Source: a virus. Taken from it: a stretch of 40,663 bases of DNA. Below the pieces are notes generated by a model. It was not told where the DNA came from and searched no databases. It saw nothing but the letters and a program-made list of their open reading frames with translations. The stretch covers positions 1 to 40,663 of IMG/VR virus record IMGVR_UViG_3300047409_000217. One strand, given 5' to 3'. The position numbers and the translations under genes were made by a program. Positions 1-40,663 of the stretch are shown here, piece after piece (within the stretch, counting starts at the first letter, position 1; each line of letters begins with the position of its first letter).

Positions 1-127
1 TGCTGCGGGGGCTGCTGCGGGGGCTGCTCAGGCTAAACGCCTTCGCGAAATCTGTGCCGAAATTGACGCGGCTGTTGCGGCCTGAGCCATGAACGCCCGT
101 CAACACGCCTTCGCCGCAGATGCTGCC
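1..127. repeat. Terminal redundancy, left copy
   Basis: The first 127 bases are identical to 40537-40663. An exact overlap of this length at both ends is what an assembler leaves when it closes a circular contig, so the window is probably one complete unit of about 40,536 bp. It is not evidence for physical direct terminal repeats, since the length fits a k-mer size and the join falls in a repetitive gene. Confidence 0.95.
2..85 (+). CDS. 3' end of the Ala-repeat Imm5-like gene (partial copy)
   Basis: This is the last part of the gene described at 40058-40621, carried again by the terminal overlap. It contains the last two four-residue repeat units, the AQAKRL stretch and the TGA stop at 83-85. 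It is not a separate gene. Confidence 0.9.
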   Translation, partial: AAGAAAGAAQAKRLREICAEIDAAVAA

Positions 128-439
128 GCATTCACCAGCGGCACCGTAGCCCCATGGGAGTACACGGAAAGCCCTGTTAGTGGGGACATGGCCCGCGACG
201 AGTTCCGCGCCAACACCGAGCGCTTCGGCTCATGGATGCAATCGGTCGGCACCAAGCGTGAGCCCGTTGTGTGGTTCTGCGACTCCATGACGGTTTCGGA
301 GCTTCAAGCCTACGCCCTGAACTCTCGCAATCCTGACATTGGAATTGCAGAGGCGATGAAAGAAATCGACCGCCGCTATATCGCTGATTGCTCTGCGGAA
401 ATTGCAGAGCGGGCTTATCAGCTTTCTGTGCGGTCTTAA
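89..439 (+). CDS. Small early protein, unknown function
   Basis: A 116-residue protein of no family I recognise. It begins 3 bp after the stop of the Ala-repeat gene and is followed 12 bp later by the next gene, so it belongs to the rightward early operon. The ATG at 89 has only a weak ribosome-binding site; an internal ATG at 188, preceded by GGGGAC, gives an 83-residue product beginning MARDEF and is a fair alternative start. The C-terminal half (MKEIDRRYIAD...) looks helical and soluble. Confidence 0.65.
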   Translation: MNARQHAFAADAAAFTSGTVAPWEYTESPVSGDMARDEFRANTERFGSWMQSVGTKREPVVWFCDSMTVSELQAYALNSRNPDIGIAEAMKEIDRRYIADCSAEIAERAYQLSVRS

Positions 440-451
440 CTGGAGGATGAA

Positions 452-751
452 ATGAGTGCGAAACAACAGATGACAGGCTGGAAAGTGTGCCCGGGTGACT
501 CGCGCTGGGTGCAAATTCCAATGGTCGTAAAACCGATCAATTGCGGCTCCGCTGACCGCGCTCGCCTGATCGCCGCCGCCCCTGAGTTGTTGGCAGCTTG
601 CAAAGATGCGCTCTGGGCATTGGACAACATGTCCGCCATCCTCAACTGGGCAGCACTGGAATCCACCCTCCAAGATCCACGACCAGCAATGCGCGCAGCT
701 ATCGCCAAAGCCTCCCCCTCTACTACTGCTGATGCTGGGGTGGCGGGATGA
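452..751 (+). CDS. Small early phage protein with an ARLIAAAPELLAACKDAL motif
   Basis: A 99-residue protein with a strong GGAGG site six bases before its ATG. The central motif RLIAAAPELLAACKDAL is common in small early proteins of proteobacterial phages; the function of that family is unknown. The 3' end overlaps the next gene by 4 bp (ATGA), indicating translational coupling. The C-terminal part is low complexity and probably disordered. Confidence 0.75.
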   Translation: MSAKQQMTGWKVCPGDSRWVQIPMVVKPINCGSADRARLIAAAPELLAACKDALWALDNMSAILNWAALESTLQDPRPAMRAAIAKASPSTTADAGVAG

Positions 752-1251
752 GCGGCAAACAAGGCATCGCCATGCTAAAGAAGCGCGTTCCTGAGTTTCA
801 GGAGTGGCTTTCCGGTTGCGGCGCGAAAGTTCTTGAGCCTACGAATCCATGGGAAGTGGTTCGATTCCGGGCGCGTGGCAAGGTTCAAATTATCTACAAG
901 AACGCCAAGAACGAATTCAATTTCTCCGCCTGCGACATGGAGCCCGTACATGCGTTTCTCGCTGGGCGCTCATGGTCGGCTGCGAAGCTCTCGCCACGCA
1001 AACCGCGCAAGCCTCAGGAGGTGTTGACATTGCTCAAGCGGGATGGCGACAACTGCTTTCTCTGCGGCTTTCCCATGGGCGATGACGTGACGGTAGAGCA
1101 TTTGCTCCCCATCTCCATTGGAGGCCCTAACCACATGGGCAACTACGCACTGACTCATTCACGCTGCAATGAATTGCTTGGCAATAAGTCGTTGATGGAA
1201 AAAATCAAGCTGCGCGAGCATCACCAGAACTGGATGGGGGTTTCGCAATGA
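748..1251 (+). CDS. HNH endonuclease
   Basis: A 167-residue protein. Residues 97-146 form an HNH fold: a CxxC zinc pair (C103, C106), the catalytic E117-H118, the conserved N132, and a C140-N141 pair where the second zinc knuckle is expected. The N-terminal 80 residues are unrelated to HNH and may recognise DNA. It overlaps its neighbours by 4 bp on both sides, so it is part of the early operon rather than free-standing. Early phage HNH proteins may act in homing or in packaging-linked nicking; the far position from terminase makes the packaging role less likely. Role is inference. Confidence 0.85.
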   Translation: MSGKQGIAMLKKRVPEFQEWLSGCGAKVLEPTNPWEVVRFRARGKVQIIYKNAKNEFNFSACDMEPVHAFLAGRSWSAAKLSPRKPRKPQEVLTLLKRDGDNCFLCGFPMGDDVTVEHLLPISIGGPNHMGNYALTHSRCNELLGNKSLMEKIKLREHHQNWMGVSQ

Positions 1252-1430
1252 ACTACGACACCACCAGGGTCCACCCGCGCACCCTATCTCAAGCCTTCGC
1301 AGACGAGCGCGCAGGCTGGTTTGAAGGCCCCCAAAAGACTTCTCTGCCCTACAAGGCAGTAAGCATCACTATTGCAATTGCCGTCGTGGTGATTGTCCTG
1401 GCTATTTCATTTCAAGGAGCGCCGGTATGA
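1248..1430 (+). CDS. Small single-pass membrane protein
   Basis: A 60-residue protein with a cytoplasm-like hydrophilic N-terminus and one strongly hydrophobic segment at about residues 37-55 (VSITIAIAVVVIVLAISF). It overlaps the genes on both sides by 4 bp. Small inner-membrane proteins in early operons sometimes act in superinfection exclusion, but nothing here proves that. Confidence 0.7.
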   Translation: MNYDTTRVHPRTLSQAFADERAGWFEGPQKTSLPYKAVSITIAIAVVVIVLAISFQGAPV

Positions 1431-1657
1431 GCAAGAAACAACCGAAGTTGACGCCGTGGTTCAAGTGGAGCATTAAGCCTGTCCACGTTGGCGAATACGA
1501 AACGCAATGGCTCAAGGGCGGGACGGTGCGTAGGCGTGTATGGAACGGCAGCGCATGGATGCATCCATATGAGCCAAGAGTGAGCGCCATACAACTGTTC
1601 TATTGGCGCGGCCTTGCCGAGGACCCAGTTGCAAAAACCATCAGGGGTATCGCATGA
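1427..1657 (+). CDS. Small early protein, unknown function
   Basis: A 76-residue basic protein rich in tryptophan (WFKW, QWLKGG, RRRVWNGSAW). It has no hydrophobic segment. Its ATG follows AAGGAG by a normal spacing and it overlaps both neighbours by 4 bp. I recognise no domain. Confidence 0.7.
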   Translation: MSKKQPKLTPWFKWSIKPVHVGEYETQWLKGGTVRRRVWNGSAWMHPYEPRVSAIQLFYWRGLAEDPVAKTIRGIA

Positions 1658-1857
1658 CCACAAAACCCACTCCGCGAGAGCGCGCCGTCCTCGACTTCTG
1701 GGATGACGTGACGTTTCTCAAGGCCTGCGATGCACCGCTCAATTTCTGGGACAAGTGCAACTGGTGGCAGAAGGCGCTTGTCGTTTGCGCTGCTGTGGTC
1801 GTTTGCTGCTTTGTCGGCGGCATGGTGGCTGGCCTTTTGACGGGGATTCCGAAATGA
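1654..1857 (+). CDS. Small membrane protein
   Basis: A 67-residue protein; the start at 1654 is chosen because it gives the ATGA overlap with the previous stop that the rest of the operon shows. One hydrophobic segment lies at about residues 41-63 (ALVVCAAVVVCCFVGGMVAG), with a hydrophilic N-terminal part containing FWDDV and NFWDKCNWW. Predicted inner-membrane; function unknown. Confidence 0.7.
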   Translation: MTTKPTPRERAVLDFWDDVTFLKACDAPLNFWDKCNWWQKALVVCAAVVVCCFVGGMVAGLLTGIPK

Positions 1858-2033
1858 GCGCCGTAGTGGCCTTCCCGGACAACTCGGTGGATGTTGCCAA
1901 GCCCAGCGATGAGGAAATTATCGCCCTGCTGGCCGAGGTCTACGACGTAACGGCATACGTGGCGATCCGCTGGCTGATGGCAATGGATCTGTCTTTGGCG
2001 CTTGTGTGCGATCAGGGCATTGACCCGGAATAA
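1854..2033 (+). CDS. Small early protein, unknown function
   Basis: A 59-residue acidic protein starting at 1854, where the ATGA overlap with the previous gene supports the start. Helical in appearance (DEEIIALLAEVYDVTAYVAIRWLMAMDLSLAL). It ends 9 bp before the ERF recombinase gene. No family recognised. Confidence 0.65.
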   Translation: MSAVVAFPDNSVDVAKPSDEEIIALLAEVYDVTAYVAIRWLMAMDLSLALVCDQGIDPE

Positions 2034-2042
2034 GGAAAAAAC

Positions 2043-2660
2043 ATGAAAACCAGTGAACAAATCGAACTTGTGGTGGGCGCCGTCTTTGAGGTTCAAGGAA
2101 GGCTAAAGCCTGTTCAGCGCTCCAAAGAGGTCAAGGCCGGTAAATATTCCTTCAAATACGCGCCCCTTGATTCCATCGCCGAATACATCGTTCCCATCCT
2201 GCAGGCGCATGGCCTGATGTTTATGCAGGCAGTGAATGCTGACGTGTTGACAACCCGCATTTTCCACAGATCAGGACAGTGGATTGAATCCGAAACGCAC
2301 CTGAACCGCGACCACGCCAACATGCAGGGCTTCGGCGGCGAAGTGACCTACAAGCGCCGCTATGCCCTCAGCGCCCTCCTGGGAATCGTTTCCGACGACG
2401 ACAACGACGTGCCGCACATCACGGCCCGGGGCGCGCTCACGGACGCCATGGAAGGACTGTCTACCCGCAAGCAAAACATGGTCGTTGACCTTGCCGAAAC
2501 CATCAAAGACAAGTTTAACCAGGGCCTCGAAGTCGGCGCCTATGAGGAATACCTTGGGCTCAAGGACAACGAGGAAATCATGGCCCTTTGGGGCCTCCTC
2601 CCGAGCAACATCCGCAGCAGCATCAAAAAGTTGGCAGAAGCTGACAAACAGAAAGGGTAA
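2043..2660 (+). CDS. erf: ERF-family single-strand annealing recombinase
   Basis: A 205-residue protein of the ERF (essential recombination function) family, first described in phage P22. These proteins bind single-stranded DNA as rings and anneal complementary strands, helping genome circularisation and recombination. The family core is visible: FKYAPLDSIAEYIVPILQAHGL at about residues 37-60 and the diagnostic TYKRRYALSALLGIVSDDD at about 101-119. The C-terminal 80 residues are helical and more variable, as usual. Start is supported by AAGGAAAA before the ATG. The next gene, 2 bp away, is SSB-like, fitting a recombination pair. No partner exonuclease is recognisable nearby. Confidence 0.93.
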   Translation: MKTSEQIELVVGAVFEVQGRLKPVQRSKEVKAGKYSFKYAPLDSIAEYIVPILQAHGLMFMQAVNADVLTTRIFHRSGQWIESETHLNRDHANMQGFGGEVTYKRRYALSALLGIVSDDDNDVPHITARGALTDAMEGLSTRKQNMVVDLAETIKDKFNQGLEVGAYEEYLGLKDNEEIMALWGLLPSNIRSSIKKLAEADKQKG

Positions 2661-2662
2661 CC

Positions 2663-2977
2663 ATGGCATACGAACCACGCGAGGGCTCTGGCTCTCTTTT
2701 CACCAACGACAAGGGCGACAATCCATCGCGTCCTGATTACCGCGGCGACATCATGCTTGACGGCGTGGTGTACGAAATCAGCGGATGGATCAAGCCGCTG
2801 CCCAGCGACCCGTCCAGGCGTTTCCTGAGCTTGGCGGGAAAGCCCAAGGCGCCGAGGCAGTCCCAAGGCCGCACAAGCGCCCCACCACCGCGCCAACAGG
2901 CCCAGCGAAGGGACGAGCCGCCCATGCGCCCATCGCCACGCTCGGCAGATTTTGACGACGACGGGCCGCCATTCTGA
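2663..2977 (+). CDS. SSB-like / DUF736-like protein with an acidic SSB-type tail
   Basis: A 104-residue protein. The N-terminal 55 residues (SLFTNDKGDNPSRPDYRGD, then VYEISGWIK and FLSLAGKPK) resemble the small DUF736-type beta-barrel-like proteins often found beside phage recombinases. Residues 60-95 are basic, proline-rich and probably disordered. The extreme C-terminus reads FDDDGPPF, close to the bacterial SSB tip DDDIPF that recruits partner enzymes. I infer a single-strand DNA-binding role in support of the ERF gene directly upstream. The family assignment is from memory of sequence pattern only. Confidence 0.75.
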   Translation: MAYEPREGSGSLFTNDKGDNPSRPDYRGDIMLDGVVYEISGWIKPLPSDPSRRFLSLAGKPKAPRQSQGRTSAPPPRQQAQRRDEPPMRPSPRSADFDDDGPPF

Positions 2978-3026
2978 CCACCTACCCATCAACACAGAAG
3001 TAATAACGGAATAGAAGGAGATTGAG

Positions 3027-3566
3027 ATGACGACACACAAAATGAAGTTGCCGAACGATGCGTCAATTGCCCCGCCACTTATCGAAAAGCTGGCCGCAAA
3101 GAAGGCTGAGTACGAAAAAGTCACGGCTTTCGCGGCTTTGCTGCCTCTGTTCCGGAACCGAATCATTTCAGAAGAACTGACGGTTGAGTCGTTTGCGAGG
3201 TTGTCCGACTATGCGGGCAAGCTGTATTGCGCATGGGGCGTTAATTGGTACACCAACACACCCACCAACTACCCTCAAGAAAACCATTCTCAAGTCGGCT
3301 TCGTGAATGTTTACATCAACAGCTATGCACTGTTTGGCGACAAGCTTTCTAGCTTCGCCTCTCAGAAATTGGCGGAAGTCCTGCCAAGCATCGAAGTTCA
3401 TTTTTATGACGCCTTGAACAGCATGTTTTACTTTCTCCCGCACGAGGCCGATGCTGGACTGAAAAAGCTGGAGGAGTGGTACTTGGACACGAGAGCGCAA
3501 TGCGATGCGCAACTGAAAAGGCTGCGCGTGGAAGAGCTGACGCGTGAGCTGGAGAGCTTGTCGTGA
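3027..3566 (+). CDS. Early protein, unknown function
   Basis: A 179-residue protein with an excellent AAGGAG ribosome-binding site, preceded by a 49-bp gap, one of the few gaps in this operon. Residues 1-45 and 145-179 look like coiled or long helices (LIEKLAAKKAEYEKV; AQLKRLRVEELTRELESL). The middle is aromatic-rich. No domain recognised; no membrane segment. Confidence 0.75.
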   Translation: MTTHKMKLPNDASIAPPLIEKLAAKKAEYEKVTAFAALLPLFRNRIISEELTVESFARLSDYAGKLYCAWGVNWYTNTPTNYPQENHSQVGFVNVYINSYALFGDKLSSFASQKLAEVLPSIEVHFYDALNSMFYFLPHEADAGLKKLEEWYLDTRAQCDAQLKRLRVEELTRELESLS

Positions 3567-4132
3567 ACGCCCCTCAATCTACAGCCAGAGAGATAGACCA
3601 GGCACTGCCGGAACAGTGGCGTTGTTTTCACTGCGACGAGGTATTCCAAGACGAGACGGAGGCGCGCCTGCACTTTGGACGCAGTGAGCGGCAGAGCCCC
3701 GCCTGCCAGATCGACATCGCCGAGTACCGAGCCATGGAACAGCGGATGGTGAGCTACAACGATGAAGACTCCGACATGCACCGGCAGATTTACCGGATGC
3801 AGAACGATCACGCGCAAGCGCTTCTACGCGTTGAGGAAAAAGGCTATGCACGCGGCCTTGCGGACGGCGCGCCCTATCTTGCTGAACGTGAAGCCGCAAT
3901 AGAAGCCGAGCGGGCTGAGGTAGTGCGGCTGATGGGCGATCTGCGCGCTTCGGAGGAGGAGCAGTTGAAGCTGCGGGCGGTGTTGGCGGAACTACTCAAC
4001 TCCCACGCGGCCGAATACCCGAGCTTCGAGGCTGGCAAACAGGCTCAAGACGATTGGTCAAGCCGCCGCGCCAAAGCCGTAGATGCCGCTCTCGCCGCTC
4101 TCGCTACACCCACTCAAGGAGAAGCATCATGA
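3563..4132 (+). CDS. Early protein with N-terminal zinc-finger-like motif and coiled coil
   Basis: A 189-residue protein overlapping the previous gene by 4 bp. Near the N-terminus there is C21-F-H-C24 followed by H37, with C48 further on, a possible zinc site (WRCFHCDEVF, ARLHFGRS). Residues 105-150 form a long charged helix (AEREAAIEAERAEVVRLMGDL), probably a coiled coil. The C-terminus is Ala-rich. Proteins with this arrangement are frequent in phages of Comamonadaceae and relatives; function unknown. Confidence 0.72.
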   Translation: MNAPQSTAREIDQALPEQWRCFHCDEVFQDETEARLHFGRSERQSPACQIDIAEYRAMEQRMVSYNDEDSDMHRQIYRMQNDHAQALLRVEEKGYARGLADGAPYLAEREAAIEAERAEVVRLMGDLRASEEEQLKLRAVLAELLNSHAAEYPSFEAGKQAQDDWSSRRAKAVDAALAALATPTQGEAS

Positions 4133-4356
4133 GCGCAGTACTGAAACCAAATCACGTCTGGATTGAAGTTGTGGCTGGTTGCGAAGGCCAGCACCTGAGC
4201 ATCGGCGATGACGACAGCGGGGAGCGCGTTGCTGGCCCGAAGGCTTGGGGCGGCGGCCACACGATTCATCGTTTTCAGGTCAGCACCGACAAGCTCCGCG
4301 AGCTGGCAAACCAAAGAGATGAGGACTGCCTCAAAACTTCAAAGGACCCATCATGA
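4129..4356 (+). CDS. Small early protein, unknown function
   Basis: A 75-residue protein. The start at 4129 is selected by AAGGAG nine bases upstream and the ATGA overlap with the previous stop. It contains several beta-like strands (HVWIEVVAGCEGQHLSIGDDD) and a short C-terminal helix. No family recognised. Confidence 0.68.
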   Translation: MSAVLKPNHVWIEVVAGCEGQHLSIGDDDSGERVAGPKAWGGGHTIHRFQVSTDKLRELANQRDEDCLKTSKDPS

Positions 4357-4781
4357 CCAACCCCCAATCAGCAGCGCCAGGTGTGGCGGTAGAAATCGAA
4401 GCGATACGCGAATTGCTGGATGTGATACACGCCGGCCGCTTCGTTCCCTTGGCAAACAGCGAGGGCTTGTGCCAGTCCGTGCTGGATAACGCCGAATCCG
4501 CGCTCACCACACTTCTGGCAGGTGCTGCGGGTGGGGACGCCGAACAGGATGCGAAGCGTTTCCGGTTCATCAGGGACAAGTTGTGCTGGAACGTTAAGCA
4601 AGTGCGTGCAGACGGAAAGCCACTCCGAGGTGGCGAAAAGTTTGCCGCGAACTTCACCGGCAATCTCAGTGAGCTTACTGCCGAATGGGATGCTTCGTTC
4701 AACACAGATTACGGCCTGCATGAGTCGGAAGACGACCTGACGAAAGCCATAGATGCCGCCATGAAGGAGGCGTCGAAATGA
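4353..4781 (+). CDS. Early protein, unknown function
   Basis: A 142-residue protein overlapping both neighbours by 4 bp. The segment DAKRFRFIRDKL is a phrase common in phage early proteins of unknown function. The C-terminus (DDLTKAIDAAMKEASK) also recurs in this group, probably as a helix for interaction. No enzyme motif seen. Confidence 0.7.
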   Translation: MTNPQSAAPGVAVEIEAIRELLDVIHAGRFVPLANSEGLCQSVLDNAESALTTLLAGAAGGDAEQDAKRFRFIRDKLCWNVKQVRADGKPLRGGEKFAANFTGNLSELTAEWDASFNTDYGLHESEDDLTKAIDAAMKEASK

Positions 4782-5089
4782 ACGCGCCAGAGATTCAAGC
4801 GGAGGCGGCCCGCCTTGTCGATGACTTGAACAACAACAAGCCACTCGACAGGCTTCGGGTTTGGGCGCTGCTCTCTGCCCTGCTTGCAGGTGGGAAGGAT
4901 ATTCAGTTGGACGTGGCTGGCGTGCCAAAACTGCCTTTGTCGGTTCTCGAAAAAGTCGGCCTGGATGCGTTGAACAGTGTCAAGGCTTGGGCTGACGATC
5001 AAGGTTCCGCGCCATTCCCCGAAGAAGCCCGTACCCAAATGGAAGTGTTTTTAATGATGGCCGCACAGCGGCGGGAAGGTGTGCAATGA
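4778..5089 (+). CDS. Small early protein, unknown function
   Basis: A 103-residue mostly helical protein with AAGGAG before the ATG and 4-bp overlaps on both sides. There are no cysteine clusters, membrane segments or motifs that I can link to a function. Confidence 0.68.
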   Translation: MNAPEIQAEAARLVDDLNNNKPLDRLRVWALLSALLAGGKDIQLDVAGVPKLPLSVLEKVGLDALNSVKAWADDQGSAPFPEEARTQMEVFLMMAAQRREGVQ

Positions 5090-6336
5090 ACGATGAAATC
5101 ACCAAAGAGTTGGTCAATAGGTTTCTGGCATGGAAGCTGCCATCGACCGTTTATCCAGACTGCGGCAAGCCGCCCCGCGACTACGACACGGGCACGAACT
5201 TACTCAGCGCAGAGGAAGCACGCCAGATGTTCACGCATGCCCTCGATGGATTTTGCGTTGTCGCCCACCCACCAGTTCCAGTGCGTGCGCCACAAGGGGT
5301 GAGCGCCGAAGAAGTCGGCAATGATCGGCAGCACTTCATATGCGTTTGCCCGGACTGCGCCGCCAGCCGTCTAGGGACGGGTGCTTTGCCTGCGATCAGC
5401 CATGATGAGCGGGCGCATCTGGAGCGCTTTCAAGAGTGCTGCGAGGATGGCGCGCAATACGACGTGCCGCCGCAGATGATGAAGCGGCTCGCTGAAATTG
5501 GCCTCGTTCGTCGAGTTACCGGCAGCATTTACGAGATTACAGAATTCGGTCGGGCCACGGTCCGCGCCGCCACCCCGCCCAGTGCAGCACCAGCAGAGCC
5601 GACAAAACCAATAGCGTGGGTTTTGCTGCGTAAAGATGACGATGGTTTGGAGCCCATCATGTTCTACGGCGGCTCCGAAAAGCCAACCGAGGAATTCAAG
5701 GACAAATTTGAACTGCGTGCGGTCTGGCTTGAAAAGCCGCAGTCTTTCGAGGCATCCGATTCAATGCCTGGCTGGATGCACTATCACAGCCGCGTGGGCC
5801 GGTTGATCGTTGATGAAAACGGCCACCACTTGAGGGACCGTCAATTCAGCATTGCCGATATGCAACAAGGCGCGGCCTTCGTGATGCCAAAGGGCGAATA
5901 CGACCTGTACGCCTACCCCGCTGGCGAGCAGCCCGTGCAATTTGCCGCCTCTCCACCCGGAGAGGTGCAGGTGGATGCGGCGCGACCCGCAAGCATGAGC
6001 CTTGAGACCATGATCGCAGTCAACGCGCTGCGCAATGTGCTTGCGGCCCAGCCGACCGCCGGGAATTACGAGCTGTGCTACCTCGACACACCGCTTTCAG
6101 AAGTGGGGGCCTATGTCCAGAAATGCGTTGATGTCTCTGGAGGTGACAAATTCCAATTAATCAAGGCTCTTCGGGCGGATGGGGTTCAAGTGGATGTTGC
6201 GCACTACGGCAATGGTCCGACCAGCAACGTCAACGGCGCTTGGGCATGTGCCGCTTCTCCCGACAACATCCGGAAGGTGCTCGATGCCCTGGACGCCGCC
6301 ATGGCCCACCAAGCTGGCGTGAGTGAGGGTGCGTGA
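5086..6336 (+). CDS. Modular early protein, unknown function
   Basis: A 416-residue protein, the longest in the early operon. It looks like a chain of modules: an N-terminal part with CVCPDC (about residues 87-92), a winged-helix-like stretch at about 105-155 (MKRLAEIGLVRRVTGSIYEITEFGRAT), an Ala/Pro linker, then PIAWVLLRKDDDG...FELRAVWLEKP, a short module common in phage early proteins, and an Ala-rich end. Related PVAW-type modules occur in the 293-residue protein at 7377-8258, suggesting shuffling. Function unknown. Confidence 0.7.
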   Translation: MNDEITKELVNRFLAWKLPSTVYPDCGKPPRDYDTGTNLLSAEEARQMFTHALDGFCVVAHPPVPVRAPQGVSAEEVGNDRQHFICVCPDCAASRLGTGALPAISHDERAHLERFQECCEDGAQYDVPPQMMKRLAEIGLVRRVTGSIYEITEFGRATVRAATPPSAAPAEPTKPIAWVLLRKDDDGLEPIMFYGGSEKPTEEFKDKFELRAVWLEKPQSFEASDSMPGWMHYHSRVGRLIVDENGHHLRDRQFSIADMQQGAAFVMPKGEYDLYAYPAGEQPVQFAASPPGEVQVDAARPASMSLETMIAVNALRNVLAAQPTAGNYELCYLDTPLSEVGAYVQKCVDVSGGDKFQLIKALRADGVQVDVAHYGNGPTSNVNGAWACAASPDNIRKVLDALDAAMAHQAGVSEGA

Positions 6337-6337
6337 G

Positions 6338-6799
6338 ATGAGGCTTTGCGTGTCGCCCGTGACGTTCAAGGCCGCGTGCGCCTTTGTCGCGGCGCACCAT
6401 CGCCACAACAAGCCACCAGTCGGCCACAAGTTCAGCATTGCAGTTCGTGCAGCTGATGAGATTGTTGGCGTTGCCATGGCTGGCCGGCCAGTCGCCAGAG
6501 CCTTTGACGATGGCCTGACGCTGGAAGTCAATCGGACCTGCACCGATGGCACAGAGAACGCCAACAGCATGCTCTACGGGGCCGTCTGGCGCGCCGCAAA
6601 GGCCATGGGATACCGCCGCTGCATCACCTACACCCAGGCGGACGAAACGGGCGCATCACTGCGCGCCGTGGGCTGGGTTCGCGTCAAGGAGCTTGAGGCT
6701 CGTAAATCGTGGGCCGAGTCGAGCATTGCGCTCAAGGAAATTCGTGACCCGGTGGGAAATGGCGGGGTTGCCCGCGTACTTTGGGAGATTAAATCGTGA
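6338..6799 (+). CDS. XF1762-family protein (GNAT-like)
   Basis: A 153-residue protein of the phage XF1762 family: the pattern FVAAHHRHNKPPVGHKFSI, then VGVAMAGRPVAR, then LEVNRTCTDG and GAVWRAAKAMGYRRCITYT is characteristic. The fold resembles GNAT acyltransferases; the substrate is not known. The start at 6338 follows the previous stop by one base; an in-frame start 15 bases upstream would overlap that stop. Confidence 0.85.
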   Translation: MRLCVSPVTFKAACAFVAAHHRHNKPPVGHKFSIAVRAADEIVGVAMAGRPVARAFDDGLTLEVNRTCTDGTENANSMLYGAVWRAAKAMGYRRCITYTQADETGASLRAVGWVRVKELEARKSWAESSIALKEIRDPVGNGGVARVLWEIKS

Positions 6800-7380
6800 C
6801 CGAAAAACTATCGATGTCCAAATTTGCCAGCAAGGCCGACTATGACGCAGCCGTCAAGGCCAATACTACAGACCACACCACCCAAGAGCTGATGACCCAG
6901 CTTATGGACCTCGCCGACCTGTATGCAAACGCCGTGGCCGCCAATGTTGACGATGACGCGCCGAACATGCACGAGCTTGAACAGGTTGAAGAAGCGGCCC
7001 GATCAGACCTTGCCGAGGCTTTGGAATCCGCCCTCGCCGCTCAGCCTCCAGCTCCGGCCCTACCCCTTGCGCCCTCGGACTGGGGTATCGACACCTTGGC
7101 CGGTCGGAAAATTCTGGTCTACAAAAACTGCAGCGTCATTGAAGACGAGCAGGCCGAACTTGTCTTGCGCTTGCTAACCGCCGCATCCACTACTGGGGAT
7201 GCGGGGGCGGAACCGGCTCTTTTCGGCGTGCAGAACGTGGACACCGGCATCGTCATGGTTGCCTGCCATCGGACAGAACAATCGGCGGAGAAGCGGGCCA
7301 AAGCCAATACAAGCAACTACGGTGCGTATAAGCCTGTCGCTCTCTATCTCGCCGCTCCTGGTAATGGGGAGGGATCATGA
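6796..7380 (+). CDS. Early protein, unknown function
   Basis: A 194-residue protein beginning with GTG, which overlaps the previous stop as GTGA, with GGGAG upstream. The N-terminal part is helical and acidic; residues 76-95 are a Pro/Ala linker; the C-terminal half starts DWGIDTLAGRKILVYKN. The repeated habit of linker plus short module resembles its neighbours. No function recognised. Confidence 0.68.
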   Translation: MTEKLSMSKFASKADYDAAVKANTTDHTTQELMTQLMDLADLYANAVAANVDDDAPNMHELEQVEEAARSDLAEALESALAAQPPAPALPLAPSDWGIDTLAGRKILVYKNCSVIEDEQAELVLRLLTAASTTGDAGAEPALFGVQNVDTGIVMVACHRTEQSAEKRAKANTSNYGAYKPVALYLAAPGNGEGS

Positions 7381-8258
7381 GCGCAGAACTTTTAAAAGCC
7401 GCCGCCAATTATTTGGAGAACTACGCGGAGTTTCTCAGAACCGAGTGCCCAGTGGATCTGAATAGGCACCCATATGTCCCCGAGATGGAGCAGGCAGTAG
7501 AAGAACTTCGCGCCCTGTCTACTCAGACAGAATCCCCCTCTCAGCCCTTGGTAGAAGTGCAGGAGCCGGTAGCCTGGATCAAGGACGGCGAGCTGGTTCT
7601 CCACAGGGGCCTATTTCTAGATGAGAAAGGATGGGATCGACTCATCTACGCGCCACCGCCCACACTCTTTAAGGCTTTTGAGGAGCCGGAAACTCAGGCC
7701 GAGACGGCAATTCTTTTCGAACATGAAGACGGGCGCTATGCAGTCAACCCCGACACCACGGGCGATCCAAAATGGCATCGTCTTGGCCCGGTCGCTCTTC
7801 CGTCCTGCGTCGGTGAAGTGGGTGCCACGTGGCAGCCAATCAATTCGATGAACCTGACCGACGAGCTAGTCTGGCTGCGCAAAGGGGAGGCCATCGACGG
7901 CCCGCGTATCGCGGAGACTGACGACTATGACCGGTATGCCTTCTGGGCACCCTGCGAACCACCCAGCAGCAGGCAAGACCCGACACGGCTGGAGCGACGG
8001 CTGGAGATTTGCCACCACGAACGGATGCGGGCGGAGTTCCGTGCCGATCTCCATTTCAAGACGCTCATGGGCATATTCAACTTGCTCAACCCAGAAGCGA
8101 CCGATTTGGGCGACGGGCGGGTCATGAAGTTTGCCAACCCCTACGCCAACGAAACATTGGACAGGCTGTCTGCACGAATCCGGAGCATCAAATCTGACGT
8201 AGAGGCCGCCCACGGTATCAGCTCTTCTGCCCCTGGTGGGGATGGGGAAATTAAATGA
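7377..8258 (+). CDS. Modular early protein, unknown function
   Basis: A 293-residue protein with GGGAGG before its ATG and 4-bp overlaps on both sides. It contains EPVAWIKDGELVLHRG (about residues 62-77), a module typical of variable phage early proteins and related to the one in the 416-residue protein upstream. Then ELVWLRKGEAIDGPRI, and a C-terminal helical part with two or three long helices. No catalytic motif seen. Confidence 0.68.
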   Translation: MSAELLKAAANYLENYAEFLRTECPVDLNRHPYVPEMEQAVEELRALSTQTESPSQPLVEVQEPVAWIKDGELVLHRGLFLDEKGWDRLIYAPPPTLFKAFEEPETQAETAILFEHEDGRYAVNPDTTGDPKWHRLGPVALPSCVGEVGATWQPINSMNLTDELVWLRKGEAIDGPRIAETDDYDRYAFWAPCEPPSSRQDPTRLERRLEICHHERMRAEFRADLHFKTLMGIFNLLNPEATDLGDGRVMKFANPYANETLDRLSARIRSIKSDVEAAHGISSSAPGGDGEIK

Positions 8259-8464
8259 GAACCATATTCCGCATGTTCTGGTTTAAGTACTACCTCAAGC
8301 GCTTTCAATGGTATCGCCGCTGGTACGGTGGGCGCTGGGAGTATCACTGGATTGACGTTTGCGGTTGCGCAATGTGGCTGGATATGAGTTGGGACAAGTG
8401 CTGGCCTCGCTATCGGCAACCTTGCTCAGTTGGCACGCCAGTAATTGAGGACTACCCGTCATGA
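8255..8464 (+). CDS. Small Trp/Tyr-rich protein
   Basis: A 69-residue basic protein with an unusual share of aromatic residues, including eight or nine tryptophans (FWFKYYLKRFQWYRRWYGGRW) and four cysteines. It overlaps both neighbours by 4 bp. The clustering of aromatic and arginine residues could suit interfacial membrane contact or RNA binding. Function unknown. Confidence 0.62.
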   Translation: MRTIFRMFWFKYYLKRFQWYRRWYGGRWEYHWIDVCGCAMWLDMSWDKCWPRYRQPCSVGTPVIEDYPS

Positions 8465-8688
8465 ACCTCCCCTCCCTAAAATCCGCAGCAGAGAAAGCAA
8501 AGACAAGCCCCTTGGAGCTTGAGATTTGGCAGATGGAGATAGAGCCGGATGATGTATTGCGGCTGGTGGAGGCGTTGCGATCAGCCCGCGACTTGCTGAG
8601 TGCGTTTGAGGGCTGCTCCAGGAACAACTTTGCCAGCCTTGCGGCCGAAGAGGTCGCCAATATCGACGCCTTGGGGAAAATCGAATGA
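8461..8688 (+). CDS. Small early protein, unknown function
   Basis: A 75-residue helical acidic protein (PDDVLRLVEALRSARDLLSAFEGC) overlapping both neighbours by 4 bp, and directly upstream of the excisionase-like ORF. No domain recognised. Confidence 0.62.
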   Translation: MNLPSLKSAAEKAKTSPLELEIWQMEIEPDDVLRLVEALRSARDLLSAFEGCSRNNFASLAAEEVANIDALGKIE

Positions 8689-9047
8689 CGGCCCAGGAAG
8701 CCGCTAAATTGCTGGGGGTTGCCCTGCGCACCGCCTACGATCTGGCGGCGCCCGCTGGCCCAATTCCGTGCACCAGGATAGGCAGGCGTATCATTTTCGA
8801 AGAATTCGATGTCCTGGAGTACAAAAAATCATGCCGATTTATAGAGATAAAAAGCGCAATCGCTATATCTTTGAATTCGACCGCTATATCGGTGGACAGC
8901 GGGTCCGGGCTACTAAAACTCTTCCAAAAGCATGGAGTCAAAGCCAGGCTGAAAAGTTCGACCGGCGAGAGACAGACCGACTCGCAGCCGTCGCACACGG
9001 CGTCGGGCCAGAAGCCGACATTGAGGCTGCTGTCGAAGTCTACGTGA
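8685..9047 (+). CDS. xis: Excisionase-like MerR/HTH_17 DNA-binding protein
   Basis: A 120-codon frame whose first 48 residues form an excisionase-type helix-turn-helix: TAQEAAKLLGVALRTAYDLA, then IPCTRIGRRIIFEEFDVLEYKKS, the pattern of HTH_17 proteins that bind DNA beside integrase sites. It overlaps the previous stop by ATGA. The rest, from 8831 on, lies inside the integrase gene in another frame and looks like a shadow, so the functional part may be just the first third, or the two genes truly overlap by 217 bp. A run of six A at the junction may allow a shift into the integrase frame. Confidence 0.65.
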   Translation: MTAQEAAKLLGVALRTAYDLAAPAGPIPCTRIGRRIIFEEFDVLEYKKSCRFIEIKSAIAISLNSTAISVDSGSGLLKLFQKHGVKARLKSSTGERQTDSQPSHTASGQKPTLRLLSKST

Positions 9048-9823
9048 GAGACCGCGTTCCAAGCCTTAAGGCCGGCGATGAGATTGAGCGCGAGCTAGCC
9101 GTGATCTACCCCTTTTACCAGGGTCGCCCGCTGTCTGCGCTGGCAGACGTTTGCACGGCAATCAGGCTTAAGTCCTTCGCTATCCCCAAGAAGAACGATC
9201 CGCCAGACGCGCCGCCGCGGAAGCTGGCGCCGGCCACGATCAAGAAGCGCATCCGCTACCTCACATCCGCCTGCCGGTGGGGCTGGAAACACGCCAAGAT
9301 GGGCCTACACGACCCCGCAGAGAGCGTCACGGTGCCCACGGTCAAGAATGAGCGCCACGTCTACACAGACCGCGCTGGCATGCTCAAAATCTGCAAGTCC
9401 TGCCCAAACCGCAGGGTCCGCGCCGCGATCCGTATAGCGTTCTATTCCGGCTTCCGGCTGGGCGAGGTCCATAGGGCCATCCGCGGCGACGGCGTGCTTA
9501 TCCTTGAAGATACCAAGAACGGCAACAGGCATGTCCTGCCGGTGCACTCAAAGATCACCAGCGCGGTCAAGGTCAAGCTGTACAGCTTCAGCTATACCAG
9601 CCAACTTTTCCGCAAGGCGCGCGACGCTGCCGGCATGCCAGAGTTCCACTTCCATGACTTGCGGCATAGTTCGGCCAGTGAGATGATTAACCAGGATATC
9701 GACCTGTACACCGTGGGTGCGGTCTTGAACCACAAGAGTACGCAAAGCACCCAGCGCTACGCCCATTTGCGCGAGAAGAAATTGCGCCTGGCTGTGGACT
9801 CAATCGGGAAGAGGGCGGCATGA
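8831..9823 (+). CDS. int: Tyrosine recombinase (phage integrase)
   Basis: A 330-residue tyrosine recombinase that would insert the phage into the host tRNA-Leu gene whose 3' half lies 60 bp downstream. The catalytic set is complete: R209 (SGFRLGE), K229 (DTKNG), H275-x-x-R278 (HDLRH), H301 (LNHKS) and nucleophile Y310 (QRYAHL). The first 60 residues resemble an arm-binding domain (MPIYRDKKRNRYIFEFDRYIGG). The start at 8831 is favoured by GGAG eleven bases upstream; an earlier in-frame ATG at 8768 lies inside the HTH gene. Gene order xis-int-attP is standard. Confidence 0.95.
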   Translation: MPIYRDKKRNRYIFEFDRYIGGQRVRATKTLPKAWSQSQAEKFDRRETDRLAAVAHGVGPEADIEAAVEVYVRDRVPSLKAGDEIERELAVIYPFYQGRPLSALADVCTAIRLKSFAIPKKNDPPDAPPRKLAPATIKKRIRYLTSACRWGWKHAKMGLHDPAESVTVPTVKNERHVYTDRAGMLKICKSCPNRRVRAAIRIAFYSGFRLGEVHRAIRGDGVLILEDTKNGNRHVLPVHSKITSAVKVKLYSFSYTSQLFRKARDAAGMPEFHFHDLRHSSASEMINQDIDLYTVGAVLNHKSTQSTQRYAHLREKKLRLAVDSIGKRAA

Positions 9824-9829
9824 GGTCAA

Positions 9830-9842
9830 AAAATCCCCAGCA
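9830..9842 (+). repeat. Putative integrase arm-type site, left copy
   Basis: The 13-mer AAAATCCCCAGCA starts 7 bp after the integrase stop and recurs exactly at 10047-10059. The pair brackets the attP core. Direct repeats on both sides of a core are the usual arrangement of integrase arm sites; binding is inferred. Confidence 0.55.
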
Positions 9843-9883
9843 GCAAAATGGCGTGCTATGTTTTCAGGAGCATCAAACCCACA

Positions 9884-9943
9884 TGGTGCCTGAGACCGGA
9901 ATCGAACCGGTACGCCCGCTATTCACGAAGCGGCGGATTTTAA
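9884..9943 (-). other. attP: attP core: 3' half of tRNA-Leu(UAA)
   Basis: On the minus strand this reads as the 3' part of a class II tRNA: TTAAAATCC from the anticodon loop, a long variable arm (GCCGCTTCGTGAATAGCGGGC), the T arm with GGTTCGATTCC, and an acceptor strand ending CAGGCACCA. The upstream half does not complete a tRNA: the 5' anticodon stem and acceptor strand are missing. A 3' tRNA half beside an integrase gene is the mark of an attachment site that restores the host tRNA after insertion. The anticodon UAA is read from the loop. Confidence 0.88.
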
Positions 9944-10046
9944 GTGCCCCGCGCATTCTACGCGCAGGCTCGGAACCCGCATGGATGCTAGGCTACTGGC
10001 TGTGCATACAGCGCGCCAAAAGCGTGTTTTGCGCCCTGTTGGGCAG

Positions 10047-10059
10047 AAAATCCCCAGCA
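10047..10059 (+). repeat. Putative integrase arm-type site, right copy
   Basis: Second exact copy of AAAATCCCCAGCA, about 105 bp beyond the tRNA-derived core. The rest of 9824-10108, apart from the core and these repeats, shows no convincing gene; the open frame 9820-10098 runs through the attP and is discounted. Confidence 0.55.
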
Positions 10060-10108
10060 TCGCCCAGCCGTTTATGCTGTGGCTATTCCAAAGTTTAAGG
10101 AATGAGAA

Positions 10109-10324
10109 ATGTTTGATTTCAAGAATGAGCCCGAGCCAAGCATCGAAGGCTTGAAGATTTCCGAGCTGACCGTGGCCCAGTTCCGCAAGGTCATGCGGGA
10201 ATGCTTGGCCGTGGGCAGGGCGGATGAGCGCGGCCCGCAGATGCCAGGACTTCCCGCTGGGATGGCTCCGTCGGAGAGTGCTCCAGACTCATGGCTCTAC
10301 GGCAGGAATTCCATCTACAAATAA
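10109..10324 (+). CDS. Small protein, unknown function
   Basis: A 71-residue protein with AAGGAATGAGAA before its ATG. It contains a DUF-like helix ISELTVAQFRKVMRECLA and a short C-terminal tail. Such tiny proteins are sometimes tail-assembly-like in other phages, but here it sits beyond attP with other small rightward genes. Function unknown. Confidence 0.65.
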   Translation: MFDFKNEPEPSIEGLKISELTVAQFRKVMRECLAVGRADERGPQMPGLPAGMAPSESAPDSWLYGRNSIYK

Positions 10325-10334
10325 GGAGTGAGAA

Positions 10335-10550
10335 ATGACCGGCATTTACGTCGAATGTGATTCTTGCGGAAAAACATTGGGCGGAGAGCAAGTTTCTCCG
10401 AAGGAGCGCGGCCTACATTGGAGTGAGGCGCATACCCTGAAAGAAGAGGCCCTAAAGCTGGGGTGGACTGGCGACCTGGACAGAAAAAGCACGGGGGACA
10501 GATGCCCCGAATGCTCTCCCGCGCCCGCGAATACCCCAAACCCAGCCTAG
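10335..10550 (+). CDS. Small zinc-ribbon-like protein
   Basis: A 71-residue protein with AAGGAG before the ATG. Two CxxC pairs (C8/C11 and C57/C60: CDSCGKTL and CPECSP) with H28 and H33 between them suggest a bound zinc. The Pro-rich C-terminus follows the second pair at once. Such ribbons are common in phage regulators, but a DNA-binding role is inference. Confidence 0.68.
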   Translation: MTGIYVECDSCGKTLGGEQVSPKERGLHWSEAHTLKEEALKLGWTGDLDRKSTGDRCPECSPAPANTPNPA

Positions 10551-10571
10551 CCGCAATCGGTGAATTAATCA

Positions 10572-10593
10572 CACCCTTTAATATTTCAGGGTG
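10572..10593 (+). other. Small stem-loop between genes
   Basis: CACCCT and AGGGTG form a 6-bp stem around a 10-base AT-rich loop between the zinc-ribbon gene and the small membrane gene. No T-run follows, so it is not a clear terminator. Confidence 0.35.
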
Positions 10594-10625
10594 ATAGATT
10601 GATTGGCTTACTTTGGGAGTCAGTC

Positions 10626-10733
10626 GTGGAAATACTGAAATCAATGTCGCCACTTGAACTGTGGCTCACAGGGGCGGTGTTTGTGGCCGGAGCGATTCTG
10701 CTGTTCTGGCTATACTACAGGGGCAAGCCCTGA
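10626..10733 (+). CDS. 35-residue membrane protein
   Basis: A GTG start with GGAG six bases before it gives a 35-residue protein: a short N-terminus (MEILKSMSPLE), one membrane segment at about residues 13-30 (LTGAVFVAGAILLFWLYY) and the basic tail RGKP. It ends 1 bp before the convergent Rz gene, so it closes the rightward transcription unit. Small size limits certainty, but the ribosome-binding site and hydrophobic pattern support it. Confidence 0.55.
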   Translation: MEILKSMSPLELWLTGAVFVAGAILLFWLYYRGKP

Positions 10734-10734
10734 G

Positions 10735-11205
10735 CTACTTTGCTAGGCACACGAGGCGGGCGTAGCTTTGCAAGCCAGTTGCCTTGAGTGCCAATCCTTT
10801 AGCTTCCTTGTCCAGTCCGACAAGAGCGCTGGCACATTGATCGATGATGGCATCACGGGGGTCATCAGCTCCTCTAAGGGGGGCGGAATCGACGCCGGGT
10901 CCACCACTAAGGGCGGCTTGTAGCTCGCGCAGCTTGTCATTAGAAGCGCGCTGAGCAGCAACAAGAGCAGACTTTTCTTTGATATACGCATTGGTGACTC
11001 CTTCGTTTGAAAGGGAAAGTGACCGTTCTTTCATGCGGCGCGCTTCGGATGCGAGGGCGGCGGTTTGAACCTGTTCGAGACGTTCCTTGTCCCAGTCGGC
11101 GCGCACAGTGGCCTTACCGGCGCGGTAGATGAAGGTGTGGCTTATGGCGAGGCCCACGGCGAGCGCTACAGCCGCCCACACGCGCCAGTTGAGTAGGGCC
11201 ATCAT
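10735..11205 (-). CDS. Rz: Inner-membrane spanin subunit (Rz)
   Basis: A 156-residue i-spanin. An N-terminal membrane anchor at about residues 7-25 (WRVWAAVALAVGLAISHTF) is followed by a long charged periplasmic helix, as in lambda Rz. With Rz1 it would join inner and outer membranes and drive their fusion in the last step of lysis. It overlaps the lysozyme gene by 4 bp and contains the whole Rz1 gene in another frame, which strongly supports the assignment. Confidence 0.88.
   Translation of the reverse strand: MMALLNWRVWAAVALAVGLAISHTFIYRAGKATVRADWDKERLEQVQTAALASEARRMKERSLSLSNEGVTNAYIKEKSALVAAQRASNDKLRELQAALSGGPGVDSAPLRGADDPRDAIIDQCASALVGLDKEAKGLALKATGLQSYARLVCLAK
10743..10991 (-). CDS. Rz1: Outer-membrane lipoprotein spanin (Rz1), nested in Rz
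   Basis: An 82-residue o-spanin encoded entirely inside the Rz gene in a different frame. A signal sequence (KKSLLLLLLSALL) leads to the lipobox LMTSC with the lipid-carrying C21; the mature part is short and proline-rich (YKPPLVVDPASIPPPLEEL), as usual for Rz1. It ends 8 bp inside the 3' end of Rz. Nested Rz/Rz1 pairs are known from lambda-type phages. Confidence 0.88.
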   Translation of the reverse strand: MRISKKSLLLLLLSALLMTSCASYKPPLVVDPASIPPPLEELMTPVMPSSINVPALLSDWTRKLKDWHSRQLACKATPASCA

Positions 11206-11642
11206 CCCGTCACCATCATTTCAGCTAAGCGCTCTGCACGCTTGCCTACCTGTTCGGCCCACTTGGAAGACATCATCCCGGCCGCGGCAGTGGTATACCT
11301 GCCCTGTTCCATGGCCGCCAGGGTGTTTTTGAAGCCAGAAAGGCGGGTAATGCCCAGGTTAAAGCACATGTTGGCGATGACCCGCTGGCGGGCATAGCTC
11401 ATATTTCGCCACCAGGGGAAGACCCGGTCCAGATCCTTGAACACGTCCCCAACGTCGTCGGCCAGCAATTCATCAACCTGGGCATCCGTGAGCGGGTAGG
11501 TCCAGCCCTCTGGCAGTGGTTTTGCATTTAGGTTGTGCCCCACCCCGGTCGTTGGTATCCCGAGGGTGTCCAGGTATAGCTTGTATTCCACGCTCTCATC
11601 TCGGCGTAGCTCTTTGTTCAGCAGGGGATCATCTTGGTTCAT
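11202..11642 (-). CDS. Endolysin, T4-lysozyme type (GH24)
   Basis: A 146-residue muramidase that cuts the glycan strands of peptidoglycan. The T4 lysozyme catalytic spacing is exact: E16, D25 and T31 match T4 E11, D20 and T26, within ESVEYKLYLDTLGIPTTGVGH. There is no N-terminal hydrophobic segment, so it is a cytoplasmic endolysin that needs a holin. The start at 11642 is chosen over a frame extension to 11756 because it gives the ATGA overlap with the holin-like gene and fits the family's N-terminus. Confidence 0.93.
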   Translation of the reverse strand: MNQDDPLLNKELRRDESVEYKLYLDTLGIPTTGVGHNLNAKPLPEGWTYPLTDAQVDELLADDVGDVFKDLDRVFPWWRNMSYARQRVIANMCFNLGITRLSGFKNTLAAMEQGRYTTAAAGMMSSKWAEQVGKRAERLAEMMVTG

Positions 11643-11860
11643 GATGCGCCTTTGTCTTGCTTCACGCCGCGCACGGCATTGGCAGTGATATAGGCACCTA
11701 CCGTGCCCAGTACGACGGCGGCATAAGTGGTGCCGTCGATCTTCCCAGCCCAGCAAAGGGCCGTAGTAGCTGCACCGCAGCCCAGCGTCAGCAGGAACGT
11801 GCGCCCGCCTAGCTTGTTGATGATCATGTTCACATCACCGGTTACGGCGTCTATGCTCAT
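11639..11860 (-). CDS. Holin-like small membrane protein
   Basis: A 73-residue protein with two hydrophobic segments (TFLLTLGCGAATTALCWAG at about 22-40 and TYAAVVLGTVGAYITANAV at about 46-64) and a charged C-terminus, the plan of class II holins. It overlaps the endolysin start by 4 bp and the 89-residue membrane protein by 4 bp. Position and topology support holin; no family signature is certain. Confidence 0.75.
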   Translation of the reverse strand: MSIDAVTGDVNMIINKLGGRTFLLTLGCGAATTALCWAGKIDGTTYAAVVLGTVGAYITANAVRGVKQDKGAS

Positions 11861-12126
11861 TTCGGCCCCCACCATTGTTTCCAGATCGCATACAAAGAAC
11901 CCACGAGAAGAAGGAATTTGCTCATCCCCACTACGAATTTCCCGGCCCTGCGCATCCATTTGAAGAACACCCCGGCGTCCTTCCACATCTCCACCAGTTC
12001 GGCGGTGTCGCCGGCCAGCTTTTCCGTCACCGCCGTATTGGCATCTAGCTTGGTCTCTATAGCCAGAAACCGTAGCTGGTTGTCTGCATGGTGCTGCGCT
12101 TCTAGTTCTGGGGTCGTTGGTGTCAT
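11857..12126 (-). CDS. Lysis-region membrane protein (holin/antiholin candidate)
   Basis: An 89-residue protein: an N-terminal helical region (residues 5-50, probably coiled coil, EAQHHADNQLRFLAIETKLD) and one membrane segment near the C-terminus (FVVGMSKFLLLVGSLYAIW). This plan is like XhlA-type or holin-accessory proteins. AGGAAG precedes the ATG. As first gene of the lysis cassette it could be a holin partner or antiholin. Confidence 0.68.
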   Translation of the reverse strand: MTPTTPELEAQHHADNQLRFLAIETKLDANTAVTEKLAGDTAELVEMWKDAGVFFKWMRRAGKFVVGMSKFLLLVGSLYAIWKQWWGPK

Positions 12127-12213
12127 GCTGTCTTCCTATGAACGCTTAGGCACTTGTTTAGAGATTATGTTTTCCATGCATAGATACACCTCATGGTGTA
12201 GCTTTCCGGGTGT

Positions 12214-12237
12214 AAAAAAGCCCGCTCGGGGCGGGCT
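12214..12237 (-). terminator. Intrinsic terminator upstream of the lysis cassette
   Basis: On the minus strand AGCCCGC and GCGGGCT form a 7-bp stem around a 5-base loop, followed by TTTTTTAC. It lies between the tail hydrolase gene and the lysis genes, so lysis expression from the late promoter would need antitermination or a local promoter. Confidence 0.8.
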
Positions 12238-12252
12238 GCTTTAAAATGCGGT

Positions 12253-12423
12253 ATGCACAAAAACCGCGTTATCAAAATACTCACGACCGTTTGCTTGGTC
12301 GTTTTTGTGGCCGTCGGTGCGCTTGTTACCGGCTACTTGCTTACGGTGCGCGGAGAGTGCGTCGAGAAAACCATGGATGGCAAGACTGAAACGGTATGCG
12401 TTCGCGATGCGCGGTTTCGCTGA
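12253..12423 (+). CDS. Small secreted or membrane moron-like protein
   Basis: A 56-residue protein on the plus strand inside an otherwise leftward late region. After a basic MHKNRVIK start there is a hydrophobic segment at about residues 9-30 (LTTVCLVVFVAVGALVTGYLL), then a short charged tail with two cysteines (C36 and C48), possibly a disulfide in the periplasm. The ribosome-binding site is weak. The opposite orientation suggests expression from the prophage, perhaps for exclusion; this is inference. Confidence 0.5.
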   Translation: MHKNRVIKILTTVCLVVFVAVGALVTGYLLTVRGECVEKTMDGKTETVCVRDARFR

Positions 12424-12456
12424 CCTTAAAAATTGGACAACTTCAGGAGCGCTCAA

Positions 12457-12696
12457 ATGGAAGAAACACCATCAAAACTGCTGACCGCCCGAGAACTGGG
12501 AGAAATGCTGATTCAGCAGGACCCAGACGGGAAGCTATTCATTCACGTTCGCGCGTTCAATGAAGACGACGAAGATTTCCCTATTGCGTTCGGTGAGCTT
12601 TATCGAGACGAAATATCCATAAACATCAAGCGCGGCCAGCAAACCCACGAAGGCGATAAAGACCTTCTAAGGCTGGAAATTAAACTGGACAGCTAG
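12457..12696 (+). CDS. Small acidic moron-like protein
   Basis: A 79-residue protein starting at 12457, with AGGAGCGCTCAA upstream. It is acidic with regular beta-like strands (KLFIHVRAFNEDDEDFPIAFGEL). It forms a rightward pair with the small membrane protein 33 bp upstream and ends 5 bp before the convergent tail hydrolase gene. No family recognised. Confidence 0.6.
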   Translation: MEETPSKLLTARELGEMLIQQDPDGKLFIHVRAFNEDDEDFPIAFGELYRDEISINIKRGQQTHEGDKDLLRLEIKLDS

Positions 12697-12701
12697 AGCA
12701 G

Positions 12702-13331
12702 TCAGTTGCAGAGAATTTCAAATAGGCGCTTGTTCGAAAACTCGCCCTTGAGCCTATAGGTATAGTCGTTCGGGTGCACTCGGTCGGGCATGAAGCCCGT
12801 GATCGGCTGACTGCCTATGAGGCTGGTCATATAGTCGTATTGGTCAATCATGGCCACGCCCTTTGCCGCGGCGACTTCGCGCATTGCTTGGGCATAGTCC
12901 GAGAGCGGGAGCGCGCCGGACACGGCGTAATCGATCGGGTTTGGCGTTTCGAGGATCAGGCGCTTTTTGTTGATGTCCTGCGCCAGCCATATGATCATTT
13001 CAAGATTGGCCTTGTAGGTGGCAATTGGCACCAGGGCGTTGCGGTCATTGATGGCGTGGTTGATGATGACCGTATCAGCAGCCGAGTTCTGGAGCAGGCC
13101 GGCCCAGCCGTCGCGGGTTGTGTGGTAGTCAAGAAGCCACTGCGTGGAGTCGCCGCGCAGGCCGCGATTCACCACTGTGAAGCCGGGCAAATTTACCCAA
13201 TAGGATGGCGGCTTGGTCGAATCGGTATTGCTGGTGAGCGCCCCGACTTGGGTGGAATCGCCGAAAATGTCGAGCTGCCGCGCTTTTGGCGCTACGGCGT
13301 TCAAGCAGCCCCTGATTTGAGCATCAGCCAT
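12702..13331 (-). CDS. SGNH/GDSL hydrolase (tail-associated esterase candidate)
   Basis: A 209-residue SGNH-type hydrolase. Block I Ser26 lies in FGDSTQ, block II Gly in NRGLRGD, block III Asn95 in NHAIND, and the block V Asp183 and His186 in PDRVHP: all catalytic positions are present. Such enzymes remove acyl groups from sugars or lipids; beside tail proteins it probably deacetylates surface polysaccharide. The start at 13331 is chosen because AGGAG lies 10 bases upstream and it overlaps the previous stop by 8 bp; a longer frame from 13421 would add a membrane-like segment but overlap by 98 bp. Confidence 0.83.
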   Translation of the reverse strand: MADAQIRGCLNAVAPKARQLDIFGDSTQVGALTSNTDSTKPPSYWVNLPGFTVVNRGLRGDSTQWLLDYHTTRDGWAGLLQNSAADTVIINHAINDRNALVPIATYKANLEMIIWLAQDINKKRLILETPNPIDYAVSGALPLSDYAQAMREVAAAKGVAMIDQYDYMTSLIGSQPITGFMPDRVHPNDYTYRLKGEFSNKRLFEILCN

Positions 13332-13857
13332 AGAGGCGGCACTCCTGTATTTCACACTGAACACCGCCAGCAGTGACATAAAGGCGATGCTTGCTATAAG
13401 CGGCCGGTGTCGGGACAACATAGGTCTTAATCTCTCCAGCTAGCCATGTTACACCGCTGACGCTGTGTAGGTCGTCCCAGACGGTGCCGTTCCAGCCTTG
13501 GAGTTTCCAGGTGCCCGGGTAGAGCGTATTGGCGCCCGTGCGAATCTGCACGCTGTAGGCCTTGACGGTTATGGGCGCCGGGGCTTGAAATTGATTCCAT
13601 TGCGGGTAGCCATAGCCGGCGTTCCAACCGTCTATCCAATTTCCGCTTGCGACGCGGTCGAATATCTTGTGGGCGTATGCCGTGCCCGTGCCGGATTCGT
13701 AGTATTCGAAAGAGGCTGAGCACGTCCAGCCACCTGAGGAATTCGACAGCAGCGCCGGAACTAGGTCCACAAGGCCCGCGATAGGGTCCGGGGCGGTCTC
13801 TGTGCCGTCAACAACGAGCCAGGTGCAGTTAGGGAGTCTGATGTATAGGCCTGGCAT
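13324..13857 (-). CDS. Tail protein with F5/8 type C (discoidin)-like domain
   Basis: A 177-residue protein whose residues 45-175 follow the discoidin pattern: YAHKIFDRVASGNWID, PQWNQFQAP, ITVKAYSVQIR, GTWKLQGWNGTVWDDLHSV, TWLAGEIKTYVV and a final IQECRLYG. These jelly-roll domains bind carbohydrates. The N-terminal 40 residues (YIRLPNCTWLVVDG) may attach to the tail. It lies between the fibre gene and the hydrolase gene, so the three likely form the receptor-contact apparatus. Confidence 0.78.
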   Translation of the reverse strand: MPGLYIRLPNCTWLVVDGTETAPDPIAGLVDLVPALLSNSSGGWTCSASFEYYESGTGTAYAHKIFDRVASGNWIDGWNAGYGYPQWNQFQAPAPITVKAYSVQIRTGANTLYPGTWKLQGWNGTVWDDLHSVSGVTWLAGEIKTYVVPTPAAYSKHRLYVTAGGVQCEIQECRLYG

Positions 13858-13858
13858 G

Positions 13859-14794
13859 TTATCCCTCGTAAAGAATGTTTACTACACCGGCGTCGAACGT
13901 GTTTGCGCCGCCTGGCGTGGTGATGCGAATTCGGTCTAGCGCGGCTGCAAGTGGCTTTGATCCGGCCATCGAATGTCCCTCTGTTTGCTGAGATTCGTAA
14001 AAAATCCCAGTTGCCGCCCATGTGTTTGTTGCGGGATTGAGGAGGGTGATGGTCATAGACCCGTTGTAAAGCGCCGCGGCGGTTCCAGCATTTCCCACGT
14101 TAAAACCTGTGGTGGCGTTACCGGTAAGGACGCCAGACGTGCTTATGATGGTGAAGCCGCTCAGATAGCCAGTAGTCTCAATCGTTCCGCCGGACGCCGC
14201 AGTACCAAGTCGGATCATGATTTGATCGGTGCCATTTGTACTCAGGCCAGAAGCAGAAACGGTTATCCTTTTGACCCAACTCGGTATCCCAGTGAAATCA
14301 ATGGATGTACCAGAGGTGGCGGCAACCGTAGTGCCGAGAGTTGGCTTCTGGGAGAGGTCGGATTTTTGATAAACAAGCACCTGCCACCCATCAGCCGTAC
14401 CCGCGGTGGTTTTTGGAATCACTACAGCGCAATCACCCGCGGCCGTGGTGATATTCGCCCCACCTGGCAAGATCAGATTCGATGCGTTGTGCGTGAGGGT
14501 CAGCGCACCCGTAAAGCGCAGGAACCTGGGGCCGTTGTAGGCCGTGCCGAAGCTCGTTATCGTGGTCGTTCCGCTGATTTCCACGCCCATGGCGTTTTGC
14601 GCGCCAATGTCGGTCGTACCGGCAGAGGCGAGGACAACGGGCGTTGCAAAGCCCTTTCCGTCCCTCAGGGAGGCGATAAAGGACAGGGCGTACCTGACCG
14701 AGTCGTCTATGGTCGAAGGCGGGTCTACGCTGCCATCTGGTCCGTTGCTTGCGGCGGTCTGGGAAAGGCCGGCCAGCGAAGTATTTACACTCAT
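13859..14794 (-). CDS. Tail fibre or tail spike protein
   Basis: A 311-residue protein rich in Gly, Thr, Ser and Ala with short repeating beta strands (TTTITSFGTAYNGPRFLRFTG, LTLTHNASNLILPGGANITTAAGD), typical of trimeric fibres. The GPRFLRFTGALTLTHN...LILPGGA segment is a recurrent tail-fibre module. The N-terminus (DDSVRYALSFIASLRDG) resembles tail-attachment ends. AGGAGCACCTTA precedes the ATG, just after a terminator. Receptor specificity cannot be read. Confidence 0.8.
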   Translation of the reverse strand: MSVNTSLAGLSQTAASNGPDGSVDPPSTIDDSVRYALSFIASLRDGKGFATPVVLASAGTTDIGAQNAMGVEISGTTTITSFGTAYNGPRFLRFTGALTLTHNASNLILPGGANITTAAGDCAVVIPKTTAGTADGWQVLVYQKSDLSQKPTLGTTVAATSGTSIDFTGIPSWVKRITVSASGLSTNGTDQIMIRLGTAASGGTIETTGYLSGFTIISTSGVLTGNATTGFNVGNAGTAAALYNGSMTITLLNPATNTWAATGIFYESQQTEGHSMAGSKPLAAALDRIRITTPGGANTFDAGVVNILYEG

Positions 14795-14812
14795 TAAGGT
14801 GCTCCTGAAATG

Positions 14813-14837
14813 AAAAAGGCCCGCTGTTGCGGGCCTT
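14813..14837 (-). terminator. Intrinsic terminator after HNH-AP2 gene 1
   Basis: On the minus strand AAGGCCCGC and GCGGGCC form a 7-bp stem around a four-base loop followed by TTTTTCATTTC. It directly follows the HNH gene and precedes the fibre gene. The surroundings resemble the terminator behind the second HNH-AP2 gene. Confidence 0.82.
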
Positions 14838-14857
14838 GATGTATGCGTTTCTAAAAA

Positions 14858-15340
14858 CTAATTTAGTCGTGAAAATTCGCCATGAAGCTTTTTAGATGCT
14901 TCGCAATACGCGGCGTGGGCGAGTTCCGGGGTATCGTATTGACCAAGACGGTAGATCACTTTGTCCGATGTTATCGTTGCGCTCCATTTATTCTTATGTT
15001 TCCGAACTCCTTTTAGACCGCTTTTGCTGTGTTTTGAGACTTTTCTGTTTTTCACATTTTCAGAGTGAGTGCAGAGTCTCAAATTGCTCCTTTGATTGTT
15101 CAGCTTATCCCCATCAATATGGTCAACAATTTGCCCGGGCTTTGCCCCAATAATTGACCGATGCAATAACTCTGCCTTGATTCGCTTGTCAACATCTAGA
15201 AAGCAATGATTCACATAACCAGAGTTGTTTATGTGCCAGGCCTTGCCTACCAATCTGTGGGCCTCTGATTCATCGATTTTCACTAGCTTTCCAGCTATTG
15301 AAAACAGTGTCGGACTTAAGCGTAAAATATTTGAAGCCAT
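14858..15340 (-). CDS. HNH homing endonuclease with AP2 domain (copy 1)
   Basis: A 160-residue free-standing homing-type nuclease. The HNH core is D73-H74-I-D-G with N81-N82, N86-L-R and E94-N95; an AP2-like DNA-binding domain follows at about 107-152 (SGLKGVRKHKNKWSATI, LGQYDTPELAHAAY). It lies between the last ejection-type gene and the tail fibre gene, with its own leader hairpin and terminator, so it forms a separable cassette in the late operon. AAGGAA precedes the ATG. It shares architecture, but only limited sequence, with the gene at 20739-21233. Confidence 0.92.
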   Translation of the reverse strand: MASNILRLSPTLFSIAGKLVKIDESEAHRLVGKAWHINNSGYVNHCFLDVDKRIKAELLHRSIIGAKPGQIVDHIDGDKLNNQRSNLRLCTHSENVKNRKVSKHSKSGLKGVRKHKNKWSATITSDKVIYRLGQYDTPELAHAAYCEASKKLHGEFSRLN

Positions 15341-15411
15341 ATTCGTTCCTTGTTAACGATTTGGTTAGAGGACTAATAGGTGTTAGTGCACCTTTTAGTC
15401 CTCGCTATTTT
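15341..15411 (-). other. Conserved hairpin leader of HNH cassette 1
   Basis: On the minus strand the leader reads TAAAATAGCGAG, then a hairpin, then CTCTAACCAAATC and the ribosome-binding site AAGGA. The stem is GAGGACTAA with TTAGTCCTC (15368-15403), with an inner AGGTG/CACCT stem. The second HNH-AP2 gene has the same flanks and a 9-bp stem of different sequence. Coordinates are good to a base or so. Function unknown. Confidence 0.72.
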
Positions 15412-15442
15412 ACTTCGCCTCGGTGGGCGGTTTAGGACTTAC

Positions 15443-15553
15443 ATGCACGAAAAAGATCAATTCAGCCAAGACGGAATCGCCGTACTGATGGTTTTGTGGC
15501 CCGTCGTTTTGGTCGTTATTTGCGTCGTTGCGCTGTTTCTAGCGCTGGTCTAA
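15443..15553 (+). CDS. 36-residue membrane protein, antisense to the late operon
   Basis: A plus-strand frame with AGGA five bases before the ATG encodes a hydrophilic N-terminus (MHEKDQFSQDGIAV) and one membrane segment at about residues 15-36 (MVLWPVVLVVICVVALFLAL). It overlaps the 3' end of the large leftward gene by 15 bp. The clean topology supports it, but such short frames arise by chance. Confidence 0.4.
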   Translation: MHEKDQFSQDGIAVLMVLWPVVLVVICVVALFLALV

Positions 15554-17635
15554 CAGACCGCCACCTATCAGCGCATTCACTTGCGCATTGAGAATTTCCG
15601 GGTCGATATAGGTTCTTTGCGCGGCAGAGTTGACAACTCTCGGGCTTGTTACCGCGCGAGCCGCGCCATAGGCGCCAAGCATTCCACCCGCGGCGGCCAC
15701 CGGCACCACCGGGTTTAGAAGCCCACCAGCAGACAGCAGACCACCACCAGCAATGGCTCCAATCGTTCCGCGTGCTGCCAGGTTCGCACTGGTCCCCGAA
15801 GGATTGGCCCACAGCTTTGAACTGTCCCGCATCATGGACGTGGCTTTTGCTATCGAAGACACGTCATCCATGACCTGCTTGGAGTTCTGAAATCCCGAGA
15901 ACAGCTCTTGCCGCGCCTCTGGCTTCATCTTGTTCCAGTTGGTCAGGAAAGTATCAGGGCTCCAGACTGAGCCGGTGTCGTTCTGATTTCCTGGCCTTGC
16001 AGTGCCGAGCTTTTCGATAACCGTTCCCGCAACGGTGCCGCGCGCGCCTTCAGGAAGCGACTTCTTGACGGCCTGCAGGGTCGATACGTTGTCACCAAGG
16101 GTCTGGTTGAGAAGCTTGTAAGACTGCTCAGGTGCATCGCGGTTGGCGAATGGGGCAACACGATCCAGGCGCTGCAATCCGGCCCTGGTGAAGTCGTTTG
16201 CCCGATTGAATGCCACGGTGGCTTGTGGCCCTGCCTGAGTTGCGGCAGTGCCCATATCACCAGATAGAGAGCCGTACAAAGCGTTCCACTTGCTGCGCGG
16301 AACGGTGCTAACCAGCGAGTTGTCGGCAATCTCGTTGCCCACCAGGGTGCGGGTTTTCTTGACCGCCTCAAAAGGCAGGAGGTTTGTCGAGGAGCCACCG
16401 GGGATATTTCCGGTCACAACCACCTCGGGCTGATTCATGAGTCCACCAGCGCCGCGAGTCGTTGTCACCACCCCTGGCGCAGTTCCGGCCGTATCCTTGT
16501 TGATGGCATCTTCAATGGCCATGATCCTGGCATTTTTGAATTGCTTGGACAACTCGGGGGCGCCCGGAATGTCGGCATTGAGAGCGGAAAGCGTGGACTT
16601 TGTGCCGGATACATTGACTGGAGTGCTGCCCGGAATGAACTCGTCCAGTCTCCCATAGAGACCGGCCTGCTTGTCTTTAAACGCATCCTTGAAGGACTTG
16701 ATGCCCTCTTGAATAGCGACGCCAGACTCAAGCGAGCCGCGATTTTTTGAGGCCAAATCTGCCGCAGCGTTCGCCTTTTCTTGCAGGCCGTTCACGGCGC
16801 TGTCTCGGGCGTTGCGCATCACCTTTACGGCTCCCGGGGTGCTTTGCAGGAGGTTTTCTACGCCACCAACAAGCGAATTACCGGAAGCCAGCCCAAGCGT
16901 CGGATTTTCAACGCCAGCGGCTTTCAGGTCCTGGATTCGCTGCTCCATGTCCTTGCGGCCAGACTCGCCGCCTCGGACCGCGGCCTTCAGGGTGGCCGCG
17001 CCCGCATATTGTGCGGCGGTCGGCAGCAGGCTGGCCGTGATGGCTAGAGCCGGATTTCCAGTGGCATCACCCACGGCCTTACCCGCCAACGTGCCGGCTA
17101 CCGAGAGGGCTCCTTGGTTTGCCGCTTGAGACAATGTTTGTGGCCGGACAATGCCATTTAGCGCACCGCCAGCAGCCTGGAGATAGCCACCCTCATATTC
17201 TGGGTTGACGGCCTGAGTAAAGTATCTGCCGAGCGCGGTTTGCCTTGCCTTGTCCAAGATGTAGGCCCCAGTGCCAAACACATTCTTCCGGTCGTTGGGC
17301 ATGAGCCAATCAGGCGCGGCTTTGCCCGTGATTGCGGTGTATGGCGTACCCATAGCAGCCTTACCCAGGTCAGAGATATTCGCTGCGGTGTCACCCGGAA
17401 GGCCTATCAGGCTTGTAAGCCCCTTGAAATACCCAGTCCCAACGGCGTTTATAGAATCCGCGATGTCTGACCCAGTGCCCTGCTTTGGCTTCTGCACTGG
17501 CGTGGTAACTTGCTCCGCCTTCGGCATGATGCCCGACATGATCGCGTCATACTCGTTTTGAGGCGGCGCAGCACCACCCAGGCCCTGAGCGGCGGTAGCA
17601 AAAGCGGTGTCGTAATCGCTCACTTGACGCCCCAT
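15539..17635 (-). CDS. Ejection / internal virion protein (698 residues)
   Basis: The largest of several proteins between the cupin gene and the fibre gene. It has long Ala/Gly-rich helices, hydrophobic stretches at about 178-215 and 625-670 (GTIGAIAGGGLLSAGGLLNPVVPVAAAGGMLGAYGAA), and no enzymatic motif I recognise. Podoviruses carry such proteins inside the capsid and release them to extend the channel for DNA entry. It overlaps the next upstream gene by 16 bp. The role is inferred from order, size and composition. Confidence 0.72.
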   Translation of the reverse strand: MGRQVSDYDTAFATAAQGLGGAAPPQNEYDAIMSGIMPKAEQVTTPVQKPKQGTGSDIADSINAVGTGYFKGLTSLIGLPGDTAANISDLGKAAMGTPYTAITGKAAPDWLMPNDRKNVFGTGAYILDKARQTALGRYFTQAVNPEYEGGYLQAAGGALNGIVRPQTLSQAANQGALSVAGTLAGKAVGDATGNPALAITASLLPTAAQYAGAATLKAAVRGGESGRKDMEQRIQDLKAAGVENPTLGLASGNSLVGGVENLLQSTPGAVKVMRNARDSAVNGLQEKANAAADLASKNRGSLESGVAIQEGIKSFKDAFKDKQAGLYGRLDEFIPGSTPVNVSGTKSTLSALNADIPGAPELSKQFKNARIMAIEDAINKDTAGTAPGVVTTTRGAGGLMNQPEVVVTGNIPGGSSTNLLPFEAVKKTRTLVGNEIADNSLVSTVPRSKWNALYGSLSGDMGTAATQAGPQATVAFNRANDFTRAGLQRLDRVAPFANRDAPEQSYKLLNQTLGDNVSTLQAVKKSLPEGARGTVAGTVIEKLGTARPGNQNDTGSVWSPDTFLTNWNKMKPEARQELFSGFQNSKQVMDDVSSIAKATSMMRDSSKLWANPSGTSANLAARGTIGAIAGGGLLSAGGLLNPVVPVAAAGGMLGAYGAARAVTSPRVVNSAAQRTYIDPEILNAQVNALIGGGLLDQR

Positions 17636-19161
17636 TTAGTCATGCCTGGCAGGCTGAAGATCGACGGCGCACGCTTGGACCACTCGCGGTCAATTTCGGC
17701 AAGGTCGCCCTTCTTCTGGGCGATAGGGAGTGCCTGTTGATAGAACGCAGTTTTCATCTTGTCGCGCTGGGCCTTGGCTTCGGACAGGTCCAGAATGAAG
17801 TTGTTGGCCTCGGTCGTGTTTCCGAGTTGCCCAAAGGTCTTCATGGCGCGGGCCGCATCACCCTCGGTCTGCGGGCCTTTTGCTGCATTCAAGACCGATT
17901 GCAGGCGCTCCATGGCGGCGTTTTGGAAGACCTGGGAACTGGTCGCCAGCATCTTCGAATTGGCCGTGGAAAGGCCAAGGCCATTCAACACGTTTGCTGC
18001 GGCGGCCTTGGTTTCAGTTCCCCAGCCAGTACCACCCATCTGAGTGATGGCATTGCGGGCAACGCGCACGCCTGCCAACATGTCGTCAGTCGGCCCCATG
18101 CTGGCGATGACCGGCTCGTAGCTTGTACGCAGCCAGGTTTCATTGACCTTGCCACCGGCCTCTGCGGAGAGCTTTTGTGCCGTCGTTTGGGTGCGTTGAA
18201 CCCCTGGAGCCTGCGCGGTAGCAACCGGCACGCGCTGTGCCTGGGCTTGGAGGTCAGCAAGATAGTTCTGTAGTTGGGCCTTTGAGGCCGGATCGGCGAC
18301 CTTGGCGAGGTCTGCCGTCGTCTGCTGAATCTCGCGCTGAATGGCCTGCGGATCAGCCCCCATTCCGCCCTGCACGGCGGTGCGCATGTCGGCCTCGCCG
18401 GCCGTGGGGGCTTGGCGTGGTGCCGCGCCTTGCCCGCCGAGCACAGACGATTTCGGAACAGAGCGAGTCTCGCCATTCGGGCCAAGCACATCAACCATTT
18501 CATAGTTGGCCTTGGCACCCTCGGTAGCGGAGGTTTTGGCGCCCTCAATTACACCTTGAGAGGCGGCGTATCCGGGCAAAGGAGCGTAGAAGCCGTTCGC
18601 GTCAGGCGCAATGCCTTCGCCGACCTTGGGCATGAAGCGCTCTTTGCCAGTTGTCCGGTCTTGATAAGTGGAACCCTGCTCAAGCTTCAGCGGATCTTTT
18701 GCCCACTTGTAAGCATCCAGAAGATCAGGACCATTGAAGGCCTTTAGCCCGGCGACTTGGTCAATGGTCAGGTTGGCGAGACGGCTTCCGCCCTGTCCTT
18801 GTGGCGCCTGCATGCTTGGGGGCATCGTAGGACCCATGCCGTCAGCAGATGGAACAAAAGCACCGGGAGACGTAGTGGGTTGCGTGTCAGCGCCCTGCCC
18901 AAAAATGCCTTGAAGCATCTTGGAGAGCTGAAGTTGCTTATCCAAGGCGGCGGCGCGGGTCGCGTTCTGGCTGGAGTTCTCGTCAATCTGCGACTGCATC
19001 AGCTTGGTCTTGAGCTGGTTCTGCTTCTGCGCATCCATGCCCTGCATCGCCATCTGCACGCGCTGGCCGAGGCTCATTGGGGTGGGCGAATAGCCACCAG
19101 CCGCGAGCAGACCAATGCCCAGGCGGGCATCATCGCTACCGAGTGCGTCAAGGAGTCCCAT
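17620..19161 (-). CDS. Ejection / internal virion protein (513 residues)
   Basis: A 513-residue helical protein rich in Gln, Ala and Gly (MGLLDALGSDDARLGIGLLAAGGY, AMQGMDAQKQNQLKTKLMQSQ). The N-terminal glycine/alanine membrane-like segment followed by a Gln-rich coiled-coil part is typical of DNA-ejection proteins in P22-like and BPP-1-like phages. It overlaps both neighbours by 1-16 bp. No catalytic motif is evident. Confidence 0.7.
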   Translation of the reverse strand: MGLLDALGSDDARLGIGLLAAGGYSPTPMSLGQRVQMAMQGMDAQKQNQLKTKLMQSQIDENSSQNATRAAALDKQLQLSKMLQGIFGQGADTQPTTSPGAFVPSADGMGPTMPPSMQAPQGQGGSRLANLTIDQVAGLKAFNGPDLLDAYKWAKDPLKLEQGSTYQDRTTGKERFMPKVGEGIAPDANGFYAPLPGYAASQGVIEGAKTSATEGAKANYEMVDVLGPNGETRSVPKSSVLGGQGAAPRQAPTAGEADMRTAVQGGMGADPQAIQREIQQTTADLAKVADPASKAQLQNYLADLQAQAQRVPVATAQAPGVQRTQTTAQKLSAEAGGKVNETWLRTSYEPVIASMGPTDDMLAGVRVARNAITQMGGTGWGTETKAAAANVLNGLGLSTANSKMLATSSQVFQNAAMERLQSVLNAAKGPQTEGDAARAMKTFGQLGNTTEANNFILDLSEAKAQRDKMKTAFYQQALPIAQKKGDLAEIDREWSKRAPSIFSLPGMTKWGVK

Positions 19162-19718
19162 TAGTTACCCCCTCGCTGCAGGCGTGGATCGTTCGGGTTG
19201 TGGGTGTAGTCGAGGACGTACTGTCCATCATAGATCGGGATAAGCGGCATGTCCTGCTGTGCGGGAGCCGCGGCCGGGGCAGCAGGAGCCGGAATCCCGC
19301 CATTAGCAAACGGGTTATTCGTGACGTTCATGTTCACCGGGTTCATGCTCGATGTCCCGCCAAAACCCAGATTCCCGCCAGCGTTGAAGTTGATCCCTGC
19401 AGGCTTAGCACGGGGATTCGTTCGGTCAAAGCCTGGCTGGTTGCTAATCTGGCTAAGAAGGCTTGGAACCACCGCATTTGTGTAGGCATTGCCCTGCGAC
19501 AACTGCCCATAGGCCTGCTGCTGCTGCTGGTTGAAAGGGTTGTTTTGGTAATAGCCCTGCAGGCCCTGGCCCGTCGTGATCTGCTGACGAAGCCACGGAT
19601 CGGCCGCCGACCACGGGTCTTTCGATACGGTTTGCGTTTGAGAAGGCTGGCTACCGCTGCCGTCAGAAAGAAGTCCACCAACAGCCCCGGCGACTGGGCC
19701 AATCCATGAAAGCGGCAT
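19161..19718 (-). CDS. Virion protein, possible ejection protein (185 residues)
   Basis: A 185-residue protein with a hydrophobic N-terminus (WIGPVAGAVGGLLSDG), a Gln/Asn-rich middle (YYQNNPFNQQQQQAYGQLSQG) and a Pro/Ala-rich linker. Sequences of this kind lie next to ejection proteins in many podoviruses. Its stop overlaps the start of the 513-residue gene by one base. Function inferred from neighbourhood. Confidence 0.65.
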   Translation of the reverse strand: MPLSWIGPVAGAVGGLLSDGSGSQPSQTQTVSKDPWSAADPWLRQQITTGQGLQGYYQNNPFNQQQQQAYGQLSQGNAYTNAVVPSLLSQISNQPGFDRTNPRAKPAGINFNAGGNLGFGGTSSMNPVNMNVTNNPFANGGIPAPAAPAAAPAQQDMPLIPIYDGQYVLDYTHNPNDPRLQRGGN

Positions 19719-19719
19719 A

Positions 19720-20034
19720 TCAGTGCTCCTCGATTAATGTGTGATCGACCTTCTCGGGGTCGGTTTCTTTGGTGGCATGGACGCAGAACCACACCACGTC
19801 AGTGAGAGATTCAACGGAGTGAGCTTTCCCCGCCTCAATCAGGATGCAGGCCGGACCATCAACGCGGCGCGACTCTCCGTCAATACGAACAATCACGGAG
19901 CCTCGCCCGAGAATTGACAGGTGGTCATGCGTGTGAATGTGCTTCCCCACGATCTGCCCTGCCGGGACTTCAATTTCCTTGGCGTATACCCCACCGCCAA
20001 AGTGGTGCAGGATTTTCAAATCTGAGAGTTGCAT
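19720..20034 (-). CDS. Cupin-fold protein
   Basis: A 104-residue single-domain cupin. Motif 1 is visible as GKHIHTHDHLSILGRG with three histidines placed to bind a metal, and motif 2 as AGKAHSVESLTD with another histidine. Cupins bind metal and small molecules or sugars. It sits tightly between two virion genes (1-2 bp gaps), so it may be a structural or assembly factor rather than a metabolic enzyme. AGAG is upstream of the ATG. Confidence 0.82.
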   Translation of the reverse strand: MQLSDLKILHHFGGGVYAKEIEVPAGQIVGKHIHTHDHLSILGRGSVIVRIDGESRRVDGPACILIEAGKAHSVESLTDVVWFCVHATKETDPEKVDHTLIEEH

Positions 20035-20036
20035 GA

Positions 20037-20675
20037 TCAGCCTGCCGAGTAGGCCGATGGATTGTTGTAAGGCGTGCCACCGTAGTTGTAGCCGCCGTTT
20101 CCGTTGGTCTGGCCCGTGCTCGGGAACCAGCTATTCCAGAGCGATGATCCGAGCTGCGCGCCGCCAATTGCGGATGTCAACGGGCTTGTTCCGCCTGAGG
20201 TAGAGCCGGTCCCGGTAGAAGTTCCATAGCCCTGGCCCAGACCATTCGCCGTGTTCGCAAAGCCCTGGTAATAATTCAATGGCGTGTTCTGGATCTGCGT
20301 CCCGAAGCCGAGATTTTGCTGATTGTTCTGATTCTGGAAATTCATCAGATTCATGCCGGTGGCGATGGTCTGCTGGTTTTGTCCAAACTGATCGTTGTAG
20401 AGCCCACGATCAAAATTCTGGTCGAACTGGTAGTTGTTCGAACGCATGTCGTTGGCTTGACGACCGAGAGAGGTCTGGAGCTGGCGCTGTGCCTCCCCCT
20501 GCATCTGGTCTACACCAGAGTTGCCAAACGAGCCGGAACGCACCATTGCCGACGTATAAGCCGGCGCTGTGGTCATGTTGTAGGCGCGAGTCGTGTCCGC
20601 CAGGGAGTCGTCAATGGACTTCTGGAGATACGGATTACTTGCAGCGCCGAAGCCGAGATTTGTTGAATCTGCCAT
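20037..20675 (-). CDS. Virion protein, possible ejection protein (212 residues)
   Basis: A 212-residue protein extremely rich in Asn, Gln, Gly, Ser and Tyr (FDRGLYNDQFGQNQQ; MNLMNFQNQNNQQNLGFGTQ). It begins MADSTNLGFGAASNPYL at 20675, where GGAGAAATTA precedes the ATG. The composition and place, first in the ejection group, suggest an internal virion protein. No domain is recognisable. Confidence 0.68.
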   Translation of the reverse strand: MADSTNLGFGAASNPYLQKSIDDSLADTTRAYNMTTAPAYTSAMVRSGSFGNSGVDQMQGEAQRQLQTSLGRQANDMRSNNYQFDQNFDRGLYNDQFGQNQQTIATGMNLMNFQNQNNQQNLGFGTQIQNTPLNYYQGFANTANGLGQGYGTSTGTGSTSGGTSPLTSAIGGAQLGSSLWNSWFPSTGQTNGNGGYNYGGTPYNNPSAYSAG

Positions 20676-20694
20676 TAATTTCTCCGTCAGAAAC

Positions 20695-20718
20695 GAAAAA
20701 GCCACCCGTAGGTGGCCT
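20695..20718 (-). terminator. Intrinsic terminator after HNH-AP2 gene 2
   Basis: On the minus strand GCCACC and GGTGGC pair around TACG and are followed by TTTTTCGTTTC. The arrangement AAGGCC-stem-TTTTTC.TTTC matches that of the terminator behind HNH cassette 1, though the stem sequence differs. Confidence 0.82.
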
Positions 20719-20738
20719 TAGAAAAGTTTTCGTGGCTG

Positions 20739-21233
20739 CTAAATGGTGCAGCCTGCGTGCAATAGCCTTTTGGCTGTTACGTATGCTTGATGCGCCTCTT
20801 CTGGTGTATCGAAGCATCCCAATGAAATGAACTTGCCATCACTTTGAATTCGCGCCCTCCAGCGGCCCTGATGACGGTGGGCACCAAGAACCCCCGTGGA
20901 ATTACTACTTCTTGCCCGGCGTATGTTTTGGAGATTTTCGCCCGCCGTAACATCTCGCAGATTCACCCATCGGTTATCGTCACGAACACCATTTATATGG
21001 TCTGCTTGGCCCAGTGGAAAATTACCAGTCTGGAACAGGAAGGCAAGCCTATGTGCTCCAAATTCTGAACCATCCACCCCTATCATCCGATACCCGTAGC
21101 CATCTATGCTGCCGGCAACATTGCCGACTTTCACGCGGTTACTTGGGCACCGAATCCAGTGAAATTTTCCAGTTTCTGCGTCGTAAGAGAGGACTTCACG
21201 CAAACGCTCTGCGGTAAGATTGGCCTTAGCCAT
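20739..21233 (-). CDS. HNH homing endonuclease with AP2 domain (copy 2)
   Basis: A 164-residue nuclease. An HNH core is seen with H61 (HRLAF), D78-H79-I-N-G, N91-L-R and E99-N100, followed by an AP2-like domain at about 112-156 (TGVLGAHRHQGRWRARI, LGCFDTPEEAHQAY). AAGGAGTCATC before the ATG at 21233 decides the start; an in-frame extension to 21281 runs into the leader hairpin. It separates a tail/head protein gene from the ejection group, and with its leader and terminator makes a cassette like that at 14.8-15.4 kb. Confidence 0.92.
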   Translation of the reverse strand: MAKANLTAERLREVLSYDAETGKFHWIRCPSNRVKVGNVAGSIDGYGYRMIGVDGSEFGAHRLAFLFQTGNFPLGQADHINGVRDDNRWVNLRDVTAGENLQNIRRARSSNSTGVLGAHRHQGRWRARIQSDGKFISLGCFDTPEEAHQAYVTAKRLLHAGCTI

Positions 21234-21307
21234 GATGACTCCTTGATAGTCGGATTGGTTAGAGCCCGCATCGCTTTGCAAGAGCCTTGCGGGCTCGCCT
21301 ATTTTAG
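21234..21307 (-). other. Conserved hairpin leader of HNH cassette 2
   Basis: On the minus strand TAAAATAGGCGAG, a hairpin, then CTCTAACCAATCC and AAGGAG. The stem is GAGCCCGCA with TGCGGGCTC (21262-21296). Flanks match the leader of cassette 1 nearly base for base, while six stem pairs differ and stay paired. The spacing from hairpin to start codon is also the same to within a base. Confidence 0.74.
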
Positions 21308-21333
21308 CGCAGAGCCAGCCTTTCTGCCATGTT

Positions 21334-21657
21334 CTAGTTCCCTGTCAAAAATCTGCATGGCACGAACGTGCCGGGCGTTCCGCCGACAGTGCATAGCCAC
21401 CCAAAAACTACGTATTTGCTGCCGCCAGCACCCGCTTCCGTGGGAGTGCTGTTGCGCACAAAATCACCCTGCGCATAGGTGCCTGTCGTTGGCACTGAAG
21501 GCACTGCGTTGTCTATCGCGCTGAGCCGTCCATCAGAAATTCCATTGACACGCAAGCAAAGCGTCCGGAAAAGATCCTTGAGACGGATATTCAGACTCTT
21601 GGCATATTCCGTATCCGGGTTCTGCGGAAGAATCGGATCGTCTGTGGGTCTTTTCAT
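21334..21657 (-). CDS. Small virion-region protein
   Basis: A 107-residue protein with a helical N-terminus (DPILPQNPDTEYAKSLNIRLKDLFRTL) and a C-terminal beta-rich part (GTYAQGDFVRNSTPTEAG, YVVFGWLCT) like short fibre or head-tail accessory proteins. It overlaps the upstream stabilisation-protein gene by 4 bp. The G-x-Y-x-x-GDFVRN motif is common in phage structural proteins. Confidence 0.7.
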   Translation of the reverse strand: MKRPTDDPILPQNPDTEYAKSLNIRLKDLFRTLCLRVNGISDGRLSAIDNAVPSVPTTGTYAQGDFVRNSTPTEAGAGGSKYVVFGWLCTVGGTPGTFVPCRFLTGN

Positions 21658-23108
21658 CGTCCACCTGCCTCTATCAGCCTTGCGTCGTAACCAGTCTCTT
21701 TGTGGTCGCCCGTCATGTCGATTCGCACTCGGTGAAACCTGCCCGACTGGCGTACATCAAACTTCCCGTCATTGATCGCGTTGGTAGGACCGGTCGTGAG
21801 ACTATCGCCCTCGTTCATCTTGTAAAACCCGGTAGCCGATGCCGTCGTTGGCGATTGAGTGAACCGCACGCGGAATCGCTCGATGTCCGAGACAATGTCG
21901 TCATCCCCAAGATCGCCCGTCGTGATGCTGCTTGAGCCGCATGGACCATTGAGTGAAACCAACTGATGAGATGAGTTGAAATAAGCAGCAACCTGACCGC
22001 CCACAATCCAGAATTGCGAATCGAACGGAATGTTCGGCAGTGCATCTATGGTTGCTGCATATGCATCAAGTCCGTCAATCGTCACGCCCGGGGCGATGTA
22101 GGCCAACGGAGCTTCAACCGTCCTGTCATCCCTGCCGAATTGCTTGGTCAGGACGTGATAAACAAGGCATGAATCACAAGCCCCTGTCGATGCGGTAGAC
22201 GGAAAGAAAACCCGCACCAAATTGTTTTGCTTGTCATAGATGCACTTCGTGCGATAGCGGTATGTCGCGCTTGAATTGCCGAGAAACCACTGCCGCACAG
22301 CGCCGTTACCGAGTTGAATCGGACGAGTTCCGTCAAACAGCCAAAAACTGTCTGTCCCTACGATAAAGTGAGCGCCGCCGATATCACACACCGCCTCTTG
22401 CCCTACTGCACCTGCCTCACCACCTGGAACGAGTGCCCACTGCCACACGACAGGAGAGCCAACAAACGACCCGAGAAAAATGGCACGATTCTTGTACGCA
22501 ATGACGTAGTCACCGAGCGTCAAAGCCGCCTGGATTTGACCTTCAACAGCCACCAGACGGCCGGTTGTCGCCAGGGTTGGAACAGCCGGCGTCCAGTTGG
22601 TTTGATCGCCTTGGGCACAGCACCACCAGCGGTCTTGAGACGTTCCATAAGTACCGTCTACCGTGTTAAACGCAATAACGAAGTTGTTATTGCTGCTAAC
22701 GACAATCTTTGCTTTCGGGGCGCCCGCAATATCCGCAAAAGCCCCAGCTGCCGAAGACTGCATGATGTCGGCCAGATTGGATGCAACGGTCGTATCACCA
22801 AATTGGCAGAAGGACCACCGCGTGTCCGTGCCGCCGTTGTAATTTCCTGCCCGGCTTCTGTCGGTCCAGGCCGTTCCTGCGAGTTCATAGAGCTTTGAGA
22901 TGGTCCCGGCGAACACCCTGCGGGTTCCGTCCAGCTTTGTCGCCACCACGGCCCCATTGCATGCCGCAGCCAGTGCCGCGGCTGTCGTCGCCACTGCGGA
23001 AGGGGCGCCTTTGAATCCAGCTTCGAACGGCACAATTGCAGAGCATGCCGTCATGATCCCCGGAGTGTTCGGGTCACTGTCAGGCGAAAACCCCAACAAA
23101 GGTGTCAT
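21654..23108 (-). CDS. P22 gp10-like packaged-DNA stabilisation protein
   Basis: A 484-residue beta-rich protein resembling the stabilisation proteins of P22-type phages, which form the tail hub after packaging and keep DNA in the head. Repeated strands with WxFCQFGDTTVASNL, WWCCAQGDQTNWTP and FWLFDGTRPIQLG suggest a beta propeller, and the sequence lies after the gp4-like adaptor, as in P22 order. Overlaps both neighbours by 4 bp. Family link is by pattern and place. Confidence 0.75.
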   Translation of the reverse strand: MTPLLGFSPDSDPNTPGIMTACSAIVPFEAGFKGAPSAVATTAAALAAACNGAVVATKLDGTRRVFAGTISKLYELAGTAWTDRSRAGNYNGGTDTRWSFCQFGDTTVASNLADIMQSSAAGAFADIAGAPKAKIVVSSNNNFVIAFNTVDGTYGTSQDRWWCCAQGDQTNWTPAVPTLATTGRLVAVEGQIQAALTLGDYVIAYKNRAIFLGSFVGSPVVWQWALVPGGEAGAVGQEAVCDIGGAHFIVGTDSFWLFDGTRPIQLGNGAVRQWFLGNSSATYRYRTKCIYDKQNNLVRVFFPSTASTGACDSCLVYHVLTKQFGRDDRTVEAPLAYIAPGVTIDGLDAYAATIDALPNIPFDSQFWIVGGQVAAYFNSSHQLVSLNGPCGSSSITTGDLGDDDIVSDIERFRVRFTQSPTTASATGFYKMNEGDSLTTGPTNAINDGKFDVRQSGRFHRVRIDMTGDHKETGYDARLIEAGGR

Positions 23109-23719
23109 GTCGTGCGCACTCTCAGAGACGAGCCACTGTGCTGCGCCGTGTCATCTTGCAGCTGTAGCGCGTCCTTGTCGCGCTCGTACAAGTCCAGATA
23201 TTCGGCGGTCCGCTTGGCGTCCTTGATGTAGTGGCATGCATAGGACATCGCCAGGTTCAAGTAAATGTTCGGGTGATTTGTGAACAACCAGTTCGCCCCG
23301 GAAGAAAGCGCCGTGAACTTCTGGTAGTAAAAAATATTTACGGTGTAGATGGCGTCCGGAGTCGGCCCGAAAAGGATCTGATCGCCTTCAATCGTGTACA
23401 AAGATGGCTTGTCATATGGGTCGCCATTTGGATATTTGTAATCCAGATGCTCGACGGTGCAGTAGGACAGTTGGCGCTCAGGGTTGCCGTCAATGGAGAC
23501 GTTCTCAAACTGGAGCCAATCGCTCGGAAGGTTAACGCCTCTGTTGGTGGCTACCGTAGAGAGCGTGCTGGAAACGATTTGTTTCCTCAGGCGCAGATCA
23601 CGGCCAATCTTGGCTTCTGCAAGCGTGATGAAATCAGGAATAACCGCCGTCAGGTCGGTACGGTTAATCCAGGCGGCAATCGAGGCCTGTAGCCCTGCGT
23701 AAGTGCCGTCAAGTGCCAT
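23105..23719 (-). CDS. Head-tail adaptor protein (gp4/gp6-like)
   Basis: A 204-residue protein of the phage adaptor type: TYAGLQASIAAWINRTDLTAVIPDFITLAEAKIGRDLRLR is the usual helical N-terminus, LPSDWLQFENVSIDG is a common middle motif, and it ends with a helical stretch (YLDLYERDKDALQLQ). Such proteins join the portal to tail components. It lies directly upstream of the stabilisation protein. Confidence 0.82.
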   Translation of the reverse strand: MALDGTYAGLQASIAAWINRTDLTAVIPDFITLAEAKIGRDLRLRKQIVSSTLSTVATNRGVNLPSDWLQFENVSIDGNPERQLSYCTVEHLDYKYPNGDPYDKPSLYTIEGDQILFGPTPDAIYTVNIFYYQKFTALSSGANWLFTNHPNIYLNLAMSYACHYIKDAKRTAEYLDLYERDKDALQLQDDTAQHSGSSLRVRTT

Positions 23720-23720
23720 A

Positions 23721-24029
23721 TCAGACTTTCCCAGCCCATACGCGGAAATCCTTCAGCGCGGGGTCATTGAGCATCGCCTTGCAATGCACTGGGTTTTTCA
23801 GGAACTCGCCGAAGCTGATCCCGTTGACGTTGCAGTACTTCTCGACCAGCACCTGAGGGAAGCTCGCGGCGTGTTTGAAGTCGCTTGAGCCATGTTTGCC
23901 CTCACGATGGAGGGCCTTGGTGCGCTCGACAAAGGGCGTGCAGTCCTGCACCGAGCCCGTGACGAGGTTTCCATCCTCAAGCGCGACGACGGTACTGAGC
24001 CCGCCGCCTTGGTCGATTACCGTGCGCAT
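23721..24029 (-). CDS. Small virion-region protein
   Basis: A 102-residue protein starting at 24029, where the ATG shares one base with the stop of the gene before. It contains TPFVERTKALHREGKHGSSDFKHAASFPQVLVEKYC, seen in small proteins next to capsid genes. No catalytic motif. A longer frame to 24194 lies inside the upstream gene and is rejected. Confidence 0.68.
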   Translation of the reverse strand: MRTVIDQGGGLSTVVALEDGNLVTGSVQDCTPFVERTKALHREGKHGSSDFKHAASFPQVLVEKYCNVNGISFGEFLKNPVHCKAMLNDPALKDFRVWAGKV

Positions 24030-24340
24030 CAGGATGCTTCCAGCGGAACCACGTTGACCTTGCCAGCAGCAGTGCCCTGGATATAGGCGATGTGCGTCAT
24101 GCCGTTGGTGGTCATGATGGCGCTGTCCGCGGGCTGGACAAGCATGTCGTTTGCCGTTGCCGTGACAGTCACGGTGCCAAGCTTCACATAGCACTCATTG
24201 ATGCCAGCAACGCGGATATAGCGAGGTATTTCCCCTGCGGAGTTGGTCGGGATCGCCGTGCGGGCGCTGGCGGCTCCGGTAGCCGCTGTAAAGCCGACCG
24301 ACTGAACTGTGATCGGTCCGCCTTCGTAGGTGTTTGACAT
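24029..24340 (-). CDS. Small capsid-associated protein
   Basis: A 103-residue beta-rich protein (ITVQSVGFTAATGAASARTAIP; RYIRVAGINECYVKLGTVTVTATAND). Such proteins often decorate or complete capsids. The leader contains two tight hairpins before GGAG. Function is inferred from composition and place. Confidence 0.68.
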   Translation of the reverse strand: MSNTYEGGPITVQSVGFTAATGAASARTAIPTNSAGEIPRYIRVAGINECYVKLGTVTVTATANDMLVQPADSAIMTTNGMTHIAYIQGTAAGKVNVVPLEAS

Positions 24341-24348
24341 GTTTGCTC

Positions 24349-24394
24349 CGGCGCTTCTCAGCGTTAGGAAAATTGGGAGCGGGCCGAAGCCCGC
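24349..24394 (-). promoter_or_regulatory. Tandem UUCG and GNRA hairpins before the ribosome-binding site
   Basis: On the minus strand the 59-base gap holds GCGGGC-UUCG-GCCCGC (24379-24394) and then CGCU-GAGA-AGCG (24352-24363), the latter followed at once by CCGGAG, the ribosome-binding site of the 103-residue protein. The first may act as a 3' end or stabiliser for the preceding message; the second is part of a motif shared with other head genes. Confidence 0.55.
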
Positions 24395-24399
24395 CGTGG

Positions 24400-24819
24400 T
24401 CAGATGACGATGTAGTTAACGCAGACAGCGAAGGTGCCGGCAGACGATGCGGCGCCGGTTTCGGTGTAGGTCACATTCAGGGCGCGCGACGTGGTGGACG
24501 GCGCCCAACTGGCCGTTGCAGCCTGCGAGAAGTTGCCGATAGCCGTTTTCACGTCCTGAGCAGCGCTGAAGGCGGTAGCAGAGCCACCGACCAGGCCGAC
24601 AGAAACGGTCGAGGTTGTTGCTGCATTCGACACTACCGAAACCGGGATGTGAATGCTAACAATTTGCGCATTGGCTGGCAGAAAGCCCAGCGCAACAGTG
24701 TTGGTGGCGCCGCGTGCGACTTGCGCAGCCATCGACATAACGATTGAGCCTTTTCCGCTCGATGCATCGTCAACAACAGCAAGGCCGCCCGTAGGCGTTT
24801 GAACAAGGTTCATACCCAT
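24400..24819 (-). CDS. Capsid-region beta-sandwich protein (decoration candidate)
   Basis: A 139-residue protein rich in Ala, Thr, Ser and Val with alternating hydrophobic strands (TNTVALGFLPANAQIVSIHIPV, SVGLVGGSATAFSAAQDVKTAI). It begins MGMNLVQTPTGG at 24819, with ACGGAG upstream. It follows the major capsid gene, where decoration or head-completion proteins are usual. Confidence 0.7.
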   Translation of the reverse strand: MGMNLVQTPTGGLAVVDDASSGKGSIVMSMAAQVARGATNTVALGFLPANAQIVSIHIPVSVVSNAATTSTVSVGLVGGSATAFSAAQDVKTAIGNFSQAATASWAPSTTSRALNVTYTETGAASSAGTFAVCVNYIVI

Positions 24820-24835
24820 TTTGTACTCCGTAGAC

Positions 24836-24857
24836 GGGGAGAGCCGAAGCCCTCCCC
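24836..24857 (-). promoter_or_regulatory. Strong UUCG tetraloop hairpin between capsid and next gene
   Basis: On the minus strand GGGGAGGGC and GCTCTCCCC form a 9-bp stem (one G-U pair) closed by a C-UUCG-G tetraloop, between the capsid stop and the ACGGAG of the next gene. No T-run follows, so it more likely stabilises or processes mRNA than terminates. Confidence 0.6.
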
Positions 24858-24863
24858 TATGGT

Positions 24864-25787
24864 TTAGGCGATGTCGTAGACGGCGCCATGGGCTTTCGGA
24901 GCGCGGCATTCCAGCGCGAACTCCACCACCAGCTCACGGCGATCGGAGTCACCCGTTTTCGCCAGTTCGATGGTTTGGAAGGGGCGCAGATAGGCCACGG
25001 CCAGCTTGTCCATCTGGAGGATGAACACGTCGCGGGTGCGTTGGAAGCGGTTTGGAACCGCCTTCAACTCGCCGAAGTCCGACACGTACACATCAATGGA
25101 CGTGTAGAGCTTGGCGTCCTCGCTCTTGTCCATGCGGGTTGCGTTGCCGGTGAAAGACGAGAACGTCTGTTTCGCGGCAGGACCCATCATGATGGTGTCG
25201 GGATCACCACCGGCCGTGTACACCAACTGGCACACGGACTTCACCTGGGACTCAACGAATGCACGGGTCGTGCCGTCCGTCTTGTCGGTGTTGGCAGTGT
25301 AGCTCGCCAGGGTCGTATCGGAGGCTTTGGAGGTGTTGTCCACAACCCAGCCCACCAGGCCGCGGGTGGCGCGCGGAGAGGTCGCCAGAACGCTTTGCTG
25401 CGTCATGGCAAATTCCATGTCGCGCTTCAGCTCCAGAGACTTCAAACTGCCTTGGTAAGACAGCTCGTTCTTGCGGCCGGCCGGGTTCATGGCCTGCTGA
25501 GTGCCGGACACACCAAAGGGCTTGGTGCTGATCTGGCAGCGGTTGGTGAGGCGGACGGTGGGCGTAGCTGCAATCAGCGTAGCGTCGTCGCCTTCAACTG
25601 CCAGATTGGACGCGGCCGCAGCCAGGTCCTGGGTTTGCCACTCGTGCAACGTGTTGGTTGCGGTGGTTTTTGCCGCGCCGCTCAGGAGGGGCGTGGTCGT
25701 GGGGGAGATGCGATAGATCACATCGCTGAGGTCTTCGCGGTTACCGATCACCGAAGTGGTGATGAAGGTATTTGTAGGTGCAGTCAT
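24864..25787 (-). CDS. Major capsid protein, SU10/DUF5309 type
   Basis: A 307-residue HK97-fold capsid protein of the SU10/DUF5309 family. Recognisable parts are NREDLSDVIYRISPTTTPLLS at the N-terminus, HEWQTQDLAAAASNLAVEGDDAT, RLTNRCQISTKPFGVSGTQQA, and the C-terminal DVFILQMDKLAVAYLRPF with RELVVEFALECRAPKAHG. It follows the scaffold gene, with a GNRA hairpin and CTGGAG before its ATG. No fused protease is seen. Confidence 0.93.
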   Translation of the reverse strand: MTAPTNTFITTSVIGNREDLSDVIYRISPTTTPLLSGAAKTTATNTLHEWQTQDLAAAASNLAVEGDDATLIAATPTVRLTNRCQISTKPFGVSGTQQAMNPAGRKNELSYQGSLKSLELKRDMEFAMTQQSVLATSPRATRGLVGWVVDNTSKASDTTLASYTANTDKTDGTTRAFVESQVKSVCQLVYTAGGDPDTIMMGPAAKQTFSSFTGNATRMDKSEDAKLYTSIDVYVSDFGELKAVPNRFQRTRDVFILQMDKLAVAYLRPFQTIELAKTGDSDRRELVVEFALECRAPKAHGAVYDIA

Positions 25788-25801
25788 GCTATTTTCTCCA
25801 G

Positions 25802-25813
25802 CGTCTCGCGACG
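25802..25813 (-). promoter_or_regulatory. GNRA hairpin before the capsid ribosome-binding site
   Basis: On the minus strand CCTAA-CGUC-GCGA-GACG-CUGGAG: a four-pair stem with a GNRA tetraloop directly before the GGAG of the capsid gene. It matches CCTAA-CGCU-GAGA-AGCG-CCGGAG of the gene at 24340, with two stem pairs changed on both sides. Confidence 0.55.
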
Positions 25814-25820
25814 TTAGGGG

Positions 25821-26792
25821 TTAAACGAATTGGTCGAACAGCGCGACAGCGTCCTCTACCCGGCCCGTCTTGGACAACTGCTTCATGGCAGAACTGCGAC
25901 GGTCAAGGTTCGGGGTATCGCCAACACCAGGGCGGACCACTTTTTGCGGTAGGGCCTGGACTTTCTTGGCGGCGGCTCGCGCTTTTTCCATCATCTGGTC
26001 GTACTTCATGGCCTTATGGCCGAGCACAACCGCCCGATGGTCGAACGTTGCTTTCAATTCGGCGTCTTCGAATCCCTGACTTTTCAGGTATTCCGAGAGT
26101 TCCGCCGATCCGGCCTTAGCCTTCACAGGGTCTTTCCAGTCGGGAAGCTTGGCAATGAGTTTTTCTTGCTGCTCCGCCCGGTAGGACTGCATGTGCTGGA
26201 CTTGTTCGGCCTGGGATTGCTCGGCGATGAGCTGAAGCTGTTGATGCGTTTCCTGCCATGCTGCTTGTCTCCGTTGTAGGAGGTGCTGCTGACGCAGTGC
26301 TTCAACAGGATCGGCCTCGATGAGCTTTTCCCAATCAATCTTTTGTTGCTGCTCAATGACAGCTTCCAGTTGCAAAGCGTTCTTTTGAAGGCCCTGCGCG
26401 TAGACTTGGCGCTCTTGTCGCGCCTTTGCGGTTTCAGCCTCGGCCGCTTTTCTGGCGTCCGCAACCTCCATCGTCTTTTTCGTGTAGTCAGCCTGGCGCA
26501 ATCCGTTCTTGTAGAAATCGGCCAATTCCGCCTTGCTGAGTTCGACCGTCTTGCCATCTACTTCGATGGTGACTTTCTCGCCCGCGGCATCATCGCCCTC
26601 TTCCTGCGTGTTCGGCTCGCCGTCGTCCGATTCGGCGGCCTTGCGGGCCTCGTCTTCGAGCTTTTCGGCTTCCAATGCTTCCGGCGTCTTCTCCGGGGCC
26701 TTTACGGGCTCAAGAGCGGATGCGAAAGCGTCTACCGCTGATTCTGGGCTCAGCGGCGCGTTGCTGGGTTCCCCTGTGGAGGGAGTATCCAT
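25821..26792 (-). CDS. Scaffold protein
   Basis: A 323-residue, highly charged, largely helical protein: an acidic disordered N-terminal third (EGDDAAGEK), then VTIEVDGKTVELSKAEL, a motif frequent in phage scaffolds, then a Gln-rich coiled coil (LQLIAEQSQAEQVQHMQS), ending in a basic tail (KVVRPGVGDTPNL). Its place directly before the major capsid gene supports the role in shell assembly. The start is ATG 26792 with GGAG upstream; a TTG two codons earlier is less likely. Confidence 0.86.
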   Translation of the reverse strand: MDTPSTGEPSNAPLSPESAVDAFASALEPVKAPEKTPEALEAEKLEDEARKAAESDDGEPNTQEEGDDAAGEKVTIEVDGKTVELSKAELADFYKNGLRQADYTKKTMEVADARKAAEAETAKARQERQVYAQGLQKNALQLEAVIEQQQKIDWEKLIEADPVEALRQQHLLQRRQAAWQETHQQLQLIAEQSQAEQVQHMQSYRAEQQEKLIAKLPDWKDPVKAKAGSAELSEYLKSQGFEDAELKATFDHRAVVLGHKAMKYDQMMEKARAAAKKVQALPQKVVRPGVGDTPNLDRRSSAMKQLSKTGRVEDAVALFDQFV

Positions 26793-26807
26793 AGTCAATC
26801 TCCAATG

Positions 26808-26822
26808 CGGCGCTTCTCAGCG
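26808..26822 (-). promoter_or_regulatory. GNRA hairpin before the scaffold gene
   Basis: The 15-mer CGCTGAGAAGCGCCG on the minus strand (CGCU-GAGA-AGCG hairpin) is identical to that before the gene at 24340. TTGGAG follows 3 bases later. Confidence 0.55.
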
Positions 26823-26828
26823 GACGCG

Positions 26829-26863
26829 ACCCCACAAATAGCCTGTTGGCTACTAGCGCTGGG
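26829..26863 (-). other. Long imperfect hairpin upstream of the scaffold gene
   Basis: On the minus strand ACCCCA and TGGGGT form an outer stem, with an inner stem AGTAGCC/GGCTATT closed by AACA. No T-run follows. It lies between the small gene at 26867 and the scaffold leader hairpin and may act as a processing or stabilising element. Nothing else is seen in this 74-bp gap. Confidence 0.45.
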
Positions 26864-26866
26864 GTA

Positions 26867-27055
26867 TTACGCTAGATTCTTTTTAAGACGGTACATTTCC
26901 ACCGCTTTTTGATAAGCGGCCTCGCCTTTGCTCATATCTGCCGTGTCAATCGCACAAGCGTCTGTGGCTATTCTCTTGGTCTGTTCGTCCGTTAGCTTTA
27001 CGTCAACTGGCGCCATGCGGTGAACGACCATGTAAGTCGGCTCTACTATGCTCAT
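26867..27055 (-). CDS. Small virion-region protein
   Basis: A 62-residue protein with AAGGAACC upstream of the ATG. The helical C-terminus (GEAAYQKAVEMYRLKKN) and LTDEQTKRIATDA are typical of small proteins in head operons, but I cannot name the function. Confidence 0.65.
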   Translation of the reverse strand: MSIVEPTYMVVHRMAPVDVKLTDEQTKRIATDACAIDTADMSKGEAAYQKAVEMYRLKKNLA

Positions 27056-27098
27056 GTCTGGTTCCTTTTAATCAAAAAAGACGCGCCGCCCATCATCT

Positions 27099-27392
27099 TT
27101 ATTTGAAGCTGGGTATCAGCTCTTTGGCGCGCTCTGCGAGCGTCTTCTTGTGTTCCAGGTCCAGCATCGCTTGCTTGCCCGAGATCAGCGAGTCCTTCAG
27201 CAGGCCCTCGATCTTGTTCGTCAGGCCCAGCATCAGGTACAGGGTTTCCCGGCCTTGCGAGTCCCTTGAGGGTGAGTTTTGCCATTTGTCTGTGATCTCC
27301 GCTCTGAGGTCGTTGAATGCCTTGATGTAAGCCTCGTTTTCGAGGACTTCGCGGGCTCGGTTGCCGTCGTAGATGCGCTGTTCAATGCTCAT
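27099..27392 (-). CDS. Small helical head-region protein
   Basis: A 97-residue, mostly helical protein (MSIEQRIYDGNRAREVLENEAYIKAFNDLRAEI; ETLYLMLGLTNKIEGLLKDSL). Proteins with this pattern lie between portal and scaffold genes in many podoviruses. It overlaps the next upstream gene by 11 bp. Role unknown. Confidence 0.72.
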   Translation of the reverse strand: MSIEQRIYDGNRAREVLENEAYIKAFNDLRAEITDKWQNSPSRDSQGRETLYLMLGLTNKIEGLLKDSLISGKQAMLDLEHKKTLAERAKELIPSFK

Positions 27393-27615
27393 CGCCGCCC
27401 TTTAAATACTTTTCCACCTTGGCCGCGTCCTTCATGATTTCAGTCATCGAGGTTGTCCCGCCGCTGGCAAGTGCATTGCAATGCGCGAGCGATAAGGCGA
27501 CGTTCAAGGCATCGATCCGCACCGGGCTGCTACCGTCTGGCAGACCACGGGCGATGGACACAGCCTCTTCCTGATCGGCTAGAAACTTCTTAAGGCGCGT
27601 GTTTTCTTCAGCCAT
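27382..27615 (-). CDS. Small protein downstream of the portal gene
   Basis: A 77-residue helical protein (TRLKKFLADQEEAVSIARG; RIDALNVALSLAHC). Its ATG shares one base with the portal stop. No domain recognised. Confidence 0.66.
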   Translation of the reverse strand: MAEENTRLKKFLADQEEAVSIARGLPDGSSPVRIDALNVALSLAHCNALASGGTTSMTEIMKDAAKVEKYLKGGDEH

Positions 27616-30002
27616 TACGGTTGCACCTCGCGGCTTATTTCGGCGGTCGCCGTCTGCGTTGCCGAGTCGTTCAACTTGTCTTTGCTGGTGATGTTTGCCA
27701 CTTCGACCTTCACAGACGACTCAATCTCGACTTTCCAGCGGTTGAACGCATCTTCGCGCTGGTGGGCCAGGTCCGCATACTGCGCCTTCAATTGAGCCAG
27801 CGCGGCCTCGTTCTGCATCTTCATCGCATGTTGCTGCGCCTCGGATGCCTGGCGGTTGTTGTCAACCTGGGCCTGATAGCTGGCCTTGAGCTGTTCAAGC
27901 TGGGCTTGGTGTTCGCGGTCCGACTGGTCATTGGCGGCCTTGAATTGCAACCGCATCTGTTCAATCTGGGCGTCTACCTGCGCCTTGCCTGCAGTGGCCT
28001 GACCATTGGCCTGAATCTTCATTTGCTCAAGCTGCATCATTGCGTCCAGCTTGGCCTTCTCGGGGTCCGGCTTCGGAGGCGGCGGGTTCTTTACCGGGTC
28101 ATTGAAGAACTTGTTCCCATTCTTGTAACCCAGCAACTTTGCAAGCTCCGTGCTCGCCTCATATAGGTTAGCGCCATTCGCCACGCCCAGCGGGAACACC
28201 TTCTCCTGCTGCCCAATCAGCGCCATCATGTGCTGGACCTTCTGGTCCTTGTTGCCCTGGCCAATTCCGACGTTTATGTTCACATCGAACTGGTTGCGCC
28301 ACTCGCGGGGATCTATGTCGGTCCATTCCCCCGCGAGCTTTATCGTCGCCTTCTTGTTCTGGTGCTGGCAAACTAGCTTCAAGATGAAGTTAAACAGCTC
28401 CGTGAAACCTTCGGCGAAGTTGCGGGCGATCAGGTCAACCCGCATATCCGCCTTATTGGTGATGATGTTCATCCCCGTGGCAGTGTCGTTCAGGCCGTGA
28501 GCATCGTTGCCCTGGCTGTAGCGGCTCCATCCCGTGGCTTTTTCCAGCTCCTGCTCGGTGTAGTCCAGCAATTCCATGACCTTTGACGTGTTACCGGCGC
28601 CTTGATCAAGCCGGCCGGCCATGCCCTCCTTCTTCATGCGCACAACGCCACCCGGACGCGAAGTCATCAGGTCGTCAAGGTTGACCTGTCCTTCAACCGC
28701 AAAATAGCGCCCGTTGGCCTCAAGATATGTGTTGTCATGCGCCGCGCGGATCAGGCTCGTCTTGGATTTCTGCTTCTCCATCGCCAAATCAGCAATGGAC
28801 AGCCCGAAAAACGTATGTGGCAGCGGAACCGGCGTGATGCTCACAAACGGCGTGAAATCAACCTCTTCGTTGTCCAGCAGTTCATTGCCGGCCACCGTTA
28901 CCTTGCGCAGTTCGCTGATGCCGTCGCCATCGAAGTCGCAGCGGATATAGCACTCGGTAACCCAAATCTTGCGTTGGCTCTCGTCGGCGGTGTTTACCTC
29001 GTCCGACATGTAGGCGTTTTCGTCGTTCCAGCTCAGACGCTGGATGCGCTCGCTGTTCACCGCCTGGCCCTGGTCCTCGCCGCTGATTTTGTCAACGTTC
29101 TTGTAGCCCATGCTTTTCAGCTCGGACACGGTGCGCTGCACGCGGTGCCCGACAAACCTGGCAGTCGGAATGTTCTTCGCATTGCGGCTAATCAAGAACT
29201 CCTCGGGCGGGACGTTCTCAATCGTGATCTTTCCGTCCGTCTTCACGCGCTTGCAGGTGATGTCGTAGATCATCACGGGAGGCTGGGCGTTGATCTGCTC
29301 AATCTGAGCCTGGATAGGCTGGATTTGCTGGGCAACCTGGCCCTTGGCCTGCTGCTCGGCCTGAGGCGGGATTTTGCCGCTCTGCCATGCCTGCCAAAAC
29401 CCGTCTTCAATCTGCTTGATCTGGCCTTGAAGCTGTTCAAGCGCCTTTGCCCTGGCATTGGCGTCGTCTTCATCAGGATAGGCCGAGGATTCGGTTACCT
29501 CAACCTCCGGGTCTTCCATGATCTGAGCAAGCTCGATCTGGTCCAGCGCCTTGTATTCTTCTTTTTTCTCTTCGTGGCGCGTGTCCCACCAGACCTTTAC
29601 GATGCCGTTCTTCTGCAGCAGCGCATCCTTCATCCATACATAGGACAGGTTGTGGCCGTTGTTCTTCTTGAAGAACAGGTAATTGACGTACTCCGTCGCC
29701 TGGGTGGCGCGCTGCTCATCCTCAGGGCCTTGGGGCTCGAACTCGGCCACCTTGTCGCCGCCGCAGAATGTCACCATGAGCTGAGGCAGCATGCTCTCGA
29801 TGGTGTCGCGCACATCAGTGCTGACCACGCCCGAGCGGCCGTCAATCTCAGGCTTGGCGAGGTCGCCAACAGCCAAACCCAGGTAGTAATACTCGGCTTT
29901 TTGCCGAGCCGCGCTCAATTTGGACGAGGAATAGCCCAAGCTGGAGCGCATTTCAGAGCCGATCAAGGCTTTGAGGTCGTCTTCAGAAAGGCCTTTGCCC
30001 AT
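27615..30002 (-). CDS. Portal protein
   Basis: A 795-residue portal, the ring through which DNA is packaged. The N-terminal half has the usual signals: EIDGRSGVVSTDVRDTIESMLPQLM, YVNYLFFKKNNGHNLSYVWMKDALLQKNGIVKVWWD, PPEEFLISRNAKN and TPFVSITPVPLPHTFFGLSIADL. The long C-terminal part (about residues 640-795) is a Gln-rich coiled coil, probably the portal barrel. The start at 30002 has AAGGAAAAC upstream; the frame is open 135 bp further but without a site. It follows terminase. Confidence 0.93.
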   Translation of the reverse strand: MGKGLSEDDLKALIGSEMRSSLGYSSSKLSAARQKAEYYYLGLAVGDLAKPEIDGRSGVVSTDVRDTIESMLPQLMVTFCGGDKVAEFEPQGPEDEQRATQATEYVNYLFFKKNNGHNLSYVWMKDALLQKNGIVKVWWDTRHEEKKEEYKALDQIELAQIMEDPEVEVTESSAYPDEDDANARAKALEQLQGQIKQIEDGFWQAWQSGKIPPQAEQQAKGQVAQQIQPIQAQIEQINAQPPVMIYDITCKRVKTDGKITIENVPPEEFLISRNAKNIPTARFVGHRVQRTVSELKSMGYKNVDKISGEDQGQAVNSERIQRLSWNDENAYMSDEVNTADESQRKIWVTECYIRCDFDGDGISELRKVTVAGNELLDNEEVDFTPFVSITPVPLPHTFFGLSIADLAMEKQKSKTSLIRAAHDNTYLEANGRYFAVEGQVNLDDLMTSRPGGVVRMKKEGMAGRLDQGAGNTSKVMELLDYTEQELEKATGWSRYSQGNDAHGLNDTATGMNIITNKADMRVDLIARNFAEGFTELFNFILKLVCQHQNKKATIKLAGEWTDIDPREWRNQFDVNINVGIGQGNKDQKVQHMMALIGQQEKVFPLGVANGANLYEASTELAKLLGYKNGNKFFNDPVKNPPPPKPDPEKAKLDAMMQLEQMKIQANGQATAGKAQVDAQIEQMRLQFKAANDQSDREHQAQLEQLKASYQAQVDNNRQASEAQQHAMKMQNEAALAQLKAQYADLAHQREDAFNRWKVEIESSVKVEVANITSKDKLNDSATQTATAEISREVQP

Positions 30003-30014
30003 GTTTTCCTTAGG

Positions 30015-30029
30015 TCGCAATCTCTGCGA
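30015..30029 (-). promoter_or_regulatory. Hairpin before the portal ribosome-binding site
   Basis: On the minus strand TCGCA-GAGAT-TGCGA is a 5-bp stem with a 5-base loop, followed directly by CCTAAGGA and the portal ATG. It resembles in place the hairpins before the scaffold and capsid genes. Confidence 0.45.
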
Positions 30030-30133
30030 TGCTGTTAATAAGAGGCGGCCGGCGATGTAGCCCCGGCTTGACTGGCAGCGTTCAATCTTTCGCCAATCTG
30101 TTCTGCGGTCATGACCCGCTCCACCGCGCATCA

Positions 30134-30277
30134 TCACTGCGCATTCACCAAAAATCGTAGCGGCTTACCCGCAAGCACAGCGCGCCAGTTACTCAGGTGC
30201 TGATGCTGTTGAAAGGACAGCCGCTTCATTCCTTCGCCACTTTGAAGCAACTCGGCTATGGGGCTGGTGACTGGCAC
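30134..30277 (-). CDS. Possible small protein between terminase and portal
   Basis: A GTG at 30277 opens a 47-residue frame after the end of the terminase gene, with the C-terminus GMKRLSFQQHQHLSNWRAVLAGKPLRFLVNAQ. The frame extends far upstream inside terminase, but that part looks like a shadow. No strong ribosome-binding site. The rest of the gap 30003-30133 contains nothing I can call except the portal leader hairpin. Confidence 0.42.
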   Translation of the reverse strand: MPVTSPIAELLQSGEGMKRLSFQQHQHLSNWRAVLAGKPLRFLVNAQ

Positions 30278-30323
30278 TGTTGCCGCATTCCGTTTCCAAT
30301 GACGCGCCGTGGTGCGCTGCTCG

Positions 30324-31631
30324 TTATGCGTTGTAGGTCTTGGGGTAGGACAGCGGCTTAGATTCAGTAGGCTCAGCCCATGTAATGCAGCCCAGCCCGA
30401 AAGCGTCAGCCCCGTGGCTTGACCAGTCATGTTCAGGTCCAAGCCCAATGCCGCGCTCTTCGTCTTTCTTCTCGTGATACCAGCCCAGCGCATCCCGGCC
30501 GGCTGCTGTCGTTTCCTCGTGAAACCTGATCTGCGGGAACAGAATCCGCGCCCGCTCGACCCGCGCCATCGCGGCGCCCTTGCCCTGATTCGGAACAACC
30601 TCTACGCTGTATCCTGCCTTTTTCAGCTCGGACTCATACGAAACGTCGTAAACCTTCTCTTGCGTCGATCCGTCGTGCGGTAGCCAAAATTGCGCACGCT
30701 CTGGCGCATATCCGTTCGTCCTGCACCAGGCCAAATGCGCATCTATCGGCTGGCCCACAGCTTCGTAGTAGTTCACCGCCCGGATTTCCCGGCCAATGAA
30801 CTGCATCGCCCAGATAACAAAGGCATCAGCCCGCGCGCCAGTGCCGCCGATGTCGCACACCAGGCGGATGGTCATCAATGGATCTGCCGGGAAGAACCCT
30901 ATGCGGTTCTCCATCCGGGCCTTCAGTAGATGCTTGGCGAAGTACGCGCCTTCCAGTGCCGTGACAAACTCGCCATCCCAAATATGCGGGTACTGCTCTG
31001 GGCGCTCTTCCAAGTCCCGAACCCTGTCGCGCTCCAGCTTTGCTGGAAACTTCGGGTTGTCGCGCCAGTTCAGCTGGACTATCTTTACCAGCGGGTCTTT
31101 GCTATGCCTGAATCGCTTCTCAACCGCGGCGGTCTTGCGCTTCGGGTTCCACGTTATCCACAGCTCAGCATTCCAGTCGCTACCCTCTTCCCGAAGCGTG
31201 GGAATTAGAGTAGTGAAAGCCTCATCCGTGACCGGCTCAGCCTCATCAACCCAGCAAACCAGAATCCGTCCCTTGGACTTGATGCTGGCAATGTTCCGAT
31301 CCAGCCCGACGAAAGCGAAGGTAATCCGCCCGTCGTAGCTCTTTATATAGTTGTCGCCTATGTCGTAATAGGCCTTGAGGAATGGCTCCTCTTCAATCGC
31401 CCTCTTGCACTCCTCCAGCGAGGAATCGGCCAGCGAGTTCATAAACTGCCGGCCACAAAGCAAAATGCCACTCGTGCCGGCCATGCCGTGCCTGTAGCCC
31501 TCTGCCGCAATCATCTTGGCAAAGCTGCGGGTCTTTCCAGATCCACGCCCGCCGTGAGCGCCCCTTACGTCAGCTCGTCCCGCAAATACCGGGATGAGCT
31601 TCTTGGGGAGCTTAATCTGTGCCGTCGCCAA
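30324..31631 (-). CDS. terL: Terminase large subunit
   Basis: A 435-residue packaging motor. The ATPase has a Walker A at residues 27-34 (GGRGSGKT) and Walker B at about 123-131 (ILVCWVDEAE). The RNase H-like nuclease half shows D260 (RLVCDIGGTG), D320 (LPHDGS) and D402/D409 (EHDWSSHGADAF) as likely metal ligands. Pattern and length fit the Terminase_3/PBSX group. It overlaps the small subunit gene by 20 bp. Sequence alone does not tell whether cos or headful packaging is used. Confidence 0.95.
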   Translation of the reverse strand: MATAQIKLPKKLIPVFAGRADVRGAHGGRGSGKTRSFAKMIAAEGYRHGMAGTSGILLCGRQFMNSLADSSLEECKRAIEEEPFLKAYYDIGDNYIKSYDGRITFAFVGLDRNIASIKSKGRILVCWVDEAEPVTDEAFTTLIPTLREEGSDWNAELWITWNPKRKTAAVEKRFRHSKDPLVKIVQLNWRDNPKFPAKLERDRVRDLEERPEQYPHIWDGEFVTALEGAYFAKHLLKARMENRIGFFPADPLMTIRLVCDIGGTGARADAFVIWAMQFIGREIRAVNYYEAVGQPIDAHLAWCRTNGYAPERAQFWLPHDGSTQEKVYDVSYESELKKAGYSVEVVPNQGKGAAMARVERARILFPQIRFHEETTAAGRDALGWYHEKKDEERGIGLGPEHDWSSHGADAFGLGCITWAEPTESKPLSYPKTYNA

Positions 31632-31968
31632 GGGCCACCAGCTCGATGCGGGTTATCGTCTCAATCGGCCCGCCGCCCTCGCCCGTGTGCTCAATAGCAG
31701 CCAGGCGCGGGTGAATGTACGGCGCCGCAGCCTTAGCCGCCTCAAAGCGCATTTCCATGGCCGATGCGTAAATCTTCGGGTCAAGGGCTATATCTGGCTC
31801 AGTGCGCATTACCTGCAACATGAACTCCAGCGGCGTAATACCCTCAGCTGCTGCCTTGTCTGCTATCTCGCGCGTCTTCTTGGTGGCCGAACCTGCTTTG
31901 CGGCCTTGGCCTCGTCCAGCACCGCCGCGCTTTGATTCTTTTGATTTCGTTTGATTGTTTTCAATCAT
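31612..31968 (-). CDS. terS: Terminase small subunit
   Basis: A 118-residue protein with a basic Gly/Lys/Arg-rich N-terminus (KESKRGGAGRGQGRKAGS), then TPLEFMLQVMRTEPD and AKAAAPYIHPRLAAIEH, a signature of small terminase subunits that bind phage DNA. It directly precedes and overlaps the large subunit gene. Confidence 0.9.
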   Translation of the reverse strand: MIENNQTKSKESKRGGAGRGQGRKAGSATKKTREIADKAAAEGITPLEFMLQVMRTEPDIALDPKIYASAMEMRFEAAKAAAPYIHPRLAAIEHTGEGGGPIETITRIELVALGDGTD

Positions 31969-32007
31969 CTGCCCATCGGGTGCCTCTCGGCGTGTCCGAC
32001 TCCGTGG

Positions 32008-32202
32008 TTACTGACTGAGCAACCCCTTGGGCTGCGTTTGTTGAAGGAATTCTTCGGGGCTCATGGGCTTTACGCCTGCGGCTTGAGCCTCTTGGACGTG
32101 AAGCTGGTATGGCCGGCTCTGCAGCACCTGGGCTGCTTGCTGAGCCATTCCTGAACCCAGAGGTGCGGCTGGCTTGGCTGCGAAGAGCGATTTGAAGTCC
32201 AT
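32008..32202 (-). CDS. Small protein at the start of the late operon
   Basis: A 64-residue protein with AAGGCTGTGAC before the ATG. It is Gln/Ala-rich with MSPEEFLQQTQPKGLL at the C-terminus. It lies after the second late-leader terminator and just before terminase. No family recognised. Confidence 0.6.
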   Translation of the reverse strand: MDFKSLFAAKPAAPLGSGMAQQAAQVLQSRPYQLHVQEAQAAGVKPMSPEEFLQQTQPKGLLSQ

Positions 32203-32218
32203 GTCACAGCCTTAAGTT

Positions 32219-32252
32219 AAAAAGCCCCCGGGCCGATGGTCAGCGCGGGGGC
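32219..32252 (-). terminator. Second intrinsic terminator in the late leader
   Basis: On the minus strand GCCCCCG and CGGGGGC pair across a 15-base loop and are followed by TTTTTAAC. It lies after the 41-residue gene at 32289, so late transcription must pass it to reach terminase. Confidence 0.75.
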
Positions 32253-32288
32253 GAAGTGCAACGTGTGCACACCTTGGAGAAGAAAGTA

Positions 32289-32414
32289 CTAGCGGTTTGC
32301 CTTAGCTACCGCAATGATTGCCTCGGCCTGCGTTCCATGGACGGCTACCGACTCATAGCGCGAGCGGTCAAACGTCTTCCAGAAGCCATTGCTCCAGCGA
32401 ACTTCGTATTTCAT
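32289..32414 (-). CDS. 41-residue protein in the late leader
   Basis: A short protein (MKYEVRWSNGFWKTFDRSRYESV...) with CAGGAAATCT before the ATG. It sits between two terminators downstream of the late promoter. The compact beta-like sequence with WSNGFWKTFD resembles small phage proteins of unknown role. The open frame extends upstream through the terminator, which is not plausible coding. Confidence 0.5.
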   Translation of the reverse strand: MKYEVRWSNGFWKTFDRSRYESVAVHGTQAEAIIAVAKANR

Positions 32415-32530
32415 AGATTTCCTGTAATAGGGCGGGGTCAGCGTCCGCAATCGATTAGCAGCCGGTGCTTTGCAAGCGGTGGCGCGGTAGTTACGGCGAG
32501 GACGTGACCCGGCTTTCAATGGACTGAAAG

Positions 32531-32556
32531 CAAAAAGCCCTCCATTGCAGAGGGCT
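32531..32556 (-). terminator. First late-leader terminator (tR'-like)
   Basis: On the minus strand AGCCCTC and GAGGGCT form a 7-bp stem with a 7-base loop, followed by TTTTTGC. It starts about 70 bp after the predicted late start site and would stop transcription unless modified by Q. The bases between promoter and terminator also contain a GC palindrome (GGCGGCGCCGCC). Confidence 0.85.
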
Positions 32557-32633
32557 CGAACACTGAGCTTTACCGGCGGCGCCGCCTCCAACATGGACGG
32601 GCGACCCTAATGCTTTTGCTCAGTCGTTAGCAA

Positions 32634-32661
32634 ATTCTATGACGAAAATCAGATTTGTCAA
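32634..32661 (-). promoter_or_regulatory. Late promoter (PR'-like)
   Basis: On the minus strand a perfect -35 TTGACA and -10 TAGAAT are separated by 16 bp. The -35 overlaps the stop codon of the Q-like gene. Start of transcription is predicted near 32627, heading into the late genes. The rest of 32415-32657 holds only the leader and terminator. Confidence 0.85.
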
Positions 32662-33041
32662 ACTTTTCTATTGATGAGAATCTGCCGCCCGTCGCGCAAA
32701 AGCAACGCCAGATCGTCCGGGCTCACGCCTATGGACTGGCAGGCACGGCGCGGGTTCACTGGCTTCACATACGCCCAGTTCACGGCCGCCCGGTGCTTGT
32801 CGGGCAACGCAATCACTGCTTTAGCAATCTTCATGGCGTCCATGCGGTCTACCGAGTCGGCCATTTGGTAGGCCATATCCGCCCTCACCCGTGGCGGTGG
32901 CGGGGTCATGCGGAACATTGGCGAGGTCATGGGCACATTCGAGCCGTTGCACCACTTGGCCCAGTTGTACAGCCGGCGGTCAATCTCCCGCTGATGTTCT
33001 TCCACTGCATGGAAATCAATGCTCTTTGTCGCCATCAACAT
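32658..33041 (-). CDS. Q-like late antiterminator
   Basis: A 127-residue protein whose C-terminal 55 residues (IALPDKHRAAVNWAYVK, RRACQSIGVSPDDLALLLRDGRQIL) resemble a sigma region 4 type helix-turn-helix, as in phage Q-type antiterminators and related late activators. Its place, last in the leftward early operon and immediately before a strong promoter with terminators, is exactly where Q lies in lambdoid phages. It would load onto polymerase at PR' and allow reading through. AAGGACGG precedes the ATG; a second ATG two codons later is also possible. Confidence 0.78.
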   Translation of the reverse strand: MLMATKSIDFHAVEEHQREIDRRLYNWAKWCNGSNVPMTSPMFRMTPPPPRVRADMAYQMADSVDRMDAMKIAKAVIALPDKHRAAVNWAYVKPVNPRRACQSIGVSPDDLALLLRDGRQILINRKV

Positions 33042-33093
33042 ATTTCCGTCCTTGTTACGTATCCCCGCCGTCCATTTAGATGCGGTGGGGTGG

Positions 33094-33453
33094 CTATAGC
33101 TCTATGCGCTGGATGGTGGATTGCAGGGTTGCCATCGTGGCGCGGATGCGGTTGTTGATGCTGTCGAGGGTGCGGCCAAGGCTTGTCGCTGGGCAGGCTG
33201 CGAGCGAGCCCTCCGCCGCCTTTGCACCCGGCTCAGGCTCGGAGCGCGTGACCCCCTCGATGCGTGCGATCAGCTTTGCGGCGGTGGCGTCCAGCGTTTC
33301 GGCGGTTTCAAGCAGCTTGGTGGTTTGCCGCTGCACCTCGGATTGCTGGATTGAGGCGCCTTGGTGTCCACCAACTTGCCCGAGGGAGAGTTTGGCTCCG
33401 ACATCTCGGTAGACGTCGTTCATTTGCGGTTGTGCCATTTCAATCATCTTCAT
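33094..33453 (-). CDS. Helical protein, unknown function
   Basis: A 119-residue protein with a long helical part (SEVQRQTTKLLETAETLDATAAKLIARIEG) likely to form coiled coil, and a C-terminal helix. The start at 33453 has AGGAGAA before it. It lies between NinB and Q. No known domain. Confidence 0.68.
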   Translation of the reverse strand: MKMIEMAQPQMNDVYRDVGAKLSLGQVGGHQGASIQQSEVQRQTTKLLETAETLDATAAKLIARIEGVTRSEPEPGAKAAEGSLAACPATSLGRTLDSINNRIRATMATLQSTIQRIEL

Positions 33454-33501
33454 TTCTCCTGTTAGTAGGTGCACCTGTAGCCCAGGCTGCGAGGCATCGG
33501 G

Positions 33502-33915
33502 TTAATGTGTTTCCAGTTTTTTTGTCTCATGCAACGGAACGCCGTTCATGTCGCAAAAAGCTATCGAATAGGTAATCAAGCTGGCACTGCGCTTCACGCT
33601 CATGAGGGCCGTGCTTTCCCTGATGTTGACAAACTCACCCTCAAGGCCCGGGATGATTTCAAACTCCTCCTCCGTGGCTTTGGAGTGAGCGGATACAAGC
33701 AAGACTTTCCATTGGTCGGCCGTGCGCGGCTTCCCAGCCCACGGCAGCTTTGACTTACCAAGGTCGGAGCAGATCGCGTGAAACTTGGCGTTCTGGTCGG
33801 CGTTTCGGGTTGGCTCACTGAGCGTGACCATGTGACCGATTGGGGCTTGGTGAACGGCATCTATCGCCCGGAATCGCACCGAGTCGCCTACGATGAAGAA
33901 AATGCGCTTGCTCAT
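33502..33915 (-). CDS. ninB: NinB-family recombination protein
   Basis: A 137-residue protein of the NinB (Orf) family: NADQNAKFHAICSDLGKSKLPWAGKPRTADQWKVLLVSAHSKATEE is the family core and EIIPGLEGEFVNIRESTALMSVKR the second part. In lambda, Orf binds single-stranded DNA and works with SSB and RecA-type proteins in recombination. It lies near NinG as in lambdoid nin regions. Confidence 0.92.
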   Translation of the reverse strand: MSKRIFFIVGDSVRFRAIDAVHQAPIGHMVTLSEPTRNADQNAKFHAICSDLGKSKLPWAGKPRTADQWKVLLVSAHSKATEEEFEIIPGLEGEFVNIRESTALMSVKRSASLITYSIAFCDMNGVPLHETKKLETH

Positions 33916-34106
33916 GCCGGCACCTGGTCATGGAAGTAACGCATGGGTAACGGGCTTAGAAAACTCGACAGTATGGTTCGCGGCTCACCCAGCGGCCAAG
34001 GGCGGCGGTTATCGATAGTTGCAACCAATACCTCACCCTCACCGGAAGACAGCGCCAGCCAAGGAAGTACCCCAGGTCCTTTGTATCGATGTCCTTGCTG
34101 GATCAT
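33912..34106 (-). CDS. Small protein in the nin-like region
   Basis: A 64-residue protein overlapping both neighbours by 4 bp (ATGA). It is beta-like with no cysteine clusters (GEVLVATIDNRRPWPLGEP). Function unknown; the double overlap supports it as real. Confidence 0.62.
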   Translation of the reverse strand: MIQQGHRYKGPGVLPWLALSSGEGEVLVATIDNRRPWPLGEPRTILSSFLSPLPMRYFHDQVPA

Positions 34107-34735
34107 GACCGCCTCGCTTTCAGCTCTTTGGCCTTTGCCGAAAACTCGCGCTCCATGGCCTGCAACTGCTCGGCTGTGTAATGCTTGAGTTCGTGGGGGC
34201 CCCTGAGCCAGTCCACCAGCTCATCGCCCTCTTTAGCCCTCAGATTGGCCTCAAACGATGCATTTACGGTATAGCCCTTGCGCGCGTACTTCCCAGATCC
34301 GCCATTGCATGACTTGCATTGAAGCCAGATATTCAAAGGCTCCAGGGCCAACTCCGGCCGGGCGCCCTTACTCATGAAGTGGCCGCCGTCCCACAGACCA
34401 CCCGGCTTCCATGCATCCGTTCCGGCAACCTCTTTCTGTGACCGTCCGCAACTCATGCAGCCGCTGCCCTTTACAAGCTCCTCAAGCCGGCGCGAAGCCT
34501 GGATGGCTACCTTGGCCTTTGCGTACCAATAATTGCGCGGCTTAAGCTCTTTCAGCTTCGCCTTCGTCTCGCGCCGCTCTTTTATGGCCTCCCGTTTTTC
34601 ATCCTTGCCGCGGATTGACCTGGCATAGGTCAAAGCGCACATAGGCCCGCAGACCTTCTGCCCTAGGCGTGATGGGGTGAACATGCTCGGGCAGACCTTG
34701 CACTTCTTTTGCTTGGCTGGCTTTGGGCGGATCAT
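34103..34735 (-). CDS. ninG: NinG/Rap-family recombination nuclease
   Basis: A 210-residue NinG protein. It has an N-terminal cysteine cluster (C12-x2-C15, C29-x3-C33), a basic coiled middle, and the NinG core CMSCGRS...GLWDGGHFMSKGARPELALEPLNIWLQCKSCNGG with conserved H and C residues of an HNH-like fold. Lambda Rap is a structure-specific endonuclease that cuts recombination intermediates. The ATG at 34735 gives a 4-bp overlap with the upstream gene; a GTG two codons earlier is possible. Confidence 0.92.
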   Translation of the reverse strand: MIRPKPAKQKKCKVCPSMFTPSRLGQKVCGPMCALTYARSIRGKDEKREAIKERRETKAKLKELKPRNYWYAKAKVAIQASRRLEELVKGSGCMSCGRSQKEVAGTDAWKPGGLWDGGHFMSKGARPELALEPLNIWLQCKSCNGGSGKYARKGYTVNASFEANLRAKEGDELVDWLRGPHELKHYTAEQLQAMEREFSAKAKELKARRS

Positions 34736-34932
34736 CTGCACCGCCTAGGTTTGGCAATGTCGTAAAACCTGCATCCGCGCTCTTGGCGCAGAACCACCTT
34801 CTTTTCTTTCCGCAATACATCCAGCACTTCCCGGCACTCGGTAATGGTCGGCCAGCAGGTGATCCAGCGAAATTGCTCAAGGGTCAGCGGCCCGTGGCGC
34901 AGCAGCTGGTAAGCGGCATGGGTCCTGGTCAT
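34732..34932 (-). CDS. Small winged-helix-like protein
   Basis: A 66-residue basic protein resembling a winged helix (LLRHGPLTLEQFRWITCWPTITECREVLDVLRKEKKVVLR). It overlaps the replication gene and NinG by 4 bp each. It may help replication or regulation; not known. Confidence 0.68.
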   Translation of the reverse strand: MTRTHAAYQLLRHGPLTLEQFRWITCWPTITECREVLDVLRKEKKVVLRQERGCRFYDIAKPRRCR

Positions 34933-35669
34933 ACGTGGGCCTCCGCTGCTTTCATGACGCGGGCTTTGAACATTGGAAACGGCTCCATAACTTCGTCGTG
35001 GGGATCAAGGTCAAGCTCCGCAGCCTTGGCCTTCACGCCGGCTGCGGATTGGTGCCATATGCTGGATACGGCCAAGTTGTCGCTCGCAGCGTCCTCCCAG
35101 CGCTTGCCGTTCAGCCATGTCGCCGGCAGTGGCACGAACTGACCTTTCGATTTCGTCCAGTCCTCGGAGCCACGCTTGCGCTCAATCGCTGCCAGGATCG
35201 TTGCCAGTGGGACCTTGACCTTTGCCCAAGCCGCTATCGCATCCTTCTTCGCGTCCTTCTTCGGGTATGCCTGCCAGAAAATCTCAAAGTCTCGCGCCTT
35301 CTGCTCTGCCTCTTCTCTTTCTCTCCTCTGCCTCTCCTCTAGACAAGCAGCTTGCTTGCTTGCTGCTAGCGTGTCGCTATCGTCAAGCACCACCTCAAAA
35401 AAACCGTTATCAATCAACGGCCTTAAAGCCTCGGTAGCCTCACGCTCACTCATGCGAAGCCGGAAAGCGAGTTTCTTAGGGGCGGCGTCTATCTCCCCCC
35501 TGTCGTGCTCACTTGCAAGTAACCAAAGCATGGGTGCTAGCGCTCTGCTAGCAACAGGCAACGAATGCCAGTCGAAGTTGTCAAGCAGCTTTTTGTGCAG
35601 CTTGATCCATGGCGGCGAACGATCCTTGTAATGCTGGAGTTCCCCCCAGTTGTTCGGAACGATGATCAT
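34929..35669 (-). CDS. O-like replication protein
   Basis: A 246-residue protein resembling phage replication initiators of the O type. The N-terminal part (WIKLHKKLLDNFDWHSLPVASRALAPMLWLLASEHDRGEID) and helix-turn-helix KKLAFRLRMSEREATEALRPLIDNGFFEV at about 65-93 form the usual DNA-binding domain; then a charged coiled linker (RQRREREEAEQKARDFEIFWQAYPKK) and a C-terminal domain with VPLPATWLNGKRWED. No helicase or helicase-loader gene is recognised, so host DnaB loading must use this protein or an unknown partner. Confidence 0.82.
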   Translation of the reverse strand: MIIVPNNWGELQHYKDRSPPWIKLHKKLLDNFDWHSLPVASRALAPMLWLLASEHDRGEIDAAPKKLAFRLRMSEREATEALRPLIDNGFFEVVLDDSDTLAASKQAACLEERQRREREEAEQKARDFEIFWQAYPKKDAKKDAIAAWAKVKVPLATILAAIERKRGSEDWTKSKGQFVPLPATWLNGKRWEDAASDNLAVSSIWHQSAAGVKAKAAELDLDPHDEVMEPFPMFKARVMKAAEAHV

Positions 35670-35684
35670 TTGAGGCGTGGCTGG

Positions 35685-35855
35685 TTACTTCTTTTCCACA
35701 CGGGCCAGCATCGCAGCGATGCGTCGGGCCACATAACCGCGGCAGCGCTTGTTTGCCGGGCCGACCAATTCAGCGTCGGCCTGCTCAAGAAATGCCTTCA
35801 AAGCGGTCTCAACAAGATCGCGCTCAGTTTCAGTAAGCCAAAGCTGCGTTTTCAT
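35685..35855 (-). CDS. Small protein after the tRNA gene
   Basis: A 56-residue helical protein (MKTQLWLTETERDLVETALKAFLEQADAELVG) with AAGGAG nine bases before its ATG. It lies 20 bp after the tRNA and is in frame with the HNH frame that runs through the tRNA. Its own ribosome-binding site argues for separate translation. The sequence looks like a small helix-loop-helix protein; function unknown. Confidence 0.65.
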   Translation of the reverse strand: MKTQLWLTETERDLVETALKAFLEQADAELVGPANKRCRGYVARRIAAMLARVEKK

Positions 35856-36278
35856 AGATTTCTCCTTGATGTTGATGGCGTGCCCGGCAGGATTCGAACC
35901 CGCAACCCCGGAGGTCGAAGCTCCGTGCGCTAATCCAATTGCGCCACGGGCACATTTATCTGATTCAAAAGTTCGCTGGCGCTTGACCAGCGAGACGACT
36001 GCGGCAACCTTGCGGCTTACACCCTGTTGTGTTTCACGGTAAGTCAGCGCCTTGTTCCATTCGCCCGGCGTCAGTTCCCTGTTTCCCCGCTTGTTGTTGC
36101 ATGCCTTGCATGCTGGGCGAAGGTTTTCAGGCTTGTGACCGCCTTCCATGCTTTGCGCGACAAGGTGGTCTGCGGTAGCCGTCTTGCGGGTCAACACGCA
36201 GCCACACATCCAACATTTCTGCGTGCGCCCGCCTGCGAACGTCGCATTTAGGTATTCGCGGACTTGTGGGACGCTCAC
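35685..36278 (-). CDS. HNH endonuclease, frame open through the tRNA gene
   Basis: A GTG with GGAGG upstream, overlapping the preceding stop as GTGA, starts an HNH protein. The nuclease part (residues about 22-75) has CWMCGC, the catalytic ATADHLVAQ, and NLRPACKACNNKRG. After about 108 codons the frame enters the tRNA-Arg without a stop, passes through it (the telltale ARGAIGLAHGASTSGVAGSNPAGH translation) and continues in frame into the next small gene, ending at 35685. The nuclease proper probably ends near 35954; its true 3' end is unclear. Confidence 0.72.
   Translation of the reverse strand: MSVPQVREYLNATFAGGRTQKCWMCGCVLTRKTATADHLVAQSMEGGHKPENLRPACKACNNKRGNRELTPGEWNKALTYRETQQGVSRKVAAVVSLVKRQRTFESDKCARGAIGLAHGASTSGVAGSNPAGHAINIKEKSMKTQLWLTETERDLVETALKAFLEQADAELVGPANKRCRGYVARRIAAMLARVEKK
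35876..35953 (-). tRNA. tRNA-Arg (anticodon UCG)
   Basis: A full cloverleaf on the minus strand: acceptor GTGCCCG/CGGGCAC, D arm GCGC/GCGC, anticodon stem CGGAG/CTCCG with loop CTTCGAC (anticodon UCG, reading CGA), T arm GCGGG-TTCGAAT-CCTGC, discriminator G at 35879 and an encoded CCA at 35876-35878. It lies in the leftward early operon between the HNH gene and a small gene, so it would be cut from a longer transcript. Confidence 0.95.
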
Positions 36279-36583
36279 GCAGCCTCCAACACGCGGCACC
36301 CATCGCGCTCAAGCCCGGTTTCCTTGATAAGGCCGGCGTCTTGTAAGTCCTTCGTGCGGCGCGAAATCTGCACCGAACTAAGCCCGGTGTTGCGCGCAAT
36401 CTCTTTAGCCGTCTGTGGGCCGTTTTCCTTGATCGACGCCAGGATGGTCTTGCAATGCCCCTTGTAGAAGCCCTCAGCCCTTACCGCGGCCTTCTCGCTG
36501 GTGGTTGGGCCATTAGTGCGGCAGTGGCGGCGGGTGAAGTCTGGTCCGTCCTGTCCGATGATTCCTAGGTTGATGGGGGTCAT
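36275..36583 (-). CDS. Winged-helix regulator-like protein
   Basis: A 102-residue protein whose C-terminal half is a winged helix: KTILASIKENGPQTAKEIARNTGLSSVQISRRTKDLQDAGLIKETG, the pattern of MarR/IclR-like DNA-binding domains. AAGGAC precedes the ATG at 36583, which overlaps the upstream stop by 4 bp. Likely binds DNA; target unknown. Confidence 0.75.
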   Translation of the reverse strand: MTPINLGIIGQDGPDFTRRHCRTNGPTTSEKAAVRAEGFYKGHCKTILASIKENGPQTAKEIARNTGLSSVQISRRTKDLQDAGLIKETGLERDGCRVLEAA

Positions 36584-36840
36584 GATTTGTCCTTCATAAA
36601 AGTGACCCAATGCGTATCCGAGCGCTTGCCCATAAGCACCTTCTTGGCTCGCTCGCGGGCATGCATGAGGGCGCGGGTCTTTTCGACACTGGCGCTGCAA
36701 ATGCTGGGCGGCACCTTGCGGCAAAGCTCACTCAACTGCATACACAAGACAGCCTTCTCCTCCGCTACGCTGTCGCGCTGGTTGCGGATGTCGGTGAATG
36801 GCTCGGGCTCTGGTGTGTAGCCGAAAAGATCGCCGCTCAT
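36580..36840 (-). CDS. Small early protein, unknown function
   Basis: An 86-residue protein beginning MSGDLFGYTPEPEPF, a short N-terminal phrase common in phage early proteins, followed by helices. It overlaps both neighbours by 4 bp. No function recognised. Confidence 0.68.
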   Translation of the reverse strand: MSGDLFGYTPEPEPFTDIRNQRDSVAEEKAVLCMQLSELCRKVPPSICSASVEKTRALMHARERAKKVLMGKRSDTHWVTFMKDKS

Positions 36841-37028
36841 GATTTCTTCCTTGGCAGTGAATAGACCTTTGCCGGCGCCCGGCCCAGGTTCTTGCGAAAC
36901 TTCAAAGCAATCGCGTCGTGCATCAATCGCGTTGCCGCCTCATCCAGTGAAATCCCATGCTCATCTGCGTAGGCCTGCACCAAGGCGCGCTCTTTCTCGC
37001 TGAGCTTGATTTCCTGTTCTTCAGACAT
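36837..37028 (-). CDS. Small helical regulator-like protein
   Basis: A 63-residue protein (KLSEKERALVQAYADEHGISLDEAATRLMHDAIALKFRK) with a helix-turn-helix or ribbon-helix-helix look and a basic tail. It overlaps the next gene by 4 bp. Likely a small DNA-binding regulator; inference. Confidence 0.62.
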   Translation of the reverse strand: MSEEQEIKLSEKERALVQAYADEHGISLDEAATRLMHDAIALKFRKNLGRAPAKVYSLPRKKS

Positions 37029-37073
37029 TCAGGTGCATTTCCGGTTACTGAAAAGTTCCTCTTGGGTCCACCG

Positions 37074-37301
37074 TCAGGCCGCGAATTGGCCGTTGTGCGT
37101 CCGTGGCATTTCATTGCCACCAGAGGCACCATTGAATGCATGACCCATCAACTGTTCTGCGTGCTTCAGCAGCATTTCCCGAAGCAAGACGGCTTTCTGT
37201 TCACCCGTGTAGGCGCAGACGGCTTCCAACAACCCAGCCTCCCTGTCGGAGAGCGACAGCTTCACGGTGTGCTTGCGGATAAGTGCGGGATCGGAATACA
37301 T
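37074..37301 (-). CDS. Small regulator-like protein
   Basis: A 75-residue protein (HTVKLSLSDREAGLLEAVCAYTGEQKAVLLREMLLKHAEQL) whose strand-helix-helix pattern resembles ribbon-helix-helix repressors. AGGA lies before the ATG. Function inferred. Confidence 0.64.
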   Translation of the reverse strand: MYSDPALIRKHTVKLSLSDREAGLLEAVCAYTGEQKAVLLREMLLKHAEQLMGHAFNGASGGNEMPRTHNGQFAA

Positions 37302-37310
37302 GGCGAGTCC

Positions 37311-37403
37311 TCAAGGACGGTTGGTGGAAATTGGGTAAGCGCGTGGTCGGCCGCCCTTGCAGGACTGCCGCGAGTTGTCAGAGGGGATCAGGCGCTGGTA
37401 CAT
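37311..37403 (-). CDS. 30-residue peptide gene
   Basis: An ATG with AGGAG eight bases upstream opens a 30-residue basic frame (MYQRLIPSDNSRQSCKGGRP...) between the HTH/AP2 gene and the regulator-like gene. The gaps on both sides are 3 and 9 bp, fitting the operon. Too short to be certain. Confidence 0.42.
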   Translation of the reverse strand: MYQRLIPSDNSRQSCKGGRPRAYPISTNRP

Positions 37404-37406
37404 GCT

Positions 37407-38411
37407 CTAGGCTCCTGCGCCGTTGAGAATGTTTTGAATGGCTGCGGCTCGTGCTGCAATGGCGGCCTCTTCAGTTTTGAAAATGCCGAGGTACTTGCGG
37501 CCAACCATGACCTTGAAGCCGCTGGGCAGGCGCTGGTAGCCGAGCCCTCGTCCAAGGTGCCCGTTGCCTCCGGGCCCGTATTTACGACCAGCTGCACCTC
37601 TGCGAATTACAGGAGGACGCGTGCGCAGGTATTCATTCCTGGCTGCAATCGCCTCTTCTTCTGTAGCGAAGTTGCCGATATGCTTCTTACTGACTTTGGC
37701 GGACCAGGGCCTGGAGAGCCCGGGGTACATCAAGTAAACGCCGGGATTTGCGTTGCGCTTTCCCTTGTTCTTGATGATGAATTCGCTGTTGTTTTCGGTG
37801 CAGAGTTGGATATGGACGTTGCCGAGTTCATAGCCACCGGAATCGTTGACACGAGACATGCAGTAATGGCCGATGCCTCGTCCGCGCAATTCCAACTTTC
37901 CACTTTCCTGCCAGATCGTCAGCCAGTCTCCGAATCGGAGATCCCAGCCAATGCCACGTCCATGCGCGGCATTTTGCTGGCGGCGAAAAGCCAAGGCGAG
38001 GCCGGATTTCGAGGCCTCCTTGTAAACCTCAAGGCTCACTCCGTATTTGGCGAAGCACTTTGCCTGCCGGGCGGCCAGTTTTGTTTGGGTTTTCTTTTTC
38101 TTGGTGACTGCGCCGCCGCCGTCTTTGGCGGTAACTCCGTACCTTGCGAGAATTTGCCTGACGCGCTCCCGGCTTACTTCGTACTGACTGGCAATCTTCG
38201 CCATGCTCACGCCTTGGCGGTGCATGGAGATAATCTTGTCGTCTCGGCTCTTTGGCGCGGCGGACTGGTGACGGGCCTTGAGTCCGTGCTTTTTCAAATA
38301 CTTTTCTACTGTGGCTCGGCAAACGCCAGCCTTTTCGCAAATCTGCATGATGGGAAGGCCATCGGCCACCATTTCGCGCACGGGATGGAAGTCAAGCAAT
38401 TGGCGGCTCAT
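37407..38411 (-). CDS. HTH-HTH-HNH-like-AP2-AP2 DNA-binding protein
   Basis: A 334-residue multidomain protein. Residues 13-42 and 58-92 are two helix-turn-helix units, the second resembling sigma region 4 (IASQYEVSRERVRQILARYG). Residues 150-210 resemble an HNH-like nuclease of the type with H182 and the phrase SRVNDSGGYELGNVHIQLCTENN. Two AP2-like repeats follow at about 224-262 and 292-328 (KKHIGNFATEEEAIAARNEY; RKYLGIFKTEEAAIAARAAA). It lies directly after cro at the head of the leftward operon, where lambda carries cII. It may be a homing nuclease or a domesticated regulator. Confidence 0.78.
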   Translation of the reverse strand: MSRQLLDFHPVREMVADGLPIMQICEKAGVCRATVEKYLKKHGLKARHQSAAPKSRDDKIISMHRQGVSMAKIASQYEVSRERVRQILARYGVTAKDGGGAVTKKKKTQTKLAARQAKCFAKYGVSLEVYKEASKSGLALAFRRQQNAAHGRGIGWDLRFGDWLTIWQESGKLELRGRGIGHYCMSRVNDSGGYELGNVHIQLCTENNSEFIIKNKGKRNANPGVYLMYPGLSRPWSAKVSKKHIGNFATEEEAIAARNEYLRTRPPVIRRGAAGRKYGPGGNGHLGRGLGYQRLPSGFKVMVGRKYLGIFKTEEAAIAARAAAIQNILNGAGA

Positions 38412-38414
38412 GGC

Positions 38415-38633
38415 TCAGGCAACCTGCTTGAGTTTGTCCATCCCAAGAACTCGGTCAAGACACCCCGGGTCAGCTTTAAGGAGCCCATTGGTCAACTTCT
38501 CGATCTGCAGCTGCCGGGCGTCAGGGATCACGCCCGCCCTCACCCAGTCGCTGACGGTGCTTTGATTGCAGCCCAGCGCACCAGCCGTCAGCTGCTGATT
38601 GCCGTAGTGGCTGGTAACTTGTTCTGGGGTCAT
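38415..38633 (-). CDS. Cro-like repressor
   Basis: A 72-residue helix-turn-helix protein (TSHYGNQQLTAGALGCNQSTVSDWVRAGVIPDARQLQIEKLTNG) of the YdaS/Cro type. It is transcribed away from the CI-like gene, and the space between holds two operators. No Shine-Dalgarno is visible, and a CATAAT hexamer seven bases upstream would place the start of transcription near the ATG, so the message may be leaderless. Confidence 0.82.
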   Translation of the reverse strand: MTPEQVTSHYGNQQLTAGALGCNQSTVSDWVRAGVIPDARQLQIEKLTNGLLKADPGCLDRVLGMDKLKQVA

Positions 38634-38642
38634 GGCGAGATT

Positions 38643-38693
38643 ATGGCACTTGCCATATGGCATTTGCCATGAGTTTTAACTATGGCAATGGCA
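38643..38693. promoter_or_regulatory. Operator pair between cro and cI (OR-like)
   Basis: Two perfect inverted repeats abut: ATGGCACTTGCCAT (38643-38656) and ATGGCATTTGCCAT (38657-38670). Two direct half-sites ATGGCA follow at 38682-38693. They lie between the divergent Cro-like and CI-like genes. Consensus ATGGC-N4-GCCAT. Binding by the phage repressors is inferred. Confidence 0.85.
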
Positions 38694-38704
38694 ATATCCA
38701 TTGC

Positions 38705-39169
38705 ATGACTACACCCGGTAAGCGGCTGCGCGCTCTTCGCAAAGAAAAGCTGATTAGCCAGGTCGGCTTAGCCAACGCTATAGGCATCGATCAGTCCACG
38801 GTTTCGGACATCGAGAACGACCGCGGCCTTAGCGCTGAGAATCTGATGCGCTTATGTGACGCATTGGAGACAACGCCGCAGTACGTGATGCGGGGCAAGG
38901 CCGGTACGGATGATGTGCTTCAGCAAATCAAAGCACTCATTAGCAGCTCTCCCCCGGCAGAAGCTAGTAATTCTGACAGGATGACGGGGGCGGGAATACC
39001 CAGGAGTACGGCCATTCATAAAACTCGCGCCAAGGAACACAATGAAGTAGCAGAGCCTAAGTTCGGCCCCGCACTGTCAAAGTTCTTCAATACTGGTAAG
39101 GGTGGAAAAAATGAGCGTAGTAATACAAATGCCGCGCCGGCCAAAAAGCGAAGCGGTAGAGGTTCTTGA
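38705..39169 (+). CDS. CI-like lysogeny repressor lacking a peptidase domain
   Basis: A 154-residue repressor. Residues 5-58 are an XRE helix-turn-helix (RLRALRKEKLISQVGLANAIGIDQSTVSDIENDRG). The C-terminal part is short, basic and disordered; there is no LexA/S24-type peptidase or Ser-Lys dyad, so RecA-assisted self-cleavage is not expected. The start at 38705 matches the family N-terminus; upstream in-frame ATGs at 38657 and 38669 fall inside or at the edge of the operators. No ribosome-binding site is seen, so the message may be leaderless like lambda cI from PRM. Confidence 0.8.
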   Translation: MTTPGKRLRALRKEKLISQVGLANAIGIDQSTVSDIENDRGLSAENLMRLCDALETTPQYVMRGKAGTDDVLQQIKALISSSPPAEASNSDRMTGAGIPRSTAIHKTRAKEHNEVAEPKFGPALSKFFNTGKGGKNERSNTNAAPAKKRSGRGS

Positions 39170-39347
39170 AGAGTTGCTAGGGATATCCCTAGTCACCGAG
39201 CCTTCAGGGATCATCCTTATGGCGCAGTTCCCGGCAGGAACTCGCCACGTTGGAGCCTCGGGAAAGTATCTCCGCGATCAGAAGTGCATGGATGAGGCGC
39301 TATTTCAACTTAGTGAATATTTCCGAAAGCAGCGAGCGGTAACCTAA
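39111..39347 (+). CDS. Small protein after the repressor
   Basis: A 78-residue protein (MSVVIQMPRRPKSEAVEVLEELLGISLVTEPSG...) whose start overlaps the repressor 3' end by 59 bp; GGTGGA lies before the ATG at 39111. It probably shares the repressor's message and ends before a terminator. Role in lysogeny is possible but unproven. Confidence 0.62.
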   Translation: MSVVIQMPRRPKSEAVEVLEELLGISLVTEPSGIILMAQFPAGTRHVGASGKYLRDQKCMDEALFQLSEYFRKQRAVT

Positions 39348-39367
39348 ACAGGCTACCTGCCAAAACA

Positions 39368-39393
39368 AGCCACCCGTTCGAGGTGGTTTTTTT
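39368..39393 (+). terminator. Intrinsic terminator after the repressor operon
   Basis: CCACC and GGTGG form a stem around a 7-base loop (CGTTCGA), followed by seven T. It ends the repressor transcription unit on the plus strand. Confidence 0.88.
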
Positions 39394-39467
39394 ACGCCAA
39401 CTCCAGAGGTAAATAGCCTCACCCTATCAACATCGGAAACGAGATTAAATCATTTTCGCTCCGGACT

Positions 39468-39495
39468 ATGGCTTTTGCCATATGGCGTATGCCAT
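39468..39495. promoter_or_regulatory. Second operator pair (OL-like), upstream of the rightward early operon
   Basis: ATGGCTTTTGCCAT (39468-39481) and ATGGCGTATGCCAT (39482-39495) abut exactly like the pair at 38643. They precede the first gene of the rightward early unit, and a TACTAT hexamer directly follows. Repressor binding here would control rightward early transcription; looping to the other pair is conceivable. Confidence 0.83.
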
Positions 39496-39581
39496 ACTAT
39501 CTTCACTCGCTCCAAAAAGCAAAAGAACCCGGCGCATCGATCCTTCGCCGACAGCCTGCGTACATGACAAAGGCGGTTCTA

Positions 39582-39594
39582 GAGGCAGTGCCTC
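39582..39594. promoter_or_regulatory. Inverted repeat in the early leader
   Basis: GAGGCAGTGCCTC is a perfect 13-bp inverted repeat with one central base, flanked by CTA and GTAG. It lies between the operator pair and the first rightward gene. It could be an operator for another regulator or an RNA hairpin such as an antitermination signal. The rest of 39496-39639 shows nothing I can call. Confidence 0.45.
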
Positions 39595-39639
39595 GTAGCT
39601 GGATGGGGTGAGCGAAGTAAACCTAACTGGAGATTTTTC

Positions 39640-39852
39640 ATGAACAAGTCTGAGCAGTGCGAAGTGCAAAAGGTTGTCAATACCTGCCGCACAAATCCCC
39701 ATTACGCAGCGGCCACGCTGGCGACCCTCCTGCGCTCCGCTGGTCCCCGCGCAACTTTCGTCAAGCTCGTGCAACTGAAGAACGAACTGGGTCTTGGCCA
39801 ATACATGGAAGTCGTCAACGGCTGCTATGTCGCCAAACAACCCACCGCCTAA
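39640..39852 (+). CDS. First gene of the rightward early operon, unknown function
   Basis: A 70-residue protein with CTGGAG before the ATG. It is helical (EQCEVQKVVNTCRTNPHYAAATLATLLRSAG) with three cysteines. As the first gene after the operators it takes the position of an early regulator such as N, but there is no arginine-rich stretch typical of N. Function unknown. Confidence 0.68.
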   Translation: MNKSEQCEVQKVVNTCRTNPHYAAATLATLLRSAGPRATFVKLVQLKNELGLGQYMEVVNGCYVAKQPTA

Positions 39853-39860
39853 CCCCAACC

Positions 39861-39886
39861 CTCATGCACTACGAGCTAGTGCATCG
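39861..39886 (+). other. Hairpin after the first early gene
   Basis: ATGCACTA and TAGTGCAT form a perfect 8-bp stem around CGAGC (39864-39884), 12 bases after the stop codon. No T-run follows, so it may protect the message end or form the 5' part of the structured region that follows. Confidence 0.6.
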
Positions 39887-39892
39887 GAGTTG

Positions 39893-40030
39893 AGAGTGAT
39901 GAATAGGACGGCAGCACGGAAGGACGTGCGGGTAGAGAAATTGCGCAGACCTGCCCGAGCTGACGTATCGAGAACTGGGGTTAGCTGGAATCAAGCCCAG
40001 CCCGTCCTATCCATCACTTTGTTTTTTAGC
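39893..40030 (+). ncRNA. Candidate structured RNA of about 125 nt
   Basis: GTGATGAATAGGACGG (39896-39911) pairs with CCGTCCTATCCATCAC (40002-40017), 15 of 16 positions, and the stem can be extended outward by A-U, G-U and A-U. Inside are three hairpins: GCACG/CGTGC, GGGTAG/CTGCCC and AGCTGAC/GTTAGCT, giving a four-way junction. CTGGG in the third loop can also pair with CCCAG at 39996-40000. The 3' stem is followed by TTTGTTTTTT. G-U pairs fit the plus strand better than the minus strand. It lies between two early genes; family unknown. Confidence 0.55.
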
Positions 40031-40057
40031 AAGAGCAACCAATAACCGGAGAAGTAA

Positions 40058-40621
40058 ATGAAGACGACGCTGAATCAGATCCGTGACAAATCGCCATGCA
40101 CCGAAGGCTGGCAAAAACTCCTCGCTCACCTCGGCAAAACCAAGGCTGATGACGAACCGCTGAGCATCGTCACGGTACTGGACAGCAACGGCCTGGATGA
40201 CGCGCTGTGGTGCCTGCAAGCCGTCAAAGGTCACGACCGTGAAATCCGCTTGTTCGGCGTCTGGTGTGCCCGACAAGTGCAACACCTGATGACCGATCAA
40301 CGCAGCCTCGATGCGCTGGATGTCGCGGAACGATTCACAAATGGCGAGGCGACCGAGGAGGAGCGGGCTGCTGCGTGGGCTGCTGCGGGGGCTGCTGCGC
40401 GGGCTGCTGCGTGGGCTGCTGCGTGGGCTGCTGCGGGGGCTGCTGCGCGGGCTGCTGCGTGGGCTGCTGCGGGGGCTGCTGCGGGGGCTGCTGCGGGGGC
40501 TGCTGCGTGGGCTGCTGCGGGGGCTGCTGCGGGGGATGCTGCGGGGGCTGCTGCGGGGGCTGCTCAGGCTAAACGCCTTCGCGAAATCTGTGCCGAAATT
40601 GACGCGGCTGTTGCGGCCTGA
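40058..40621 (+). CDS. Imm5-like protein with a 16-unit AAA[GWR] repeat
   Basis: A 187-residue protein with GGAGAAGTAA before its ATG. The first 100 residues (LDDALWCLQAVKGHDREIRLFGVWCARQVQHL, SLDALDVAERFTNGEATEEE) match proteins annotated as Imm5-like putative immunity proteins, found widely in bacteria and phages. The C-terminal part is a perfect four-residue Ala repeat ending in the helix AQAKRLREICAEIDAAVAA. The repeat is probably one long helix with Trp or Arg along one side. The role in the phage is unknown. Repeat number may be wrong, since the contig ends were joined here. Confidence 0.75.
   Translation: MKTTLNQIRDKSPCTEGWQKLLAHLGKTKADDEPLSIVTVLDSNGLDDALWCLQAVKGHDREIRLFGVWCARQVQHLMTDQRSLDALDVAERFTNGEATEEERAAAWAAAGAAARAAAWAAAWAAAGAAARAAAWAAAGAAAGAAAGAAAWAAAGAAAGDAAGAAAGAAQAKRLREICAEIDAAVAA
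40367..40558 (+). repeat. 16 tandem 12-bp units in the Imm5-like gene
   Basis: Sixteen units of GCTGCTGCGNGG, in which N is G, T or C, encode AAAG, AAAW or AAAR. One unit begins GAT and so encodes DAAG. The order is W G R W W G R W G G G W G G G G. No unit contains a stop in any frame, which is why long mirror frames appear on the other strand. Confidence 0.93.
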
Positions 40622-40663
40622 GCCATGAACGCCCGTCAACACGCCTTCGCCGCAGATGCTGCC
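40537..40663. repeat. Terminal redundancy, right copy
   Basis: Identical to 1-127. It holds the end of the Imm5-like gene and, from 40625, the first 13 codons of the gene at 89-439. Confidence 0.95.
40625..40663 (+). CDS. 5' end of the gene at 89-439 (partial copy)
   Basis: The first 39 bases of the 116-residue early gene, cut by the end of the window. It is the same gene as at 89-439 and is not a second copy. Confidence 0.8.
   Translation, partial: MNARQHAFAADAA

Follow-up and report, generated by a model that had tools for sequence, protein, structure and literature searches.

Predicted SymR-like antisense RNAs opposite the translation starts of two phage HNH-AP2 homing endonuclease genes

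Free-standing homing endonucleases need to be harmless to the host yet expressed at an empty site, and how this is achieved has been worked out in only a few T4-type cases. As reviewed, the regulation of T4 homing endonucleases relies on mRNA hairpins and promoter choice (PMC2988022). For the restriction-modification systems EcoRI and Eco29kI, nuclease expression is lowered by antisense RNA from reverse promoters located within or close to the endonuclease gene (PMC3874152). The SymR antisense RNA of Escherichia coli represses symE mainly at translation and is transcribed from a promoter within the symE ORF, with the sense promoter repressed by LexA (PMC1891008, PMC3874152); repression of symE in trans is seen when SymR is supplied on a plasmid (PMC1891008). 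No report of antisense RNA control of homing endonucleases was found in the openly accessible literature. Here we describe two phage nuclease genes for which control of this type is predicted.

Two nuclease genes with a common leader

The stretch of DNA analyzed (the window) is the 40,663 bases of IMG/VR virus record IMGVR_UViG_3300047409_000217, which encodes an SU10-type portal, a large terminase and an integrase. Two HNH genes of the minus strand were examined, with the following coordinates.

14858..15340, minus strand: HNH-AP2 homing endonuclease 1, 160 aa (Pfam HNH_3 1.3e-10, AP2 2e-7)
15347..15351, minus strand: Shine-Dalgarno AAGGA of HNH gene 1, within the span of predicted antisense RNA 1 (sequence)
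20739..21233, minus strand: HNH-AP2 homing endonuclease 2, 164 aa (Pfam HNH_3 3.6e-11, AP2 5.8e-6)
21239..21244, minus strand: Shine-Dalgarno AAGGAG of HNH gene 2, within the span of predicted antisense RNA 2 (sequence)

Upstream of each gene, the minus strand reads TAAAATAG(G)CGAG, a hairpin, CTCTAACCAA and the Shine-Dalgarno. The stem arms are GAGGACTAA/TTAGTCCTC in one leader and GAGCCCGCA/TGCGGGCTC in the other; GAG/CTC and two more pairs are constant between the two stems, and four pairs are altered on both sides. The initial annotation had reported a covarying hairpin leader common to the two HNH-AP2 genes, and its positions, arms and four double changes proved exact; over 90 aa the two proteins show 40% identity. 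The shared leader is not a product of chance, as its full pattern was matched twice in the window and not at all in the control, and the folding energy of the window leaders was far below that of shuffled sequences.

When IMG/VR was searched, 65 stretches within a narrow length range matched the strict leader pattern, and at least 120 matches were obtained when the TAAAATAG part was left free. A working set of 115 non-redundant leaders was drawn from these pattern matches. Pfam assignments for 112 downstream proteins included HNH_3 (32), NUMOD3 (16), HNH (16), HNH_5 (16), GIY-YIG (12) and endonuclease VII (4), and PHROG matches were mostly to HNH, endonuclease VII and homing families. Crude motif classes left 18 of the 115 downstream proteins unassigned; some of these are clearly nuclease-like or truncated, and several resemble something else. 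HNH and GIY-YIG are unrelated folds; thus, the leader is not bound to one protein. Some phages carry identical leaders in front of different nucleases (L016/L047), and in the L047 phage, where the two nucleases are of different class, the identity fades within the first codons. The idea that the leader is tied to a single protein family was rejected, as the leader was found with just 1 of the 30 homologues of the HNH 2 protein.

A covariance model, R1, was built from 104 nuclease leaders, with window leader 1 among its rows. The model search, which the initial annotation had proposed, revealed many more nuclease genes preceded by a copy, and most carrier phages had one to four R1 copies each. 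A single copy was present in the Pusillimonas T7-7 plasmid (L262), which is viral according to IMG/VR, and the module also occurs at a Superficieibacter electus BP-1 locus (L069). No clear copy was detected in cultured phages by BLAST of one leader and of one leader-gene unit, nor in nine chosen phage records by R1 search.

Comparison with related phages showed the second leader and its gene to lie within a discrete segment, as follows.

20668..21322, minus strand: inserted unit of leader, HNH 2 nuclease, terminator and one ATGGCAGA copy, absent in L199 and L201

This whole unit is missing from a phage that is 95% identical (L199) and from a further relative (L201). Two copies of ATGGCAGA flank the unit in the window (20668-20675 and 21323-21330), and a single one is present in L199. 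In a third relative, L200, the place of leader 1 and HNH 1 is taken by a plain terminator. From these comparisons, leader and gene behave as a single inserted unit. L199 retains leader 1 in front of an HNH 1 gene with a 203-bp deletion, and is only in form a relative with the leader and without the nuclease, a situation that the initial annotation had set against its own reading; the deletion looks like recent decay.

Strand, fold and promoters of the predicted RNA

The RNA predicted opposite each gene start has the following parts.

15323..15328, plus strand: antisense -10 box TAAAAT within the HNH 1 ORF, 6 nt from the predicted +1 at 15335 (cross-frame motif conservation; sequence)
15335..15412, plus strand: predicted antisense RNA 1, 78 nt, opposite the HNH 1 leader and start codon, with two hairpins and a U-rich tail (R1 match, fold)
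15335..15366, plus strand: 5' hairpin of antisense RNA 1, with AGCCA/UGGUU closing helix, inner stem and a loop complementary to the Shine-Dalgarno
15368..15403, plus strand: second hairpin of antisense RNA 1, the hairpin of the initial annotation
15404..15412, plus strand: U-rich tail GCUAUUUUA, candidate antisense terminator end; its complement holds the sense -10 TAAAAT (15407-15412, minus strand)
21215..21220, plus strand: antisense -10 box TAAGAT within the HNH 2 ORF, 7 nt from the predicted +1 at 21228
21228..21306, plus strand: predicted antisense RNA 2, 79 nt, opposite the HNH 2 leader and start codon (R1 match, fold)
21228..21260, plus strand: 5' hairpin of antisense RNA 2
21262..21296, plus strand: second hairpin of antisense RNA 2, the hairpin of the initial annotation
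21297..21306, plus strand: U-rich tail of antisense RNA 2; its complement holds the sense -10 TAAAAT (21301-21306, minus strand)

R1 matched leader 1 at 15320-15414 on the plus strand (E 1e-15) and leader 2 at 21213-21308 on the plus strand (E 2.3e-28). The minimum free energies of predicted RNAs 1 and 2 were -31.3 kcal/mol (z -7.35) and -33.2 kcal/mol (z -4.51), respectively. The two RNAs are unlike each other in both stems and loops.

The stems of a folded RNA accept G.U but not A.C. With hairpins numbered along the nuclease strand, the cells of hairpin 1 were counted in the 115 leaders for helices in which six or more of the eight pairs were Watson-Crick, and a reading of the nuclease strand gave 63 A.C against 6 G.U (p 4e-13); at the outer nine positions of all 115 leaders, 71 A.C and 9 G.U were found. 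Hairpin 2, which adjoins the Shine-Dalgarno, had 90 A.C versus 9 G.U on the nuclease strand, compared to about 75 versus 37 in the shuffled control (p 4e-8). Because A.C far exceeds G.U on the nuclease strand, the folded RNA is read as the strand opposite the nuclease, which in the window is the plus strand. The antisense strand also had the lower energy in 108 of the 115 leaders (mean -35.3 versus -27.9 kcal/mol). As judged from these substitution patterns, the hairpins are selected in an antisense RNA and not in the nuclease mRNA.

The conserved block was found to run on into the ORF, with ATGGCT followed by ATYNTA in more than one reading frame. Among the 115 leaders, the motif A-T-Y-N-T-A-Y-C was positioned at +12 in 49 and at +13 in 38, i.e., in different frames, and its information was 6.6 bits compared to 4.2 bits when shuffled. 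Where a leucine codon was in frame at the motif, it was TTA or CTA in 29 of 31 cases, versus 18% elsewhere in the same genes. The complement of the motif, TANRAT, is a -10 box. In 92 of 101 leaders the box lies 7 or 8 positions from the T of the codon-2 GCT, which leaves 6-7 bases between the box and an A start, and in three leaders with GCT as codon 3 (L005, L037 and L040) the box was shifted along with GCT. The antisense -35 signal was weak, with its best score at 17 bp spacing. Based on the box spacing and the codon-2 GCT, the antisense start is predicted at the 6th base of the ORF, opposite codon 2 (AGCCAU). A single long-range helix between TAAAATAG and the ORF motif ATYNTA was considered and rejected, since the middle bases vary and TAAAAT is constant; folding of the ORF motif region into a hairpin was likewise set aside, as few sequences show it.

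Both the window folds and the alignment fold yielded two adjacent strong hairpins followed by a U-rich tail, with a total of about 78 nt. AGCCA at the antisense 5' end forms a helix with UGGUU, which is complementary to the conserved linker; in terms of the sense strand, linker TAACCA pairs with ATGGCT. One near-invariant pair of this linker/codon-2 helix is G.U on the antisense strand (102/104) and A.C on the sense strand. In E. coli symE the start is ATGACT and the linker TAATCA, which would be a compensatory change, and mixed forms were therefore searched for among leaders with a proper stem. Linker TAATCA occurred with ATGACT in 25 cases and with ATGGCT in 1 (a spurious 18-aa frame), and linker TAACCA with ATGGCT in at least 81 cases and with ATGACT in 1. 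Matched forms (at least 81 plus 25) thus stood against 1 plus 1 mismatched (Fisher p 3e-22). A likeness of GCTCTAACC/TGGTTAGAG to boxA/boxB or to a tRNA D-arm was abandoned after the linker/codon-2 pairing was found. The U-rich tail was absent from some relatives (L072, L073 and L076); thus, intrinsic termination is not general, and termination at the U-rich tail would apply to the window type only.

The sole conserved block upstream of hairpin 1 is a sense -10 box (T-A-A-A-A-T), accompanied at 17 bp by a weak TTGACA. TATAAT was matched at 5 of 6 positions or better in 44 of 71 leaders that had not been selected for the box, compared to 4 in the control stretch, and the bases of this sense -10 double as the source of the antisense U-rich tail. 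A LexA-type box, defined as CTGT-N8-ACAG with at most one mismatch, was present at -36/-37 in 7 of the 115 leaders, compared to 3 at all other positions together; leaders with such a box, of which L050 is an example, precede both HNH and GIY-YIG genes. No LexA-type box was found in the two window leaders.

Three of these observations, namely the conserved block that reaches into the ORF, the pairing of the TAACCA flank and the asymmetry of G.U and A.C, lay beyond the view of the initial annotation. That annotation had proposed a folded RNA that controls nuclease translation, with the fold in the mRNA and with late-gene timing. Selection on the fold and control of translation are supported by the present analysis, while the stem asymmetry, the promoter in the ORF and the linker helix place the RNA on the opposite strand; for late-gene timing no support was found.

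Kinship to SymR

The initial annotation had matched the leader to no named motif; it is SymR-like. With filters off, R1 detected SymR of E. coli K-12 at 35.9 bits, at full length and in register; with default filters K-12 SymR was not found. K-12 SymR spans 4579835-4579911 on the plus strand, and its annotated start lies at the 6th base of symE, with TAGAAT 7 bases before the start and a fold of the same two hairpins. Of 398 Pseudomonadota genomes searched with R1, 56 had matches at E of 0.001 or below, and in 42 of these the score was 32 bits or higher. A search of 195 genomes from one archaeal phylum gave six weak matches, none above 30.6 bits. Among the best genomic matches, SymE toxin genes (Pfam PF08845 SymE_toxin) were found behind L275, L276, L277, L280, L282 and L290, host cell division inhibitor Icd-like genes behind L273 and L285, and a RadC gene behind L283; others were followed by genes for HNH proteins, and several by genes without a family. 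R1 and Rfam RF01809, the latter used below its gathering cut-off of 61 bits, had many genomic loci in common. At gathering cut-offs the window gave no Rfam match, RF01809 included, and around leader 2, with E allowed up to 10, RF01809 was not detected and Rfam matches were at chance level only. By model comparison, the window leaders belong with SymR, yet they score below the Rfam cut-off and lack a SymE target.

A proposed antisense brake and its relation to known systems

The sequence itself shows the strand, both hairpins, the linker helix and the promoter box, as well as that the predicted RNA overlaps the Shine-Dalgarno and AUG and is related to SymR. On this basis, each leader is very probably a SymR-type cis-antisense RNA gene that overlaps the start of a homing endonuclease gene, the RNA of which would block ribosome binding; we infer both the antisense transcription and the translational block. 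Transcription would run backwards from a sigma70-like promoter whose -10 box lies near codons 5-6 of the nuclease ORF. The RNA would start opposite codon 2. Its 5' hairpin (AGCCA...UGGUU) has a loop that is the complement of the Shine-Dalgarno, and a second hairpin would follow directly, with the U-rich tail at the end. All of its roughly 78 nt would be complementary to the nuclease mRNA, including leader, Shine-Dalgarno and AUG, such that the message is covered from the 5' end up to codon 2, and ribosome binding would be blocked as expected from the action of SymR on symE. The nuclease promoter (-10 TAAAAT, and in the family as a whole a weak -35 at 17 bp) would lie just upstream, overlapping the antisense tail, with a LexA box in some relatives. 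The favored reason for such an arrangement is that a resident nuclease would be kept silent, to be expressed on entry into a naive cell or, if a LexA box is present, at DNA damage. We also put forward, as a tentative idea that we would not yet favor, a portable SymR-type brake exchanged as an 80-nt leader between unrelated selfish genes (HNH, GIY-YIG, SymE, Icd-like and others) and coupled to zygotic induction, with a burst of nuclease in a cell free of the RNA, residents kept silent and, maybe, incomers with the same leader silenced.

Alternatively, an antisense transcript could be made whose main effect is transcriptional interference with the opposing promoter, or silencing of further copies in trans, instead of a block of this ribosome site. 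The promoters would face each other about 80 bp apart, plasmid-borne SymR does repress symE in trans (PMC1891008), and identical leaders precede different nucleases (L016/L047). We consider this unlikely, as the RNA fold is under selection, which interference alone would not need, and SymR of E. coli acts mainly on translation (PMC1891008). A hairpin that works in the nuclease mRNA itself, as a T4-style leader that times or limits translation, is quite improbable: A.C pairs far exceed G.U on the sense strand in both hairpins, the linker/codon-2 helix has its fixed pair as A.C on the sense and G.U on the antisense strand, and the motif inside the ORF would be given no role. A DNA structure for movement of the nuclease cassette, also raised by the initial annotation, fits the insertion of the leader-nuclease unit in related phages and the identical leaders before unrelated nucleases, and is nonetheless unneeded and very improbable, given that most HNH 2 homologues lack the leader, that the promoter boxes, the 6-7 nt to +1 and the Shine-Dalgarno overlap indicate RNA, and that SymR of E. 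coli is an expressed RNA.

Were antisense control of the nuclease mRNA to hold, a brake common to unrelated nuclease folds would be a general answer to the problem of harm to the host. SymR, known as an E. coli antitoxin, would become one branch of a large RNA family, and the covariance model of this SymR-like family would point to further selfish or toxic genes.

Like the T4 leaders (I-TevI, I-TevII, I-TevIII, segB and mobE; seg43(25)), the window leaders would have a 5' RNA structure of the kind used or proposed to limit endonuclease translation. By contrast, the T4 hairpins are in the mRNA and promoter-dependent, and the structured RNA of the window is a separate, predicted antisense transcript. 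The antisense RNAs of EcoRI and Eco29kI differ in that they are not described in PMC3874152 as a conserved two-hairpin family common to unrelated genes. The closest likeness is to SymR/symE of E. coli, with a promoter in the target ORF, a start at the 6th ORF base and two strong hairpins. The lengths are similar (77 nt for SymR versus 78 and 79 nt for the window RNAs), the closing helix is AGUCA/UGAUU in SymR and AGCCA/UGGUU in the window RNAs, and both kinds of RNA are complementary to the mRNA leader of their target. The symE sense promoter is LexA-regulated, and a LexA-type box is present in some nuclease leaders. Unlike SymR, the leader RNA is missed by the Rfam model, is mainly phage-borne and precedes several unrelated protein families, and its target is a homing endonuclease (HNH_3/AP2 in the window), with SymE as the target only at other loci.

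Borders of the HNH 2 insertion

An 8-bp direct repeat lies on either side of the inserted unit formed by HNH 2, an HNH-AP2 homing endonuclease gene, and its leader. The features are:
21323-21330 and 20668-20675, direct repeat ATGGCAGA
35876-35953, minus strand, tRNA-Arg (tcg) gene, elsewhere in the window
By comparison, the empty site of L199, a 95% identical phage devoid of this unit, was found to carry a single copy of ATGGCAGA. The repeat may stem from duplication of the target, or it may be a gene start that was supplied anew.

LexA-type boxes before nuclease promoters

LexA-type boxes (CTGT-N8-ACAG, at most one mismatch) were detected at a constant position (-36/-37) preceding the nuclease promoters of loci L012, L026, L049, L050, L092, L095 and L181, which suggests these homing endonucleases are SOS-inducible.

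Occurrence of the module beyond phage nucleases

The SymR-type module, a predicted ~78-nt cis-antisense RNA gene that overlaps the start of its target, precedes a GIY-YIG gene on the 41-kb Pusillimonas sp. T7-7 plasmid (L262; NC_015459.1), which encodes phage tail and lysozyme genes and is also listed in IMG/VR. Two contigs of Lokiarchaeal MAGs (L068 and L070) matched the strict leader pattern and are probably binned phage DNA; no copy was among the matches listed when the source MAG genomes were searched with R1, the covariance model of nuclease leaders.

RadC-like and family-less genes were likewise found behind a SymR-type RNA (L283, L281, L279, L284, L286, L289, L291, L296 and L301) and are candidates for new selfish or toxic genes. 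This RNA, likened to E. coli SymR, also occurs, in bacterial genomes (L273 and L285), at the start of genes for Icd-like inhibitors of host cell division (NF033153).
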